NCBI GenBank assembly: GCA_017848115.1
Contig: JAGAKZ010000041.1
Span: 1-63,316 of the forward strand
DNA length: 63,316 nucleotides
Direction: 5' to 3'
Origin: Oscillospiraceae bacterium
GTDB lineage: Bacteria; Bacillota; Clostridia; Oscillospirales; Ruminococcaceae
Shown here: one piece after another, positions 1-63,316 of the stretch
How positions within the stretch are numbered: position 1 is the first letter of the stretch
Layout of the letters: every line of letters starts with the position of its first letter
Program-made: the position numbers and the translations under genes
Notes under the pieces: model-generated
Told to the model about the DNA's origin: nothing
Seen by the model: the letters and a program-made list of their open reading frames with translations, nothing else
The model's database searches: none

Positions 1-36
1 GCGTTCATCCTGAGCCAGGATCAAACTCTTTATAAA
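1..36 (-). rRNA. 16S ribosomal RNA, 5' end only (partial)
   Basis: Read on the minus strand, bases 29 to 1 are the universal 27F region of bacterial 16S rRNA (AGAGTTTGATCCTGGCTCAG, then GATGAACGC). By analogy with E. coli numbering, where this motif begins at position 8, the mature 5' end lies near base 36. The rest of the rRNA operon lies outside the window to the left. Certain as 16S; the exact 5' end is inferred. Confidence 0.97.
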
Positions 37-262
37 GTTTATATATTAAGTTCTCTTTCGAACATTAACATCTATCCCGGTACTCTTTTTTTAGAATACT
101 TAGCTTGCAAATTTTATTTTCGTGTCTTTTGCTTGACATCACTCATAATTCATTGATGTTACTCTTTGAATCTTCAAGGGTTTTATGTTAAAGTGCATTG
201 TTCAATTTTCAAGATACTGTTGTTATTCTTACTGTCGTTCGTTTATCCTCTCGTCCGACAGC
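37..262 (-). other. 16S rRNA leader (pre-rRNA 5' spacer)
   Basis: About 225 bases separate the rRNA promoter's expected start site from the 16S 5' end. On the minus strand the first part contains a boxA-like CTTGAAAATTGAAC stretch (around 205-218) and a CTTGAAGATTCAAAGAG stretch; such elements support antitermination in rRNA leaders of Firmicutes. A small stem with GTTCGAAAGAGAAC lies close to the 16S end. Short ORFs in both strands here look fortuitous. Confidence 0.6.
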
Positions 263-268
263 TTTATT

Positions 269-297
269 ATTCTAACATAAAAAAAAGCATATGTCAA
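269..297 (-). promoter_or_regulatory. rRNA operon promoter
   Basis: On the minus strand: -35 TTGACA (297-292), 17-base spacer, -10 TAGAAT (274-269). A/T-rich tracts immediately upstream (298 to about 340) would serve as an UP element. Its position in front of the 16S leader supports the assignment. Confidence 0.85.
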
Positions 298-416
298 CAC
301 TTTTTTAAAATAATTTTTGAGTTTGTTAAATGTAAATATATTTTTGATATATTTATACAATTTATTAGTTATACAATACATATTTAATGATGTTTCAATT
401 TTTTTTAAAAATCCGC

Positions 417-445
417 TTGACAAACTACTTGCACAATGCTATAAT
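417..445 (+). promoter_or_regulatory. tRNA-Lys promoter
   Basis: Consensus sigma-A promoter: TTGACA (417-422), 17-base spacer, TATAAT (440-445), ending 24 bases before the tRNA. It is back to back with the rRNA promoter, so stable RNAs are transcribed divergently. Confidence 0.93.
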
Positions 446-469
446 ATATAAGTCGCTTGTGAGCGAGAT

Positions 470-542
470 GAGACATTAGCTCAGTTGGCAGAGCATTTGA
501 CTTTTAATCAAAGGGTCTGGGGTTCGAATCCCCAATGTCTCA
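470..542 (+). tRNA. tRNA-Lys (UUU)
   Basis: A 73-base cloverleaf: acceptor stem GAGACAT pairs with ATGTCTC, discriminator A at 542, D-arm AGCTCAGTTGGCAGAGC, anticodon loop CTTTTAA with anticodon TTT, and T-arm GGGGTTCGAATCCCC. No CCA is encoded; the base after the discriminator is T. It has its own consensus promoter and terminator, so it is a monocistronic tRNA gene. Confidence 0.97.
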
Positions 543-543
543 T

Positions 544-576
544 TAAAAAAGCCGTACATTTGTACGGCTTTTTTGT
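544..576 (+). terminator. Intrinsic terminator of tRNA-Lys
   Basis: Perfect 8-bp GCCGTACA/TGTACGGC stem (551-558 and 561-568) with a 2-base loop, flanked by A6 upstream and T6 downstream. Confidence 0.93.
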
Positions 577-610
577 TTTATGATAAAGAATACAATATGA
601 AACTATAGTA

Positions 611-658
611 AAATACGCAACTCATCTTATTTAATAAAAGAAAATGAGTTGCGTATTT
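611..658 (-). terminator. Long inverted repeat, probable terminator of the TerD operon
   Basis: A perfect 15-bp stem (611-625 with 644-658) around an 18-base loop starts 2 bases after the stop codon of the small ORF at 661-771. The run of U after the stem on the minus strand is short (TATTTTACTATAG), so termination is likely but not textbook. It could also protect the mRNA 3' end. Confidence 0.65.
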
Positions 659-660
659 AA

Positions 661-771
661 TTATAATTCTTTTTTTGTCTTTTTCTTTCTGTTTGATTTT
701 ATAATCAAAAAAACCACAAATGATACTGCTGCTATAAACGGCTTCAATAATTTTGTTCTTACATTATCCAT
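661..771 (-). CDS. Small membrane peptide, 36 aa, unknown
   Basis: An ORF too short for usual calling starts with ATG at 771 behind an AGGAGAGATAATA ribosome site and ends TAA at 663-661. The peptide has a basic N-terminus, one hydrophobic helix (about residues 12-24, FIAAVSFVVFLII) and a very lysine-rich tail (RKKKTKKEL). This is the typical build of a single-pass small membrane protein with a cytoplasmic positive tail. It lies 28 bases downstream of the TerD-domain gene and just before the inverted-repeat terminator, so it is probably co-transcribed. Function is unknown. The plus-strand reading frame over the same bases is its shadow. Confidence 0.6.
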   Translation of the reverse strand: MDNVRTKLLKPFIAAVSFVVFLIIKSNRKKKTKKEL

Positions 772-799
772 TATTATCTCTCCTATCTGTATTGTACTG

Positions 800-2098
800 C
801 TACGAAACGATCAATCCATACGAAGAACATAATTTTTTCAGACCTTCACGATATCCCTGACCTATAGTATTGAGTTTCCATCTTGAATTATAACGATATA
901 TATCAAGAAATATTATGGTTGTTTCTGCAAACAATTCTGTTGCAGTATATTTATAGATTTCTTTGCCTTGACAAATCAAAGAAACAAACGGATCCATAAC
1001 CTTTGAAAAATTATCCTTTGAATCCGGATGATATATCGAATACACAAACGATATTCGTTCTATATGTGATGGTATTTTACCAAGATCAATATCAAAAGTT
1101 TTATCTTCGTTAAATATAATACCTCCACATTTTGAATCAGTATTTCCAAAATAAATAAAATCGTCATCGCAACTTGTTATCCCCGTTGAATCAAGCATGA
1201 ATACATAAGGATCAATTTCAAGATCCTTGAATAATCCACGATATCCCATCTTAACCTTTATTACATTCTCTGAAATATTATCTATATATACCCTCTCTCC
1301 CCTTTTCAGATGATATGTACCGACTATTTCAGGTGAAGAATGTTTTGTTGGAGTATTTTTTTGCACACTGTTATTCTGATTGTTTATATGCTGAACGTTG
1401 TATGAACTTTTTACGGTTGATTCTGATACAGCGTTCATATTTACAAGCTTTGATCTTTGTATTTCTGCAAGCTCCGACTGCGAGAACGCCGAAATACATT
1501 TATCAGAACATTTCTCACAATTATCCATAGCAGAACCGCTTAAGAAAAATCTTCTGTTTAGTTTGGTTTTTAATATTATATCGCCATAAACAAAAGAACC
1601 GGACGAAAGCGGAGCAACAGTTATTTTGATTTTATTTATTCCTGCTGTAAGATTTACAGGCTCTATGCTGATATCTTTTATATCTGTTGTAAGTATTGAC
1701 ATTGCATCGGGAGAATAAACCTCAAAAATAAATGTATTCTCTGTTTCACATAAAAATTTTCCCATACGAAGTTGTCTTTGCATTTCAGGAATACTGTCTT
1801 CCATACCAAGACCTTTTGTCTTGCCTATTACTTCAACATCTTTGTATGACGCTCTGAAATCTGCGTGTATTGAATAAATATCACTTTTTTCAGAACTATT
1901 CGCCAGCTCTATACGAACATTATTTATTGTAACACCGTCTGATTTTATGAACAAAACTGTTTCTGAATCGTTCCAAAGAGTAGTGTTTGTTCCTTCAATG
2001 ATGCAGGGATTGTTTATATAAAATGGTCCTTTATACTCTCCGGGAGGCAAAGTAATTTTTGCGCCACCTGCATCAATCAATTGCTGTATTTTGTTCAT
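800..2098 (-). CDS. TerD-domain stress protein with atypical N-terminal region
   Basis: A 432-residue protein. About residues 285-432 look like a TerD (tellurium resistance/stress) domain: a LEIDPYVFMLD strand, the SCDDDFIYFGN segment with clustered acidic residues (calcium-binding in the family), then a strand-rich part ending in GQGYREGLKKLCSSYG. Residues 1 to about 70 (LPPGEYKGPFYI, GVTINNVRIE) resemble rungs of a right-handed beta-helix, followed by about 110 residues that I cannot place and a Cys-rich CEKCSDKC motif near residue 195. TerD proteins are usually about 190 residues, so this is a multidomain form. Family knowledge places TerD proteins in stress or phage-linked membrane complexes; the precise role here is not known. 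It follows a membrane-protein gene 16 bases upstream. Confidence 0.75.
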   Translation of the reverse strand: MNKIQQLIDAGGAKITLPPGEYKGPFYINNPCIIEGTNTTLWNDSETVLFIKSDGVTINNVRIELANSSEKSDIYSIHADFRASYKDVEVIGKTKGLGMEDSIPEMQRQLRMGKFLCETENTFIFEVYSPDAMSILTTDIKDISIEPVNLTAGINKIKITVAPLSSGSFVYGDIILKTKLNRRFFLSGSAMDNCEKCSDKCISAFSQSELAEIQRSKLVNMNAVSESTVKSSYNVQHINNQNNSVQKNTPTKHSSPEIVGTYHLKRGERVYIDNISENVIKVKMGYRGLFKDLEIDPYVFMLDSTGITSCDDDFIYFGNTDSKCGGIIFNEDKTFDIDLGKIPSHIERISFVYSIYHPDSKDNFSKVMDPFVSLICQGKEIYKYTATELFAETTIIFLDIYRYNSRWKLNTIGQGYREGLKKLCSSYGLIVS

Positions 2099-2114
2099 AT
2101 ACTCCCCACCTTCG

Positions 2115-2777
2115 CTATTTTATCATCATACCAGAAATTATATAAACTATCACTCCAATTATCATAAAACATGTTATCACTAAAACATATGTTATCTGAT
2201 ATCTGAGAAGAGGAATTACCTTACTGTGATACAATTTTCTATCGCGAAAAAGATTAAAACCACTTGATTTCCAATCGTACAATATCATTATATAAAGAAC
2301 TATTCCCGATGCGATCATTGTAAACCCTTTGGCTTCTTTGGGTACTATAAAAAACAAAATCAACTGCAAAAGAAAAATCAATATCTCTGTCTTATCCTTT
2401 GAGGTAAGTTTAAAATCCTTTTCACCAAGACATTCTGTTTTATACTGCTTTTCTATATACTTTAACGCCGAATTGCATGTACTAAAAAATATAAAATGCA
2501 ACTCATTTCCAACACTTTTATCACCATATGTCAAATGTACCAACGCATATTCGTTATTAGGCAAACCAAATAATATATCATTGCGATTTTTGTGTTTCGC
2601 CAAAACAGTTGCAGATGTCGCGTATTTGTGTATATACAAATGAGGATTTCCATTAGTCTCCTCTATAAGCTGTTTTTTATAAATTTCCTTTTCTTCTGGT
2701 ACAAACCAGTTAAATGTTTCATCATACTGACTGAAACAATCAGAAATCATATCCACATCTTCATAAAAGCCCGGCAT
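2115..2777 (-). CDS. Hypothetical membrane protein
   Basis: A 220-residue protein I do not recognise. The first 125 residues are soluble and mixed alpha/beta. Residues from about 130 form hydrophobic segments (ILIFLLQLILFFIV, FTMIASGIVLYIMILY, and VLVITCFMIIGVIVYII at the C-terminus), giving three probable membrane helices with no signal peptide. The start ATG at 2777 has a GAGGTGATAAA ribosome site. It is the first gene of the TerD transcription unit, behind a good promoter, so it probably works with the TerD protein at the membrane. That link is inference from position. Confidence 0.7.
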   Translation of the reverse strand: MPGFYEDVDMISDCFSQYDETFNWFVPEEKEIYKKQLIEETNGNPHLYIHKYATSATVLAKHKNRNDILFGLPNNEYALVHLTYGDKSVGNELHFIFFSTCNSALKYIEKQYKTECLGEKDFKLTSKDKTEILIFLLQLILFFIVPKEAKGFTMIASGIVLYIMILYDWKSSGFNLFRDRKLYHSKVIPLLRYQITYVLVITCFMIIGVIVYIISGMMIK

Positions 2778-2822
2778 TTTATCACCTCACTGATAATATA
2801 ATCTTAGTATATGCTTAATATA

Positions 2823-2851
2823 ATTATACGAAATTTTTTTTTATTCGTCAA
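2823..2851 (-). promoter_or_regulatory. Promoter of the TerD-group operon
   Basis: Minus strand: TTGACG (2851-2846), 17-base spacer, TATAAT (2828-2823), 46 bases before the first start codon. Confidence 0.8.
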
Positions 2852-2907
2852 CATTATTATTAATTATTTTATAGTTTTATAGAAAAAAACATAGTAAATA
2901 TATATAA

Positions 2908-2941
2908 AAATCAGACAATCATAATAAAGACTGCCTGATTT
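2908..2941 (-). terminator. Terminator after the PBP gene
   Basis: A 10-bp stem with one G-U pair (AAATCAGGCA with TGTCTGATTT on the minus strand) just after the stop codon of the penicillin-binding protein gene, followed by a T run on that strand. Confidence 0.75.
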
Positions 2942-2945
2942 GATC

Positions 2946-4289
2946 TTATTTTAAATTTGTAAGCAATGTATGAACTATAGAATCGGTTGTTACTTCACCT
3001 GATTTACGATCCTCTATAAGAACACAAAAGGCTATCGGATGCTCCGGATTTGAATCAAATCCGACCAAAAACGAATTTTCTTCTGCTCCGTCTTTAATTT
3101 GTGCGGTACCACTTTTCACACCAAGCGTGTAACCCGGAATAGAAGATGTATACCTTTGACCATTATTCAGCATTATCTGTTTAACAAAAGCTGCTGTTGC
3201 TGATGAAAAAAATTCATCTGTAACACTATTAACTGCATGATTATCCGGTGTACCATCAACTCTTGTTGTATATTGTATCAAATACGGAACTGCAGCTTTT
3301 CCCGTTCCGGTCGCAATAGCACTCTGCCACATCATAAGCATACAAGGACTTACCATTGTTTCTCCCTGCCCTATAAATCCCCATTGTGTTGAAAAGTCAC
3401 TTTTATCTGTAAGATTTGTAGATGCAGTTTGTACACTCATATTATTTATCTCCAAACGATATGGCGCCGAACCATTCACTGAATATCCCATTTTTTTCAA
3501 CAGTTCAAAGGACGTTTCAAGATTAAAATCAGGATCTTCAACAAGCTGTGCAAAAAAAGGATTACAACTGTTTGCAAATCCGGCATCTATATTTTGAAAA
3601 CCATGACCATATCTGTTATGGCAATATATGGTAGTCCTCCCTGTGTTCATGTATCCTCCTGAACAGTGGTATGACTTTGATAATAATAAATCTGCGCCGT
3701 ACATTTCATGCGCTACGGCAAGTGTACTTACTTTTTGTGTAGAACCTGGGGTAAATTTATAAAAAGCTTTACAAAGAAGACTTCCTTCTTCAAGTCCTAC
3801 ATACCCTCCAAACGGATTGAGACCCGGTTTACTCACACATACAAGTATTTCACCTGTAATGTAATTATAAGCAATTGCTGCACCATTTTTAGAACCATAC
3901 GCATTATACACTGCCTTATTAGCTGCATGGTCAATAGTTGTATGGATAGAACTTTGTCCATCTGATCCTTTTATTCCAAGCGAAAATGAATAATTACTTA
4001 AAAACTCAATGTTTTCTGACACAAGTGTATTTGTCATCTGACGGCTGTCATTTCCTATCAGATTTGCTATATCAGTAAAATGATCATATCCGTATGTTTC
4101 AGGAGTAGCCTTCTGATCAAATAAAACATCACCGTTTCTGTCATAAACTTTTCCAAGTACAGCGTTTGTTGAATTAACGATATAGAAAGAAGATTCTTTA
4201 TAAATTTTAACAACAAGAATTACCATACCAATGCAGAACGCCAGAAGCATCAGTGTGATAAGGCGCATATTTCTTCTTATGCTCCTCAC
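2946..4289 (-). CDS. Class B penicillin-binding protein (PbpA/FtsI-like transpeptidase)
   Basis: A 447-residue D,D-transpeptidase that would crosslink peptidoglycan outside the membrane. One N-terminal anchor (about 9-28) precedes a short dimerisation-like region and the transpeptidase domain. All three active-site motifs are visible: STQK (S183, K186), SCN (241-243) and KSG (392-394). The length is short for FtsI and closest to actinobacterial PbpA. The start codon directly abuts the stop of the FtsW/RodA gene upstream (4290), so the pair is tightly coupled: the SEDS protein polymerises glycan, the PBP crosslinks it. The FHA-SEDS-PBP order recalls the actinobacterial fhaB-rodA-pbpA cluster. 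Confidence 0.93.
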   Translation of the reverse strand: MRSIRRNMRLITLMLLAFCIGMVILVVKIYKESSFYIVNSTNAVLGKVYDRNGDVLFDQKATPETYGYDHFTDIANLIGNDSRQMTNTLVSENIEFLSNYSFSLGIKGSDGQSSIHTTIDHAANKAVYNAYGSKNGAAIAYNYITGEILVCVSKPGLNPFGGYVGLEEGSLLCKAFYKFTPGSTQKVSTLAVAHEMYGADLLLSKSYHCSGGYMNTGRTTIYCHNRYGHGFQNIDAGFANSCNPFFAQLVEDPDFNLETSFELLKKMGYSVNGSAPYRLEINNMSVQTASTNLTDKSDFSTQWGFIGQGETMVSPCMLMMWQSAIATGTGKAAVPYLIQYTTRVDGTPDNHAVNSVTDEFFSSATAAFVKQIMLNNGQRYTSSIPGYTLGVKSGTAQIKDGAEENSFLVGFDSNPEHPIAFCVLIEDRKSGEVTTDSIVHTLLTNLK

Positions 4290-5573
4290 TTATCCCACCT
4301 GCCTTTCCGGTTTCTTCTCGATTATATTTCTTACACAAACAGGGTTCTGTGTAGCTTTCAGCATACCTATAAGGAAACCACTTGTAACCATTGAGGTACC
4401 ACCATTAGAAAGCAACGGAAATGTGACACCCGTAAAAGGTATAAGATTACATGAACCAAATATATTTAGCGACATCTGCACAACAAAAACCGCAACAACA
4501 CCAACCGCAATATTGCCGTGATAATAGCATTTCGGAGAATTTATAAGAGGTGTTGCCAACATAACCAACACAAGTATGATAAACATAATTGCTGCAAACA
4601 TTCCCCATTCCTCAGAAACTGCTGAAAAAACAATATCAGTATCATATGCTGCAATTTCACACAAATGACCATGACCGGGACCTTTTCCAAGCCAGCCGCC
4701 TTCTGCTATTCCTATAAGTGCCTCACACTGCTGATATCCGTTTCCAAATCTGTCCGCCCAGATATCAACATATAATCTGTCTTTAACATATGATGGCGCA
4801 AGTTTAAGTGCAATAATAACAAGCACTATACCTAATCCTACTATTATGCCAATCTTTTTCTTTGAAAGTTTTGCTCTTGGATAACATATCCTATTTATAA
4901 TTGCACAACACACTACTGCAGCAAAAGTCGGAATACTTCCGAGGTCTCGACACCACCATTGCAGTAAAAGAATGACAGCAGCTATTGCAAGCATATAAAT
5001 CGTATCTGTATTTACTGTAAAGATACTTATCTTTTTCTTTGTCTGCTGTTTATAGAGAGATGTTGCACATATGAAAACAAGTAACGGTTTGATAAACTCG
5101 GATGGCTGAATAGAAAAACTTCCAAAGTTTATCCACATACTTCTGCTTCCGGTAAAAAGTAATATCACAACAATTAATAAACCAACACCGCCATAACAAT
5201 ACGGCTTAAAACTTTCAGCCTTAAAACTATTACGAGTTAAAATATACCCTATATGATACGCAACCATTCCCGCAACTATTGTTATAAAATGTTTTAAGTT
5301 AAAAACAACATCTCCAAAACATGATTGAAATATTAACCCTATATTAACTATAAGTACCATAAGATGATCAATTGTATACGTATCCTGTTCAAGAACGCTT
5401 GTTATCACAAAATAAATTATATCTGAAGCAATTACTATGACTGCCAGTTTTATTACTTCAAATAAGCTGTTATAATTTCCATTAAGCCATACGGCCCCCA
5501 GAAATATCAGATGTGTAACAATAACAAACAACTTGACCAGAAAATAATTAAGCTTTGTTTTTTCTCTTGTCAT
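4290..5573 (-). CDS. FtsW/RodA/SpoVE-family SEDS glycosyltransferase
   Basis: A 427-residue polytopic protein, about ten hydrophobic helices, of the SEDS family that polymerises lipid II into glycan strands. Family signatures near the C-terminus are intact: GWLGKGPGHG, DTDIVFSAVSEEWG and PFTGVTFPLLSNGGTSM. FtsW and RodA cannot be told apart safely from sequence alone; the neighbouring class B PBP and FHA protein favour RodA-like elongation. The start at 5573 overlaps the end of the FHA gene by 26 bases and the stop abuts the PBP start, indicating translational coupling through the operon. Confidence 0.93.
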   Translation of the reverse strand: MTREKTKLNYFLVKLFVIVTHLIFLGAVWLNGNYNSLFEVIKLAVIVIASDIIYFVITSVLEQDTYTIDHLMVLIVNIGLIFQSCFGDVVFNLKHFITIVAGMVAYHIGYILTRNSFKAESFKPYCYGGVGLLIVVILLFTGSRSMWINFGSFSIQPSEFIKPLLVFICATSLYKQQTKKKISIFTVNTDTIYMLAIAAVILLLQWWCRDLGSIPTFAAVVCCAIINRICYPRAKLSKKKIGIIVGLGIVLVIIALKLAPSYVKDRLYVDIWADRFGNGYQQCEALIGIAEGGWLGKGPGHGHLCEIAAYDTDIVFSAVSEEWGMFAAIMFIILVLVMLATPLINSPKCYYHGNIAVGVVAVFVVQMSLNIFGSCNLIPFTGVTFPLLSNGGTSMVTSGFLIGMLKATQNPVCVRNIIEKKPERQVG

Positions 5574-6030
5574 TTTCTACGTCCTTTATTTTTTTTAGGT
5601 GAAACGTCATCGAACCAAGCTGTATTTCATCGTTTACTTTAACTACTGCTGACTTTATTCTTTTTCCGTTTACATATGTACCGGATTTTGAATTGAGATC
5701 ATCAAGCAAAAATATTCCATCTGAATATGTCAGAACCGCATGATAGCGGGATACAGACAAATCCGGAAACTGAATATCAGCAGAACGATGTCTTCCGAGT
5801 AATATTTCAGAATTTTCTACTGGTATCACTCGTGTATCATCAACTACTGCTATATAGCCAAAACGCTTTCTCCATTTTTTTAAGCAAAACTTCTTTTCTG
5901 AATAACATTTTAAAAAAATCACCATCATGCAGATATCTGTCAAAAGCAGTGCCACAAGCACAGAAATGCCCTTAAACGTCGAAAGTTGCTGACTAAATCC
6001 TTTAAAAAACTCTGACAATGTTTCCTGCAT
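5548..6030 (-). CDS. FHA-domain membrane protein
   Basis: A 160-residue protein with one N-terminal membrane helix (about 20-41, GISVLVALLLTDICMMVIFL) and a C-terminal forkhead-associated domain (about 70-150). The phosphothreonine-binding motifs are present: ILLGRH, SVSRYHA and LNSKSGTYVNG. The domain would read Ser/Thr phosphorylation by a PASTA kinase, which is not encoded here. It sits between a glycosidase-like protein and SEDS/PBP genes, so it probably tethers or gates the wall synthesis pair in response to phosphorylation, as FhaB/FipA is proposed to do in actinobacteria. Confidence 0.9.
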   Translation of the reverse strand: MQETLSEFFKGFSQQLSTFKGISVLVALLLTDICMMVIFLKCYSEKKFCLKKWRKRFGYIAVVDDTRVIPVENSEILLGRHRSADIQFPDLSVSRYHAVLTYSDGIFLLDDLNSKSGTYVNGKRIKSAVVKVNDEIQLGSMTFHLKKIKDVENDKRKNKA

Positions 6031-6044
6031 ATTACTTCACCTTA

Positions 6045-7370
6045 TTATTTCACAATATAAAGACTATATCCGAGTTTTTTTAGTTCGTCAACAGTTCCTT
6101 CCACATCAGATGTACCTGCTGACACAATGCATGGAACAATCTTCATATCATTACATTTATTCTCAAGCACTCCCATTACCTCTTCTATGTCTTTATCGGC
6201 AAAATCATTCATACTGATATTTATTACAACATACATAGAGCCAAATTCTTCGGGCTTAAATACTTCAGCTGATGAATTTATTACTTCATTTGCGGAAACA
6301 CTAAGCATTACACGTCCGCCATTTGCCTGAGCAGTGTCGTCAAGTGTGTTTATAAGATCAGTAAGTCCCTTATAACGATCTTCTGACTGCACAATCTCTC
6401 CTATATATCCAAGATCCTTTTCTCTGAACGGCGGAAAATATGTATCTGTACACACAACACTTCCAATACCGGCTGATGTAAGCTCATCAACTATATCTGT
6501 AAGATAACTAATTGCATCATCGGCAAAAGGTGACAACCATGGCTTTCCCCCTGCTTCATACGCGTTGTCAAGCCATTCTCCGGTAAAACCATCTGCAAAC
6601 TGATAGGCGGATTTTTTATAAGTTAAAGGATAAATGTGATCAACTATTGTACTTATTTCGGCAACCGGTTCCATACCGCTTTCTTTTACCGCACTTACCA
6701 TTTCATCTATAGTCACATAACATGATATTACCCCGGACAATCTTGCTGTCCTTACTGAAGAATCATAGTTAAGTTTTCCACCGGTAAGTTTAAGTGGTAA
6801 AACAACACATGAGTAACCCTCAAGTGAAGACAATTTCTCTTTCATAGTATCAATATCCTGAACATCACTCTCTGTGAGATAATAATATCCGCCCTGATTT
6901 ACAAGTTTTATTTTCGAAACAGGCTTTGTTGTTGTCACTGTTGTTATCTCTGTCTGAGGAACTTCAGTAACAGTAGTTACAGGAGTAGTTGAAGTAACTA
7001 TTTCAGTAGTTGTTACAACTGTTGTAGTAACAGATATTTCGTCAGTTGTTGTAATATCCGGAACAGTTGTAATTATAGGTTCATCATCATTTTCTGTATT
7101 TACAGGAACTCTTGTTGCAGTCATATCGTCAAATATTTTTTTATGAGTAGTAACCAGGCTTTCGTCTGTAGAAACAGAAATATCAGACGAAGGCTCTTTT
7201 TCATTACCCTTCAGAAGATCTATAATAGGAACTGCAACTACATAATAACCAAATATGCCAACACCAAAAACAACAGCACAGGTCCCAAGCAAAGACATAA
7301 TCTGATTAGAATTTCCCTTTCTTCTTCTTTTCTTTTGCTTATATATTTTCATACCTCTGTTTTTTTTCAT
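6045..7370 (-). CDS. Membrane-anchored TIM-barrel glycoside-hydrolase-like protein (DUF4015-like)
   Basis: ATG at 7370 is preferred over 7376 because the GGAG site is then 7 bases away. The 441-residue protein has a very basic N-terminus, one membrane helix (about 27-47), a Thr/Val/Glu-rich low-complexity stalk (about 65-155, many TTT and VTT runs) typical of wall-spanning linkers, and a C-terminal (beta/alpha)8-like domain. The stretch KPWLSPF followed by a helix and SVVCTDTYFPPF resembles the DUF4015 putative glycoside hydrolase pattern, where PW.NPY and FDYIRFP occupy the same places. Catalytic competence is uncertain. It heads the FHA-SEDS-PBP operon, suggesting a role in the cell wall. 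Confidence 0.7.
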   Translation of the reverse strand: MKKNRGMKIYKQKKRRRKGNSNQIMSLLGTCAVVFGVGIFGYYVVAVPIIDLLKGNEKEPSSDISVSTDESLVTTHKKIFDDMTATRVPVNTENDDEPIITTVPDITTTDEISVTTTVVTTTEIVTSTTPVTTVTEVPQTEITTVTTTKPVSKIKLVNQGGYYYLTESDVQDIDTMKEKLSSLEGYSCVVLPLKLTGGKLNYDSSVRTARLSGVISCYVTIDEMVSAVKESGMEPVAEISTIVDHIYPLTYKKSAYQFADGFTGEWLDNAYEAGGKPWLSPFADDAISYLTDIVDELTSAGIGSVVCTDTYFPPFREKDLGYIGEIVQSEDRYKGLTDLINTLDDTAQANGGRVMLSVSANEVINSSAEVFKPEEFGSMYVVINISMNDFADKDIEEVMGVLENKCNDMKIVPCIVSAGTSDVEGTVDELKKLGYSLYIVK

Positions 7371-7502
7371 AAACATTCTCCTTCATCAAATTAAGTGTTG
7401 TTATCACACACACCACTTAACACCAATCGTATATAATGTACTATGAACCGAATATATTTAAATCTTATGGTAATCATATTATTTACAAACGGAGGTGTCT
7501 AA

Positions 7503-8072
7503 ATGATAATTGAAAAACTCAGCAGTCTCACTGTCAAGGTATCTCTCTCTCAGGAAGACATGGCAAGCCATAATATAAGTTTTGAGCATATACAAAAAGA
7601 TGATATAAATACTACCAAACTTATAACATACATTGTGCATGAAATAAAAGAAAATCTTGGTCTTAACCTGTACAGCGAGCACTTGTATATTGAAGCTTTT
7701 TCATGTACCAACAATAACTGTATATTATATATATCAGCGATTGACAATGAAATAAATGAAAGTGCGAACTGTACACATGGATTCATTATACTTGAATCCA
7801 CATCTGCCAAAAGCATAATAACATTTTGCACAGAACTTATAAATATTTTTAACGAATACAATGAAAACAGTTCCCTGTATCACTACAAAAATACATTTCG
7901 AATGATACTTGATATAAACCCTGACAAATTTGAAAGTATTGAAGAAACCGCTATAGTCAATAGCATAAAATATTATACTGACAAAATGACTATGATCTAT
8001 ACCAAAGAATATTTTAATCTTATATTCAAAAAAGATGCAGTAAACAAACTTTCAGGAAATTTGTCATTTTAG
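7503..8072 (+). CDS. mecA: MecA-family ClpC adaptor protein
   Basis: A 189-residue acidic protein whose start (MIIEKLSSLTVKVSLSQEDM, then ASHNISFEHI) matches the MecA N-terminal pattern, with the usual region of alternating strands after about residue 60. MecA proteins bring unfolded or specific substrates such as ComK to the ClpCP protease; in Clostridia the substrates are mostly unknown. GGAGGTG ribosome site 6 bases before ATG. Its stop overlaps the convergent rpe gene by 9 bases, so the two mRNAs have complementary 3' ends. Identification rests on the N-terminal pattern and size; the C-terminal half is weakly conserved. Confidence 0.75.
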   Translation: MIIEKLSSLTVKVSLSQEDMASHNISFEHIQKDDINTTKLITYIVHEIKENLGLNLYSEHLYIEAFSCTNNNCILYISAIDNEINESANCTHGFIILESTSAKSIITFCTELINIFNEYNENSSLYHYKNTFRMILDINPDKFESIEETAIVNSIKYYTDKMTMIYTKEYFNLIFKKDAVNKLSGNLSF

Positions 8073-8708
8073 TAAAGAAACTGCTTCAGACATCGAAGCG
8101 GCTCCAAAAAGATAACTACCGGATACAAGAATATTTGCTCCTGCTTCTTTTACAAGAACAGCCGTTTTATCATTTATGCCACCATCAACCTGTATATCAA
8201 TATTTATATTTTTTTCTGTTATATATTCCTTAAGCGTTTTTATCTTTTCAAGTGTTTCGGGTATAAAACCCTGACCACCAAATCCGGGCTCAACTGTCAT
8301 GATGAGCACCATATCAACCATATCAAGATATTTATATATAGTTTCTACAGGTGTTGCCGGTTTTACAGCTATACCGGCTCTTATACCTGATTTTTTGATT
8401 TCAGATATGGTCTCTTCTGTATTGCTGTCACTTTCAACGTGAAATGTTATCATATCACTTCCTGCTTTTACAAATTCCCCTATATATTTTAATGGATTAC
8501 AAATCATGAGATGAACATCCATAAAAATATCTGTACACTTATTAAGTGCATTAAGCACAGGCAAACCAAAAGAAATATTATCCACAAAACAGCCATCCAT
8601 TACATCAAAATGCAACATATCAACATTATTTTCCTCAAGTCTTTTACATTCGTCAGCAAGATGTGTGATATCTGCACCAAGAATAGAAGCTGAAACATAA
8701 TTTTTCAA
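8064..8708 (-). CDS. rpe: Ribulose-phosphate 3-epimerase
   Basis: A 214-residue TIM-barrel enzyme interconverting ribulose 5-phosphate and xylulose 5-phosphate. Family motifs: SASILGADITHL, HFDVMDGCFVDNISFG (metal-binding His and Asp), DVHLMI, MTVEPGFGGQGFI and the phosphate-binding IQVDGGIN and ANILVSGSYLFG. The start is TTG at 8708, the only start with a GGAGG site at correct spacing (8718-8722). It has its own promoter (8753-8781). Confidence 0.95.
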   Translation of the reverse strand: MKNYVSASILGADITHLADECKRLEENNVDMLHFDVMDGCFVDNISFGLPVLNALNKCTDIFMDVHLMICNPLKYIGEFVKAGSDMITFHVESDSNTEETISEIKKSGIRAGIAVKPATPVETIYKYLDMVDMVLIMTVEPGFGGQGFIPETLEKIKTLKEYITEKNINIDIQVDGGINDKTAVLVKEAGANILVSGSYLFGAASMSEAVSLLK

Positions 8709-8752
8709 TAGAATGAACCTCCAAATTCAATAAAAATACTCATACATATTAT

Positions 8753-8781
8753 ATAATACCCTATTTTATGAAGAAGGTCAA
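8753..8781 (-). promoter_or_regulatory. rpe promoter
   Basis: Minus strand TTGACC (8781-8776), 17-base spacer, TATTAT (8758-8753), 45 bases before the TTG start. It lies after the small-RNA terminator, so rpe does not depend on readthrough from that unit. Confidence 0.75.
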
Positions 8782-8851
8782 TAAGCAAAAAATATATTCC
8801 GTATTTAAATATATTTAGAACATTTTTATTATTAAAAATCATTAAAAGTGC

Positions 8852-8978
8852 ATAAAAAGGGAGAACGCCCTATTCTAACAGAATAGGGCGCCCTAAAGGA
8901 GATATGAGAAAAACACTATTTATAAGAAAATTTCATTAATTAAGAGGGTTTGGGAAATTATCGTATTTCCCTTACCAT
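8852..8978 (-). ncRNA. Candidate small RNA with anti-Shine-Dalgarno segment
   Basis: A complete non-coding transcription unit in the 422-base gap between rpe and the SseB gene. A perfect promoter (8985-9013) would start an RNA of about 125 bases near 8978. It folds into a 5' hairpin (GGGAAAT/ATTTCCC, 6-base loop), an A/U-rich single-stranded middle with the C-rich runs AAACCCTC and CTCCTTT, and a strong intrinsic terminator: 11-bp CGCCCTATTCT stem, outer AGGG/CCCT pairs, then TTTTT. CTCCTTT is complementary to an AAAGGAG ribosome site, the usual pairing arm of Firmicute trans-acting sRNAs. I cannot assign it to a known RNA family; 6S, SRP and tmRNA signatures are absent. An attenuated rpe leader is the alternative. 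Confidence 0.65.
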
Positions 8979-8984
8979 GTTTAT

Positions 8985-9013
8985 ATTATAGCACAAACAT
9001 TTTCCTTTGTCAA
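8985..9013 (-). promoter_or_regulatory. Promoter of the candidate small RNA
   Basis: Perfect consensus on the minus strand: TTGACA (9013-9008), 17-base spacer, TATAAT (8990-8985). It is one of the strongest promoters in the window although no ORF follows. Confidence 0.9.
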
Positions 9014-9130
9014 TAAAGATGAATAAATATTATAAAAAATATTTTAATTTCGTGACTATAGACAAAAATATGTTTGGCAAATCATATAAAACAACCACAT
9101 AATAAACAAAAATAATTAAAAATCAAAACA

Positions 9131-9925
9131 TCATCTTGTGTAAAAAGGTAATCTGTTATCTGATGCCTTACTACCAAAAGAATCCTTTACAGAAGCAATT
9201 GACAGACCCTTGCCATCAAGACAACCGTTTACAGCCTCAGCAATTTCATCATAAAAACTTCTGCTCTGCTCCGGTGTATCATTTTCTGCACCATCATAAT
9301 CAACAACAACAAGATATCCCTGCGCTGTTCCACGTGTCATTGCCAAAAGAAAAGCTTTTTCTACATTTCCTTTTTCTTCAAAGAAAGAAATCAATTTCTC
9401 AGCAAGCTTATCCGGATAATCTTTAAGTTCACCAACCATAACCTGTTCATTTCTGAACTTATCAGCTGCTTCTTTAAGCTTTACAAGAAGTTCACGAGGC
9501 ATTATTATGTTTGAACCAAAAGGATCTATTACAAAACCATTTGGACCGTTTTCATCAGCGGTTATCATTGCAAGATACTGTTCAAATGTACTGACAACAT
9601 TCTGAAGCTTTTCCTCTTTTCTCCACTTTCTCACTTCCTCGATACTTGTGAATGCAGGTAAAAACTTCTGACCATCCTTCTGTGAAAGCATCATAAAATT
9701 CACACGTGTGTTTTTAGGATCAGCTTTTCCCTCGACAGCAGGTACAAAATCACCATTTTCGTCCTTCACTTCAATAATTGCCGGCGACAACAAACGTGCC
9801 TGTCTTAACTGAACGATAAAGTTCTTTTCAGCATCTTTACTTTTCTGTTCTTTTAATTCTTCCATCGCCTTAACGAGAGCGGGATTCACTACCGGAGTAA
9901 ACTCCTGATTCTTATTGTCTTCCAT
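9131..9925 (-). CDS. SseB-family protein
   Basis: A 264-residue soluble protein with the two-part SseB build: an N-terminal domain (about 35-160; NFIVQLRQARLLSPA, FMMLSQKDGQKFLPAFTS, GFVIDPFGSNIIM) and an SseB C-terminal domain (about 165-262; AFLLAM, GYLVVVDYDG, FYDEIAEAVN). SseB proteins were named for enhanced serine sensitivity in E. coli; their biochemical role remains open. Ribosome site AGGTGG before ATG at 9925. Monocistronic behind a good promoter. Confidence 0.85.
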   Translation of the reverse strand: MEDNKNQEFTPVVNPALVKAMEELKEQKSKDAEKNFIVQLRQARLLSPAIIEVKDENGDFVPAVEGKADPKNTRVNFMMLSQKDGQKFLPAFTSIEEVRKWRKEEKLQNVVSTFEQYLAMITADENGPNGFVIDPFGSNIIMPRELLVKLKEAADKFRNEQVMVGELKDYPDKLAEKLISFFEEKGNVEKAFLLAMTRGTAQGYLVVVDYDGAENDTPEQSRSFYDEIAEAVNGCLDGKGLSIASVKDSFGSKASDNRLPFYTR

Positions 9926-10020
9926 TCAAGTCCACCTCATATTCCTGTTCCAACTTTTTTTTAGCGGAACCTTATCATTACACAAAACAATCACTCAAAA
10001 CAGAGTGATACCGTTATATA

Positions 10021-10049
10021 ATTTTAACACTTTTATCGTACTTTGTCAA
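10021..10049 (-). promoter_or_regulatory. Promoter of the SseB-family gene
   Basis: Minus strand TTGACA (10049-10044), 17-base spacer, TAAAAT (10026-10021), about 95 bases before the start codon. Confidence 0.85.
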
Positions 10050-10078
10050 GCTGTTTTGTATATACATCAACAACAAAT

Positions 10079-10113
10079 AAATCCTTATGTTTTTGTACAA
10101 AACACAAGGATTT
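10079..10113 (-). terminator. Terminator of pfkA
   Basis: A 15-bp stem with one G-U pair (10079-10093 with 10099-10113) around GTACA, 22 bases after the pfkA stop, followed on the minus strand by the T-rich ATTTGTTGTTG. Confidence 0.8.
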
Positions 10114-10135
10114 ATATTTTTATAAGATTTACTTA

Positions 10136-11098
10136 TCAGAATGCAATTTCTCTTGCTATGTTGTAAAGATCTTCTTCGAAAGGTTTCTTCATTGAGAGAG
10201 CTTCCTGAATATCAAAATCTGTGATGCTGTTGTTCTGCATTGCAACAACTCTGTTACCGATACCCTGAGCAAGGAGTTCAACTGCATAGTGACCCATCTG
10301 GCTTGCTATAACTCTGTCTCTTACTGTAGGTGAACCACCACGCTGTACGTGACCGAGTATAGTTGCTCTTGCTTCGATACCTGTCTTTTCCTGAAGAATA
10401 TGAGCTATTTCACTTGAGTTTCCTATACCTTCTGAAACCATGATGATAAAATGCTGTTTGCCTGATTTTCTTGTTTCAAGCATTTTCTTTGCAATATTAT
10501 CGAGATCATAAGGCATTTCCTGAGTGATTATTTCTGTAGCTCCACAAGCAATACCTGCATTTACTGCAATATAACCTGCATTTCTGCCCATTACTTCAAC
10601 TACACTGCATCTGTCATGTGACTGTGCAGTATCTCTGAGCTTGTCTACCATTTCAAGTGCTGTGTTCATTGCTGTATCATAACCGATAGTATATTCTGTG
10701 CATGAAATATCATTATCGATTGTTCCGGGAATACCAACGCAAAGAATACCCTTAGCTGAAAGGTCAGCAGCTCCTCTGAATGAACCGTCGCCACCGATTA
10801 CAACTATACCTTCAAGGCCGATTTCTTTACATTTTTCAACTGCAAGATCTACACCTTCTGATGTTCTGAATTCATGGCATCTTGCTGTATAAAGGCAAGT
10901 ACCGCCCTTCTGGATTATATCTGAAACAGAACGTTCTGTAAGTTCAATGATATCACCATTGATAAGGCCGTTATAGCCTCTTCTGATACCAAGAACCTTC
11001 ATTCCCTTGCTTATAGCAGTTCTTGTTACGGCACGTACTGCCGCATTCATTCCCGGTGCGTCGCCGCCACTTGTTAAAACACCAATAGTTTTGATCAT
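10136..11098 (-). CDS. pfkA: ATP-dependent 6-phosphofructokinase
   Basis: A 320-residue enzyme phosphorylating fructose 6-phosphate in glycolysis. Motifs: GVLTSGGDAPGMNAAVRAV (ATP site, beginning right at the start), GGDGSF, PGTIDNDI (catalytic Asp), MGRNAGY and the GHVQRGGSPT segment. The frame stays open upstream to 11218, but ATG at 11098 gives the standard family length and N-terminus and has a GGAG site. It follows dnaE but has its own promoter and terminator. Confidence 0.97.
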   Translation of the reverse strand: MIKTIGVLTSGGDAPGMNAAVRAVTRTAISKGMKVLGIRRGYNGLINGDIIELTERSVSDIIQKGGTCLYTARCHEFRTSEGVDLAVEKCKEIGLEGIVVIGGDGSFRGAADLSAKGILCVGIPGTIDNDISCTEYTIGYDTAMNTALEMVDKLRDTAQSHDRCSVVEVMGRNAGYIAVNAGIACGATEIITQEMPYDLDNIAKKMLETRKSGKQHFIIMVSEGIGNSSEIAHILQEKTGIEARATILGHVQRGGSPTVRDRVIASQMGHYAVELLAQGIGNRVVAMQNNSITDFDIQEALSMKKPFEEDLYNIAREIAF

Positions 11099-11242
11099 AT
11101 CCAATACTCCATTTCTGCCAATAGGCTTATTACTTAATATGGTCATATAATTTAAATATGCACTTATGCATACATAAATCATACACACTGTAAATTTACA
11201 ATATGTGAAATTTTTCACTTATTAAAAACATCGCTACTATAT

Positions 11243-11270
11243 ATTTTACTACATTTAAAAAGTTTGTCAA
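11243..11270 (-). promoter_or_regulatory. pfkA promoter
   Basis: Minus strand TTGACA (11270-11265), 16-base spacer, TAAAAT (11248-11243), leaving a leader of about 135 bases. Confidence 0.8.
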
Positions 11271-11299
11271 GACCTAAATGCAAAACATTTTCAAAAGAT

Positions 11300-14200
11300 T
11301 TACTTTATCAGAGCAATATTTTCAATATTCAGATTATTTTTAATAAATTCAAGGCTGTTTTTTGATAAATTTATTTTGTTTTTACCTTTTTGTGAAATAA
11401 GTTTTTTCAAATCTGTAAGGTAAAAACATACTGACGTTTTTCCTTCATCGGTAAGTATTCCGCCAAGCCTGGAAATAACATCATTTAATTCATGTGTTTT
11501 GATTTTTATACATAGTTTTCGTCTTGAACACATATCGACAAATTCTTTTTCACTGAAAATCAGATCAACAATAAAGTTGCACTTTTCTTCTCTGACTGCC
11601 GGCTTTCCGGCTACATATACCGGAACTTCCTGTTCTACGGCATTTTTAAACTGTTCATAAACTTTTGGGAATACAACACACTCCATACTTTCTGTCATAT
11701 CTTCAATTGTCATAAAACACATCTTCTCATTGCTTTTGGTGGTGTGAAGTTTAAGCGATGTGACCATTCCGAACAGCTCTGTGTATTTTTCATATTCATC
11801 GGACTGCGATGCAATAATATCACTTATATCCGGAATACGCATAAACTTTTTATAATCAATATACTGTGCAAGAGGGTGACCGGATATATACATTCCTGTT
11901 GATTCTTTTTCAAGCTTCAGAAGTTCTTTTTGTGTATATTCTTCCACCCAGGGAATATCATCCGTCTTTACATTTTTCTGAGTTTCTGTTTCACCGAACA
12001 AATCCATCTGACCTTCGATCTGTGAGGTAAGTGGCTTTGTCATTATCAATTCAAGGTTTTGTGCCATCTGATGTCTGTTTAAACCCATTTCATCAAATGC
12101 TCCTGCAAAAATCAGACTTTCCATCATTCTTTTGCTAAGACCGCACCTATGATTTCTTAAAAAGAAATCACGTATCGAAATATAATTACCGTTTTGCCTG
12201 CGTTCTTCTATAACAGTTTCAACTATTTTTACGCCGATATTTCTTATAGCAGACAATCCAAAACGTATACCTTTATCAGTAACTGTAAAATCAAAATTAC
12301 TTTCATTTACAGACGGGCGTATAAGGCTGACACCTTTGGCTTCACATTCTGATATATACTCTGTCAGTTTACCTTGTGAATTCATACTTCCGGTCATAAG
12401 AGAAGCCATATATTCTTTAAAATAATTACACTTGAGATAAGCTGTGCGATAAGATACTATCGCATATGCCGCTGCATGAGATTTGTTGAATGCATATGAC
12501 GCAAAACTAAGCATATCATCAAAAATACCGTTGGCAATTTCTTCAGAAATGCCATTGGCTACAGCACCGCAACATTCATAAGTGCCATCTTCTCTTTTTA
12601 TACCGTATATAAAATTATGGCGCTCTTTTTCCATGACATCATGCTTTTTCTTCGCCATTGCCCTTCTTACCAGATCTGCTCTGCCATATGAATATCCAGC
12701 AAGTTTTCTAAATATTTCCATAACTTGTTCCTGATATACTATACAACCGTATGTGACTTCAAGAATTTCTCTCAGCATAGGGTGCTTATAGGTTATAATC
12801 GAGGGATTTTTTTTGTTTTCTATATATTTTGGAATAGAATCCATCGGACCGGGACGATAGAGTGCAAGTATGGAGATAATATCTTCAATATTTTCAGGAG
12901 CAAATCTTATGAGCACATTTTTCATACCCTGGCTTTCGAGCTGGAAAACGCCTGAGGTATCACCTTTTGATATCATTTCATATACTTTTTTATCATCAAG
13001 CGGTATTTTTTCGATATCAAAATCTTTATTTACTTCTTTTATCAGGTCGGTACATCTTTTGATAACTGTAAGGTTCCTGAGGGCAAGAAAATCTATTTTC
13101 AGAAGTCCCAGCTGTTCTATTACAGACATAGGATACTGGGTTATGACAATATCTTTGTTTTTTTTGAGAGGAACAATTTCCGACAGTGGTATGTCCGATA
13201 TAACTACTCCGGCAGCGTGCAAAGAAGTATTCTGAGGCATTCCCTCTATCTTTCTTGCCATATCAATAAGTTTTCTTACTGTCTGATCACTGTCATAAAG
13301 TGTACGCAGTTCTTCCTCTTTTTCCAAAGCCTTATCAATTGTTATATTAAGCTCATTTGAGATAAGTTTTGCTGTTTTGTCACATATTTCATACGGTATT
13401 TCAAGAGCACGTCCTGCATCACGTACAGAACTTTTAGCTGCCATGGTATTGAATGTTATTATCTGTGCTGTTTTATCCAAACCGTATTTTCGGGTAACAT
13501 AATCTATTACTTCCGAACGCCGTTCCACGCAGAAATCTATATCAAAGTCCGGCATCGTAATTCTTTCAGGATTTAAAAATCTTTCAAAAATAAGCCCGTA
13601 TTTTATAGGGTCTATACCGGTGATACCAATACAATATGCACACAGACTTCCTGCTCCCGAACCTCTTCCCGGACCTACCGGTATATCATTTTCACGAGCA
13701 TAGCGTATAAAATCCCAGACTATAAGATAATAATCGATATAACCCATACCGGATATTACACCTATCTCATATTCCATACGCTGTTTTATGGATTCATCAC
13801 AATCCTTGCCGTACTTCTCAAACAACCCTTCATAACAGATCTGCCAGAAAAATTCTGATTTTTCTTCGTCACTCTCCTGACTATACTTTGGCAGACGGAA
13901 ACCTCCTGTTTCCAGTTCAAAGTTGCATTTTTGCACTATCTCTGCTGTATTTTCGATTGCTGACGGAGCAAAGTCAAAAAGTTTACGCATCTGCTCTTCA
14001 CTTTTCATATAAAACTCATCTGTCGGAAAATAATTTTCCGCTGATTTCTGAGAAGATGTATGTATACGCAGAAGAACACGCTGTACCTGTGCATCTTCCT
14101 TGTTGATATAATGAACATCATTGGTAGCAACAAGCGGAACTCCTGTCATTTCTGACAATCTGCAAAGCAAAGGCAGTATCATACGTTGCTGAGGGAGGCC

Positions 14201-14737
14201 ATGATCCTGAATTTCTATATAATAATTACCCTGTCCGAATATCTCATTGTATTTATTTACAGTTTCAAGTGCCTTATCAAAATTATCGTCTATAAGATTT
14301 ACAGCTACTTCTCCTGCTATACAAGCTGACAGACAAATAAGACCTTCATGATACTTTTTTAAGAGTTCGGTATCAACACGCGGTTTATAATAAAAATTTT
14401 CAACATGACTTTCTGAAACAAGTTTCAGCAGATTTTTATATCCTGTATTATTTTTGCACAACAAAATCAAATGATACGGTGACATATTATGAGTATGTAC
14501 CGTATCATTCACATTTGTTCTTGCTACATATACTTCACAGCCTATTATCGGCTTTATACCTTTGCTCTTTGCAATATTGTAAAACTCTATCGCACCATAC
14601 ATAACTCCATGATCAGTTATCGCAACGGCCTTTTGTCCAAGCTCCGACGCTCTGTCAACAATATCTTTTATTCTGCAGGCACCATCAAGAAGGCTGTATT
14701 CGCTGTGAAGATGTAAGTGAACAAAATTACTTTCCAT
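11300..14737 (-). CDS. dnaE: DNA polymerase III alpha subunit, DnaE type
   Basis: A 1145-residue replicative polymerase. Order: N-terminal PHP domain (FVHLHLHSEYSLLDG, ITDHGVMYG), C-family polymerase palm with GPGRGSGAGSL and the catalytic PDFDIDFC, the tau-binding and helix-hairpin-helix region, then an OB fold (ELFGMVTSLKLHT, CMTIEDMTE type). Firmicutes usually carry both PolC and DnaE; the size and lack of an inserted exonuclease mark this as DnaE. The ATG overlaps the end of whiA by 11 bases, so it is translationally coupled as the last gene of the hprK operon. Confidence 0.97.
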   Translation of the reverse strand: MESNFVHLHLHSEYSLLDGACRIKDIVDRASELGQKAVAITDHGVMYGAIEFYNIAKSKGIKPIIGCEVYVARTNVNDTVHTHNMSPYHLILLCKNNTGYKNLLKLVSESHVENFYYKPRVDTELLKKYHEGLICLSACIAGEVAVNLIDDNFDKALETVNKYNEIFGQGNYYIEIQDHGLPQQRMILPLLCRLSEMTGVPLVATNDVHYINKEDAQVQRVLLRIHTSSQKSAENYFPTDEFYMKSEEQMRKLFDFAPSAIENTAEIVQKCNFELETGGFRLPKYSQESDEEKSEFFWQICYEGLFEKYGKDCDESIKQRMEYEIGVISGMGYIDYYLIVWDFIRYARENDIPVGPGRGSGAGSLCAYCIGITGIDPIKYGLIFERFLNPERITMPDFDIDFCVERRSEVIDYVTRKYGLDKTAQIITFNTMAAKSSVRDAGRALEIPYEICDKTAKLISNELNITIDKALEKEEELRTLYDSDQTVRKLIDMARKIEGMPQNTSLHAAGVVISDIPLSEIVPLKKNKDIVITQYPMSVIEQLGLLKIDFLALRNLTVIKRCTDLIKEVNKDFDIEKIPLDDKKVYEMISKGDTSGVFQLESQGMKNVLIRFAPENIEDIISILALYRPGPMDSIPKYIENKKNPSIITYKHPMLREILEVTYGCIVYQEQVMEIFRKLAGYSYGRADLVRRAMAKKKHDVMEKERHNFIYGIKREDGTYECCGAVANGISEEIANGIFDDMLSFASYAFNKSHAAAYAIVSYRTAYLKCNYFKEYMASLMTGSMNSQGKLTEYISECEAKGVSLIRPSVNESNFDFTVTDKGIRFGLSAIRNIGVKIVETVIEERRQNGNYISIRDFFLRNHRCGLSKRMMESLIFAGAFDEMGLNRHQMAQNLELIMTKPLTSQIEGQMDLFGETETQKNVKTDDIPWVEEYTQKELLKLEKESTGMYISGHPLAQYIDYKKFMRIPDISDIIASQSDEYEKYTELFGMVTSLKLHTTKSNEKMCFMTIEDMTESMECVVFPKVYEQFKNAVEQEVPVYVAGKPAVREEKCNFIVDLIFSEKEFVDMCSRRKLCIKIKTHELNDVISRLGGILTDEGKTSVCFYLTDLKKLISQKGKNKINLSKNSLEFIKNNLNIENIALIK

Positions 14738-15644
14738 TAAGTTTACCTCTTATTTCATCTGCCATTTTCCCAAGTCTCTGAAGTCGGTGATTTACACCGG
14801 ATCGCCCTATGGGAGGATCAAGTATTTCACCAAGTTCTTTAAGACTAAGTTCCGGATTATTTAAACGGGCAAATGCAATTTCTTTAAGTGTGGCAGGCAG
14901 GGTATCTATACCGATTTCTCTGTCGATAAGTTCGATATCCTGTTTTTGCTTTACAGCAGCTTCTATAGTCTTGTTACAGTTTGCTATATCACAGTTGGAA
15001 ACTCTGTTTGCTCTGTTTCGCATATCTTTCAGAATTTTTACGTTTATAAGTTCAAGAGTTGAACCCTGTGCCCCCATAAACGTAAGTATATCTTCTATAT
15101 TTTCACTTTCTTTAAAATATAGGATATATGAATTTTTGCGCATAACAAATTTGTTTTCAAGTCCCAAAGAACCAAGTATTGCAGATAAGTCGTTATATAA
15201 CTGCTCTGATGGGATAACATATTCAAGATGATACTCATTATTAGGATTTGTAACGCTTCCGCAGCTTAAAAATACACCTGCTATAAAATTTGAAAGATTA
15301 TTGTTATCAATATTTTTAAGGTCTATTTCCCTGTTATCTATGTCTATCTTAAAAACATCAGACACCTTACGTATAGATTCTGCTTCTTTTATTGAAAAAC
15401 AATACAGCACTGAATTGTTCTTTCTTTCAAAGATATCCTTTTCAACCTTGACTGTACCCTTAAATACTTCTGCCACAAGCTTTGTGAACGTGTCTGCGAC
15501 TATCTGACTTTCAGACTGAAAAACTATCTCTTTTTCAGTGAACTTCTTACAGAAAATCAGCATTCCATATAAACAGGCAAATTTCTTATCCTTATCGGTA
15601 ACAGCAGAAATTATCTCTTTTTTTACTGTATTTGAAAAAGACAT
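14727..15644 (-). CDS. whiA: Sporulation/cell-division regulator WhiA
   Basis: A 305-residue DNA-binding protein combining a LAGLIDADG-like N-terminal part (GVFLSCGSVTNPNNEYHLEY) with a C-terminal helix-turn-helix (LSLKELGEILDPPIGRSGVNHRLQRLGKMA). ATG at 15644 is chosen because its GGAG site is 9 bases away; the ATG at 15650 would be only 3 bases away. WhiA regulates chromosome segregation and division genes in Gram-positives. It lies 15 bases after rapZ and overlaps dnaE, the standard clostridial arrangement. Confidence 0.96.
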   Translation of the reverse strand: MSFSNTVKKEIISAVTDKDKKFACLYGMLIFCKKFTEKEIVFQSESQIVADTFTKLVAEVFKGTVKVEKDIFERKNNSVLYCFSIKEAESIRKVSDVFKIDIDNREIDLKNIDNNNLSNFIAGVFLSCGSVTNPNNEYHLEYVIPSEQLYNDLSAILGSLGLENKFVMRKNSYILYFKESENIEDILTFMGAQGSTLELINVKILKDMRNRANRVSNCDIANCNKTIEAAVKQKQDIELIDREIGIDTLPATLKEIAFARLNNPELSLKELGEILDPPIGRSGVNHRLQRLGKMADEIRGKLNGK

Positions 15645-15659
15645 CTGCATCTACTCCTT

Positions 15660-16517
15660 TTATGTTTTTGAAATATCCCTGTGTGAACGGTGTACGTTGT
15701 ATCCGAGCTCTTCTATAAAATCTGCTATTATCTCGGCAAAAGTTACCGAACGATGCTTCCCTCCGGTACAGCCAAATCCTATAACAAGCTGACTTTTACC
15801 TTCACTTATATACTGAGGAATAAGAAATGCAATAAGATCTTTAAGTTTTTCCATAAGTATCTTTGACTGCTCAAATTCCATAACATAATCACGTATCGCT
15901 TTATCTTTTCCGGTAAGGTTTTTAAGCTCCGGAATGTAGAACGGATTCGGAAGACATCTTACGTCAAAAACAAGATCCGCTTCTGTCGTACTTCCGTATT
16001 TGAAACCAAATGACATTGTTTTTATGGATATGGACTCTGTGTCACTTTCGAGGAAGAGATCTACCAGGGATTCTTTCAACTGTGAATTTTTCAGATATGA
16101 TGTATCTATATAATAATCTGCTATTTCACGAAGACAGTTAAGTTTCTCTCTTTCATATGCTATAGCTTTTGAAACAGAACCGTTAAATTCAGCATCAAGA
16201 GGATGCTTTCTTCTGGTTTCACGATATCTTCTTATCAGTATCTCATCACTTGCTTCAAGATACAGAACTTTAAAATTAAAATGCCTTGTTCGCATATTCT
16301 CAAAAGACTGAAGAGTTTCTGTTGTAAACATATCGCCGGAACGAATATCCACAGCGATAGCTATCTTATCCATATTTTCATCACAACATATATCTATAAA
16401 TTTTGAAATAAGCTGAGGCGGCATATTATCAATACAATAAAAGCCTATATCTTCAAGTGTATTCATTGCATATGATTTACCGGAACCGGATAATCCGGTA
16501 ACTATAACAAACTGCAC
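15660..16517 (-). CDS. rapZ: RapZ/YvcJ-family RNase adapter ATPase
   Basis: A 285-residue P-loop protein. Walker A (GLSGSGKS) lies at the very N-terminus and the C-terminal domain holds the conserved GFGCTGGKHRSVTFAE motif. Of two adjacent candidate starts (TTG 16520, GTG 16517), GTG gives the typical beginning MQFVIVTG and a 9-base spacing from GGAG. In E. coli RapZ senses glucosamine 6-phosphate precursors and targets sRNA decay; in Firmicutes YvcJ binds nucleotides and affects competence and cell wall metabolism. It is in the murB-whiA operon. Confidence 0.95.
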   Translation of the reverse strand: MQFVIVTGLSGSGKSYAMNTLEDIGFYCIDNMPPQLISKFIDICCDENMDKIAIAVDIRSGDMFTTETLQSFENMRTRHFNFKVLYLEASDEILIRRYRETRRKHPLDAEFNGSVSKAIAYEREKLNCLREIADYYIDTSYLKNSQLKESLVDLFLESDTESISIKTMSFGFKYGSTTEADLVFDVRCLPNPFYIPELKNLTGKDKAIRDYVMEFEQSKILMEKLKDLIAFLIPQYISEGKSQLVIGFGCTGGKHRSVTFAEIIADFIEELGYNVHRSHRDISKT

Positions 16518-16557
16518 CAAAAATCACTCCAAACAGTTTTTATGGATATCAATGCTT

Positions 16558-17466
16558 TCAACTTAATATTTCAGGTTCAAGTTCAAGCTCATATCCTGTA
16601 TCATTTTTTACTTTTTCTTTTACTTTTTCAACAAGTTCCATGAGGTCCTCAAAAGTAGCCTCACCCTTATTTATTACAAATCCGCTGTGCTTTTCGCTTA
16701 CCTGGGCATCTCCTACTGAAAAACCTTTAAGACCGCACTGTTCTATAAGCGCAGCCGCAAAAGCGCCCTGAGGTCTTTTAAAAGTACTGCCAGCACTAGG
16801 AAAATTAAGGGGCTGTTTTTCACGTCGCTGATTCATAAGCTTTTCCATTTTTTGCTCTATATCCATGATAACACCTTGTTCAAGTTTTATTCTTACTCTC
16901 AGTATTATCCTGCCTGATTTCATAAAAGCACTGTGTCTGTACGAAAGATCCATGTTTTCTTTTGAAATGCTTTTTACCTTTCCGTCTATATCAAGATAAT
17001 CAGACGATACTACAACATCTGACATTTCTCCGCCGTACGCACCTGCATTCATATACAAAGCTCCGCCAACAGTACCCGGTATACCATACGCAAATTCCAG
17101 TCCTGTAAGACCTTCTTTCATAACAGTTACACACAGTCTGCTAAGCATAAGACCTGCCTCGCACTCAACAACACCATTACGTATATAATTTATTCTGGAA
17201 AAATCGTTGCCTATTATAAAAACAGCACCTTCAAAATCCTTGTCATCTGCAATAATATTACTTCCGTTTCCAAGAATAAAATACTTTACATTATTGTCAC
17301 GGCAATACGAAACCAGTTCTCCAAGAACTTTCTCACCGTTTATAAAAACAGCTATACGACATTTTCCGCCTATACGAAAAGTAGTATGATTTTTAAGTGA
17401 TTCGTCCAGTTTATAACGACAATCATATTTTTCGCACACTGCTACAATACTATCTACATATGACAT
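16558..17466 (-). CDS. murB: UDP-N-acetylenolpyruvoylglucosamine reductase
   Basis: A 302-residue FAD enzyme reducing UDP-GlcNAc-enolpyruvate to UDP-MurNAc. Motifs: HTTFRIGGKC, LGNGSNIIADD (FAD), EFAYGIPGTVGGALYMNAGAYG, YRHSAF, and QPLNFPSAGSTFKRP with the catalytic Ser; C-terminal GLKGFSVGDAQVSEKHSGFVIN. ATG at 17466 has GAGG 8 bases upstream; upstream GTG codons at 17475 and 17469 are less well placed. It follows the PHP gene by 5 bases. Confidence 0.97.
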   Translation of the reverse strand: MSYVDSIVAVCEKYDCRYKLDESLKNHTTFRIGGKCRIAVFINGEKVLGELVSYCRDNNVKYFILGNGSNIIADDKDFEGAVFIIGNDFSRINYIRNGVVECEAGLMLSRLCVTVMKEGLTGLEFAYGIPGTVGGALYMNAGAYGGEMSDVVVSSDYLDIDGKVKSISKENMDLSYRHSAFMKSGRIILRVRIKLEQGVIMDIEQKMEKLMNQRREKQPLNFPSAGSTFKRPQGAFAAALIEQCGLKGFSVGDAQVSEKHSGFVINKGEATFEDLMELVEKVKEKVKNDTGYELELEPEILS

Positions 17467-17471
17467 CACTA

Positions 17472-18200
17472 TCACCTCATCGCAAAATCTGGTCTTTTTG
17501 CTTTTATTCTTTCATAAATTTTTTCAGCACAACTATTTGCAACGAGTGCTTTTGGGAAACCTATCTCTTCTATCATTTTTTCCGCATTTGAAACATTGCC
17601 TACTATATCACAGTAATGTCCGTCCGAATTTACCACTACCGGTATTTCGTATTTTTTGCATATTTTCAAAATTTCAAGATTACGTTCTATACCGTCACGC
17701 TTGTGAAGAATAGTAGATTCGTTGATCTCAACAAGTTTATCATATTCTTTAAAAACTTTTAGAACTTTTTCTTTCTGAAAACCAAAACCCAATGAACCGG
17801 GATGACCTATTACATCGACATAAGGGTTGTTTTTCGCAACATTTATATATGCATCGGAAAAATCTTCACAAGATTTGTTATCCACTACAACTGAATGAAA
17901 AGATGCTATGACCCAGTCTACAAATTCCAGATCAAAATCAGTCATATCTATATGACCTTCAAGATCTGTTATATTTGCCTCAACGCCCTTTATCACACGC
18001 ATTCCTTCTATATAATCAGGAATAACTTTAAGATTTCTGAAATGCCATATATGCGGTGAATCAGGCATAGCAGGCGCATGGTCTGTCATCGCAAAACCTT
18101 TTATCCCGTTTTCCAAAGCACTGTGAGCTATTTCTTTTACAGTAGAATATGCATGAGTTGATGCAACAGAATGAAAATGTGTATCCAATTCGATTAACAA
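17472..18200 (-). CDS. PHP-domain phosphatase (YcdX-like)
   Basis: A 242-residue single-domain PHP hydrolase. Metal-binding motifs are complete: DTHFHSVASTHA, MTDHAPAMPD, EANITD, IASFHS, VIGHPG and VVNSDGHYC. This places it with YcdX-type phosphoesterases; the substrate is unknown. The TTG start at 18200 is supported by a GGAGGGG site. Fixed neighbour of murB and hprK in Clostridia. Confidence 0.9.
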   Translation of the reverse strand: MLIELDTHFHSVASTHAYSTVKEIAHSALENGIKGFAMTDHAPAMPDSPHIWHFRNLKVIPDYIEGMRVIKGVEANITDLEGHIDMTDFDLEFVDWVIASFHSVVVDNKSCEDFSDAYINVAKNNPYVDVIGHPGSLGFGFQKEKVLKVFKEYDKLVEINESTILHKRDGIERNLEILKICKKYEIPVVVNSDGHYCDIVGNVSNAEKMIEEIGFPKALVANSCAEKIYERIKAKRPDFAMR

Positions 18201-18229
18201 ATAATCCCCTCCAGGTTTTTATAGTTTTA

Positions 18230-19183
18230 TCAAAGATCTTTTATTTTATCTTTTCCGGTAAGATCAAAACCGAGTCTTCCGAGAAGCTCATGAGCTGCAT
18301 TATAGCCCATCTTTTTCTGTCTTGCGTTCATAGCAGCTACTTCAAGTATAACTGCAAGGTTACGACCCGGTTTTACAGGAATCGTAACTGACGGAACGTT
18401 TACACCGAGTATTGAAACATACTCATTATCTACGCCCATTCTGTCATAAAGCTTTTCAGGATTCCAGATCTCAAGTTCAACTACAAGATCTATCTTCTCT
18501 GTTACCTTGACTGCACCTACACCGAAAAGTCGTCTTGCATTTATTATTCCTATGCCTCTAAGTTCAAGGAAATGTCTGATATTATCAGGAGATGTTCCGA
18601 GAAGACTGATATTTGATACTTTTCTTATCTCAACAGCATCATCTGCAACAAGTCGGTGTCCTCTCTTGACAAGTTCTATAGCAGTTTCACTCTTACCTAC
18701 ACCGCTCTCGCCGAGTATAAGTACACCTTCGCCGTATATCTCGATAAGAACACCGTGTCTTGTTATTCTTGGAGCGAGATTAAGGTTAAGGAACGCAATA
18801 AGAGCTGCTACGAAGTTAGAAGTACCGTCTTTTGATCTGAGTACAGGTATCTCATATTTCTGAGCAAGTTCTATCATTTCGGGAAAAGCTTCAAGACCTC
18901 TTGTAATTACAAGTACAGGTATCTTTTTTGAAAAGAATTTGTCTATTATGTCTTTTCGCTCATTTTCCTCAATAGTTGAAAGATATGCAAACTCCGTCTT
19001 GCCCACTATCTGCATACGTTCAGGATTGAAGTATTCATAAAAATTCACAAGCTGTAATCCCGGACGGTTTACTTCATTTTCAGAAATAAGTATTTCTTCC
19101 GCACTTTTCGGAAGATAAAGTTCTTCAAGCTTGAACTCATCAATTATCTGCTGCAATGTAACTGTAAATTTGTTGTTTGACAT
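18230..19183 (-). CDS. hprK: HPr kinase/phosphorylase
   Basis: A 317-residue bifunctional enzyme that phosphorylates Ser46 of HPr and reverses it, the sensor of carbon catabolite control. Motifs: Walker A GESGVGKSE, the RGHRLVADDAVEI Mg2+ site, the HprK signature LELRGIGIINARRLFG, and the C-terminal IPVKPGRNLA with NARQKKMGYNAA. ATG at 19183 (MSNNKF) is chosen over 19222 because GAGGTG precedes it. First gene of the operon leading through PHP, murB, rapZ, whiA to dnaE. Confidence 0.97.
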   Translation of the reverse strand: MSNNKFTVTLQQIIDEFKLEELYLPKSAEEILISENEVNRPGLQLVNFYEYFNPERMQIVGKTEFAYLSTIEENERKDIIDKFFSKKIPVLVITRGLEAFPEMIELAQKYEIPVLRSKDGTSNFVAALIAFLNLNLAPRITRHGVLIEIYGEGVLILGESGVGKSETAIELVKRGHRLVADDAVEIRKVSNISLLGTSPDNIRHFLELRGIGIINARRLFGVGAVKVTEKIDLVVELEIWNPEKLYDRMGVDNEYVSILGVNVPSVTIPVKPGRNLAVILEVAAMNARQKKMGYNAAHELLGRLGFDLTGKDKIKDL

Positions 19184-19242
19184 ATTAATACACCTCTTTT
19201 TTACATATTTTGCTTTTGGCACGTATACATTTGTATATAACT

Positions 19243-19271
19243 ATTATACATTAGATGTGTGATTATTTCAA
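19243..19271 (-). promoter_or_regulatory. Promoter of the hprK-dnaE operon
   Basis: Minus strand TTGAAA (19271-19266), 17-base spacer, TATAAT (19248-19243). It is divergent from the ddl promoter with under 40 bases between them. Confidence 0.85.
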
Positions 19272-19308
19272 TAGAAAATTGTCTGCAAAAAATAATCATC
19301 ACTGCTTA

Positions 19309-19337
19309 TTGCATTTTCACCGCATCAATAGTATAAT
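19309..19337 (+). promoter_or_regulatory. Promoter of ddl-murF
   Basis: TTGCAT (19309-19314), 17-base spacer, TATAAT (19332-19337), 48 bases before the ddl ATG. Confidence 0.8.
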
Positions 19338-19385
19338 ATATTAGTGCAAATAAATGCAGAATATATATTCTCTTGGAGGAAATTT

Positions 19386-20423
19386 ATGAATATAACAGTA
19401 TTAGCAGGCGGTCTGAGCGGTGAAAGAGATGTAAGTCTTACATCAGGACTTATGTGTGCAAAATCCCTTAAAAAACAGGGACACAATGTATTTTTGCTTG
19501 ATGTTTTTATGGGAACTGATATCACACCCGATGAGGTTTTCAAAAGTGATATCGACTTTGAAACACAGACATCATCTATACCTTCAAATGAACCTGACCT
19601 TGAAAAAATAAAGGAAATGCGCGGAACAAGTGATGACGGATTTTTCGGCAAAAATGTTATCGGTATATGTAAAAAATCCGACATAGTTTTCATGGCGCTT
19701 CATGGTGCAAACGGTGAAGACGGAAAGATCCAGGCTACTTTTGAACTTCTCGGAATAAAATATACAGGTTCTGATTACCTTGGCAGTGCAAATGCAATGA
19801 ACAAAGGTATCACACGTCGCCTTCTTATAGCAGACGGTATAAAGATGGCAAACGGTACTTCATATACATCAAAGGAATATAAAAACGGTAAAACAGACGA
19901 ATGGAACAGCTTCCCCTGCATCGTAAAACCCTGCAGTGGCGGTTCAAGCATAGGTGTTTCAAGAGCCGATGACAAAGAAAGCTTTAAAAAAGCTCTCAAA
20001 GATTGCTTTAAATATGAAGATGAAGTAGTAGTTGAGGAGTTTATAACAGGAAGAGAATTTTCGGTAGGCGTACTCGACGGAAAAGCGCTTCCGGTAATAG
20101 AAATCATTGCTGACGGTTTTTACGACTACAAAAATAAATACTCAGGAAAAACACTTGAAGTTTGTCCTGCCGAAATCGATGAAAACACAACAAAGGCTTT
20201 GCAAAATGCTGCCCAAAAGGCATTTGCATCACTCAAACTCCGAATATATTCACGTATAGATTTTATTGTAAGCAGTAACGGAGAGATATACTGTCTTGAG
20301 GCAAATACACTTCCGGGTATGACACCGGCATCACTCCTGCCACAGGAAGCAGCCGTTATCGGTATGTCCCATGCTCAGCTTTGCGACTTTATTATAAACA
20401 AATCACTTGAAGCATTTGCTTAA
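19386..20423 (+). CDS. ddl: D-alanine--D-alanine ligase
   Basis: A 345-residue ATP-grasp enzyme making the D-Ala-D-Ala dipeptide for peptidoglycan. Motifs: VLAGGLSGERDVSL at the start, ALHGANGEDGKIQ, KPCSGGSSIGVS (ATP site), EEFITGREFSVGVL, IDFIVSSNGEIYCLEANTLPGMT (Mg2+ ligands E and N). ATG 19386 follows a TTGGAGGA site. It precedes murF, the next step of the pathway. Confidence 0.96.
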   Translation: MNITVLAGGLSGERDVSLTSGLMCAKSLKKQGHNVFLLDVFMGTDITPDEVFKSDIDFETQTSSIPSNEPDLEKIKEMRGTSDDGFFGKNVIGICKKSDIVFMALHGANGEDGKIQATFELLGIKYTGSDYLGSANAMNKGITRRLLIADGIKMANGTSYTSKEYKNGKTDEWNSFPCIVKPCSGGSSIGVSRADDKESFKKALKDCFKYEDEVVVEEFITGREFSVGVLDGKALPVIEIIADGFYDYKNKYSGKTLEVCPAEIDENTTKALQNAAQKAFASLKLRIYSRIDFIVSSNGEIYCLEANTLPGMTPASLLPQEAAVIGMSHAQLCDFIINKSLEAFA

Positions 20424-20439
20424 AGGAGGTAGATCTCTT

Positions 20440-21804
20440 TTGAAAACTATGACTCTTTACGAGATAGCATCTGCGTGCAACGGTCAGATCATATGTGACA
20501 GAGACTGTAAAAACGATATTGTAAGTGATATTTCAATAGACAGCAGAAATATTCACGAAGGTACACTCTATATTCCTATAAAGGGTGCAAGATTTGACGG
20601 ACATGATTTTATAGATTCTGTTTTTGAAAGCGGTGCAGTGTGTACTCTTACGGAAAAAGAACCTTCATGCACCTCAAAGCCTCATATATCAGTAAAATCA
20701 ACAGCACAGGCTCTCAAAGATATTGCAGAATACTACAGAAGTCTTTTTGACAACCTTACAGTTGTAGGTATCTCCGGAAGTTCAGGTAAAACATCTACCA
20801 AAGAAATGATATACTCTGTACTTTCCGAATCTTTTAACGTGCTCAAAACAGAAGGAAATCTCAACAACGAAATAGGTGTCCCTCGTACACTTTTCAGAAT
20901 CGGTGAAAAACATGACATAGCAGTTGTTGAAATGGGTATCAACCACTTTGACGAGATGACACGACTTGCAAAAATGGTAAGACCCGATATAGGCGTAATA
21001 ACCAACATAGGAACAGCTCATCTCGAATTTCTCGGTTCGAGAGACGGTATACTCAAAGCTAAAACAGAGATGCTTCCTTTTATCAAAGAAAACGGAACAG
21101 CCGTACTAAACGGTGATGATGATAAACTATGCACAGTTGATTTTAAAAACACCTGCTTTTTTGGTATAGGAAATCAGAATGCTTATCATGTTCAGAACAT
21201 AGAACAATGCGGTATCGAAGGGACAAAATTTGATATAGTAACTCCTGAAGGTACTGTAAACGCATTTGTACCCGCTCTCGGAAACCACATGGTAATGAAT
21301 GCTCTATGTGCTTTTGCAATAGGTAAAAAGCTTGGTATGTCTACTGAAAAAATAATTTCGGGGATAAGAAACTTCAAAAATATTGACGGAAGATTTAATG
21401 TAATCAAAACACAGTCGTTTACTCTTATAAATGACTGTTACAACGCAAATCCGGACTCTGTAAAAGCATCACTTAAAGTTCTCGGAAGCCTTGACGGAAA
21501 CAGGACAGCCATACTTGCAGATATGAAAGAACTGGGTGAAAACTCATCAAAAATGCATCTTGATACAGGTAAAACAGCTTCTTCTCTTGTTGACCGCCTC
21601 ATATGCATAGGTGATGATGTACGATATATAGCAGACGGAGCACTTTCTGAAAATGCAGATCTTCAGGTATTTCATTTTAATAACAACAATGAAGCTATGG
21701 AAAAACTCCCTGATATACTTTGCAAAAATGACACAATACTTATAAAAGGTTCACACTCCATGAATCTTTCGGAAATAACCGAATTTTTAAAAAACATGGA
21801 CTGA
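20440..21804 (+). CDS. murF: UDP-N-acetylmuramoyl-tripeptide--D-alanyl-D-alanine ligase
   Basis: A 454-residue Mur ligase adding the D-Ala-D-Ala made by Ddl to UDP-MurNAc-tripeptide. Motifs: the N-terminal IDSRNIHEGTLYIPIKGARFDGHDF, Walker A GISGSSGKTSTKEM, EMGINHFDEM, NIGTAHLEFLGS, and INDCYNANPDSVKA. The TTG at 20440 is the chosen start, 9 bases after an AAAGGAGGT site that begins at the ddl stop codon; ATG at 20449 is the alternative. Confidence 0.96.
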   Translation: MKTMTLYEIASACNGQIICDRDCKNDIVSDISIDSRNIHEGTLYIPIKGARFDGHDFIDSVFESGAVCTLTEKEPSCTSKPHISVKSTAQALKDIAEYYRSLFDNLTVVGISGSSGKTSTKEMIYSVLSESFNVLKTEGNLNNEIGVPRTLFRIGEKHDIAVVEMGINHFDEMTRLAKMVRPDIGVITNIGTAHLEFLGSRDGILKAKTEMLPFIKENGTAVLNGDDDKLCTVDFKNTCFFGIGNQNAYHVQNIEQCGIEGTKFDIVTPEGTVNAFVPALGNHMVMNALCAFAIGKKLGMSTEKIISGIRNFKNIDGRFNVIKTQSFTLINDCYNANPDSVKASLKVLGSLDGNRTAILADMKELGENSSKMHLDTGKTASSLVDRLICIGDDVRYIADGALSENADLQVFHFNNNNEAMEKLPDILCKNDTILIKGSHSMNLSEITEFLKNMD

Positions 21805-21912
21805 ACAAATAATTCTGATAATAAAAATATAGTGATTTATCGCAAACCATAATAATAAAACCGAATAACATCTAAGCTTTTATCACTTTTCCACAAATCA
21901 CACCATCATATA

Positions 21913-21941
21913 TTGACAAACACGATAATTTCATGTATCAT
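21913..21941 (+). promoter_or_regulatory. Promoter of the type III glutamine synthetase gene
   Basis: TTGACA (21913-21918), 17-base spacer, TATCAT (21936-21941). The expected start near 21948 gives a leader of about 175 bases. Bases 21805-21912, between murF and this promoter, hold nothing I can identify. Confidence 0.85.
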
Positions 21942-21947
21942 ATTATA

Positions 21948-22122
21948 TAGATAACAGAGATTTGTCTGTATAAATTAGAACAATGGCGTTTTGATTTCGA
22001 CAAGCTTGATTCTGTACGGAAAAATATTATTCAGTATCGAATCTGCAATGAAATCAGAACGCTTTTCGTTTTTTTAAAAACAAAATAAATTAAAAATAAA
22101 TTTTTTCAGGAGGATCTTATTT
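21948..22122 (+). promoter_or_regulatory. glnA leader: antiterminator/terminator switch, ANTAR-type candidate
   Basis: The leader contains a small 5' hairpin (ACAGA 21954-21958 with TCTGT 21965-21969, six-base loop), then a 10-bp hairpin P2 (21972-21981 with 21988-21997) whose hexaloop is AATGGC, then a 13-bp terminator stem (21986-21998 with 22050-22062) followed by TTTTCGTTTTTTT. P2 and the terminator share 21986-21997 and cannot coexist. This is the geometry of ANTAR-protein antitermination leaders (P1-P2-terminator), where the loop has A at position 1 and G at position 4; P2 fits, the first hairpin's loop (GATTTG) does not. A riboswitch is the alternative. Confidence 0.65.
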
Positions 22123-24228
22123 ATGCCGGAAACAGAAAAAAATCAGAATGTTGCAGATTTTTTTGCCTGTAATGTATTTAACCAGACTATAATGAGAGAA
22201 AGACTGCCAAAAAACATTTTCAAAGCAGTTATGCAGACCAAAACATTCGGAACAGCACTTGACAGTACAATTGCTGATGTTGTCGCAAATGCTATGAAAG
22301 ACTGGGCAATTGAAAAAGGTGCTACACACTACACTCACTGGTTCCAGCCTATGACAGGAATAACTGCTGAAAAACATGACGCATTTATCTCCCCTACTTC
22401 AAACGGCATGGTAATACTTGAATTTTCAGGTAAGGAGCTTATCAAGGGTGAACCTGATGCTTCCTCTTTCCCTTCAGGCGGTCTGAGAGCTACATTTGAA
22501 GCAAGAGGATATACAGCATGGGATCCTACATCAGACGCATTTATAAAAGACGATACACTGTACATACCAACAGCTTTCTGTTCATATACAGGAGAAATAC
22601 TCGATAAGAAAACACCGCTTCTTCGTTCTATGGAAATAGTAAACGAACAGGCGCTCAGAATATTAAGACTTTTCGGAAATACACGTGCTACAAGAGTTAC
22701 AACTACAGTAGGTGCTGAACAGGAATACTTCCTTATAGACAAAGCGCTTTATGATAAGCGTGAAGATCTTGTTATCACAGGAAGAACACTTTTCGGTGCA
22801 AAACCTCCAAAAGGACAGGAACTTGAAGACCATTACTTCGGAAATATAAAACAGCGTATATCAAACTTCATGAAAGAACTTGACGAAGAACTCTGGAAAC
22901 TCGGCGTTCTATCAAAGACAAAACACAACGAAGCTGCTCCTGCACAACATGAACTCGCTCCGGTATTTTCAACTTCCAACATAGCTGCCGACCACAATCA
23001 GCTTACTATGGAACTTATGAAAAAGATCGCTTTAAAGCACAATCTTGTTTGCCTTCTTCACGAAAAGCCATTTGCAGGCGTAAACGGTTCAGGAAAACAT
23101 AACAACTGGTCTATCTGCTCAAATGACGGTCAGAATCTTCTTGATCCGGGTGATACACCAACTGAAAATATGCAGTTTATCACATTCTTGTGTGCTATCA
23201 TAAAGGCAGTTCACGAAAACTCCGATCTTCTCAGACTTTCTGCGGCCAGTGCCGGCAACGACCACAGACTCGGAGCAAATGAAGCACCGCCTGCTATCAT
23301 TTCAATATTTATCGGCGAAGAACTCGAAGCTATTTTAGAAGCACTTGAAAACAATACAACAGCTCAGCTCAATTCAGAAGTAAAATTTGAAATAGGTGTT
23401 GACGCTCTTCCGTCATTCAAAAAAGATACAACTGACAGAAACAGAACTTCTCCTATGGCGTTTACAGGAAACAAATTTGAATTCAGAATGCTTGGTTCTG
23501 CTGATTCTATTTCATGCACAAATGTAATAATGAACACAATAGTAGCAGATGCCCTTTCAAAATTTGCAGATGAACTTGAAAATGCAAAAGACTTCAACTC
23601 TGCACTCAAAAAACTTCTTGTAAAAACAATAAAAGAACACAAATGTGTTATCTTCAACGGAAATGGTTATTCTGATGAATGGGTAGAAGAAGCAGTAGCA
23701 AAAAGAGGACTTCCAAATTACATCTCAACTGTTGACTGCGTTCCGCAGTACATGGCTGAGAAAAACGTAGAACTCTTTGAAAAATTCAAAGTTTACTCAC
23801 GTACAGAAATAGCATCAAGAACAGAAATACTTCTTGACAACTATTCAAAAGTAATAAACATCGAAGCACTCACTATGATAGATATGGCCAAGAAACAGAT
23901 ATACCCTGCTGTTATGGCATATACCAAGGAAGTATGCGACACACTGTTCTCCATGAAATCTGTAGGAATAGAAAATAACGCACAGACAAAACTCGCAAAC
24001 AGACTTTCTGTAACAGCAAACAGTCTTGATGATGCCATTTCTTCACTTGAACAGTCACTTCTGAACGCAAAGGAAATAGACAATGTATTTGACCTTTCAA
24101 AATTCTACAGAAATGACGTTTTCGCTAAAATGCAGGTTTTAAGAGCGGTAGCAGATGAACTTGAAACCATAGTTGCTGAAAAATACTGGCCTTTCCCTGT
24201 ATATGCAGATCTTCTCTTCAAAATATAA
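22123..24228 (+). CDS. glnN: Glutamine synthetase type III (GlnN)
   Basis: A 701-residue enzyme of the GSIII family, much longer than GSI (about 450) and typical of Bacteroides and Ruminococcus. It condenses ammonium and glutamate with ATP. Seen: the GSIII N-terminal region ([15 protein letters not shown]), [32 protein letters not shown] (metal-binding Glu), [28 protein letters not shown] (ATP/His) and [24 protein letters not shown] site before ATG. The leader ahead of it suggests conditional antitermination, as expected for nitrogen control. Confidence 0.96.
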
Positions 24229-24266
24229 CACATAATAAGTCATAACATATCAAGGAGCTTTTATAA

Positions 24267-25820
24267 ATGAGTATTCTCAATGTTGAAAATGTAACACATG
24301 GATTTGGAGCAAGAAGAATTCTTGAAGACTCCTCTTTCAGACTCCTGAAAGGTGAACACGTTGGCCTTGTAGGTGCAAACGGCGAAGGAAAAACAACCTT
24401 TCTGAACATAATAACAGGTAAACTTATGCCTGACGAGGGAAAAATAGAATGGTGTAAACATATTACTACAGGTTATCTTGACCAGTACAGCACTCTTACT
24501 CCCGGAAAAACTATCCGTGAAGTTCTCAGAGAAGCTTTCAGCCATCTTGCAGATCTTGAAAAAGAAATGCTTGATGCCTATGAAAAAATGGCTGATGTTT
24601 CAGATGAAGAAATGGCAGAACTCATGGAAAACGTAGGCGAAATACAGGAAATTCTCGAACAGAGCGGTTACTACACCATAGACAGCAAGATAACCGAATA
24701 CGCAAACGGTCTCGGTCTTGGTGAAATAGGTCTTGATCATGATGTTTCCCAACTTTCGGGCGGACAGAGAGCAAAAGTTCTGCTTACAAAACTCCTTCTT
24801 GAAAATCCGATGATCCTTATTCTTGACGAACCTACAAACTTTCTTGACGAAAACCACATAGCATGGTTACAGAATTTCCTGCAGAATTATGAAAACGCAT
24901 TTATACTTGTTTCTCATGACGTTCCGTTTATGAACTCTGTGGTAAATGTTATCTACAATATAGAAAATGCTGTTCTGACACGTTATACCGGAAACTACGA
25001 AGACTTCAAGAGAATGTACGAACTCAAGAAACGTCAGACAGAACAGGCATATGAAAAACAGCAGAAAGAAATAGCACACCTTCAGGAGTTCATCGCTAAA
25101 AACAAAGCAAGAGCCGCAACTGCTACCATGGCACGTTCAAGGCAGAAAAAACTTGAAAACATGGAGATCATCACTATAGCAAAAGAAAAGGTAAAACCTT
25201 CGTTTTCTTTCCAGTCTGCAAGAACTCCGGGTAAAGTTGTTATCGAAGCAAAAGATCTCATACTAGGTTATGACGAACCACTCACAAGAGCTGTAGATCT
25301 TCAGATAGAACGAAATCAGAAAGTTGCTATCAAGGGCGTAAACGGTCTTGGAAAGTCCACTCTTATCAAAACTCTGCTCGGTATTATAAAACCTATTCAG
25401 GGAACTGTCGAACACGACCAGTTTGTAAAGTACGGATATTTCAAACAGGAAGAAGAAGCATCATCAAAAACCGCACTTCAAGAGATATGGGACGAATACC
25501 CTTCAATGACAAATGCAGAAGTACGTGCCGCTCTTGCACGTTGCGGACTTACAACCGAACACATAACATCACAGATGAAAGTTCTCTCAGGTGGTGAAAA
25601 TGCAAAAGTAAGACTTTGTCATCTTATGCTTCAGGAATTTAACCTGCTTGTACTTGACGAACCTACAAACCATCTTGACGTACTTGCAAAAGAATCACTC
25701 AAAGAGGCTTTGCAGAAATTTAAAGGTACTATCGTACTTGTAAGTCATGAACCGGAATTTTATGAAGATATCGCAACTGATATATGGAATCTGGAAAGCT
25801 GGACTACAAAAATAATTTAA
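24267..25820 (+). CDS. ABC-F family ATPase
   Basis: A 517-residue protein with two ABC ATPase domains and no membrane segments, hence ABC-F, a ribosome-associated translation factor class. Domain 1: GANGEGKTTF Walker A, LSGGQRAKV signature, LILDEPTNFLD Walker B. The linker (about 245-310) is charged and helical, with QTEQAYEKQQKEI. Domain 2: GVNGLGKSTL, LSGGENAKVRL, LVLDEPTNHLD. Such proteins resolve stalled ribosomes or give antibiotic protection; I see no basis for naming a drug. 38 bases after glnN, with a shared terminator, so probably co-transcribed. Confidence 0.93.
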   Translation: MSILNVENVTHGFGARRILEDSSFRLLKGEHVGLVGANGEGKTTFLNIITGKLMPDEGKIEWCKHITTGYLDQYSTLTPGKTIREVLREAFSHLADLEKEMLDAYEKMADVSDEEMAELMENVGEIQEILEQSGYYTIDSKITEYANGLGLGEIGLDHDVSQLSGGQRAKVLLTKLLLENPMILILDEPTNFLDENHIAWLQNFLQNYENAFILVSHDVPFMNSVVNVIYNIENAVLTRYTGNYEDFKRMYELKKRQTEQAYEKQQKEIAHLQEFIAKNKARAATATMARSRQKKLENMEIITIAKEKVKPSFSFQSARTPGKVVIEAKDLILGYDEPLTRAVDLQIERNQKVAIKGVNGLGKSTLIKTLLGIIKPIQGTVEHDQFVKYGYFKQEEEASSKTALQEIWDEYPSMTNAEVRAALARCGLTTEHITSQMKVLSGGENAKVRLCHLMLQEFNLLVLDEPTNHLDVLAKESLKEALQKFKGTIVLVSHEPEFYEDIATDIWNLESWTTKII

Positions 25821-25825
25821 TATAA

Positions 25826-25869
25826 AAAATATGCGTCTGAGATTGATTGGAATGTCAGACGCATATTTT
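25826..25869 (+). terminator. Terminator of the glnN-ABC-F unit
   Basis: A 15-bp perfect stem (25826-25840 with 25855-25869), T-rich on its 3' side, directly after the ABC-F stop codon. Confidence 0.88.
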
Positions 25870-25870
25870 A

Positions 25871-25900
25871 TTGACAACTCTTTAATTTATTTGTTATAAT
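25871..25900 (+). promoter_or_regulatory. Promoter of the gene at 25948
   Basis: TTGACA (25871-25876), 18-base spacer, TATAAT (25895-25900), starting right after the preceding terminator stem. Confidence 0.82.
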
Positions 25901-25947
25901 CTAAATGAAGAAAAAACAATACTGAATTGAAAGGAGTGAATACGTTA

Positions 25948-26400
25948 ATGATACAACTGTCACCGGAAAAAATTAATGATATTTATTATGTATGCTCGTT
26001 GCTTGAATTTACTGCACGAAAAACCAAAAACAAACGATGTGATATTATAAAATATTTTACAAAATCAGATATATCAAGGCAGTTAAGGATCGCACAAGTA
26101 AATCACTGTTTATCATTTGAACAGGTTTCAGATGAACTGATCGAGCAGTATGAAATAAAAGACGGTGAATATGATTCGGTTGCAGAATGTAAATATACTG
26201 TTCCATCATATCTTTCCATAGGAAGTGTTTATCAGACTTTGATTACTGATGTGTGTGAAGACGGTGATATAGAACAGACACTTATAGACGTATTTTCATC
26301 ATTTATAAGTGACGAAATTTCTTATTTCAACTCAAACGTTTACTACAGCAACCCGGATTATCTGCGTTGCTCATATCTTGAGGGGGAAATGTTAAGCTAA
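25948..26400 (+). CDS. Hypothetical protein, 150 aa
   Basis: A soluble, acidic protein I do not recognise. No signal peptide or membrane helix. The first half is helical with a basic patch (TARKTKNKRCDIIKYFTKSDISRQLRI), the second half has short strands and a Tyr-rich end (YFNSNVYYSNPDY). ATG at 25948 follows an AAGGAG site at 11 bases; a TTG at 25927 also keeps the frame open. It has a strong private promoter and converges on nudC with only 2 bases between stop codons. Confidence 0.7.
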   Translation: MIQLSPEKINDIYYVCSLLEFTARKTKNKRCDIIKYFTKSDISRQLRIAQVNHCLSFEQVSDELIEQYEIKDGEYDSVAECKYTVPSYLSIGSVYQTLITDVCEDGDIEQTLIDVFSSFISDEISYFNSNVYYSNPDYLRCSYLEGEMLS

Positions 26401-26402
26401 GT

Positions 26403-27245
26403 TTAGTCAAATATTTTTGCTCCCTCTTTAAACACTCTCATCATCTCACCGGTAAGACTTATTGAGTTTTCGTCTACTACGTCATTTCGTGAAAACCACT
26501 GTGCGCTGGCAAGTTCTTCTTCGTCAAGAAAAACTGCGTCATCGCCGTCAATTTCTGCCCAGAATCCAAAAAGTAAAGTATCGGTAAGTGACCAGGGCTG
26601 GCTTTTGTAGTACTTTACACGACTTACTCTGAGTCCTGTTTCTTCCATAACTTCACGCACTACTGTTTCCTCGATAGTCTCCCCTATCTCCGCAAATCCT
26701 GCAACAAGACCGTAACGTGTGTGTTCTCCACGAGCGTACTTTGTGAGAAGAATACGGTCGTTGCTGATAACACCTACTATTACCGCAGGACATATTTTAG
26801 GATATTCCATATGACCGCAGTCTGTACAGCGAAGCATTCGTTCTTTTGTATCGTGAACAAGTGGCTTACCGCATGAAGAACAGTATTTTCTCGTGTTGTA
26901 CCAGTTTCTGAGCTGAAAACCTGTCATGCCTGCAAATACATTTGTAAGCGGTGCCATTTCTCTGAAAGGACGTATGTATATACGGCGTGTGTTTTCAAGC
27001 TCGATATTTTCTGTTTGTGGTATAAGAAAATATGAAGTATCATCTATTTTAAAAAGGTATATGTAATTCTGAGCTATATCAGGAGCTTGTGAAAGCACCT
27101 CGCCGTATGTCAGAAATGAAATTTCATCACTGTTGTCTTTTACGATTATATCCCTGTCCTTATAGCAAAGCACTATATCTGTTGATTTAGGTGAAATATT
27201 TTTATATGCATTATCATATCTTCCTTTTCCTATTTCGTGCATCAT
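26403..27245 (-). CDS. nudC: NudC-type NAD(H) pyrophosphatase (Nudix)
   Basis: A 280-residue Nudix hydrolase. A zinc ribbon (CSSCG about residue 120, CTDCGH about 137) precedes the Nudix domain with an intact Nudix box (GFAEIGETIEETVVREVMEETGL pattern: G-x5-E-x7-REVMEETG). The NADH-pyrophosphatase marker usually SQPWPFP appears as SQPWSLTDTLL after the box. Family members cleave NADH and remove NAD caps from RNA 5' ends. The altered marker slightly lowers certainty on substrate. GGAG precedes ATG 27245. Confidence 0.88.
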   Translation of the reverse strand: MMHEIGKGRYDNAYKNISPKSTDIVLCYKDRDIIVKDNSDEISFLTYGEVLSQAPDIAQNYIYLFKIDDTSYFLIPQTENIELENTRRIYIRPFREMAPLTNVFAGMTGFQLRNWYNTRKYCSSCGKPLVHDTKERMLRCTDCGHMEYPKICPAVIVGVISNDRILLTKYARGEHTRYGLVAGFAEIGETIEETVVREVMEETGLRVSRVKYYKSQPWSLTDTLLFGFWAEIDGDDAVFLDEEELASAQWFSRNDVVDENSISLTGEMMRVFKEGAKIFD

Positions 27246-27334
27246 ACCAGGTTATACTCCTTTAAAATAATTTTTTTAATCACCTTTGAAATATCAGGGG
27301 TGATATTTTTTATATTTTCTTTATTACATAACAT

Positions 27335-27363
27335 ATTATACTACAAATCTATGCTGATTTCAA
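27335..27363 (-). promoter_or_regulatory. nudC promoter
   Basis: Minus strand TTGAAA (27363-27358), 17-base spacer ending GATTTGTAG, TATAAT (27340-27335). The same spacer end occurs in the DUF1846 promoter (36873-36901) and in a -10-less copy at 29480-29503. Bases 27364-27567 on the plus strand otherwise show only A/T-rich sequence; a TATTAATATAT stretch near 27520 may be the -10 region of the next gene. Confidence 0.82.
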
Positions 27364-27567
27364 CCTTAATTCGTAAAACTCATATTCGATAAGCCTTTCA
27401 TAAATAACAAAATAAAATATCACAACCACTATTTCGAAATGGAAGTTTAGTAAAAATATCTAAAAATTTTCAAAAAAATTTATGTTTTATATATAGATAT
27501 TTCAGCCATTGTATGGTATTATTAATATATGAAATCTTTTATAATTATATTTAAAGGGGTAATTGGT

Positions 27568-29313
27568 ATGAATAACAAAAAAATTTTAAGTGTACTCGCA
27601 GCAATATCTATTCTGACAATGAGTGGAGTATATCCGGTATATGCACTCGAAGAAACACCGGTTACAAGTATTGAATACATCACTTCCGATACGTTCAGAG
27701 ATAATTGGGAAGTTGAAACTGTAAAGCTTCCGGACGGAATAAAGAGCATCGGAAAAGAGATGTTTTACAATTGCGAAAATTTAAACACAATAGAAATACC
27801 GGCAAGTGTTGAAAATATTGACGCTTCTGCTTTTATGTACTGCTGTGCTCTTACAAATATAAATGTTGACCCTGAAAACAAGAATTACAAATCTGTTGAC
27901 GGTGTGCTTTTCAGCAGTGACATGAAAGAACTTGTAAGATATCCAACAGGCAGAACTGATATGGATTATGTTGTTCCTGACAGTGTAGAAAAAATATCAG
28001 AAAATGCTTTCCATTCTTCACAGCTTTTATCGTTAAAACTTTGTGACAGCGTAAAAGAATTAGATAAAGGTGCTTTTGCAAATTCGTTATCGCTGATATC
28101 AGTATCGTTTGGAAAAAATATTGAATCTATAGGTTCTGATATTTTTAAGCGTTGCATACAACTTTCTGATGTATATTATACAGGAACCAAAGAACAGTGG
28201 AATGATATAGATAATGTAACAGAAACTTTCAGTAATTCTGATCTTCAGCTTCATTATGGTACAGAGCTGACAGATGGTGTATCGGTGTCCGGTAAGTACG
28301 GAGAACTGATTACCTGGACACTTGAAAAAAATGTACTTAAGATAGAAGGTACCGGCGAAATTAAGTATAATAATCCATGGTATTATTATGATAGTTATGT
28401 CAGAAAAGTCGTTATATCTGATGGTATTACAGCAATAGGCAGTTCTGCATTTGGCGGATTTAAGGATATGGTGTCTATAGATATTCCTGAAAGCGTTACT
28501 TCTATAAGCTTTGATGCATTTTCAGGTTGTACATCTCTTAAGTCAGTATATATACCTTCCGGAGTAAAACAGCTTGATTATGGTGTATTTGTGGAATGTG
28601 CATCACTTGAAACTATTGATGTATCAGAAGAAAATGAAAGTTATAAAAGTATTGACGGTGTATGGTTCACAAAAGACGGAAAAGAACTGTTGCACTATCC
28701 TGAGGGAAAAACGGACAGTACATATACTGTTCCTGAAAATGTTGAAGCAATAAAAGGGCATGCATTTATGAGTGCAAAGTGTTCATCGATAATTATTCCT
28801 GATAGTGTTACATACATAAGCGATTATGCTTTTGCCGGTAGTAAAATAACGGATATCACTATTCCGGAAGGTATAACAGAAATCTATAACGGAACATTTC
28901 TTGACTGTCCTAAACTCGAAAGCGTTAAGTTAAACGGAGAAATTAAATCTGTAGGACAACTCGCTTTTGCTTATTGCAGTTCATTAAAATCAGTAGAATT
29001 CATCAATACTCCGGAAAACATCGAGGAAAATGCTTTCTGGAACAGTGACTTATTTAAACCGGTTACCGTTCCCGGAAATGTTAAAACTGTTGATCTGATC
29101 GAAGAAACAGTTTACGGTGACCTTAACTCCGACATGACAACCGATCTTACAGATCTTTCACTTCTTTCACTTCATCTTTTAGACGATGCATCTTTAGATG
29201 AAAGTGCGTTGAAAGCTGCTGATGTTAATGGCGACGGAGATGTAAACCTCGCAGACCTTGCACATTTTAAACAGTATATTTCAAAAGATGATGTGACTCT
29301 TGGTTTGCAGTAA
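27568..29313 (+). CDS. Secreted BspA-type leucine-rich-repeat protein with C-terminal dockerin
   Basis: A 581-residue secreted protein. A signal peptide (about 1-25, ending VYAL) is followed by BspA-type LRR_5 repeats of about 23 residues (NLNTIEIPASVENIDASAFMYC; SLKSVYIPSGVKQLDYGVF and others), interrupted by a segment near 230-270 (SGKYGELITWTLEKNVLKIEGTGEI). Residues from about 515 form a type I dockerin: GDLNSDMTTDLTDLSLLSLHLL and ADVNGDGDVNLADLAHFKQYIS, the second with an ideal calcium loop. Dockerins dock to cohesins on a cellulosome scaffoldin; the LRR part probably binds host or plant polymers or proteins. ATG 27568 follows AAAGGGG. Confidence 0.92.
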   Translation: MNNKKILSVLAAISILTMSGVYPVYALEETPVTSIEYITSDTFRDNWEVETVKLPDGIKSIGKEMFYNCENLNTIEIPASVENIDASAFMYCCALTNINVDPENKNYKSVDGVLFSSDMKELVRYPTGRTDMDYVVPDSVEKISENAFHSSQLLSLKLCDSVKELDKGAFANSLSLISVSFGKNIESIGSDIFKRCIQLSDVYYTGTKEQWNDIDNVTETFSNSDLQLHYGTELTDGVSVSGKYGELITWTLEKNVLKIEGTGEIKYNNPWYYYDSYVRKVVISDGITAIGSSAFGGFKDMVSIDIPESVTSISFDAFSGCTSLKSVYIPSGVKQLDYGVFVECASLETIDVSEENESYKSIDGVWFTKDGKELLHYPEGKTDSTYTVPENVEAIKGHAFMSAKCSSIIIPDSVTYISDYAFAGSKITDITIPEGITEIYNGTFLDCPKLESVKLNGEIKSVGQLAFAYCSSLKSVEFINTPENIEENAFWNSDLFKPVTVPGNVKTVDLIEETVYGDLNSDMTTDLTDLSLLSLHLLDDASLDESALKAADVNGDGDVNLADLAHFKQYISKDDVTLGLQ

Positions 29314-29356
29314 AAAAATTAAAAGATAATATTTTGTTTTAAAATATTTTTCAGAT

Positions 29357-29410
29357 AAAAATGACCGCTGTCATAAAGATACGAAATGTATCATGACAGC
29401 GGTCGTTTTT
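29357..29410 (+). terminator. Terminator of the LRR-dockerin gene
   Basis: 12-bp perfect stem GACCGCTGTCAT/ATGACAGCGGTC (29362-29373 with 29392-29403), then GTTTTTAT; the flanking A run makes it plausible in both directions. Confidence 0.9.
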
Positions 29411-29479
29411 ATATTCCTGAAAATTTTAAAATTTTTCTGTCTTCTCAACCGTTTATTCTGCAATCTTATGAAAATGCAC

Positions 29480-29503
29480 TCTACAAATCCATACTGATTT
29501 CAA
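29480..29503 (-). other. Promoter-like relic, near copy of the nudC promoter
   Basis: On the minus strand, TTGAAA plus the spacer ending GATTTGTAG matches the nudC promoter at 22 of 24 positions, but the -10 position reads AGTGCA instead of TATAAT. No minus-strand gene follows. In the 280-base gap 29314-29593 this and the preceding terminator are the only features seen. Confidence 0.4.
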
Positions 29504-29722
29504 TATAAATTAAGCATCTCCCCTGCCTGTACCGAAATTTATTTAAAGCATCACATTTTATAGTTGATTTAATACAAAAACATATGTAGAAATATGTATA
29601 ATCATACAAATATTTTTTTCCTTGAAAGAAATCGCCCTTTTTTCGACATATATATTATAGGGGAAGTGTATCATAACGACTCTGTAAATTCTGAAAATTA
29701 TTTTAAAAGGTGGGGTGATAGA

Positions 29723-30249
29723 TTGGACGACTTTAAAAATACAGACACCGAATTTCTCATACACAGTGTTGCGGCAAAATACTATAACGATGTTTACAGA
29801 CTTTGCAGAGCGCATCTAAAAAACAAAATGGACGCAGAGGATTGCACACAGGAAGTGTTTGCAGTATTTTGTCAGAAATCAGAAAAGCTCACCATTGGAG
29901 ACGAAATTAAAAAATGGCTTTATGCTGTCGCAAAGAATAAAATAAAAGAATACAGAAGAAAAAATCAGGACTATAACAGAAGCGATATTGATATAGAAAA
30001 TCTCATTGATGATGAAAAACTCTCATATCGTGAAATATTTTTTGATGATAAAGACCAGTCAATAACCGATTTACTCGAACAGTTTACATTTTTAAATAAA
30101 ATCGAAAAAGAGATACTAGTGGATTTTTATCAGAATCAGTTAGATCCGGATATCATTGCAAAAAACATAATATGACATTGAATGCTTTTTATTCAAGAAT
30201 GACCAGAATAAAGGCAAAATTATTAAAAAGCCTTGGTGAAAACAGCTAA
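29723..30249 (+). CDS. ECF-type sigma factor read through a -1 frameshift (or broken by one)
   Basis: The TTG at 29723, behind AAGGTGGGGTG, begins a protein with sigma region 2 (YYNDVYRLCRAHLKN, DAEDCTQEVFAVF, KKWLYAVAKNKIKEYRRK). Zero-frame reading stops at TGA 30173-30175 inside region 4 after 150 residues. In the -1 frame translation continues to TAA 30247-30249 with the second half of the region 4 helix-turn-helix (NMTLNAFYSRMTRIKAKLL). The heptamer A_AAA_AAC (30160-30166) lies exactly in phase two codons before the stop, so -1 slippage gives a 175-residue sigma with intact region 4. Alternatives are a one-base loss from an A7 run or a sequencing error. Followed by a putative anti-sigma gene. 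Confidence 0.75.
30160..30166 (+). other. In-phase slippery heptamer A_AAA_AAC
   Basis: Zero-frame codons are GCA AAA AAC, so both tRNAs can re-pair after a -1 slip. The zero-frame TGA follows at 30173. I see no obvious stimulatory pseudoknot downstream and only a weak GGA upstream. Confidence 0.5.
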
Positions 30250-30354
30250 ATAAAAGCACTGTATTTTGTATGGATATCTGAAAATAAAAAAGTTTTTATT
30301 TTTTGCAAGAAATCAGTGTAAAAAAATCATTACTATATAGAGGAGGAAAAAAAC

Positions 30355-31191
30355 ATGAGCAAAAAAGTGGAGAGGGACTTCGTAAAGGATTTTTTGCTTA
30401 GTACAGAGATCGAAGAAAAAGCAATAGAAACAAGCATGAAAGAACTCAACAGAAAAATAAAAAAAGGTGATGTTGACGGAGTCGATGAAATTGTTGACTT
30501 TCTGCTTGAAATGCAAGGATATGACGAGTCAGAAGAAATTGATATTCAAAAAAGTATTGATAAGCTAATGAGTGATATAAATGACGGACTCTATAACGAT
30601 TCAGTGAACAAAAGGAAAAAGTTTAATATATCAAAGAAAGCTGTTGTTGCTGTCGCTTCTGTTATAGTGCTGTTTACTACAAACACTATTGTAAGAGCGA
30701 CAACCAACGAAAGCATTCTGACACTTGCAGTAAATATTGCAGAAAACAGTTTCTCAATCGACAATAACAAAGTAATCAAACTCCCTGTTTCCGAAAACGA
30801 CCCATATGGAATAAGGGCGGAATGTCAAAAATACAAATACACTCCCGATGTTCCATTTTATTTACCGGAAGGTTTTGAGTTGATGGAGATGCATCAGTCA
30901 ACTCCTTCAAATTATGACTTTGATTCTCGTTTTAACGCTTTTAAGTTTAAAAAAGGAACAAGCTGTATTTTATTTAATTATAATTATGACCCAAATATGT
31001 CGGATAGTATGCCATTAAGATATGATGAATCTGAATGTACAGTAATCACAATAAATGGTGCACAAGCAGCTTTAGTTAAAAGAGAAAACGGGTATACGGT
31101 TGATTATTATAAAAATAAAATAACCTATTTTATAGATTTTCAATATGTTGATTTTGATGAGATCGATAAGATCATTAACAGTATAGGATAA
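30355..31191 (+). CDS. DUF4367 membrane protein, putative anti-sigma factor
   Basis: A 278-residue protein. The N-terminal 85 residues are charged, helical and cytoplasmic; one membrane helix (about 97-113, AVVAVASVIVLFTTNTI) leads to an extracellular DUF4367-type domain (about 140-278) with the hallmark VPFYLPEGFEL and a C-terminal YFIDFQYVDFDEIDKIINSI. Membrane proteins with this domain commonly follow ECF sigma genes, where the cytoplasmic part holds sigma and the outer part senses. No zinc-binding anti-sigma motif is visible, so the mode of sigma binding is open. GGAGG before ATG. The next gene is a fused paralogue. Confidence 0.8.
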   Translation: MSKKVERDFVKDFLLSTEIEEKAIETSMKELNRKIKKGDVDGVDEIVDFLLEMQGYDESEEIDIQKSIDKLMSDINDGLYNDSVNKRKKFNISKKAVVAVASVIVLFTTNTIVRATTNESILTLAVNIAENSFSIDNNKVIKLPVSENDPYGIRAECQKYKYTPDVPFYLPEGFELMEMHQSTPSNYDFDSRFNAFKFKKGTSCILFNYNYDPNMSDSMPLRYDESECTVITINGAQAALVKRENGYTVDYYKNKITYFIDFQYVDFDEIDKIINSIG

Positions 31192-31201
31192 AGGTGATAT
31201 T

Positions 31202-32128
31202 TTGAAAAACACAGATAATAACGACAGCTTGTTTCTGATGCGGATTGTTGCCGAAAAATACTATACTGATATATACCGCTTGTGCCATGCATATCTGAAA
31301 AATAAAAATGATGCAAGAAAATGCACCAAAGAAGTATTTATTTTAGTGCAAAAAAATTCGCATAAGATTTTTATAAAAAGAGGTTTGAAAAAAAACATCT
31401 ATAAAATTGCTCAGAAAACAATCAAAGAATTTCCAAAAACAAAAAAATTATCAGAGTCTTGTACTCAGACAGATGATAGTGACAAAGCTGATACGGATAA
31501 AACATTTGAAAAAATGATAGATAAAATAAAAGTGGAAAACAAAAAGAAAAAGTTTGCTATATTAAAAAAAGTCGCCACTATTGTGTTATCGGTTATTGCA
31601 GTGTTATTGGCTATAGATAGTATCCTAAGAGATATTACCAAAAACGAATCAAATATCATGACACTTGCAATTGAAATAGCGGAAGAATATTTTCCGGTTA
31701 ATTTTAAAAAAACTATCGAAATTCCGGTTTCAGAAGATGACCCATATGGAATAAAGACTCAATGCCAACAAAATGGCTATACTCCTGATATTCCGTTTTA
31801 CTTGCCAAAAGGGTTTGAATTAAAAAATATAGATAACAAAAAAATTGATTCAAATTGTTTTTCCAACTCTTTTACATTTGAAAAAAATAAAAGTTATATA
31901 TTCTTTTCTTATCATTATTATATCGATGAAAATGATATGGGTTCTATTTCTATTCCATGTAATGAATTTAATCTAAGCGAAACAACAGTGAATGGAACAA
32001 AAGCAATTTTAAGCCAAGAAGATAATCAATATGTTGTTAATTATACAAAAGACAATATTATCTATGTTATTTTTATACAAGATGTTGATTATGATGAGTG
32101 TGATAATATAATTGAAAGTATTAAGTAG
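31202..32128 (+). CDS. Fusion of sigma region 2, membrane helix and DUF4367 domain
   Basis: A 308-residue protein from TTG 31202 (AAAGGTGAT site). Residues 10-80 are homologous to region 2 of the sigma factor at 29723 (RIVAEKYYTDIYRLCHAYLKN, DARKCTKEVFILVQ, KKNIYKIAQKTIKEF). Residues 105-308 are homologous to the DUF4367 protein just upstream: an acidic/basic juxtamembrane stretch, a membrane helix (about 122-140), then the shared motifs PVSEDDPYGIK, TPDIPFYLPKGFEL and the DVDYDECDNIIESI end. Region 4 is missing. It thus looks like a duplicated sigma/anti-sigma pair fused into one chain by deletion. The region 2 copy has lost acidic residues (DARKC for DAEDC), so it may be a decoy rather than an active sigma. 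Confidence 0.75.
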   Translation: MKNTDNNDSLFLMRIVAEKYYTDIYRLCHAYLKNKNDARKCTKEVFILVQKNSHKIFIKRGLKKNIYKIAQKTIKEFPKTKKLSESCTQTDDSDKADTDKTFEKMIDKIKVENKKKKFAILKKVATIVLSVIAVLLAIDSILRDITKNESNIMTLAIEIAEEYFPVNFKKTIEIPVSEDDPYGIKTQCQQNGYTPDIPFYLPKGFELKNIDNKKIDSNCFSNSFTFEKNKSYIFFSYHYYIDENDMGSISIPCNEFNLSETTVNGTKAILSQEDNQYVVNYTKDNIIYVIFIQDVDYDECDNIIESIK

Positions 32129-32144
32129 AAAAGGAATGGTTATT

Positions 32145-32618
32145 ATGAAAAAAATGAATAGAATTATTTCCGTTATTATAACACTAATATTTCTCAATCG
32201 AAATTCTGTTTCCAGCATGGTAAACGCATATGACAATGAAGTAACAACCACTGAAAATGCAACTACTATAGTTGATGTAAAGACAACAGGTTTGATAAAT
32301 TTACATAGTATTTCTGTAAAATGTTTAAATGGAAAATTAGCAATTAACGCAGAAACAACTTCTACAGAAAATATGAAACAAATCGGATTAAAAAATATTG
32401 TAATTCAACGTTCGTCAAACGGTTCTGATTGGACTGATTATATAATATTAAACGATATGTTGATTGAAGGTAATGAACATATACTTTCCGATTATTCTGT
32501 AAATGTTTTTACTGGATATTACAGAGTAAAATGTGATCATTATGCTAAAGAAAAAGGAATATGGTTTCCTGATGATGAAACTATAAGTAACACTTCAAAT
32601 AGTGTTTACATAAGTTAA
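32145..32618 (+). CDS. Small secreted protein, possibly DUF6147
   Basis: A 157-residue protein with an N-terminal signal sequence (MKKMNRIISVIITLIFLNR, cleavage near VNAYD), a short Thr-rich stretch (EVTTTENATTIV), then a beta-rich domain with GLINLHSISVKC, IVIQRSSNGSDWTDY and FTGYYRVKCDHYA. The two Cys may pair. It resembles small exported proteins found beside sigma/DUF4367 genes in Ruminococcus-type genomes; the DUF6147 label is from memory and uncertain. ATG 32145 (AAGGAATGG site) starts 17 bases after the fusion gene, so it is probably co-transcribed. Confidence 0.65.
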   Translation: MKKMNRIISVIITLIFLNRNSVSSMVNAYDNEVTTTENATTIVDVKTTGLINLHSISVKCLNGKLAINAETTSTENMKQIGLKNIVIQRSSNGSDWTDYIILNDMLIEGNEHILSDYSVNVFTGYYRVKCDHYAKEKGIWFPDDETISNTSNSVYIS

Positions 32619-32770
32619 ACTTTATTGCTTTTGCTTAATATAGAGAGGGTGATTAAATTGATTGTTTAAAACATAAACTTAAAAGCAAGAATAAACATTG
32701 TATCAATGTATTCTTATGCTGAACTATTGATTCAAACTATAATTAACAAAGAAAATATGGGGGTATATTT

Positions 32771-34447
32771 ATGAAGTTTGGAGTTAAATTTTTATCTTTT
32801 TTATCTTCTGCATTAATTGCTACTACATCTTTAAATGTTGACAATTTAATGGCATTAGACGAAACTAAAAACACTTTTTCATATGCTACAGGTGGAAAAT
32901 ATTCTTTAATGGTAGATGAAAATTCTTTATCAAAAGAAAACGTAGAGAGATCTTATAACTATCCATCAAGTTATGATATCACTACCAATTCAAGTACATC
33001 AAGTTATTTTCCCGAAATCGGAAATCAAGGCAGTGTACCATCATGTACAGCATGGGCAACAACGTATTATCAATATACTTATGAAGTTAATAAATTGAGA
33101 AATACGCCTGCTACATCTGAAAATATATATTCGCCATCTTGGACATATAATTATATTAATGGCGGAACTGCTAATAACACTTATCTGGAACACGCGTACA
33201 ATATTTTAGAAAATCAAGGAGCAATGAAACTTGTAGACTATCCACACTCTTCTAATATTAGCACCTACAATTACAATTGGTGCACTGATTCTACAAAACT
33301 CATTGATGCACTTGAATACAGAGGAAAATCTTCTTATACTATTAATGATATCCAAGAAGCTAAATACAGAATATCCCAAGGCAAACCTGCAGTTGTTTGG
33401 ACTAACACTTCTACATGGACAATCGTTACAAACAGTAATAATGAGGACGTTATTGTAAGAGGTGGAACAGCAAATGATAGCGGTCATTTCATGACAATTG
33501 TTGGATATGATGACAATTTCACAGTTACAGTTAATGGCGTTACATTGACCGGTGCCTTTAAACTTGCTAATTCATGGGGTGATAATTGGGGTAATGATGG
33601 ATATATATGGGTATCTTATGATGCATTAAATCTTTACAGTTCTTATGGAACAACATGGCAAAATGATTTTGACGATTATACAAGAGGACGTATTTTCGGT
33701 GGAAATAGTTTCAACCAGTTTTCTTTTTTAGACGTTTATCATTGCGATGTTTACTATGCCGGAGTAGCTGATTTGTATTCAAATGATATGTGGGGAGTAA
33801 ATATATTAACAAAGTACAATAACAATTCCAATTTTACTAAATTACATAATATCGATGATTTTATTCCCAAAAGCACTTCTTCTCGTTATATGATAGCTTT
33901 TGACTATTTTGATGTTTATGGTTCTGAATCCTTATCTCTCTCTAATCAATTTAGAACGATTTTTAATGGTGATGGTTCACAGTCAACATATAATATCAAA
34001 GTAAATATCTTTGATAACTTACACAAAATTATTACATCATCAAGTGGCGGAAGAATACCAAGCAGTGGACAGTATACTTTTAACAATAACGTTTATTTAG
34101 CAAAAGGACGCGTTTCTTCCTATGACAATTCACAAATAACAGTTTCAGACGTTGATCTTGTAAGATACTATTTACTAGGAGATATTCAATTTTCAAATCT
34201 ACAATTGTATTTAGCTGATTACAATAGTGATGGTGTTGTTAGTTTGCTCGATGTAGTTGAAATGCATGAATATGTATCTTCATTAAATCGTTCCAAAAAT
34301 TCTCCATATTCATTAACAGATTATGAAAGTGAATGGGGTTGCTCTTTAGCTGATATTATTGAAAATGATTTTGGTATATCAATAGAAGATTTTATATCTG
34401 ATAACTATACACATTTGTCTTCATTAGGCATCGCCCTAAACTATTAA
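32771..34447 (+). CDS. Secreted papain-like (C1 family) cysteine peptidase with internal dockerin
   Basis: A 558-residue secreted peptidase. Signal peptide about 1-29; a short pro-like segment; catalytic domain about 65-300 with GNQGSVPSCTAWATTYY (nucleophile C92, preceded by the oxyanion-hole Q), SGHFMTIVGYDD (H239) and LANSWGDNWGNDGYIWVSY (N267). Residues 450-505 form a divergent dockerin: YDNSQITVSDVDLVRYYLLG and ADYNSDGVVSLLDVVEMHEY. Unlike the other two dockerins it is followed by about 50 extra residues. The region is visibly A/T-richer than the housekeeping genes. The 152-base gap before it (32619-32770) shows no clear promoter. It could degrade plant or competitor proteins on the cellulosome. 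Confidence 0.9.
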   Translation: MKFGVKFLSFLSSALIATTSLNVDNLMALDETKNTFSYATGGKYSLMVDENSLSKENVERSYNYPSSYDITTNSSTSSYFPEIGNQGSVPSCTAWATTYYQYTYEVNKLRNTPATSENIYSPSWTYNYINGGTANNTYLEHAYNILENQGAMKLVDYPHSSNISTYNYNWCTDSTKLIDALEYRGKSSYTINDIQEAKYRISQGKPAVVWTNTSTWTIVTNSNNEDVIVRGGTANDSGHFMTIVGYDDNFTVTVNGVTLTGAFKLANSWGDNWGNDGYIWVSYDALNLYSSYGTTWQNDFDDYTRGRIFGGNSFNQFSFLDVYHCDVYYAGVADLYSNDMWGVNILTKYNNNSNFTKLHNIDDFIPKSTSSRYMIAFDYFDVYGSESLSLSNQFRTIFNGDGSQSTYNIKVNIFDNLHKIITSSSGGRIPSSGQYTFNNNVYLAKGRVSSYDNSQITVSDVDLVRYYLLGDIQFSNLQLYLADYNSDGVVSLLDVVEMHEYVSSLNRSKNSPYSLTDYESEWGCSLADIIENDFGISIEDFISDNYTHLSSLGIALNY

Positions 34448-34460
34448 GGAGTTGATTTTT

Positions 34461-35315
34461 ATGAAAAAAAACAGGTGTATCACCGCATTACTGTCTCTTT
34501 GCTTGGCATTTTCCTCTTTTTCATCTTCTTTGTTGTACGCTGAATCAACTAATAACTTACCATCTGTAGAAAGTTCAGAAAACTACAACTATATTTCGTT
34601 TGAAGAATTTTCAAAGTTAAGTGAAGAAGAAATAACCGAGAAATATTCTTCGTCAGAAAAATACAAGCAAGCATGCGGTTTTGCAACATCTTTCATCGAT
34701 GTAGCGAAGTCAAACGAAGTAACTATCAATTCTTTCTTTATCTACTTTGATCTTTCATATTTTGGCTCTGCTAAAAATGATTATGTAAATTTCGAAAGAA
34801 TAGACGGCATTCTTTCTTCAGCCGGAGAAAAAATTTTTGATATTTCTGATTACAATGAAAAAGCAATATGCGAACTTCTTGATATTCCCGATGAATATTT
34901 AATTAGTATGGATCATAGTAGCTTTTACATGTCTCTAGATTTTAATGGTGAAAACGTCCTTGTTGCACCAATAAAGATAACACTTGAATTTACAAATGAA
35001 ACAGAGAAAGATTTAGAAAAATGGTTGACCTACATGTATTTAAATCCGTATATCTCATATTGTAGCCCAAGCTATAAAGGTGGTGGAGTTAATTCGACAG
35101 CTCCTTTGAGCATTGGTGACATAAATGAAGATTATAACGTTGACCTCTCCGATCTCACATCTCTCTCACTAGGTCTTATCGGTGACATGAAGTTTACTGA
35201 TAAACAGATATTACTTGCTGATATAAACTCCGACAGTGCAATAAACATTGCAGATTTAGCACTTTTTAAGCAGTATATCATGGGTGAAGATATAGAACTT
35301 GGCTTTTTGAAATAA
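34461..35315 (+). CDS. Secreted dockerin protein of unknown function next to the peptidase
   Basis: A 284-residue protein with signal peptide (about 1-27, LLYAES), an unrecognised acidic domain (about 40-205, strands such as INSFFIYFDLSYFG and VLVAPIKITLEFTN) and a C-terminal dockerin (about 218-280: GDINEDYNVDLSDLTSLSLGLIG and ADINSDSAINIADLALFKQYI). ATG 34461, AAGGAG site, 13 bases after the peptidase stop, so both are co-translated. The tight pairing with a C1 peptidase suggests a partner such as an inhibitor or chaperone; this is inference. Confidence 0.85.
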   Translation: MKKNRCITALLSLCLAFSSFSSSLLYAESTNNLPSVESSENYNYISFEEFSKLSEEEITEKYSSSEKYKQACGFATSFIDVAKSNEVTINSFFIYFDLSYFGSAKNDYVNFERIDGILSSAGEKIFDISDYNEKAICELLDIPDEYLISMDHSSFYMSLDFNGENVLVAPIKITLEFTNETEKDLEKWLTYMYLNPYISYCSPSYKGGGVNSTAPLSIGDINEDYNVDLSDLTSLSLGLIGDMKFTDKQILLADINSDSAINIADLALFKQYIMGEDIELGFLK

Positions 35316-35334
35316 TTTCTTGATGCAATAATAA

Positions 35335-35377
35335 AACAGCAATCCGCACCACTAAAAACGGTGCGGATTACTGTTTT
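35335..35377. terminator. Bidirectional terminator
   Basis: Ten-bp AATCCGCACC/GGTGCGGATT stem (35341-35350 with 35360-35369), extended by AACAG/CTGTT across one mismatch, with A-rich left and T7 right flanks. It serves the plus-strand dockerin gene and the convergent DUF1846 gene. Confidence 0.9.
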
Positions 35378-35384
35378 TTTATAC

Positions 35385-36848
35385 TTATTTATAACTCGGT
35401 TCACAAGTAAGATTTACGCCAAGACGCTTGAACACCTTCTCATCTACTGCCGAAAGAATAACCGACGAATGAACTTCGCAACCTATGAGTTTATCAAGCT
35501 GTTGCATCGCAAGTTCAGCTTTTTCGTCTGTCGCTGCACAAATTGACAGAGCGATAAGTGTTTCGTCTGTATGCAGACAAGGATTTCTGTTTCCGAGATG
35601 GTCGGTTTTCAGGTGCTGGATAGGCTCTATTATGACCGGTGATATGAGATGTATATCATCATCTATACCTGCAAGTGCTTTTAATGCATTAAGCAGAAGT
35701 GCGGAAGATGCACCGAGGAGTTCAGAAGTCTTTCCTGTAACTATTCTTCCGTCACGAAGCTGTATAGCTGCGGCAGGAAGACCGGTAAGAGCTGCTTTCT
35801 GAAGTGCCGGAGCCATAACTGCACGATCGTTTACGGTTATACCGGCTTTTTTCATAAGAATCTTTAATTTTAACACTGTTTCTTCTGATATAAGACCTTT
35901 TCTCTTATCACACAGTGCTGCATAATAACGTCTTAATATTTCCTGACGTGAAGCATCTTTTGCTATCTCATCATCTACTATACAGTTACCTGCCATATTT
36001 ACACCCATGTCTGTAGGTGATTTGTATGGACATTCTCCGAGGATATTTTCGAGCATGGCAGTAACAACAGGGAAAATCTCTACATCTCTGTTGTAGTTTA
36101 CAGTAGTTTCGCCGTAAGCTTCAAGATGGAACGGATCTATCATATTTACATCGTTAAGATCGGCTGTAGCAGCTTCATATGCAAGGTTTACAGGGTGTTT
36201 GAGCGGGAGATTCCATATAGGGAAAGTTTCAAACTTTGCATACCCTGCTTTGTGACCGTGTTTGTTTTCATGATAAAGCTGAGAAAGACATACAGCCATT
36301 TTACCGCTTCCGGGTCCCGGTGCTGTTACAACAACAAGTTCTTTTGTAGTAGCTATGTATTCATTTTTTCCATAGCCTTCATCGCTGACTATTTTTGCGA
36401 CATCCGAAGGATAACCTTCTATAGTATAGTGACGATATACCCTTACGCCAAGTGATTCAAGACGTTTCTGAAATGCAACAGCTGTAGCCTGTCCGTTAAA
36501 TCTTGTAAGAACAACACTGCCCACATACAGACCTATCGTCCTGAAACAGTCGATAAGACGTATCACGTCCATATCATACGTAATGCCGAGATCGCTTCTG
36601 AGTTTATTTTTCTCAATATCTGCGGCGTTGATAGCCATAACTATCTCTACTCTTTCTTTGATCTGCAAGAGCATTTTCAGCTTACTGTCAGGCTGAAATC
36701 CCGGAAGTACTCTTGAAGCGTGAAAATCATCAAACAACTTTCCGCCAAACTCAAGATACAATTTACCTCCGAACTTTTCGATTCTTTCTCTTATGTGTTC
36801 TGACTGCATACGCAGATATTTTTCATTATCAAATCCTATTTGGGACAT
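35385..36848 (-). CDS. DUF1846 family protein
   Basis: A 487-residue cytosolic protein matching the DUF1846 family: start MSQIGFDNEKYLRMQSEHI, FGGKLFDDFHASRVLPGF, VTAPGPGSGKMAVCLSQLYHE (P-loop-like GPGSGKM), FPIWNLPLKHPVNLAYEAATADL, NYNRDVEIFP and the C-terminal VHSSVILSAVDEKVFKRLG. The length is normal for the family. Function is unestablished; structures show a large alpha/beta fold. ATG 36848 follows GAGGTG; the 36866 start would be an extension. Confidence 0.88.
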   Translation of the reverse strand: MSQIGFDNEKYLRMQSEHIRERIEKFGGKLYLEFGGKLFDDFHASRVLPGFQPDSKLKMLLQIKERVEIVMAINAADIEKNKLRSDLGITYDMDVIRLIDCFRTIGLYVGSVVLTRFNGQATAVAFQKRLESLGVRVYRHYTIEGYPSDVAKIVSDEGYGKNEYIATTKELVVVTAPGPGSGKMAVCLSQLYHENKHGHKAGYAKFETFPIWNLPLKHPVNLAYEAATADLNDVNMIDPFHLEAYGETTVNYNRDVEIFPVVTAMLENILGECPYKSPTDMGVNMAGNCIVDDEIAKDASRQEILRRYYAALCDKRKGLISEETVLKLKILMKKAGITVNDRAVMAPALQKAALTGLPAAAIQLRDGRIVTGKTSELLGASSALLLNALKALAGIDDDIHLISPVIIEPIQHLKTDHLGNRNPCLHTDETLIALSICAATDEKAELAMQQLDKLIGCEVHSSVILSAVDEKVFKRLGVNLTCEPSYK

Positions 36849-36872
36849 ATCGACACCTCTTTCCATTAAGAT

Positions 36873-36901
36873 ATTATACTACAAATCCGATATAAATTCA
36901 A
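36873..36901 (-). promoter_or_regulatory. Promoter of the DUF1846 gene
   Basis: Minus strand TTGAAT (36901-36896), 17-base spacer ending GATTTGTAG, TATAAT (36878-36873). The spacer end is identical to the nudC promoter. Confidence 0.82.
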
Positions 36902-37054
36902 TAAAAATATGATACAAAAGGAATTAAGAACTTTGTAATAATATTTGTCTATAACAGTGAATTATAACACAGGCTCAAAATTCATATATTTACTTTTACA
37001 TATTTTTATGTTAAAATATTTTTGTCTATAAATAACTATAAGGAGCAAGGTACA

Positions 37055-37438
37055 ATGGAGAAAAATATTATCACCGCAGGACTTTACAAAGATGCCAAAA
37101 TCGAAAGCGATGATGACGGCGCATTTATAATAGCTGAAATAGATAATGAGAAAAAGAAAATATACCTAAACTCATGCGTAATTAAAAAAATCAAAGTAGC
37201 CAATAATGCACGCGGTGATATGCTGTATATATGCAATGTAAAATGGCTGTCGGGTGACAAATCGGTCATGAATACAACTGAAAAAACATTTGAGCTGATA
37301 AACGCAGGTATACATTGTGGCGGACCTGAACCGCAAATCTATATCGACCCCGAAAAGAAAACGGATATATCTACTGAGGCTGTAATGATTGTTATTGTTG
37401 TGATAATAGTTTTAGCTATACTTGCTGAGATGTTTTAG
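37055..37438 (+). CDS. Tail-anchored small membrane protein, 127 aa
   Basis: Unrecognised. The first 100 residues form a soluble beta-rich domain (YLNSCVIKKIKVANNARGDMLYICNVKW), and the last 20 (VMIVIVVIIVLAILAEMF) are one membrane helix, so the protein is probably tail-anchored facing the cytoplasm. ATG 37055 with AAGGAG at good spacing. Monocistronic by position. Confidence 0.7.
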   Translation: MEKNIITAGLYKDAKIESDDDGAFIIAEIDNEKKKIYLNSCVIKKIKVANNARGDMLYICNVKWLSGDKSVMNTTEKTFELINAGIHCGGPEPQIYIDPEKKTDISTEAVMIVIVVIIVLAILAEMF

Positions 37439-37495
37439 AAAAATATTTTTTACTTGTACGTCAAAATAAATTGTCATTAATTTCAAAATAAAACA

Positions 37496-37560
37496 TTGAC
37501 TTTTTCTTTCGTTTATGTTACACTTATGAAAGAAACGAAAGAATATGAAAGAAGTGAAAG
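37496..37560 (+). promoter_or_regulatory. Promoter with repeated operator ahead of the AlbA-domain gene
   Basis: TTGACT (37496-37501), 17-base spacer, TACACT (37519-37524). CTTTCGTTT (37506-37514) lies in the spacer and its exact inverse AAACGAAAG at 37533-37541; GAAAGAAACGAAAG (37528-37541) is echoed by GAAAGAAGTGAAAG (37547-37560). Three related sites over and just after the promoter suggest repression, probably by the gene's own product, which has DNA-binding domains. Confidence 0.65.
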
Positions 37561-37571
37561 GAAATAATAAT

Positions 37572-38858
37572 ATGTTTTCCGAAAATATGAATACAGAATT
37601 TAAAGAAGTTTATGTAAGCGACATAAAAAAAGAAGTAATTGCATTTGCTAATACAGAAGGCGGAACATTATATATAGGCATATCTGATAATGGAAAAATC
37701 ATTGGTCTTGATAATCCTGATTTTGTAATGCAACAAACTGCCAATGCTCTGAAAGATGGAATAAAGCCTGATGTTATGCCATTTGTTAAAATCACAGATA
37801 TGATACTTGAAGATAAAAAAGTTATTAAAATCGAAATATCTACTGGTACAAACAAACCATACTATCTTTCAGATAAAGGTCTGAAACCATCAGGTGTATT
37901 CGTTCGCAAAGGTTCATCATCTCAGCCTGTAAGTGATGATGCAATTCGTGAGCTTATAATTCAGACAAACGGAAAAACTTATGAAACAGGACGTTCAATG
38001 AATCAGGAACTTTCTTTCGTTTCTTTCACTGAGAAAATGAAAGAAAGAAACCTCGATATTGGTGTTTCTCAATTCAGAACACTTCATCTCATCGGAGAGG
38101 ACGGATTATATACAAATCTTGCACTTTTGCTTTCAGATCAATGCGAACACACTCTGAAACTCGCTGTTTTTCAGGGCACAGATAAGGCAGTATTTCGAGA
38201 CAGAAAAGAATTTTCAGGTTCACTGCTAAAACAGCTTGATGATATTTTCATGACTATTGACATTTATAATAAAACACATTCTTCAATAAACGGACTTTAT
38301 CGTACTGACAATAGAGATTATGATGAGGAATCTTTGAGAGAAGCACTTCTTAATTGCATTGTTCATCGCGATTATTCATTTAGTGGCAGTACTCTTGTTA
38401 ATATATATGATGATCGTATTGAATTTGTTTCACTTGGCGGTCTTGTAAAAGGTCTTACGATGGAAGCTGTTTATATGGGAGTATCCCAGTCAAGAAATAT
38501 GAATCTTGCTGCAATATTTTACAGAATGAAACTTATCGAAAGTTATGGAACAGGAATCGGAAAAATATGTCGTGCTTATAAAAATTTTTCTTCCAAACCG
38601 ATTTTTGAATCTGCTGACGGAGCATTCAGACTTACTCTTCCTAATATGAATGAAACTACTATTTCTTTATTTTCAGATGACAGCACATCGCTTATTATTG
38701 ATTATCTAAAAAGAAATGGATCAATAAGCCGTTTTGAAACCGAAAAGCTGACCGGCTTAAAAACTACTGCTGCACACAATTTACTTAAAGAAATGTGTGA
38801 AAAAAATCAAATAAAAGTCATTGGAAAAGGAAAAACAACAAAATATATTATAAATTAA
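37572..38858 (+). CDS. AlbA_2/Schlafen-type putative transcriptional regulator
   Basis: A 428-residue protein. N-terminal AlbA_2 (Schlafen-like) domain (about 5-120): NTEFKE, EVIAFANTEGGTLYIGISDNG, and FVRKGSSSQPVS. The middle has the conserved ATP-like segment of this family (LREALLNCIVHRDYSFSGS, IYDDRIEFVSLGG, SYGTGIGKI). A C-terminal winged helix (about 365-428, ISRFETEKLTGLKTTAAHNLLKEM) ends it. Such proteins are annotated as ATP-binding transcriptional regulators and often found in defence islands. ATG 37572 has AAAGGA; the 37545 ATG falls inside an operator repeat. Confidence 0.85.
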   Translation: MFSENMNTEFKEVYVSDIKKEVIAFANTEGGTLYIGISDNGKIIGLDNPDFVMQQTANALKDGIKPDVMPFVKITDMILEDKKVIKIEISTGTNKPYYLSDKGLKPSGVFVRKGSSSQPVSDDAIRELIIQTNGKTYETGRSMNQELSFVSFTEKMKERNLDIGVSQFRTLHLIGEDGLYTNLALLLSDQCEHTLKLAVFQGTDKAVFRDRKEFSGSLLKQLDDIFMTIDIYNKTHSSINGLYRTDNRDYDEESLREALLNCIVHRDYSFSGSTLVNIYDDRIEFVSLGGLVKGLTMEAVYMGVSQSRNMNLAAIFYRMKLIESYGTGIGKICRAYKNFSSKPIFESADGAFRLTLPNMNETTISLFSDDSTSLIIDYLKRNGSISRFETEKLTGLKTTAAHNLLKEMCEKNQIKVIGKGKTTKYIIN

Positions 38859-38870
38859 AATGATACGGAT

Positions 38871-38912
38871 AAACCTCAGCTTGAGCGGAAAGCTTTTGCT
38901 GAGGTTTTTTAG
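38871..38912 (+). terminator. Terminator of the AlbA-domain gene
   Basis: AAACCTCAGC/GCTGAGGTTT stem (38871-38880 with 38898-38907) followed by T run, 12 bases after the stop codon. Confidence 0.88.
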
Positions 38913-38924
38913 TTTTATTATATG

Positions 38925-40613
38925 TCAGTCGGAATAAGGTGAAAGTTTAACATAACATAATTTTTCGCAGAAAGATATACCGTACTTTATTATTTTTTGA
39001 TATCTGTCATTACGAAGTTCCTGCTCATAATTTCTATCCTCTATCTGTTGCAAAGCGATATCAGCGTATGTTTCCATTTCGTCCTCTGTCGGAGAAATTT
39101 TAAACTCAAAAATAATACCCGTATTTCTGCCGATACGGCTTTTTATAAACAAATCATATCTTCCGTTTCCTGATTCTCTGTTTGAAACAACCCTGTATCC
39201 TTTGAAACCTGTCAACACACCTGCGAGAAATCCATGATAATAATTTTCTTTTTCATCATAGTAACTTATAGTATCAGCAAGCCAGTTCTGAATGTATTTA
39301 TTAATTTTATCAGCATCTTTTTCAAGAACAGATTTAAAGAAATCATCACGATTTTCTGACTTTATATTTTTATCAAACCAATTTACTATAGAATCCTCAT
39401 AAATTATTTTTATTTCCAGATTTGGAATAACCATTTTATAAAGCTGTCTGTTATTGACTGACTGTCTGTCAATAACTTTAAGATAACCGGTAAAAAGCAA
39501 AAAACTCCAGATACAGTTACTGTTTACATCTATCTCACCATAGGTTACATCTTCATAAATATAACTTTCCACAGGTACACCGTTTATCAGTTCTTCAACG
39601 ACAGCTTTAGTTTCTTCATCTGATTCTTCAATCAATCTCTTAACTATTATATTTGATGAGGTATTAGACCAGTACGGTATCATCGGAGCATTTTTGTCAG
39701 CATTTGCGGTCTTTATATAATTGAGAGCAGACCACGGATTGTATATTTCTGCTCTGCCAAAATTATATCCGTCATACCATTTCTTTATATCCTTCTGCTT
39801 TTCTGAAAGCTGATAATATTCAAGCATTTCATCAATTTCTTTTTGAGTAAAGCCAAAAGCAGTATTAAATTCGGCATTTAAAATGCTACACACCATAAGA
39901 TTATTAAGTCCGGTAAAAATACTTTCCTTCGATACTCTCATACAGCCTGTTAATACGCCAAATTCAAGTGAAGAATTTGTTTTAAGAGCCGATTCAAATA
40001 CAGAACGGACAAGGTTTATCATCTTCTCATAAAATCCACAGGCATAAGCATTTTCAAGCGGTACATCATATTCATCTATAAGAAGGATCACTTTTTTATT
40101 ATATACATCTGCAAGTATTTTTGAAAGAAAACTTACTGAAGTATTGTATTCAGCTTTATCAGCCTTCATTTCAATAAATCTTGACACCTTATCCAGATTT
40201 GTTTTTTCGGTTTTATTTGAATTAAATATCGCTTTCTTATGCCTTAAAAATTCAAATTTTATCAGTTCTTTAAAAACTTCAAACGATTCTTCAAAAGTAG
40301 GTTGTTTCATACTTTTCAAAGAAAGAAAAATAACCGGATATTGTCCCTGATATGCCATATATTCAGGGTATTTTGATATATTCATATTATCAAAAAGATA
40401 TGCGTTACTTTCTTCGGTCTTTTCAAAAAAATACTTGATCATACTAAGATTTAATGTCTTGCCGAATCTTCTCGGACGTGTAAATAAAGTTACATCTGCC
40501 CCGCTGTTAAGTAAATCTTTTATCATCAAAGTTTTGTCCACAAAATAACAGTTTTTATCTATTATCTTTTTGAAATCTTCTATTCCTATCGGTACTTTTT
40601 TTATCTCCTGCAT
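38925..40613 (-). CDS. AAA-ATPase with PD-(D/E)XK nuclease domain (DUF1703 type)
   Basis: A 562-residue protein. N-terminal AAA-ATPase-like domain: VPIGIEDFKKIIDKN, YFVDKTLMI, FTRPRRFGKTLNLSM (Walker A), VILLIDEYDVPLENA (Walker B). The C-terminal DUF1703/PDDEXK_9 domain: ENYYHGFLAGVL, VVSNRESGNGRYDLFI, GIIFEFKI (E-x-K). These proteins expand as families in Ruminococcus, Clostridia and Bacteroidetes; the role is unproven, and nuclease activity is inferred from the D and EXK residues. ATG 40613 after GAGG. A second member is cut by the right edge of the window. Confidence 0.88.
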   Translation of the reverse strand: MQEIKKVPIGIEDFKKIIDKNCYFVDKTLMIKDLLNSGADVTLFTRPRRFGKTLNLSMIKYFFEKTEESNAYLFDNMNISKYPEYMAYQGQYPVIFLSLKSMKQPTFEESFEVFKELIKFEFLRHKKAIFNSNKTEKTNLDKVSRFIEMKADKAEYNTSVSFLSKILADVYNKKVILLIDEYDVPLENAYACGFYEKMINLVRSVFESALKTNSSLEFGVLTGCMRVSKESIFTGLNNLMVCSILNAEFNTAFGFTQKEIDEMLEYYQLSEKQKDIKKWYDGYNFGRAEIYNPWSALNYIKTANADKNAPMIPYWSNTSSNIIVKRLIEESDEETKAVVEELINGVPVESYIYEDVTYGEIDVNSNCIWSFLLFTGYLKVIDRQSVNNRQLYKMVIPNLEIKIIYEDSIVNWFDKNIKSENRDDFFKSVLEKDADKINKYIQNWLADTISYYDEKENYYHGFLAGVLTGFKGYRVVSNRESGNGRYDLFIKSRIGRNTGIIFEFKISPTEDEMETYADIALQQIEDRNYEQELRNDRYQKIIKYGISFCEKLCYVKLSPYSD

Positions 40614-40644
40614 GAGTATCACCTCGCATAAACCATATGTTTAT

Positions 40645-40673
40645 ATTATATCATGCATATAGTTTGAATGCAA
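40645..40673 (-). promoter_or_regulatory. Promoter of the DUF1703-type gene
   Basis: Minus strand TTGCAT (40673-40668), 17-base spacer, TATAAT (40650-40645), 32 bases before the start. Confidence 0.78.
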
Positions 40674-40737
40674 TAATAAGAATTGATAGCAGAAAGGAAA
40701 TGATAACTACCAAAACAATCTCCGCTCTGTTTCTTAT

Positions 40738-43632
40738 CTATATTTTTAAAAACCCTTGTTTAAATGCGTCAGGAAAAACAAAATTTTTCTGTCCTGTTTT
40801 AAACTCAACATAAATATGTTTTCCGTTAAATTTTGCTATAACACCTTCACCAAAAATTTTATGTCTGACGGTTGCACCGATTTTAATTGCGGACAGATCT
40901 ATTTTTAACTCCGGTTCTTTTGGTTTTTCAGAATCTGATTGTTTTATAACAGGTGATTTTACACCGTACTGCACAGTAACGAGTTCTGTCTTTGCCGTCA
41001 AAACAGGTTTTGATGGTTTTGGTGACTTTTTTAAAATTGTTTCTTTGTCGGAAATATCATCAATCTGATTTATTTCCATTGTAGCTTGCTGATTGTAAAA
41101 CAGTTTTTCGTATTCTTCACGCCTGATAACTGTATCCCAGCCACCTACTTCGTCGTCTTCATGCCTGTCAATTCCGGTGTATGTAAGGCTTGCGTCCTCG
41201 TATCTCTTAAATTTAAAAATAGCATCATTCATCAGGCTTGCATTAAAAACACCGATAGAACACAAAAGTTCAAAATCATTTACATTAAGACCTGTTACTT
41301 TTTTGAAAAGTCCCGGTTCAAGCTGGGTTACAACGTCTTTCAGACAGCGTTCACGATAATCTGTCAGATACATAAACACAGGCACTCTTGTAGCAAACTT
41401 GATAAGTTTTTCCTGTATCTGTTTACGCAATGTCTTGTATTCCTTTTCCGCCTCGGAAAGTTCTTTTTTATCTTTCTGGCTAAGTTTATCAATGCCATTT
41501 TTCTTAGCACTTTTTACTGCTTCTGATTTGTTTATAATAGTTTCAATATCAGAATTAAGATTACGGAAACCTTCGATACGCTTTAATGCATCAAGTGCTT
41601 CTTTATTATTCATAAGTCTGTTTAGTGTGTCATTATCAACATTAACAAGCAATGCCGACTCCCAGCGTTTTGCAAGAAGTGTAGCTGAAGTTCCTGCAAG
41701 TGCAATATCAAGAATATCCTGAGCATTTATAACTTTCATGGTAGAACCGTCATATGCAAGCACAGGTAAAAAACTTATAAACTCGGCAACCTTTTTTTCA
41801 GGATTTGTTTCATCAACATTAAGTCGGCATGAATAATCTGATATCTGTCTGAGCGCCCTGTCAAGTGCAAAGTCGAAAACATAACATTCCTGTTTCATTA
41901 TTTCCTTATCGCCTTTTTCATTTTCTATCGTCCATGGGGATTGTACTCTGAAAGCAGCCTGAAAATATGTTTCGGGGCTTTTCAGATTACGAAGCATAAA
42001 TATTCCTGTCCAGGGTTTGATTGTCACACCTGTAGTCAGCTTACCGCACGAAAGTGTGATCGTTTTGGTTTCAAGCGGATTACCCATAGAATTTATGACC
42101 GGACGAACTGCATCAAGTCCTATACCCGCCTTTGTTCCTGCACAGATATTTATTTTATAATCATGATAAAAAGTATTCTGTTTCTGCATTAAAAGATTAT
42201 ACATCGCAAAGCACGATGCCACATTGGGTAAAAACCAGAGAGTATGTGTAAGTACATTGAGAAGTCTTGTATCAGAATAAGGCATAGGTGGACGCTTGTC
42301 CTGACCTAGTTTAAGATCATCAATGCTCGATGGAAGGTATGCTCCTCTTACAAGATCAAGCCATTTCTGTACTTCATTTTCATACACAAATTTTGCTTCT
42401 TCGCCTGTTCCCTTTGCCTGAAAAAATAAATTCAGATCAAATTCGTCAAACTCACCCTGTTGCGCAATATGTCGTATGCTTTCGGGAATTTTATAAGTCA
42501 TCATAACCATTCTCGGCAAGGAAAGATACGGATTTCCCGACCCTACCCAGTTGCTTTTTGCCCTTTGTTCATCAGAATAAGTCCAGTTGTAGATCTGATC
42601 TTCAATAAATTCACCACTGTTTATCGCCCTGAACGGTGTACCTGACAAGAACAGATAATGCGCTGTTGTAATAGGAAGGAAACTCTCATTATAGGCATTT
42701 CCTGCTTCTTCAATCTGATATTTTTCAAGATCAAAGTCAGCTTCTGCTTCTTCATCGGGGTTTTCAAAAAGTTTTCTCGCATTTTCACGCCATGCACCGA
42801 AATGATACTCATCAAAAATAACAATATCCCAGTTGGTAAGATGTATAAACTCATTTTTTGTCTTGATACCGCCATTTTCATTTGTACCAAGCAAATCCTG
42901 AAATGAACCGAAAACAACAACCGGTTTGGATTTATCGGCTTTATTGTAGGCTTTATCAATGTCTATTCTATTGTTATGAGCGTCCTTGTTTGAGATGAAC
43001 TGCCAGCCTTCAAAATTAACATGCGTCAGCAGATCTTCATGCCATGCAGATTCTACAGCCGGTTTGAAAGTAAGTACAAGAATACGCTTAAAGTTCATTT
43101 TTCTGCAAAGCTCGTAAGAAGCAAAGGTTTTACCAAAACGCATTTTTGCATTCCACAAAAATTTCGGTGCTTTATCGGGTTCATCTTTCTTTGCACTTTT
43201 ATAATATTCAATGGTACGATTTACTGCCGAATATTGTTCGGGGCGCATTTTAAAATCAGCTGTTCGTCGTGTATCGGTGATTTCTCCTGTTATGAGTTCA
43301 CGTATAGCAGATCTTACATCGTTTACTGTACAGTTAAACCATTCATTTCTGTCCTCGCCTTCATTAAGCTGACGAAAACCATTTCTTCTGAGAATAGCAT
43401 GAACATCATGGTCGGTAAAACATGAACCATCGGGGCACATAGCTGATTCTTTCATAAGAATAGTATATGGCACACCACTTGTATGCATCTGCTCTTTTAC
43501 ACGCACTTCAACATCACGTTCGGTATAGCCAACTTTAATAAATCCGTTATGGGAAGCTACACCGTTTAGTTTATATGCATAAATTGTAGGAGTTATTTCA
43601 GGACGCTGAACGAAAAAGTCTATATCAGTCAT
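40738..43632 (-). CDS. GIY-YIG (T5orf172-like) nuclease fused to DEAD/DEAH helicase with C-terminal Tudor-like domain
   Basis: A 964-residue protein. Residues 15-105: GIY-YIG/T5orf172-like nuclease (IYAYK, FIKVGYTERDVEVRVKEQ with Arg, NEWF with the late Glu). Residues 128-620: SF2 helicase, Walker A NAKMRFGKTF (161-170), ILVLTFKPAVESAW, DEYH (274-277), SGTPFRA, and motif VI-like FQAAFRVQSPW. Residues about 690-740 form a coiled coil (KLSQKDKKELSEAEKEYKTLRKQ). The last 50 residues (GATVRHKIFGEGVIAKF) match the Tudor-like fold at the UvrD/PcrA C-terminus. Its start overlaps the methylase stop by 8 bases, so it is the probable restriction subunit of an R-M-like system. Confidence 0.85.
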   Translation of the reverse strand: MTDIDFFVQRPEITPTIYAYKLNGVASHNGFIKVGYTERDVEVRVKEQMHTSGVPYTILMKESAMCPDGSCFTDHDVHAILRRNGFRQLNEGEDRNEWFNCTVNDVRSAIRELITGEITDTRRTADFKMRPEQYSAVNRTIEYYKSAKKDEPDKAPKFLWNAKMRFGKTFASYELCRKMNFKRILVLTFKPAVESAWHEDLLTHVNFEGWQFISNKDAHNNRIDIDKAYNKADKSKPVVVFGSFQDLLGTNENGGIKTKNEFIHLTNWDIVIFDEYHFGAWRENARKLFENPDEEAEADFDLEKYQIEEAGNAYNESFLPITTAHYLFLSGTPFRAINSGEFIEDQIYNWTYSDEQRAKSNWVGSGNPYLSLPRMVMMTYKIPESIRHIAQQGEFDEFDLNLFFQAKGTGEEAKFVYENEVQKWLDLVRGAYLPSSIDDLKLGQDKRPPMPYSDTRLLNVLTHTLWFLPNVASCFAMYNLLMQKQNTFYHDYKINICAGTKAGIGLDAVRPVINSMGNPLETKTITLSCGKLTTGVTIKPWTGIFMLRNLKSPETYFQAAFRVQSPWTIENEKGDKEIMKQECYVFDFALDRALRQISDYSCRLNVDETNPEKKVAEFISFLPVLAYDGSTMKVINAQDILDIALAGTSATLLAKRWESALLVNVDNDTLNRLMNNKEALDALKRIEGFRNLNSDIETIINKSEAVKSAKKNGIDKLSQKDKKELSEAEKEYKTLRKQIQEKLIKFATRVPVFMYLTDYRERCLKDVVTQLEPGLFKKVTGLNVNDFELLCSIGVFNASLMNDAIFKFKRYEDASLTYTGIDRHEDDEVGGWDTVIRREEYEKLFYNQQATMEINQIDDISDKETILKKSPKPSKPVLTAKTELVTVQYGVKSPVIKQSDSEKPKEPELKIDLSAIKIGATVRHKIFGEGVIAKFNGKHIYVEFKTGQKNFVFPDAFKQGFLKI

Positions 43633-45229
43633 TGTTGCTACCTCCCAAATCCATTGGTTTTATCATAGATTCAATAAAATTTATTTCTTCTTGTGAAAGA
43701 TTATATTTAGCATATAATTCTTCATCTGTCCATGGTTTGGAGAAATCTTGGATAGGGACAAATTGATATACACCTCTTGGTCCATTTTGTGTTTTCTTTT
43801 TTATACTTACTAAATATCTGAAAAATCTTGTTTGAATATATGTTATAATATTTTTGCACTGTTCTTCTGTAAAATTATGCTTTTTAGGGTCATATCCAAT
43901 AACCAAAAAAGTTTGTGAGCACACACTATTGGGTTCACCATAAAATGGTTTACCTAAAACCTGTTCATCATAACCACTACCACCTGCAGCTGGAATATAA
44001 ACTTTGTGCAAATCCTTAGTAGCTATATTTTTAGGTAACTGAGAACTACTTATCCAGCGAAATGTACGCTCACGATTAATATTAAGATAGTATTTTATTG
44101 AGTATATAGAATCAGATTTATTTTTATAACCTGTCCAATTTGATGTCAAAAGTTTACTATCATCAAAGAAATGCTTTGCACTAACTAACCCTGAAAAGTT
44201 TGTGTCCTGAGAGATAAAATATGCTCCATCAACCTTTTCAATTTTTTCAAGAATAGAATATGCTTGTGGATCTCTAACTACAATTCCTGCATTTTTAGAA
44301 TCAAGATAATCAAATCTTTCAAGTATTTTCTTTTCTTGCGACTGATGAAAAAAGTAATGACATTTTCCATTGTAATCCCTATCCCAAAGAAAATAATTAA
44401 CTCCACCCTTTATCTCTACACCTGGAAAACATTCAGAAGCATTTTCAAAATCGTGTATTATCTTAAATTGATTTGATAATAATACTGCATCAACCCATGC
44501 TTCTGGAATACCTTGTGCAGTTTTAGTCATCCAACGACTTGGCGTAATCATACAAAGATATCGAGGTTTTAGTTTGATTGCCTGTTCGATAAATAAATTA
44601 TATATTGATTTAGCATTGGCACTATTTCCACCTTCAATACCAAATGTCATCTGATACGGCGGATTACCAATTATAACGTCAAACTTCATATTAAAAATCT
44701 CCTCAGGTTTACTGGTATGAATCCATTCATAAGCATAGGTTTCAAGGTCGTCACCACGATTGTAATTTGTTGAAGTAGCACCACAATAAGCACATTTCCC
44801 TTTATCCCATTTATGATTGATACGTTTATAACGAATATTACCATCATCATTATCAAAATGAGTTATTGAAAATTCATGGCTTGCATTTTTACAACAATAA
44901 ACACCACGACGTGAAAGCAGACTTGTCAGTTCGGTAATAGCAATCCCATAAAGCTGTTTATGAAAGATATGATCTATACGCTCCTGTAAATCCGGAATCT
45001 GTTCTTCAAGCCCCTTTATAAGCCTTTTGGCAATTTCACGAAGAAATACACCTGTTTTTGTAGCAGGGTCAAGAAAAGTAGTATCCGGACTCCGGAAAAG
45101 TTCCTGCGGAAGCATATCAAGCATTTTATTTACTACATCAGGCGGAGTAAATACTTCATCATTTGACAGATTTGCAAGGCATGAAAGTACATCAGGGTTG
45201 TATACTTTTTCAAAGAGTTGTTCAGCCAT
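43625..45229 (-). CDS. N6-adenine DNA methyltransferase (Eco57I-like)
   Basis: A 534-residue methylase. Motif I region FTPPDVVNKMLDML and FLDPATKTGVFLREI (52-66); catalytic NPPY at 189-192 (FDVIIGNPPYQMTFG); SIYNLFIEQAIKLKPRYLCMITPSRWM. Cysteines C112, C113, C146 and C149 (CAYCG) could form a zinc knuckle between motifs I and IV. The long C-terminal part probably recognises the target. ATG 45229, 10 bases after AGGAGG, overlaps the end of the upstream methylase-like gene, giving coupling. The C-terminal two thirds are A/T-richer than the neighbours, as in recently acquired specificity regions. Confidence 0.88.
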   Translation of the reverse strand: MAEQLFEKVYNPDVLSCLANLSNDEVFTPPDVVNKMLDMLPQELFRSPDTTFLDPATKTGVFLREIAKRLIKGLEEQIPDLQERIDHIFHKQLYGIAITELTSLLSRRGVYCCKNASHEFSITHFDNDDGNIRYKRINHKWDKGKCAYCGATSTNYNRGDDLETYAYEWIHTSKPEEIFNMKFDVIIGNPPYQMTFGIEGGNSANAKSIYNLFIEQAIKLKPRYLCMITPSRWMTKTAQGIPEAWVDAVLLSNQFKIIHDFENASECFPGVEIKGGVNYFLWDRDYNGKCHYFFHQSQEKKILERFDYLDSKNAGIVVRDPQAYSILEKIEKVDGAYFISQDTNFSGLVSAKHFFDDSKLLTSNWTGYKNKSDSIYSIKYYLNINRERTFRWISSSQLPKNIATKDLHKVYIPAAGGSGYDEQVLGKPFYGEPNSVCSQTFLVIGYDPKKHNFTEEQCKNIITYIQTRFFRYLVSIKKKTQNGPRGVYQFVPIQDFSKPWTDEELYAKYNLSQEEINFIESMIKPMDLGGSNND

Positions 45230-45881
45230 TTTCCCATAACCTCCTGTAATTGCAAATGTACTTTTGAAGGAAAACACCCTCACCATCATTTTCTTCATCA
45301 AAAGACATTTGTGTTTTTTCCTTATTATTATCCTGATTCAGCAGTTGATCAAATGTATAATCACTCCGCTGAATATTAAATCCGGTGATAAATGCCCATT
45401 CGGAAAAAACAATAGGTTCATCGGTATCATTGCCGTTTTCGTCAACACATTTTAACGTAAGTGCATTGCCACAAACAATATTGCGAGAAAGAATAAAACT
45501 GATAGATTTATATGTGTCTTCATTACATTCTTTTTTACATACAGCTTTGTACTGCTTTGCCCATATTTTATAAAGTCTTTCACGACAAGCAAGAACATTA
45601 TCTGCCATAATATCAACACCATAAAGACTGCTGACAGCTAAAAGAGAGTTCTTTTCATAATCAAGAGGACTTTTTTTATATTTATTTTTAACAATAGCAA
45701 GTTTACGCTCAAGAATTTCAGCAAGAAAATTTCCATCACCACAAGCCGGTTCAAGAAAACGACTGTCTATACGTTCTGTTTCCTGCAAAACGAGGTCGCA
45801 CATTGCTTTTACTTCTCTTTCTGCAGTAAAAACCTCACCATAATCAGCAACACGCTGTTTTGATTTAACTTGTTTTTTCAT
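45222..45881 (-). CDS. Methylase-like protein lacking the catalytic NPPY motif
   Basis: A 219-residue protein with the start of an N6-methylase: ADYGEVFTAEREVKAMCDLV, then motif I FLEPACGDGNFLAEIL and a motif II region (LYGVDIMADNVLACRERL). It ends before the position of motif IV, and no NPPY/DPPY is present. So it can bind S-adenosylmethionine but should not methylate alone. It may act as a partner of the full methylase that follows, or be a split remnant. ATG 45881 follows AGGTG. First gene of the R-M-like operon, divergent from the XRE regulator. Confidence 0.8.
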   Translation of the reverse strand: MKKQVKSKQRVADYGEVFTAEREVKAMCDLVLQETERIDSRFLEPACGDGNFLAEILERKLAIVKNKYKKSPLDYEKNSLLAVSSLYGVDIMADNVLACRERLYKIWAKQYKAVCKKECNEDTYKSISFILSRNIVCGNALTLKCVDENGNDTDEPIVFSEWAFITGFNIQRSDYTFDQLLNQDNNKEKTQMSFDEENDGEGVFLQKYICNYRRLWENG

Positions 45882-45894
45882 TTTTATCACCTAA

Positions 45895-45971
45895 ATTGCA
45901 TTAAAAGCAAGAAAATTTCATATAATTGCATTGTATACAATTAGTATATCATATTATTGCACTAAATACAA
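45895..45971. repeat. Three 16-bp operator repeats, consensus ATTGCAYTNNATACAA
   Basis: Copies at 45895-45910 (last part AAAAGCAA), 45925-45940 and 45956-45971, spaced 30 and 31 bases, about three helical turns. Copy 3 covers the -35 box of the methylase promoter, copy 2 lies just past its -10 and contains the palindrome TTGTATACAA, and copy 1 adjoins the ribosome site. Likely binding sites for the XRE regulator encoded at 46020. Confidence 0.7.
45943..45971 (-). promoter_or_regulatory. Promoter of the R-M-like operon
   Basis: Minus strand TTGTAT (45971-45966), 17-base spacer, TATACT (45948-45943), embedded in the operator repeats. Confidence 0.7.
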
Positions 45972-46019
45972 GTTAATTAGAGGATAATTTGTATGTAATA
46001 AAATTTAGGCGGTGATATA

Positions 46020-46376
46020 ATGATTAGCAAGAAAAAGATTGAAGAAACAATGAAAGAGCGTAATATAAAGAATAAAGCTCTTGCTGAATTAATTGGAGTA
46101 TCTCCATCAATGATAACACGATATCTGAATGGAGAAAGTGAAATGTCTGTAACAAATCTATGTAAAATCGCTTCCGCCCTGCACGTTTCTGTAGATTATC
46201 TATGTGGCATGGAAAGTCCGGCAAGTATGTCAATGGTAGGGCTTACAAACGAACAGATGAAAATAATTCAAAACCTTAAATCTGCATTTTTAAGCCATAA
46301 TGCTACTATCAAAAAAAATCTGTCCTCAGAGCAATACGAACTCCTTGGACAGATTGTGGCTGAATTTGCAAAATAA
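46020..46376 (+). CDS. XRE-family repressor (R-M controller candidate)
   Basis: A 118-residue protein. The N-terminal helix-turn-helix (about 5-62; NKALAELIGVSPSMITRYLNGESEMSV pattern, then LCKIASALHVSVDYLCG) is a classic Cro/CI fold; the C-terminal half (LTNEQMKIIQNLKSAF, LSSEQYELLGQIV) is helical and may dimerise. AGGCGGTGATATA precedes ATG. Its place, divergent from methylase genes across three repeats, is that of a C-protein that delays restriction until methylation is established. Confidence 0.88.
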   Translation: MISKKKIEETMKERNIKNKALAELIGVSPSMITRYLNGESEMSVTNLCKIASALHVSVDYLCGMESPASMSMVGLTNEQMKIIQNLKSAFLSHNATIKKNLSSEQYELLGQIVAEFAK

Positions 46377-46377
46377 A

Positions 46378-46414
46378 AAATCCACCGGTTCAATTTAGTT
46401 CCGGTGGATTTTTT
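46378..46414 (+). terminator. Terminator between XRE gene and RloB-like gene
   Basis: TCCACCGG/CCGGTGGA stem extended by A/T pairs (46378-46388 with 46401-46411), followed by T6; strong A run on the left allows use from both sides. Confidence 0.88.
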
Positions 46415-46452
46415 GAGTTATGTAGATTTATATTTTGTTTCAGCAAAAGCCA

Positions 46453-47247
46453 TTAATTATTACTATATTGAGCATCAATCTCTGCAATACTCTTTAGCAA
46501 CCTATACACTGTTGTTCCTAAATTTGTAGGATAATCACATTCAGATTCGATGTCAAGTGCTTCAGCACGAGCAATTGCATTGTTTATAGCACCCTTGTTA
46601 TATTTATTATAATATTTTGGATCAATATGTTTGTTATCTTTTAATGGTACTTTCAAAGCAGATAATCTTTCTCTGTAATGGCTTGTCGACTTATATGAAT
46701 GATAATCATTAACTGCATAACTGTAATCTTCACTATTTACATCGTCAAAATGAAGAAGAAGCCATAATTCAAAAAAAGGGTTGCTAACAGCGTATTGGTA
46801 ATTTTTACTTTTACATTCACTTAAAACATCGTTCCATTTGTCAAAATTACTTTTTCCATCTGCATCTATTATAGATGAATTTGTATGATCATCAACATCC
46901 ATTATCAACCAAAACTCATCTTCATCATGTCTTTTAAAATCATAAACACCTTGATTCTCAACTTTAAATGCATCCATTTTTTCAAGCAAATTTTTTGGAT
47001 TTGAACTTGATATTAATTTATTCTCTTCAATGGTTCTTTTTTTAGTATTTTTTTTAAGAGCATCTTCAAGAACATTGATAATTTTCACCTTTGAATTGAT
47101 ATTTACAAAAACCATATTTATTATTTTTTCAAAATATTCCCATTCAGTCACTGAACCTTCACAAGAGATAAAGATTAATTTATCGCTTGTTCTCCGCTTC
47201 TGTCGTACAGGAGAAAATGGAACTGATGACATCCTTACAACAGCCAT
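46453..47247 (-). CDS. RloB-like TOPRIM nuclease (AbiLii-like)
   Basis: A 264-residue protein of the RloB family: basic start (PFSPVRQKRRTSDK), LIFISCEGSVTEWEYF with E30 and E35, and EFWLIMDVDDHTNSS with D117, D119 and D120, the acid pattern of a TOPRIM-type active site. Further family traits are the YAVSNPFFELWLLLHFDD motif. RloB genes accompany an AAA ATPase in restriction-linked loci and in the lactococcal phage-abortive system AbiL. Here it starts directly after the ATPase stop codon (47248), so both form a two-gene operon. Confidence 0.85.
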   Translation of the reverse strand: MAVVRMSSVPFSPVRQKRRTSDKLIFISCEGSVTEWEYFEKIINMVFVNINSKVKIINVLEDALKKNTKKRTIEENKLISSSNPKNLLEKMDAFKVENQGVYDFKRHDEDEFWLIMDVDDHTNSSIIDADGKSNFDKWNDVLSECKSKNYQYAVSNPFFELWLLLHFDDVNSEDYSYAVNDYHSYKSTSHYRERLSALKVPLKDNKHIDPKYYNKYNKGAINNAIARAEALDIESECDYPTNLGTTVYRLLKSIAEIDAQYSNN

Positions 47248-48573
47248 TTATATCTCCTCCTTAATCACAGGGATAGCTCCAAATCTTCCAGCAAGATAAT
47301 CTTTTAATATGTTTTGATTTTCTCTTACATCAAAATCAGAAAATGGTTTAAGATTAGTTTCACCATTTTTATTCTTATCAACAAACCATATTTCTTCATT
47401 CCTTAATAGTCTCTCATCAATAAGATTGGTATCATGAGCAGTAAATAACAATTGTTGATTAACTGCCTTATCTTCAAATTTATGAACAAAATACCTGGAT
47501 AATTTTGTGTGAAAACTTCTATCTAATTCATCGATTATAAAAATAGAATGATGCTGTTGATTCAATATATAAAGGACAGGAAGAATATCTAACAATCTTT
47601 GTGTTCCATCTGATTCATCTTGAATATCAAATGGAATTAATTCCCCATTCAAAAAATGTTCAAGTTTGATTTCTATCATAGTCATAGAATTTTTATTTTC
47701 TCCAAAATAGTAAAGTTTTCCATATATTTCTATAAAACCATTCTGAGCCTCTTGAATATTATTTAATATTTCTTCTGAAATACTGAATTTATTTGCAAAA
47801 TCTAAGATATCAATTCTTTTTGTTCTTGCGGTTATAGAATTTACACCTGTATCTAAAAGCGTAAGATTTTGAGAAATAAACTCTCGAAAATCTTTTTGGT
47901 ATTTAATTATTTTAGGCAAATCTTTAATTTGAGAGTCTGGATATATAATTGTTATATTCCTAAACCATGATATTATAGATTTGGGTATGATATATTCAAA
48001 ATCCACAGCCAGCTTATACAAAAACAAACTATTAGCTTGATTTTCCCCAATACTTTCACGTAAAACTTCGATAAGCTTAGATTCTCTATCATCTTGGCAT
48101 AATTTATTTAAATCATATTCTATGTTTGTATTTTTTAATCGATTTGTTTTTCTTTCAAATAATGATTCAAATCCATTTGTAGATAAAACCATCAACCATT
48201 CTTCATTAATATAAGAGTTCTTAATAGAAAAGCCATAATCATAAACTTCTCCATCAACATAAATCATAAATTCAAAAGAAGTTATTCCATCTAATTCTTC
48301 TATATTTCCACGAAATTGTGTAGATTTAAAAATAGAGAGTTTCTTTGTTCCTTTTACTATAAAATCTTTGGCAAATGCTAAGGATTTGACAAAAGAAGTT
48401 TTACCAGAAGCATTTGGTCCAAAAAAAGCGCCTCTTTTTAAAATCTTCCATGTTCCTGCAACAGTTTCTATTTCAGTTAAGAATCTATCATCTGTATTTT
48501 CAAGAGGAAACATACTGAACTCAACATTATGTCCGATTGATTTGAAATTACTAACAGAATATTTTAATAACAT
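47248..48573 (-). CDS. AAA ATPase partner of RloB (RloA/AbiLi-like)
   Basis: A 441-residue SMC/OLD-like ATPase: MLLKYSVSNFKSIG start, Walker A GPNASGKT (52-59), an extended helical middle, QDESDGTQRLLDILPVL signature, Walker B HSIFIIDELDRSFH and FTAHDTNLIDE (His switch). With the adjoining TOPRIM protein this makes a split OLD-type ATPase-nuclease, the design of AbiL and similar anti-phage modules. Defence function is inferred. Base composition is more A/T-rich than the flanking ribosomal genes, in line with acquisition. Confidence 0.87.
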   Translation of the reverse strand: MLLKYSVSNFKSIGHNVEFSMFPLENTDDRFLTEIETVAGTWKILKRGAFFGPNASGKTSFVKSLAFAKDFIVKGTKKLSIFKSTQFRGNIEELDGITSFEFMIYVDGEVYDYGFSIKNSYINEEWLMVLSTNGFESLFERKTNRLKNTNIEYDLNKLCQDDRESKLIEVLRESIGENQANSLFLYKLAVDFEYIIPKSIISWFRNITIIYPDSQIKDLPKIIKYQKDFREFISQNLTLLDTGVNSITARTKRIDILDFANKFSISEEILNNIQEAQNGFIEIYGKLYYFGENKNSMTMIEIKLEHFLNGELIPFDIQDESDGTQRLLDILPVLYILNQQHHSIFIIDELDRSFHTKLSRYFVHKFEDKAVNQQLLFTAHDTNLIDERLLRNEEIWFVDKNKNGETNLKPFSDFDVRENQNILKDYLAGRFGAIPVIKEEI

Positions 48574-48663
48574 CTACGTCACCTCCGATAATAGTATGTA
48601 ACCGTTATAGCTTAATATTCAAATTATAATATCCGGCTTTGAAAAAAATCTATTTTTAACAAA

Positions 48664-48692
48664 CAAGGCATTCACCACAAGGGCAAATGCCT
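48664..48692 (-). terminator. Probable terminator of rplM-rpsI
   Basis: AAGGCATT/AATGCCTT stem (48664-48671 with 48685-48692) about 100 bases after the rpsI stop; on the minus strand GTTTGTTAAAAATAG follows, so the T run is imperfect. Nothing else is seen in the gap 48574-48789. Confidence 0.55.
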
Positions 48693-48789
48693 TAATTACT
48701 TGTTAATTGTCTTCTAAATCTAAGCAAATTTAGAAACAACGCACATATTGGAAACACAAAGCTTCCGATTGAATAAATAAAATAAGAAA

Positions 48790-49191
48790 TTATCTCTTTG
48801 AGAACTGTGGTGCACGACGAGCAGCCTTGAGACCGTATTTCTTTCTTTCCTTCATTCTTGGGTCACGTGTGAGGAAACCTGCAGCCTTGAGAGCCGGACG
48901 AAGTTCAGGGTTGAAAAGGAGTAATGCACGTGATAAACCGTGTCTGATAGCACCAGCCTGACCTGTTACGCCACCGCCTGCAACTGTGCAAACGATATCG
49001 AACTTATCCATTGTCTCTGTGAGAGCCATTGGCTGACGAACGATGAGCTTGAGTGTATCAAGACCAAAATAATCGTCGATATCTCTTCCGTTGATTGTGA
49101 TCTTACCAGATCCGTTGTATACTCTAACTCTTGCTACAGAATGTTTTCTTCTGCCTGTTCCGTAGTAGTATTTCTGTTTTGATTCGTACAT
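48790..49191 (-). CDS. rpsI: 30S ribosomal protein S9
   Basis: A 133-residue ribosomal protein with the complete family pattern: [47 protein letters not shown] and the C-terminal [15 protein letters not shown], whose basic tail reaches the P-site tRNA. Co-transcribed behind rplM as in nearly all bacteria. Confidence 0.98.
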
Positions 49192-49208
49192 GTTAATAAG
49201 CTCCTTTC

Positions 49209-49637
49209 TTAAAATTCATAAGCTTCTGGCTTCTGAGCAGCCTGCTTATGTTCAGCACCCTTGTATACTCTTAAACGTGTTAATGCTGCTCTGCCAAGTG
49301 TGTTGTTAGGGAGCATTCCGTTTACTGCGATCTTCATAGCCTTGTCAGCCTTGTTAGCCATCATGTCCTTGTAGCTTTCTGACTTAAGACCACCGATCCA
49401 GCCTGTGTGCCAGTAATACTTCTTCTGTTCGAGCTTCTTACCTGTAAGGATAGCCTTGTCACAGTTGATGATGATTACGTGATCTCCACAGTCTACGTGT
49501 GGTGTATATGTTGGTTTGTGTTTACCTCTTAAAATATGAGCAGCCTTAGCAGCAACACGTCCGAGTGGCTTGCCTTCTGCATCTAAAATATACCACTTGC
49601 GGCTTACTTCGCCTGATTTAGCCATAAAAGTTGACAT
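49209..49637 (-). CDS. rplM: 50S ribosomal protein L13
   Basis: A 142-residue protein starting [20 protein letters not shown], with [33 protein letters not shown] and [21 protein letters not shown]. Standard length. GGAGGA before ATG, long structured leader and consensus promoter upstream. Confidence 0.98.
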
Positions 49638-49754
49638 ATTCCGTTCCTCCGTTTTTTAAAATTTCGTTTATAATTAATTATCCATTCCGATATACTAAAT
49701 ATTCGCAAGATAGCCCTTTTACGAGCATCTATTCAGTTCTATCGCAACACAACA
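49638..49754 (-). promoter_or_regulatory. rplM leader, possible autoregulatory structure
   Basis: About 117 untranslated bases. On the minus strand GCGATAG pairs with CTATC..GC (two-base bulge) around a 25-base loop. Low-GC Gram-positives have an L13 leader element at this place; I can see a stem but cannot confirm the family. Confidence 0.4.
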
Positions 49755-49760
49755 TATATT

Positions 49761-49789
49761 ATTATACTCGTAACCAAATCGTTTGTCAA
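49761..49789 (-). promoter_or_regulatory. rplM-rpsI promoter
   Basis: Perfect consensus on the minus strand: TTGACA (49789-49784), 17-base spacer, TATAAT (49766-49761). Confidence 0.92.
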
Positions 49790-49792
49790 GCT

Positions 49793-49812
49793 AAAAAAAG
49801 CTGAAATTCAGC
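49793..49812 (-). terminator. Terminator downstream of folC
   Basis: GCTGAAATTCAGC hairpin (49800-49812) followed by T7 on the minus strand, ending just before the rplM -35 box. Confidence 0.78.
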
Positions 49813-49897
49813 GATTTTTTAATTTGTATACCTTATTCTCTCGTTTTCTCATTAAATTACGCTGTTTCTCTCATTTTCTTGAGTTTCATTTCATTTT

Positions 49898-51151
49898 TTA
49901 TTTCTGACCCTCGATAAGCTTTCTGAAATTTTCTGTCATGTAAAGAGAACCGCATATTACTATAGTGGCATCATGTTTTCTGGCTGCCATCTTTGCGAGA
50001 ACAAATGCTTCACTTGTATCAGCAACGTATTTTTCACACTGAAAATATTCTGCAAGCTTTGTTTTCTCAACTGCACCCTGAATAAAACCGTCCACGCATA
50101 TAACTGCTTTGGCAAATGCAGAAACAAACTTTGCTGATGATTCTATGTCCTTTGTATCGACCATACCGAAAATAAATACTGCATTTTTTATCTCCATCGA
50201 CATAAGAGTCGACAGCAATGCACTTATTCCTGCCGGGTTATGTCCGCCATCGATTATGATGTCGGGATCTCCCTTGATTATCTCTACCCTTGACAATACC
50301 TGTACTTCACCAAGAGCATTTTTTATATGTTCATCACTTATTTCAAATCCCTGATTTCTCAGAACTTCAAGTGCTTTTATTGCACTTGCGGCATTTACTA
50401 TCTGGTGTCTGCCATGCATCTTTACTTTATATTCATTTCCCTTGTATACAAACTTTCCGCCGTCTATATTCGTTTCTATATCAGAAAACTCTGTTGATGA
50501 AGGTACTATCAGTTCAGAATTTTTAAGAATACACTCTTTACTGAATATATCCATTATGTCCTGATTGTTCCACGAAACAACTGCCGGTCTGTTATTTTTT
50601 ATTATTCCGGCTTTCTGCATAGCTATTTCTTCTATGGTGTTTCCAAGAAGTGCAGTATGATCTACAGAAACAGATGTGATAACCGAAACCAGTGGTTCTT
50701 CAACTACATTTGTACTGTCAAAAACACCGCCTATACCTGCTTCTAGAAATACTATATCACACTTTTCTCTTGCAAAATAGAGAAGTGCTATTGCCATAGT
50801 GATCTCAAACTGCGAATACTCATCATCACCTGCCGCCGCTGCTACCTGTGTACAAAGTCCGGCAACATCATCCTGAGAAATATTTTCAGAGTTTATTCGT
50901 ATTCTGTCCTCATATACCCTTATAAAAGGTGATGTAAACTGACCTGTCTTATAGCCTGCATTGATAAGACTCTGTGACATATATTCGAGTACCGAACCTT
51001 TTCCGTTTGTACCGGCTATATGTACTACTTTCAGATTTTTGTGAGGGTCTGAGAGATTTTTCATAAGTTTCTCTGCCCTGCTCAGATTTCTTACTTTTCC
51101 GCCTGATTTTGTGTAACTGTTGATAAACTGCATTGCTTCCTGATAATTCAT
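49898..51151 (-). CDS. folC: Bifunctional folylpolyglutamate/dihydrofolate synthase
   Basis: A 417-residue Mur-ligase-fold enzyme that adds glutamate to folates. Motifs: P-loop GTNGKGSV, TSPFIRVYEDRIRIN, EAGIGGVFDSTN, SVSVDHTALLGNTIEEIA and IIDGGHNPAG. ATG 51151 has GGAGGTG 8 bases away; the 51196 start is an upstream extension. It follows the AIM24-family gene in the same direction. Confidence 0.95.
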   Translation of the reverse strand: MNYQEAMQFINSYTKSGGKVRNLSRAEKLMKNLSDPHKNLKVVHIAGTNGKGSVLEYMSQSLINAGYKTGQFTSPFIRVYEDRIRINSENISQDDVAGLCTQVAAAAGDDEYSQFEITMAIALLYFAREKCDIVFLEAGIGGVFDSTNVVEEPLVSVITSVSVDHTALLGNTIEEIAMQKAGIIKNNRPAVVSWNNQDIMDIFSKECILKNSELIVPSSTEFSDIETNIDGGKFVYKGNEYKVKMHGRHQIVNAASAIKALEVLRNQGFEISDEHIKNALGEVQVLSRVEIIKGDPDIIIDGGHNPAGISALLSTLMSMEIKNAVFIFGMVDTKDIESSAKFVSAFAKAVICVDGFIQGAVEKTKLAEYFQCEKYVADTSEAFVLAKMAARKHDATIVICGSLYMTENFRKLIEGQK

Positions 51152-51212
51152 AAAAAAACACCTCCGTTTAAATAAATCACCGCCTGATGATTTCACAGAC
51201 GGTGAGACAAAA

Positions 51213-51890
51213 CTATTTACTTGTAACCATGTATCTGCTGAGATTTGAAGCGAGTGTCATTATAGGCATTGTCTGGAGCCATACATGACCGGGACCTGTT
51301 ACTTTGGTATTGAATAAACCTTCACCGCCGAAAAGTGCATTTCCGATACCTTTAACGCTCTCAATATCTACAGAACATGTAGAATCCATAGCTGCAAGGT
51401 AACCTGTATCAACAAGAATTGACTCTCCTGCTGAAAGTTCATATTCAACCACACTTCCGCCGATTTCGAGGAAGAGCATACCGTAGCCACTAAACTTCTG
51501 CATTATGAAACCTTCACCGCCAAACAGACCTGCTCCGAATTTTTTCTGGAAGAAAAGTTCATAGTTTACTGTTTCGCTTGATGCAAGAAATGCCGACTTC
51601 TGAGCAACGATATTTCTCTGTGGTGAGATCTCTATAGCAATTATCTGACCCGGAACTGATGGTGCAAAAGCAATTTCACCCTGTCCCTTTGGTGTGTACT
51701 TGTTCTGGAAAATTGATTCACCTGATACCATTCTGGAGAACATCTTTCCGACACCGCCACCTGCATTTGTAGACATCTGCATATTTGGTGACATCCATGC
51801 CATAGCACCTTTCTGACAAGCTACTGTTTCTCCGTCTTCAAGTGTACAGATAACTATCGGAAACGGATCGCCTTTGATTTCATATCTCAT
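51213..51890 (-). CDS. AIM24/TIGR00266 family protein
   Basis: A 225-residue all-beta protein of the AIM24 (TIGR00266) family, double-stranded beta-helix fold: KGAMAWMSPNMQMSTN, FQNKYTPKGQGEIAFAPSVPGQIIAIEI, GGEGFIMQKFSGYGMLFLEIGG, ESILVDTGYLAAMDSTC and GHVWLQTMPI. The bacterial role is unknown; relatives occur in mitochondria biogenesis and are often stress-linked. It has a perfect promoter and a palindrome just after the start site. Confidence 0.92.
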   Translation of the reverse strand: MRYEIKGDPFPIVICTLEDGETVACQKGAMAWMSPNMQMSTNAGGGVGKMFSRMVSGESIFQNKYTPKGQGEIAFAPSVPGQIIAIEISPQRNIVAQKSAFLASSETVNYELFFQKKFGAGLFGGEGFIMQKFSGYGMLFLEIGGSVVEYELSAGESILVDTGYLAAMDSTCSVDIESVKGIGNALFGGEGLFNTKVTGPGHVWLQTMPIMTLASNLSRYMVTSK

Positions 51891-51920
51891 AATAAAATAC
51901 CCCCATAAATATATTTCTCA

Positions 51921-51953
51921 TTAAAATTCGTAATGTGATTTAACGAATTTTAA
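51921..51953 (-). repeat. 11-bp palindrome in the 5' untranslated region of the AIM24-family gene
   Basis: TTAAAATTCGT (51921-51931) and ACGAATTTTAA (51943-51953) with an 11-base loop, 8 bases after the expected start site. No T run follows, so it is an operator or an mRNA 5' stem rather than a terminator. Confidence 0.6.
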
Positions 51954-51967
51954 GTTTTATGGTATTA

Positions 51968-51996
51968 ATTATACACAAAAAACTGTAGAATGTCAA
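51968..51996 (-). promoter_or_regulatory. Promoter of the AIM24-family gene
   Basis: Perfect consensus on the minus strand: TTGACA (51996-51991), 17-base spacer, TATAAT (51973-51968). Confidence 0.9.
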
Positions 51997-52055
51997 TACA
52001 AATATGGGGGTTTTTATTATTTATTTGTTATTATGTCGATAACAGACATTTGTAA

Positions 52056-54674
52056 TTATTTAAGACCGGCTATAGACTGTTCTATCTTCTGCATCTTTTC
52101 CTGAGCCTTAGCAAGCTTTGCCTTTTCAGCTTCGATAAGCTTTTCAGGTGCTTTTGCAATAAATCCTTCATTGTTAAGCTTACCTGAAAGGAAGTCTATA
52201 TCCTTCTGTACTTTTTCTTTTTCCTTGTTAAGTCTTGCAAGTTCCTTGTCCTTGTCAACAAGTTCATTCATAGGAATAAATGCACGGGCACTGTCTGTTA
52301 CAGCTGTTACAGCATCTTCGATATCAAACTTCTCTGCTACATTTACTTCCTTTGCAAATGCCATCTTTTCGAAGAACATTGAACAGCTTTCAAAAAGAGC
52401 TGTATCTGCTGTTTCAATAAATACATTTGCCTTTACTGACGGCGGAATGTTCATTTCTGTTCTTCTGTTTCTTATTTCCTTGATAACAGCAATAACTTTT
52501 TCAAATGCCTCTTCTTCTTCCTTGTATGAATATTTTTCTTCAAATACAGGGAACTTTTCAAGCATGATAGGGCATGACTCATCAGTGAGTGTCTGCCAGA
52601 TCTCTTCTGTTATATATGGCATAAACGGATGGAGAAGTTTAAGCATTCCCTGCATGATAAATACAAGAACAGCCTGTGCAGATGCCATTGTTTCGCCACC
52701 TGCCATAATTCTTGGCTTTGTAAGCTCGATATACCAGTCGCAGTAAACGTCCCAGATGAAATCATAAAGTTTTGATACGGCAACACCGAGTTCAAAATTA
52801 TCAAGATTGTCATTTACAGCGGCTGCAAGGTCATTAAACTTGCTTATGATCCACTTGTCTTCTATATTAAGATTTTCCGGAAGTCCTGTGAACTTGAAAT
52901 CATCAGGGAGATTCATCATGATAAAACGTGATGCATTCCAGAGTTTATTTGCAAAGTTTCTTGATGCCTTTACCTTTTCGTCCATATAACGCATATCATT
53001 TCCGGGTGAGTTACCTGTTGCAAGAGTAAATCTGAGTGCGTCTGCACCATACTCAGCAATAACTTCAAGAGGATCTATACCGTTTCCGAGTGATTTTGAC
53101 ATCTTGCGTCCCTTTGAGTCACGTACAAGACCATGAATAAGTACAGTGTCAAAAGGAACTTTTCCCATGTGTTCGATACCTGAGAACATCATTCTTACTA
53201 CCCAGAAGAATATGATATCATAACCTGTAACAAGTGTATTTGTAGGATAGAAGAAATCAAGGTCTTCTGTCTTGTCAGGCCAGCCGAGTGTTGAAAACGG
53301 CCAGAGAGCTGAGCTGAACCATGTATCGAGTGTATCGGGATCCTGACGCATTGGCTTGCCACATTCAGGGCAAACTGCGGAGTTTTCTTTTGTTACTGTC
53401 ATTTTACCGCAACAGTCGCAGTAAAATGCCGGTATCTGATGCCCCCACCAGAGCTGACGTGATATACACCAGTCCTTGATATTTTCAAGCCAGTGGAAAT
53501 AGATCTTGTTGAATCTCTCAGGAACAAACTTTGTTTCACCGTTCTTTACAGCGTCTATTGCAGGCTGTGCAAGAGGTTCCATCTTTACAAACCACTGTTT
53601 TGAAACTCTTGGTTCAACTGTAGTACCGCAACGATAGCAAGTACCAACGTTGTGGCTGTAGTCTTCTATCTTTACAAGAGCGCCTTCTTCTTCAAGATCC
53701 TTTACGATAGCATTTCTTGCTTCAAATCTCTCCATACCTGCATAAGCCGGATAGTCTTCTGTGATTCTTGCATCATCTGTCATAACATTTATAACAGGGA
53801 GATCGTGACGGAGACCTACTTCAAAGTCATTAGGGTCATGTGCAGGAGTTATCTTAACAACACCTGTACCAAAATCCATCTCAACATAATCATCAGCAAC
53901 GATAGGTATTTCTCTGTGTACGATAGGAAGTATAACTGTCTTTCCTACGAGATCCTTATATCTTTCATCATTAGGGTTTACAGCAACAGCAGTATCGCCG
54001 AGAAGTGTTTCCGGACGTGTTGTTGCAAGTTCAAGATATCCTGAACCGTCAGAAAGCTTGTATCTGAGGTGCCAGAAATGTCCTGCCTGATCCTCATACT
54101 CAACTTCTGCGTCAGAAATAGATGTCTTACATGTAGGACACCAGTTTATTATTCTTTCGCCTCTGTAAATAAGACCTTTTTCATAAAGCTTTACAAAAAC
54201 TTCTTTTACAGCCTTGTTACAACCTTCGTCCATTGTGAAACGTTCTCTTGACCAGTCACATGAAGAACCGAGTTTTTTGAGCTGTTCAACTATTCTTCCG
54301 CCGTACTGTTCTTTCCACTTCCATGCACGTTCCATAAAACCGTCTCTGCCGATATCTTCTTTAGTAACGCCCTCTTTTTTCATAGCTTCAACTATCTTTG
54401 CTTCTGTAGCTATGGAAGCGTGGTCTGTACCGGGAAGCCAAAGAGTAGCGTAACCTGACATTCTCTTGTATCTTATGAGTATATCCTGTAAAGTTTCATC
54501 AAGAGCATGACCCATGTGAAGCTGACCTGTTATGTTCGGAGGCGGAATAACAATTGTGTATGGTTTTTTTGTTCTGTCAACTGTTGCCTTAAAACAATCA
54601 TTGTCTGTCCAGTACTTGTAGATTCTGTCCTCTACATTACCCGGATCATAAACTTTGTTAAGTTCTTTTTTCAT
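52056..54674 (-). CDS. valS: Valyl-tRNA synthetase
   Basis: An 872-residue class I synthetase. HIGH motif in PNITGQLHMGHAL, editing domain GTGVVKITPAHDPNDF, KMSKS in GRKMSKSLGNG, zinc-type Cys pairs (CPTCKTS; CDCCGK with CPECGK) and the C-terminal coiled-coil arm (KELARLNKEKEKVQKDIDFLSGKL). ATG 54674 after AAGGAATG. No T-box leader is present because a DUF1015 gene lies only 23 bases upstream. Confidence 0.97.
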   Translation of the reverse strand: MKKELNKVYDPGNVEDRIYKYWTDNDCFKATVDRTKKPYTIVIPPPNITGQLHMGHALDETLQDILIRYKRMSGYATLWLPGTDHASIATEAKIVEAMKKEGVTKEDIGRDGFMERAWKWKEQYGGRIVEQLKKLGSSCDWSRERFTMDEGCNKAVKEVFVKLYEKGLIYRGERIINWCPTCKTSISDAEVEYEDQAGHFWHLRYKLSDGSGYLELATTRPETLLGDTAVAVNPNDERYKDLVGKTVILPIVHREIPIVADDYVEMDFGTGVVKITPAHDPNDFEVGLRHDLPVINVMTDDARITEDYPAYAGMERFEARNAIVKDLEEEGALVKIEDYSHNVGTCYRCGTTVEPRVSKQWFVKMEPLAQPAIDAVKNGETKFVPERFNKIYFHWLENIKDWCISRQLWWGHQIPAFYCDCCGKMTVTKENSAVCPECGKPMRQDPDTLDTWFSSALWPFSTLGWPDKTEDLDFFYPTNTLVTGYDIIFFWVVRMMFSGIEHMGKVPFDTVLIHGLVRDSKGRKMSKSLGNGIDPLEVIAEYGADALRFTLATGNSPGNDMRYMDEKVKASRNFANKLWNASRFIMMNLPDDFKFTGLPENLNIEDKWIISKFNDLAAAVNDNLDNFELGVAVSKLYDFIWDVYCDWYIELTKPRIMAGGETMASAQAVLVFIMQGMLKLLHPFMPYITEEIWQTLTDESCPIMLEKFPVFEEKYSYKEEEEAFEKVIAVIKEIRNRRTEMNIPPSVKANVFIETADTALFESCSMFFEKMAFAKEVNVAEKFDIEDAVTAVTDSARAFIPMNELVDKDKELARLNKEKEKVQKDIDFLSGKLNNEGFIAKAPEKLIEAEKAKLAKAQEKMQKIEQSIAGLK

Positions 54675-54697
54675 AAATAATATCATTCCTTTTTATA

Positions 54698-55963
54698 TTA
54701 ATCAGTTATTTTTCTGCACTCTGTGTAATATCTCTTATCCCATGCATGACCCATGGAGAAAGTTTTTCTAGGGAGTGCGCCATCTGAAATTACTGTCGGG
54801 AACAGTTCGGATTTTTCCATATCAGGAAGAATAAATCCTATGCTGTTATCACTCATAGAAAGCTTTTCGATTACGTCTGTACCATGAATATAGTCTATCT
54901 TGCAACCGTTTTCCGCTATGTAATCATCGAGGAACTGCTGGAGACTGCCTACAGTAAGCTTTGAATAAACCTTTGTTATTCCGACTGAGGTTCTCTTTCC
55001 CTTTATAACGTATTCCATTTTCTGCTCGCAGTTATCAGTGTTTTCTGTTATACCAAGAACCTGTGTCATTTTTTCAAGAAGATCTTCTGTATTTACATCT
55101 GTAACTATACGATGAATAGCTTCAAACTTAAGCGCAGGAGAATGAAGATTTACTATCTCCACAAGAGCATATCTTGCAGGGTGATTGCTCATATCCTTAT
55201 CAGGAGATGACTTTTTAAGTTCTTCATAGAAAGCTTTTGCTGTAGCAAGTGAATGATTTCCGTCACCCATAGCATATACAAGAGGAGCACAACCGTTAAG
55301 ACCATATTTTTTGTTGAAGTTCTCAGGATCTTCAAGTCCGGCAAGTGCATCGATGATACCTTTCTGATTTTCTTCGTCAATTACCCAGCCTCTTAAAGAA
55401 CCGCCTCTCTGCATAAGAGTAAAATCATATACTTTCTGTAATTTGTCCTTTATTTTTTCAACCGGTTCAACTACTGTTCTTTCTTCATCATCAATAAGTA
55501 TCATGATATGAGGAAGTTCAAGCTTTGCACCACGTCTTACTGCGATCCTTGGTGGTATACGTTCAACAACTGTCGCTTCCGTAGCTCTTACAAGTGAGTC
55601 AGAACCTTTTGAATAATCGTAGTCTTCAAGATCTATACAGCCGACTATTCCGGCTCTTATTTCTCCGTCATCCTGAACTCTTTCAAGGTAGATCATAGAG
55701 TTTTTGTACTCTTCAAAAACATTATCCTTTATTCCCTTATCCATTGCAGAGTGGATCTTTTCTATTCTTTTTTCCACATCATTATCTTCAAGATAGATCT
55801 CAGGAAGAATGTAGTCAAGAGTAGAGATACTGCCACTTGTTATTTCTGATGTTTCTTTCCAGTAGTCAGGCTCACTTGTGTACTGGTCGCAAGCGACTAC
55901 AGACCATTTTTCCATATCTGCATTTTTCGGGAGCAGAATATCGGCATTTCTGAATGTTTTCAT
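54698..55963 (-). CDS. DUF1015 family protein
   Basis: A 421-residue cytosolic protein of the DUF1015 family: LLPKNADMEKWSVVACDQYTSEPDYW, YLERVQDDGEIRAGIVGCIDLEDYDY, VRATEATVVERIPPR, YAMGDGNHSLATAKAFYEEL and an END region (VIEKLSMSDNSIGFILP). In some bacteria this family is linked to serine metabolism or D-amino acid handling, but no activity is established here. ATG 55963 has AAGGAAATG. Co-directional with valS. Confidence 0.88.
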   Translation of the reverse strand: MKTFRNADILLPKNADMEKWSVVACDQYTSEPDYWKETSEITSGSISTLDYILPEIYLEDNDVEKRIEKIHSAMDKGIKDNVFEEYKNSMIYLERVQDDGEIRAGIVGCIDLEDYDYSKGSDSLVRATEATVVERIPPRIAVRRGAKLELPHIMILIDDEERTVVEPVEKIKDKLQKVYDFTLMQRGGSLRGWVIDEENQKGIIDALAGLEDPENFNKKYGLNGCAPLVYAMGDGNHSLATAKAFYEELKKSSPDKDMSNHPARYALVEIVNLHSPALKFEAIHRIVTDVNTEDLLEKMTQVLGITENTDNCEQKMEYVIKGKRTSVGITKVYSKLTVGSLQQFLDDYIAENGCKIDYIHGTDVIEKLSMSDNSIGFILPDMEKSELFPTVISDGALPRKTFSMGHAWDKRYYTECRKITD

Positions 55964-55994
55964 AAATTCATTTCCTTTCATTAAAATATGCCAC

Positions 55995-56034
55995 ATTATA
56001 ATGACATTTTTTTGTATATCTGAAGTGCTATAAT
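55995..56034. promoter_or_regulatory. Divergent promoters, DUF1015-valS and the gene at 56075
   Basis: Plus strand: extended -10 TG-N-TATAAT (56026-56034) without a clear -35. Minus strand: TATAAT at 56000-55995 with a poor -35 (TCAGAT) 17 bases away. Confidence 0.5.
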
Positions 56035-56074
56035 AGTCACATATCAAACAAATAATATGATAAGAGGTATGCAA

Positions 56075-56314
56075 ATGAAATACATATATACTATACTTAG
56101 TGGCAACAACACTTATTCAGTATTTGAAAGAAAAAGTGTCATTGACAAAAAAGTAATAAAAACTTTTGGTATCTGTATCGAAAACAAAACAGATACTGTC
56201 TACGTTCCCGATATAACAACTGTCAGGGAAATTGCACTTTGCATAATAAAAATTATATCAGCCGATAAAGTTATGCCTGACAGACTTCATAATGTGTTAA
56301 GTAAGATCATCTGA
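56075..56314 (+). CDS. Small conserved-looking protein, 79 aa (possibly DUF6514)
   Basis: A compact soluble protein: MKYIYTILSGNNTYSVFERK, TFGICIENKTDTVYVPDITTV, then a helix REIALCIIKIISADKVMP. The pattern of a beta-meander then helix recalls the small DUF6514 family of Ruminococcaceae; this label is from memory. AGAGG site and ATG 56075. It converges on the CobW genes with 5 bases between stops. Confidence 0.65.
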   Translation: MKYIYTILSGNNTYSVFERKSVIDKKVIKTFGICIENKTDTVYVPDITTVREIALCIIKIISADKVMPDRLHNVLSKII

Positions 56315-56319
56315 AAAAA

Positions 56320-57252
56320 TCAGCTGAAATAAACCCATTCTGAATCAGGAGCCTTTGCCGGTTTTACGTCCTTTACATAAAATACCGGTGAAGGTTCTTC
56401 CATTCCTGCAGGCTGGCATATCTGTATCTCTGCAGTAACTGTTACCCATTCGCCTTCTTTAAGATCAGACTTGGTTTCACATACGCAAAGAAGTTTCAAA
56501 TACGCTATATCATCGGCACAACAAGTCATTGCGTGTCTTCCTGCAAGGAATGAGTTCGGAGGATAACCTTCGGGTCTTGCTACTACACCCTTGAACTGCA
56601 CTTTCTTTCCGTTGTATCGAGGATAGTTTTCAAATACATCTATATACCAAAGACCATAATCTATGTCCTCTATTTTTATAACAGGGGCATTTATATCAAA
56701 AGGAAGTTCATCAAGTTCTTCGTCTGCTGTACCGTCTTTTTTTATAAACATAAGTGACGCTTCCGGATTTACTGCCTTTACTGCTGCTCTGAGCGGTAAT
56801 TTCTTTGTGTTTTCATCACATCTGTTAAATACAACAACAGTTGCATACTTGAACTGATCTATCATTATAGAACGCATATTTTTCATCTGTGAATCAAAAA
56901 CAGAGGCATCAGCCATTGCAGATATCTCAACAAGTTCCCATTCTTTCGGAAGTTCATTGTCAAGAGTTTCATCTATGCTTACCATACAGTTACATTCTAT
57001 GATAACGGCTGTCGGAGCGTGTTCCTTCTGCACTTTAAGGAGAAATTCATAATTAAAGTCCTCCTTGTTTTCAAGATTGAAAACAACTACATTGTCTCTG
57101 AGATCTTCAAGTTCTGTAAATCCGTCTTCACAAACAATTATTGCAACTTTTTCCTGCTCAATGAAAAACTGCTGTGTCAGCCATCTTTGTATCATAGTGG
57201 TCTTACCGCTCTCAACAAATCCGGTAAACATAAATACAGGAGTCATATCCAT
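56320..57252 (-). CDS. CobW/P47K-type GTPase fused to a TIGR03943-like domain
   Basis: A 310-residue protein. Residues 1-190: G3E-family GTPase with Walker A GFVESGKTT (11-19), FNRCDE (NKxD-like guanine site). The usual CxCC metal motif of CobW proteins is not at its normal place; only ECNCM (86-90) is seen. Residues 200-310: YNGKKVQFKGVVARPEGYPPNSF, AGRHAMTCCADD, GEWVTVTAEI, matching the C-terminal domain of TIGR03943/DUF1980 permease-partner proteins. Those families act in metal (often zinc) homeostasis. It follows the His-rich CobW gene by 18 bases and probably shares its target metal. Confidence 0.82.
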   Translation of the reverse strand: MDMTPVFMFTGFVESGKTTMIQRWLTQQFFIEQEKVAIIVCEDGFTELEDLRDNVVVFNLENKEDFNYEFLLKVQKEHAPTAVIIECNCMVSIDETLDNELPKEWELVEISAMADASVFDSQMKNMRSIMIDQFKYATVVVFNRCDENTKKLPLRAAVKAVNPEASLMFIKKDGTADEELDELPFDINAPVIKIEDIDYGLWYIDVFENYPRYNGKKVQFKGVVARPEGYPPNSFLAGRHAMTCCADDIAYLKLLCVCETKSDLKEGEWVTVTAEIQICQPAGMEEPSPVFYVKDVKPAKAPDSEWVYFS

Positions 57253-57270
57253 ATTAAATTTCCTCTCCCA

Positions 57271-58785
57271 TTAATTTTTATTTTTAAAAAGTGCTTCAAG
57301 TTTAGCTTCATCTACGTTTGTACCGATAACAACGAGTCTGCCTGTTACATCAGCGCCACCGAAACGAACGTTGTATTCATCAGGAACATAGTCAAAGTGT
57401 ATCCACTTTCCGTCTGCTGCAGGAACTATTCCCTTTGCTCTTAGTATAAATCCGTAGTTGTTTTCATCAGTAAATGATGCAAGAATATTCTTTATTTCAT
57501 CTTCAGTAAACTTTCTTACTGTTTCTGTTCCCCAGCTTGAAAATACTTCATCTGCATGGTGGTGGTGATGTCCGCAACTGCATTCACCGTCATGGTCATG
57601 ATGATGGTGATGTCCGCATTCACATTCTTCATCGTGGTCATGATGATGGTGATGTCCGCATTCACATTCTTCATCGTGGTCGTGATGATGGTGATGTCCG
57701 CATTCACATTCTTCATCGTGGTCGTGATGATGGTGATGTCCGCATTCACATTCTTCGTCATGGTCATGATGGTGGTGATGTCCGCATTCACATTCTTCAT
57801 CGTGGTCATGATGGTGGTGATGTCCGCATTCACATTCTTCGTCGTGGTCAAATTCATCTTCATATCCGATACCTTCGATATACTCGTCTTCAAAGTCAAG
57901 CTGGAAACCGCTGTCCATAACATCTTTTATCTGCTTACCGTCTATTTCATCCCAGTCTGTTGTTATGATAAGAGCACTCGGATTCAACTCATTAAGTGCA
58001 TCTGTACACTTTTCAAGCTCAGCATCATCAATGTCTTTTGTACGGCTAAGAACTACGAGTGATGCACTCTGAATCTGGTCGATAAAAAATTCTCCGAAAA
58101 GTTTAAGATATTTTGAATATTTCTTTACATCAACAACAGCAGTATAAGCATTCAGACAAATAGGGGTATCCTCTGCAACGCCTTCTACTGCCTTTATAAC
58201 ATCTGAAAGCTTTCCTACGCCTGAAGGTTCAATTATTACTCGGTCCGGATCAAAATCAGCAACTACCTTTCTGAGTGATTCGCCAAAATCTCCGACAAGT
58301 GAACAGCAGATACAACCGGAATTCATTTCAGTTATCTCAACACCGCATTCTTTAAGAAAACCACCGTCAATGCTTATCTCACCAAATTCATTTTCGATAA
58401 GAACAACCTTTTCACCCTTATACGCCTCTGCTATCATTTTCTTTATAAGAGTTGTTTTTCCTGCTCCGAGAAATCCTGAATAAATATCGACAGGAATAAG
58501 TGATTCTTCCTGTTCATCACACCATTTTTCAAAAGCATTTATAACATCATTGAGTTCCTGTTTATCTTCGATATTTATAAGTTCCACTTCATTTTCTGCG
58601 TGTTCGATAAAACCGTAAAGATAAACATCACCTTCTGTTTCCGGATTTTCCGGAACAAGTGCAAGGTATTCCTTACTGTTGCATTCAAATACCGTAAGAA
58701 CTTTACATTCCATTACGCTGTCATCTTCAAGTGTTATAGTGATCTTGTCATGATCATGATGATTTGTCTGCTCTTTGTTATTCAT
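57271..58785 (-). CDS. CobW-type metal GTPase with DUF1292-like N-terminus and seven Cys/His repeats
   Basis: A 504-residue protein. Residues 10-92 match the small DUF1292 domain (ITLEDDSVMECKVLTVF, YLALVPE, VYLYGFIEHAE). Residues 97-300 are the CobW GTPase: Walker A GFLGAGKTT (104-112), ENEFGEISIDGG, metal motif GCICCS (157-162), EPSGV, SRTKD. Residues 313-410 are seven 14-residue units DHDEECECGHHHHH (last DHDGECSCGHHHHH), a large metal store or sensor tail. Residues 420-504 are the CobW C-terminal domain (FILRAKGIVPAADGKWIHFDYVP, GRLVVIGTNVDEAKLEALF). G3E GTPases deliver Zn, Co or Ni; the tail suits Zn or Ni. Confidence 0.92.
   Translation of the reverse strand: MNNKEQTNHHDHDKITITLEDDSVMECKVLTVFECNSKEYLALVPENPETEGDVYLYGFIEHAENEVELINIEDKQELNDVINAFEKWCDEQEESLIPVDIYSGFLGAGKTTLIKKMIAEAYKGEKVVLIENEFGEISIDGGFLKECGVEITEMNSGCICCSLVGDFGESLRKVVADFDPDRVIIEPSGVGKLSDVIKAVEGVAEDTPICLNAYTAVVDVKKYSKYLKLFGEFFIDQIQSASLVVLSRTKDIDDAELEKCTDALNELNPSALIITTDWDEIDGKQIKDVMDSGFQLDFEDEYIEGIGYEDEFDHDEECECGHHHHHDHDEECECGHHHHHDHDEECECGHHHHHDHDEECECGHHHHHDHDEECECGHHHHHDHDEECECGHHHHHDHDGECSCGHHHHHADEVFSSWGTETVRKFTEDEIKNILASFTDENNYGFILRAKGIVPAADGKWIHFDYVPDEYNVRFGGADVTGRLVVIGTNVDEAKLEALFKNKN
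57556..57849 (-). repeat. Seven 42-bp tandem repeats encoding Cys/His units
   Basis: Exactly 7 x 42 bases in frame, nearly identical with a few synonymous changes (for example GTGGTCATG versus GTGGTCGTG on the plus strand). High identity points to recent expansion by slippage or recombination. The long open frames on the plus strand here are by-products of the repeat. Confidence 0.97.
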
Positions 58786-58813
58786 TATATTTAAAATTCC
58801 TTTCTGAATTTAT

Positions 58814-59824
58814 TTACTGATATTTATGAACCGGAATATATTCAAATCCGTCAAGTAGTTCTTCCATCTTATCATAAACTATTGCTGTGCCATTTGCAAC
58901 ACAAGTAACGGCATTTCCGGCTATTTTACATTTTAATCCTGTTTCTGAACTTATCAGTCTGTCCAGATTTCCGAGCAATGCTCCTCCGCCTGTCAGAATT
59001 ATCCCGCTGTCGTATATATCACGCACCAGTTCAGGAGGTGTCTGTTCAAAAACATAACGTATAGCTTCTATTATTTCCGCAAGATGTTCTTCTATAGCGA
59101 GATGAACATCAAGTTCACTTATTTCTATAGACTGTGGCATACTTGTGTAAAGGTTTTTTCCGCCTACCTTCATTCGCTTGGTGACTCCGGGATTATACGC
59201 ATTTGCCATTTGTTTTTTTATTTTTTCGGCAGTACGCTCTCCTATAAGCATTTTATAGCGATTTGAAATATACTTCAAAATCGACATATCCAGCTTATTT
59301 CCGGCTGTTGTAATCGAATGAGAAACTACTATACCATTTAGTGAAACTACCGCAATATCTGTAGTTCCACCGCCTATATCAACAACCATATGCCCTTTTG
59401 GCAACGAGATATCAATATTTGCTCCAAGCATCGCAGCTATAGGCTCCTGTATCAGATACACCTTTCTTGCACCTGCACCTATCGCTGCTTCTATAACCGC
59501 TCTGCTTTCGATATCAGTAATAAAAGAAGGTATACACAAAACAGTACGGGGACGTATCGGCTGATTTCCGAGAACTCTCAGAATAAGCGCTTTTATCATT
59601 ACTTCAGCCATGCCGTCATCTGAAATAACACCATCGGCAAGAGGACGAACTATGGTTATATAGTCAGGAGTCCTTCCTATCATATTGTAAGCTTCCGTAC
59701 CAACTGCAATAACTTCTTTTTTATATCTGTGATATGCAACTACGGACGGTTCACTCAGAATTATTCCTTTATGATTTGCTGACACAACCATATTGGCAGT
59801 TCCAAGATCAACTCCGATATCCAT
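58814..59824 (-). CDS. mreB: MreB/Mbl-family actin-like protein
   Basis: A 336-residue actin-like ATPase organising wall synthesis. Motifs: phosphate 1 IGVDLGTANMVV, RPLADGVISDDGMAE, phosphate 2 MVVDIGGGTTDIAVVSL, adenosine GIILTGGGALLGNLD, and TRVV-type EPIAAMLGANI. ATG 59824 with GGGAGGA is preferred to the 59914 extension. It is not beside mreCD, so it may be an Mbl-type paralogue; it lies downstream of comF. Confidence 0.94.
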   Translation of the reverse strand: MDIGVDLGTANMVVSANHKGIILSEPSVVAYHRYKKEVIAVGTEAYNMIGRTPDYITIVRPLADGVISDDGMAEVMIKALILRVLGNQPIRPRTVLCIPSFITDIESRAVIEAAIGAGARKVYLIQEPIAAMLGANIDISLPKGHMVVDIGGGTTDIAVVSLNGIVVSHSITTAGNKLDMSILKYISNRYKMLIGERTAEKIKKQMANAYNPGVTKRMKVGGKNLYTSMPQSIEISELDVHLAIEEHLAEIIEAIRYVFEQTPPELVRDIYDSGIILTGGGALLGNLDRLISSETGLKCKIAGNAVTCVANGTAIVYDKMEELLDGFEYIPVHKYQ

Positions 59825-59838
59825 AAAAGTCCTCCCTT

Positions 59839-60522
59839 CTATCTTAGTTTTGACTGTGCGGCAGCTACAAGGAACACTGTATCTGCGCCTGCTCTTTTCA
59901 AAAGATGAGCACACCTGTTCACTGTACTCCCTGTTGTTATGACATCATCACATATTATTACTGACTTTCCTGTCAGGTCGATATCTCTTGACATGATAGA
60001 TGATATATTAATAAGTCTTTGTGCTCTTTTAAGATAATGCTGTGACGCTGACTTGCCTGATTTGTAGAGAATATTTTTACATAGCTCTGTTTTTAATGCA
60101 ACTGCTATTTCCTTTGCAATAACTTCAGCCTGATTATATCCGCGTTCACAATAAGACTGCTTTGACATAGGTACCGGAACTATACAGTCAAATTTCATAT
60201 CACTGTACTCACTGCACAATATCTGTGCTATAAGTTTTCCTGTATATTCGCCGAAATTTTTATTTTTCCCTCTTTTAAGAGACAATACGCCTTCTTTTAC
60301 CAGATCTTCATAACGCAAAGGAACAACAGCTCCGTCATAGTTTAAGTTTTCCGAACATATACATATTTCTTTTCCGCAGTATTTGCAGACTTTTTCATAA
60401 ACAATGTCGATTTTTTTATGGCACTTACTGCATATGAGTTTGTCCCATTTTATAAAATCGTTGCAACAAGGACATCTGTTCGGATAAAATATATCGAGTA
60501 TGTATTTATGAAGTGTACTCAT
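59839..60522 (-). CDS. comF: ComF-family phosphoribosyltransferase-like protein
   Basis: A 227-residue protein with N-terminal zinc knuckles (CPCC, CSKCHKK, CKYCGKEICIC) and a C-terminal phosphoribosyltransferase fold (CIVPVPMSKQSYCERGYNQAEVIAKEIA, PRPP loop VIICDDVITTGSTVN). ComFC helps single-stranded DNA handling during transformation. The ATG at 60522 lies inside the recD2 end, overlapping it by 17 bases. Confidence 0.93.
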   Translation of the reverse strand: MSTLHKYILDIFYPNRCPCCNDFIKWDKLICSKCHKKIDIVYEKVCKYCGKEICICSENLNYDGAVVPLRYEDLVKEGVLSLKRGKNKNFGEYTGKLIAQILCSEYSDMKFDCIVPVPMSKQSYCERGYNQAEVIAKEIAVALKTELCKNILYKSGKSASQHYLKRAQRLINISSIMSRDIDLTGKSVIICDDVITTGSTVNRCAHLLKRAGADTVFLVAAAQSKLR

Positions 60523-62734
60523 TTTCAACAGCACCTTCAAGTAATGTTTTCAGACACGTATAACGTAACGTTCTTCTTTCATTGTCAACCATCTGAAAAA
60601 CTTTATTTTGTGAACCTACTATTATAAGCATTCTCTTTGCTCTGGTTACTGCGGTATAGAGAAGATTCCGGTAATAAAGCTTTTCAAATCCGCCAAGTAT
60701 CGGAAGTATAACAACATCAAACTCACTGCCCTGACTTTTATGGACTGTGATAGAATAAGCAAGCTCAAGCTGTTCAAGAAGATCAAATGTATAATTGCAC
60801 TTGCGTCCGTCAAAATCTATGATAACTTCATTGTCAAACTTGTTTATAGCAAGTATTTTTCCGATATCACCGTTAAAAATACCTGTACCGTTTTCATTTC
60901 CGAGTTTGGTTTCCCGTATCCACACTATGTCATAATTATTCTTGGTCTGCATAACTTTGTCACCCTGACGGAATGTATATATCAGGGATTTTGTTTCACT
61001 TTTTGATTTTGAAGGCGGATTAATTACTGCCTGAAGTTTTTTATTGAGTTCTATAACTCCAAGCGTTCCTTTTCTCGAAGGACAAAGTACCTGAATATCG
61101 TCTGTCGAAGAATAACCATATGCCTGCGGAAGTCTGCGGTGACAAAGATCAACAACAAACTCAGATGCTTTTTCAAAATCAAGTCTCTGAAAAAAGAAGA
61201 AATCATTGTCTTTTACAGAAAGTTCAGGATGTACGCCATGAATTATTTTATGAGCATTTGTAACTATACAGCTTTCCTGCGCCTGCCTGAATATTTCTTT
61301 TAACTCAACTACAGGAAGTCTTTTGCTCTCTATCATATCCTTGAGAACATTTCCTGCACCTACAGATGGCAACTGGTCACTGTCTCCTACCATGATAAGA
61401 CGACAGCTTAGTTTCAGTGCCCTTAGCAGACTTTCAAAAAGCATAGTATCTACCATGGACATTTCATCGATTACAAGAACATCACATTTTAAAGGATTTG
61501 TTTCACAATGGTTAAAGCGTATCCGTCCATCTGAATCATATCTTACTTCAAGCATTCGATGAATGGTCTTTGCGTCATATCCTGTCAGGTCTGCTACTCT
61601 CTTTGCGGCACGTCCGGTCGGAGCCGCTATCATAACCGTAGAACCCTTTTTCTCATACATTGAAATGATGGCATTCAGCGTAGTGGTTTTACCTGTACCC
61701 GGACCGCCTGTAAGTATCAGAAGACCTTTGGAAAGAGCTTCTGAAATTGCACGTCTTTGCAGTTTTTCATACTTCATTCCGGATTCACGTTCATTTTCAT
61801 CTATCATTTTCTCATAATCATATGTATCATGTGACGAAAATGCCTGTATAACGCCAAGTCTTCCGGCTATATAACTCTCAGCATTATAATAATCTGCAAG
61901 AAAAACAAATTTTCTGTTTACTTTTATATATTCAAATATATTTTCATCATCTAATTCTTCGGCGTAAGCTTTTTCAAAGCTCTCACTTTGCACCTCAAGA
62001 TACTCACATACTTTTGCACTAAGCCTGTCAAATGGCAAACAAGTATGTCCGTTACTTGCATTTTCAAGCAAAATATATGTCATTCCTGCTTTTACTCTCA
62101 TAGCAGAATCATGTCCGATACCAAGTTCATCTGCTATAACTTCGGCTTTTTTAAATTCCAGTTCGACTCCGTATGAACACAGAAGGTATGGATTGTTCTG
62201 TATTACCTCCATACTTTGAAATCCCCATTTTTTAAAGGCCTTCATTGCAAATTTTGCTTTTATATCAAATCGTGAAAGATATGACATTAATCTTCTAAGA
62301 CTAAATATCTGTTTTACTTCATTTGAAATATTCTCACATTTTGAAGGTGATATACCCTTTATATCGAGAAGTTTTTCGGGAGTATTTTCCATCACTTCAA
62401 AGGTTTTATCACCAAATACAGAAACTATTTTTTTTGCAAGAGACGGTCCTATACCTTTTATGACACCTGAGGACAAATACTTCTGGATATGAACTGCTGT
62501 ATTCGGCAACATACGTTCGCAATATTCAGCATTAAACTGCGTCCCGAACTTTGCGTGATTTACGTAATTTCCCTCTAAGCGTAGTTTTTCGCCTTCTTCA
62601 ACTTCTCCTATCTCACCGACAGCTGTAATAAGTTCACCGCCTGCATCAAGATCAAAGACGATATATCCATTCTCGACATTTCTGAAAAGCACATTTTCAA
62701 CCACACCTTCAAGTATCAATGTCCTGTCCGCCAC
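60506..62734 (-). CDS. recD2: RecD2-type SF1B DNA helicase
   Basis: A 742-residue 5'-3' helicase. N-terminal OB-like part (GVVENVLFRNVENGYIVF), helix-hairpin-helix region (GVIKGIGPSLAKKIV, LDIKGISPSKCENI), Walker A TGGPGTGKTTTLN, APTGRAAKR, VIDEMSMVD, VGDSDQLPSVGAGNVL, and motif VI YTAVTRAKRMLIIVG with SH3 (GDKVMQTKNNYD). RecD2 acts without RecBC in repair and recombination; neighbouring comF suggests shared DNA-uptake or repair use. Confidence 0.96.
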   Translation of the reverse strand: MADRTLILEGVVENVLFRNVENGYIVFDLDAGGELITAVGEIGEVEEGEKLRLEGNYVNHAKFGTQFNAEYCERMLPNTAVHIQKYLSSGVIKGIGPSLAKKIVSVFGDKTFEVMENTPEKLLDIKGISPSKCENISNEVKQIFSLRRLMSYLSRFDIKAKFAMKAFKKWGFQSMEVIQNNPYLLCSYGVELEFKKAEVIADELGIGHDSAMRVKAGMTYILLENASNGHTCLPFDRLSAKVCEYLEVQSESFEKAYAEELDDENIFEYIKVNRKFVFLADYYNAESYIAGRLGVIQAFSSHDTYDYEKMIDENERESGMKYEKLQRRAISEALSKGLLILTGGPGTGKTTTLNAIISMYEKKGSTVMIAAPTGRAAKRVADLTGYDAKTIHRMLEVRYDSDGRIRFNHCETNPLKCDVLVIDEMSMVDTMLFESLLRALKLSCRLIMVGDSDQLPSVGAGNVLKDMIESKRLPVVELKEIFRQAQESCIVTNAHKIIHGVHPELSVKDNDFFFFQRLDFEKASEFVVDLCHRRLPQAYGYSSTDDIQVLCPSRKGTLGVIELNKKLQAVINPPSKSKSETKSLIYTFRQGDKVMQTKNNYDIVWIRETKLGNENGTGIFNGDIGKILAINKFDNEVIIDFDGRKCNYTFDLLEQLELAYSITVHKSQGSEFDVVILPILGGFEKLYYRNLLYTAVTRAKRMLIIVGSQNKVFQMVDNERRTLRYTCLKTLLEGAVENEYTS

Positions 62735-62771
62735 AAAACCACCTCCTGAATCGAAAAATACAACCTTTAAT

Positions 62772-62800
62772 ATTATACCAACTTTTTAAATAAATTGCAA
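62772..62800 (-). promoter_or_regulatory. Promoter of recD2-comF-mreB
   Basis: Minus strand TTGCAA (62800-62795), 17-base spacer, TATAAT (62777-62772), 38 bases before the ATG. Confidence 0.82.
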
Positions 62801-62820
62801 TATTGACGCAGGAAAACTTT

Positions 62821-62850
62821 ATGGGATATACGACTTTATGTATATCCCAT
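62821..62850 (-). terminator. Hairpin after the partial DUF1703-type gene
   Basis: Perfect ATGGGATATA/TATATCCCAT stem (62821-62830 with 62841-62850), 6 bases past the stop codon; AAAGTTTTCC follows on the minus strand, so the T run is short. Confidence 0.65.
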
Positions 62851-62856
62851 TGTTAT

Positions 62857-63316
62857 TTATTTATAATATAATGTTTTTCCTATCTTTACTTTACACGATT
62901 TTCCGCTGAAAGCGATTCCATAACTGATAACTTTTTTATAACAGTCATCTATAAACTGCTGTGCGTATTTTTCTTCTTCTATCTGTTTTAGTGCCTGTTC
63001 ACATTTTTCTTCAAGTTGTTTAAATGAATCCGCAGGCTTTACTTCAAATATCACTGCTACCTTTCTCTGTGAATATTCACACACTGTTATATCGCTTCTT
63101 CCGTTTCCGTTTTCACGATTTGATTTTACTTCATATCCGTCACGACCTGTAAGAAGTCCTGCTAAAAATCCATGATAAAAGTTTTCTTTTGTATCATGAT
63201 AACTTATGCTCTTTCTTAGCCATTTGCTTATTTCATCTTCCATTTTTTCTGTATCTTCGCTTAACATGGCATCAAAAATTTCAGATGTTCCGTTGTTTCG
63301 TACTGATTCTTCAAAC
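62857..63316 (-). CDS. DUF1703-type AAA-ATPase/nuclease, C-terminal part only
   Basis: The frame is open to the window edge, so this is the last 153 residues of a longer gene entering from the right. It aligns well with the end of the protein at 38925: SISYHDTKENFYHGFLAGLL, VKSNRENGNGRSDITV, VAVIFEVKP (E-x-K), LKQIEEEKYAQQFIDD, VISYGIAFSGKSCKVKI. The ATPase domain is expected outside the window. The GRSDI Asp and EVK pair fit a PD-(D/E)XK active site. Confidence 0.88.
   Translation of the reverse strand, partial: FEESVRNNGTSEIFDAMLSEDTEKMEDEISKWLRKSISYHDTKENFYHGFLAGLLTGRDGYEVKSNRENGNGRSDITVCEYSQRKVAVIFEVKPADSFKQLEEKCEQALKQIEEEKYAQQFIDDCYKKVISYGIAFSGKSCKVKIGKTLYYK

Follow-up and report, generated by a model that had tools for sequence, protein, structure and literature searches.

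A TTG-initiated gene joining a sigma region 2-like domain, a membrane helix and a DUF4367 sensor beside an ECF sigma/anti-sigma pair in an Oscillospiraceae genome

Single chains that combine sigma and membrane anti-sigma parts include IutY (ECF243), SCO4117 (ECF52), ECF53 and ECF48, which, in the available part of PMC8999054, act as sigma factors once processed or are expected to do so, with release by proteolysis described for IutY and predicted for ECF48, ECF52 and ECF53. The protein analyzed here (the fusion) likewise holds both kinds of part in one chain, but it lacks region 4 and the core-binding motif, and its outer part is DUF4367, unlike that of the four described types. PhyR, the sigma mimic and anti-anti-sigma of Alphaproteobacteria (PMC4598750, available part), shares with it the non-sigma use of a sigma-like domain in a signalling protein; PhyR combines a receiver domain with subdomains that resemble sigma2 and sigma4, whereas the fusion has sigma2 only, a membrane helix and DUF4367, the one family above its Pfam cut-off in a scan that found no receiver domain. 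In EcfP/EcfK (ECF43) the DAED motif is absent, as in the fusion, but EcfP carries a phosphorylatable STTA motif (PMC8999054, available part) and the fusion has basic residues there and no region 4. The DUF4367 anti-sigma-like receptors encoded beside ECF sigmas share the membrane helix, sensor and operon position of the fusion; they have a conserved N-terminal cytoplasmic part, and the fusion has a sigma2-like domain instead. The literature search returned no paper on DUF4367, alone or with a sigma factor, and no title or abstract start among the matches listed describes such a build, which may still be in print.

The window, meaning the whole stretch of DNA that was analyzed, is 63,316 nucleotides of a contig from an Oscillospiraceae bacterium of the gut. 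The fusion gene and its parts lie as follows:

31190..31197, plus strand: AAAGGTGA, resembling a Shine-Dalgarno sequence and overlapping the stop codon of the gene before it (sequence)
31202..32128, plus strand: fusion open reading frame, 308 aa, TTG start, no internal stops, intact in an orthologue
31202..31450, plus strand: sigma region 2-like domain, residues 1-83 (BLASTP, hhalign, HMM, NCBIfam, PDB sequence match)
31310..31321, plus strand: DARK, residues 37-40, where the DAED core-binding motif is expected (alignment; role of the motif from the available part of PMC8999054)
31469..31570, plus strand: juxtamembrane segment, residues 90-123, aligning with the last cytoplasmic helix of anti-sigmas
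31571..31627, plus strand: transmembrane helix, residues 124-142 (Kyte-Doolittle 2.6 over 19 residues)
31793..32122, plus strand: DUF4367 sensor domain (Pfam; model resembling the RseB/MucB C-terminal domain)
31817..31984, plus strand: sensor tract strongly diverged between this genome and Ruminococcus sp. SIG549 (nucleotide comparison)

This is a single real gene and not a product of assembly. The nearest named relative found, SIG549, carries an intact orthologue (L022 5001-5918; 305 aa, TTG start, 90-91% identical) in the same order of sigma, anti-sigma and fusion as the window's own genome (G000), by which an assembly artefact was ruled out. The sequence-only reading had considered that orthologues might turn out to be two separate genes; the SIG549 orthologue is fused. 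Separate pairs do occur elsewhere: contig C8 of G000 encodes a 188-aa sigma, a 267-aa anti-sigma and then a 155-aa protein, and the pairs examined in G007, G008 and G009 are two genes. Compared with such pairs, the fusion retains sigma2, the juxtamembrane helix, the membrane helix and the sensor, and is without sigma region 4 and the first ~55 cytoplasmic residues of the anti-sigma. Pfam found no Sigma70_r4 family in it at E <= 1, and a complete sigma (sigma2 plus sigma4) ahead of the membrane part was absent by Pfam and BLASTP. The frame, the homologies and the lack of a Sigma70_r4 match together bear out the architecture first proposed, a membrane-tethered region 2 without region 4.

The likeness of the N-terminus to region 2 of the adjacent sigma factor (sigma1), also claimed from sequence at the outset, was found by BLASTP, in which fusion residues 6-149 aligned with sigma1 at 36% identity over 145 aa (E 9e-21), the region-2 homology within that alignment spanning residues ~8-83 (49% over 76). 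By Pfam the claim formally fails, Sigma70_r2 reaching 12.3 bits in the fusion (E 0.15, below the cut-off of 24) and the isolated N-terminus scoring better to a malate synthase C-terminal family (E 0.032, also below cut-off), but the other profile tests overrule this outcome. A sigma region-2 HMM built without the fusions gave the fusion 36.8 bits (E 1.9e-10 among 1,253 frames), and hhalign of the N-terminus against five sigmas of the genus gave probability 98.5 and E 3e-15. NCBIfam sigma models matched with a best E of 1e-6, none above its own cut-off. Chance similarity was ruled out by hhalign, the region-2 HMM and the NCBIfam models. SigW was the sole PDB sequence match at E <= 1 (E 0.0048).

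Region 2 of the fusion has changed at the core-binding motif and beyond it. Regions 2.1/2.2 are the part of sigma that binds the beta' clamp (PMC7406223, available part), the acidic residues of DAED are usually needed for the beta' contact, and EcfP, which is without DAED, is inactive until phosphorylated there (both from the available part of PMC8999054). In the fusion, DAED reads DARK, the glutamine three residues further on is lysine and the aromatic column holds asparagine; these four new residues have 0 occurrences at their columns in 105 sigma region-2 rows. That aromatic column is invariantly tryptophan in five genus sigmas, and the wider set has Y at 0.37 and W at 0.33 there. Net charge over region 2 is +13 in the fusion, +2 in sigma1 and +3 in the C8 sigma, while mostly hydrophobic columns stay hydrophobic at 16 of 20 in the fusion and 18 of 20 in each of the two sigmas. 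From these changes we infer that the fusion's region 2 no longer binds core RNA polymerase.

The sequence-only reading had offered three functions for a tethered region 2: it might compete as a decoy for core RNA polymerase, compete in that way for the anti-sigma, or be set free as a sigma by proteolysis. The first and last would draw on the clamp-binding role of regions 2.1/2.2 and, for release by intramembrane proteolysis, on the precedent of IutY and the predicted ECF48, ECF52 and ECF53 (PMC8999054, available part). Both become very unlikely because DARK stands for DAED, the glutamine is lysine and the aromatic residue is asparagine, with the charge of the region shifted as above; the released sigma would in addition have no region 4. 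Action on the anti-sigma is the part of that proposal which may stand, although the 2.1/2.2 face, the reported target of anti-sigma helix 4 (PMC7406223, available part), is changed too. A phosphorylation-activated sigma2 on the pattern of EcfP/EcfK, in which a kinase would supply the missing negative charge, has in its favour that EcfP is activated by threonine phosphorylation in its motif (PMC8999054, available part) and that the fusion has threonine at residue 42. It is nonetheless scarcely credible: the R, K and K present there would hardly be reversed by one phosphate, region 4 is missing, and the same threonine occurs in two sigmas with the acidic motif, sigma1 and that of C8.

The remainder of the chain resembles the adjacent DUF4367 protein, as had been claimed, at 43% over 226 aa (BLASTP, E 4e-45). 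Fusion residues 91-307 form the part aligned with that protein, so that the sensor homology starts at residue 91, and DUF4367 itself covers residues 198-307 by Pfam (E 8.4e-9, 36.3 bits against a cut-off of 22.1). The transmembrane helix is flanked by net charges of +6 on its N side and 0 on its C side; hydropathy and flanking charge suggest an N-in, C-out topology. In the model of the fusion the juxtamembrane helix begins at residue 93, at low pLDDT. RseB and MucB are separate periplasmic proteins and partners of the RseA/MucA anti-sigma factors. Models of the DUF4367 domains of the fusion (31793-32122) and of the adjacent protein (30850-31185) resemble the C-terminal domain of RseB/MucB with Z scores tied with some unrelated proteins; the likeness of the fusion to these two lies in the DUF4367 model only, and other proteins score equally.

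The gene order is sigma1, anti-sigma1 and the fusion, followed by genes for a 168-aa protein and for two dockerin proteins, the first of them a papain-family protease. The three genes adjoining the fusion are:

29723..30175, plus strand: sigma1, ECF-type, probable TTG start at 29723 within a listed open reading frame of 29594-30175 (Sigma70_r2 E 1.3e-12)
30355..31191, plus strand: anti-sigma-like protein 1 (anti-sigma1), 278 aa (DUF4367 E 3.3e-7; AF2 model)
32112..32618, plus strand: 168-aa protein with an N-terminus signal-like by eye (homologue on contig C8)

The 168-aa protein shares 57% identity over 161 aa with the 155-aa protein encoded after the separate C8 pair. Sigma1 has an intact region 2, and its frame is broken within region 4, the remainder lying in another frame at 30133-30246; SIG549 has an intact 194-aa copy. 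Since sigma1 is frameshifted here while the SIG549 copy is intact, the window's strain may have a broken circuit, or the frameshift may be an assembly error.

The AF2 model of anti-sigma1, with block pLDDT of 37-64 over residues 1-140, predicts helices at 4-14, 17-37 and 40-54, a linker, a helix at 64-81 and the membrane helix at 94-117. E30 and G55 are invariant in the N-terminal cytoplasmic part of 19 aligned anti-sigma proteins, a part absent from the fusion, where region 2 stands in its place. Class I anti-sigma domains bind sigma4 through helix 1 and regions 2.1/2.2 of sigma2 through helix 4 (PMC7406223, available part), and the predicted layout of anti-sigma1, at low pLDDT, fits such a domain. 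In the fold search with the anti-sigma1 model, matches covered the sensor only and not the N-terminal part, and the PDB sequence search gave three matches (best E 0.3), none an anti-sigma. If anti-sigma1 is class I-like, the deletion that separates the fusion from a complete pair would have taken away one of the two interacting pairs and left the other in place.

That layout also bears on whether the fusion could be a partial anti-sigma, in which the juxtamembrane helix would bind the sigma2 of sigma1 in trans and the fused pseudo-sigma2 would act as a competitor that sets a threshold. The alignment does pair the juxtamembrane segment with the anti-sigmas' last cytoplasmic helix, and class I domains bind sigma2 through helix 4 (PMC7406223, available part). 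With helices 1-3 missing, and with class I membership read from a low-pLDDT layout, we consider this improbable.

Comparison with the separate pairs points to an origin that we regard as very probable: the second sigma/anti-sigma pair of a tandem operon would have been joined into a single gene when sigma region 4 and the first ~55 residues of the anti-sigma were deleted in frame, leaving sigma2, the last cytoplasmic helix, the membrane helix and the DUF4367 sensor. For the function of the product we put forward, tentatively and at somewhat less than an even chance, a membrane-bound sigma2 mimic that acts as a partner switch on the adjacent pair. The sigma2 remnant would have lost binding to core RNA polymerase; its sigma2-like domain or the helix-4-like segment would swap partners with the sigma1/anti-sigma1 complex under the control of the fusion's own DUF4367 sensor, and the exchange would alter how much sigma1 is free to serve its targets, possibly the surrounding dockerin-type genes. 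In principle such a mimic would share the principle of PhyR in a different build, anti-sigma binding by the fusion being putative. If functional, the fusion would place a sigma mimic inside a transmembrane sensor, with sigma2 alone and a charge-reversed polymerase-binding motif; it would be a test case of a sigma fragment passing from transcription factor to regulator, and a natural dissection of two reported interfaces, sigma2/helix 4 and sigma4/helix 1. Several points weigh on the mimic: anti-sigma binding may be lost as well, because the contacts reported in the available part of PMC7406223 sit on the changed face; the helix-4 assignment falls in a low-confidence part of the model, outside the coverage of the fold search; sigma1 is frameshifted in its own genome; and the fusion occurs in two closely related genomes only.

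The last two points also count for a relict, nearly as likely as the mimic, in which a duplicated pair has collapsed, region 2 is being lost as ballast and selection acts on the receptor half at most; the gene would then be a record of the collapse of a tandem sigma/anti-sigma pair. A relict also accords with the loss of the most conserved functional residues, and it is opposed by a hydrophobic pattern mostly kept and by the preservation of reading frame and start in both genomes. Between the window and SIG549 the region-2 part shows 0 substitutions in 249 nt, too few for a selection test though counting against the relict, and the intergenic stretches show 10 in 850. In the region-2 tree the fusion branch is 1.49 changes per column and that of sigma1 0 (join 91/91, no branch starred), a length expected under relaxed constraint, while the DUF half is not accelerated: in the DUF tree, which carries a long-branch warning and does not settle the order of fusion, anti-sigma1 and C8 anti-sigma, the values are 0.28 plus 0.05-0.11, 0.75 and 0.07, respectively. 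These lengths favour the relict over the mimic, but the excess over sigma1 is not significant in a three-sequence rate test (13 against 6 unique changes, chi2 2.6). In the branch codon model, where dS is saturated and the branches include history before the fusion, omega = 1 is rejected for the DUF half (2 delta lnL 11.5) and, for region 2, only at the margin (3.8); both results count against the relict, and the marginal one leaves the mimic weakly backed. GC at first codon positions is 0.29 in the fusion and 0.44 in sigma1, in favour of the relict, though the C8 sigma, with its frame intact, has 0.32.

The search for the same architecture in other genomes, suggested by the sequence-only reading, found one further carrier, SIG549. 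With the own genome counted, only G000 and G010 had the fusion among the genomes of 61 relatives and among 11 of the genus, and only G000 among 394 of the order, where G010 was not among the matches; G010:C40 and L022 have the same content and were counted as one second genome. One locus was found in the search of genome contigs, none in plasmids, and none in viral contigs with a weak two-pattern query. In a search with PF14285, four frames of G000 and six of G010 passed the cut-off, and each genome's fusion was among them. Region 2 was present in 2 of 102 distinct DUF4367 frames, the two orthologous fusions; this set, distinct as strings, is a selection among the matches listed together with 40 further stretches, most picked for open frames of ~255 aa or more, and is a part of what exists, DUF4367 matches having occurred in 151 of 396 genomes in one search alone. 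A mixed profile (A3) run on 396 family genomes models region 2 poorly, its matches to the fusions starting no earlier than profile position 67, and so tests the sensor half only.

Five DUF4367 membrane proteins from four genomes in three genera have a weakly sigma4-like N-terminus:

L180: contig C1 of G217
L181: contig C51 of G153
L182: contig C6 of G188
L183: contig C69 of G228
L201: contig C49 of G153

All five lie directly downstream, on the same strand, of a frame with regions 2 and 4, a complete ECF sigma. By hhalign, three of the five N-termini against 12 sigmas gave probability 94.8 and E 5e-8, and the profile of these N-termini also matches the C-terminal part of 13 region-2-bearing frames; compared with region 4 directly by HMM, the five score weakly (E 0.00012 to 0.96), and Pfam found nothing in the two that were scanned. 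Matches on the membrane parts of other DUF4367 proteins (L189, L190, L191, L193), and frames with neither region 2 nor DUF4367, were left uncounted. The five are a possible counterpart of the sigma2 fusion. A general scheme, in which DUF4367 receptors repeatedly took single sigma subdomains as cytoplasmic heads that switch partners with the adjacent sigma, would cover the sigma2-like head here and the sigma4-like heads in the three other genera; we consider it rather unlikely.

Dockerin-bearing proteins flank the operon (27529-29313, 32771-34447 and 34452-35315), comprising an LRR protein, a papain-like protease and one without another Pfam family, hinting at cellulosome-type targets of the sigma/anti-sigma operon. 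Promoter and terminator patterns occurred about as often as expected by chance (36 against 34.4; 3 against 1.9). The diverged sensor tract holds 48 substitutions in 168 nt, the other three gene segments 0, 9 and 5, and dS for fusion residues 206-265 is 0.998 between the window and SIG549. Downstream, the block at ~32153-35331 (the 168-aa protein, the papain-dockerin protein and the dockerin protein) does not align with SIG549; together with the diverged tract it shows signs of local recombination or cassette exchange. At the position of this block SIG549 has one gene, dockerin-like by eye.
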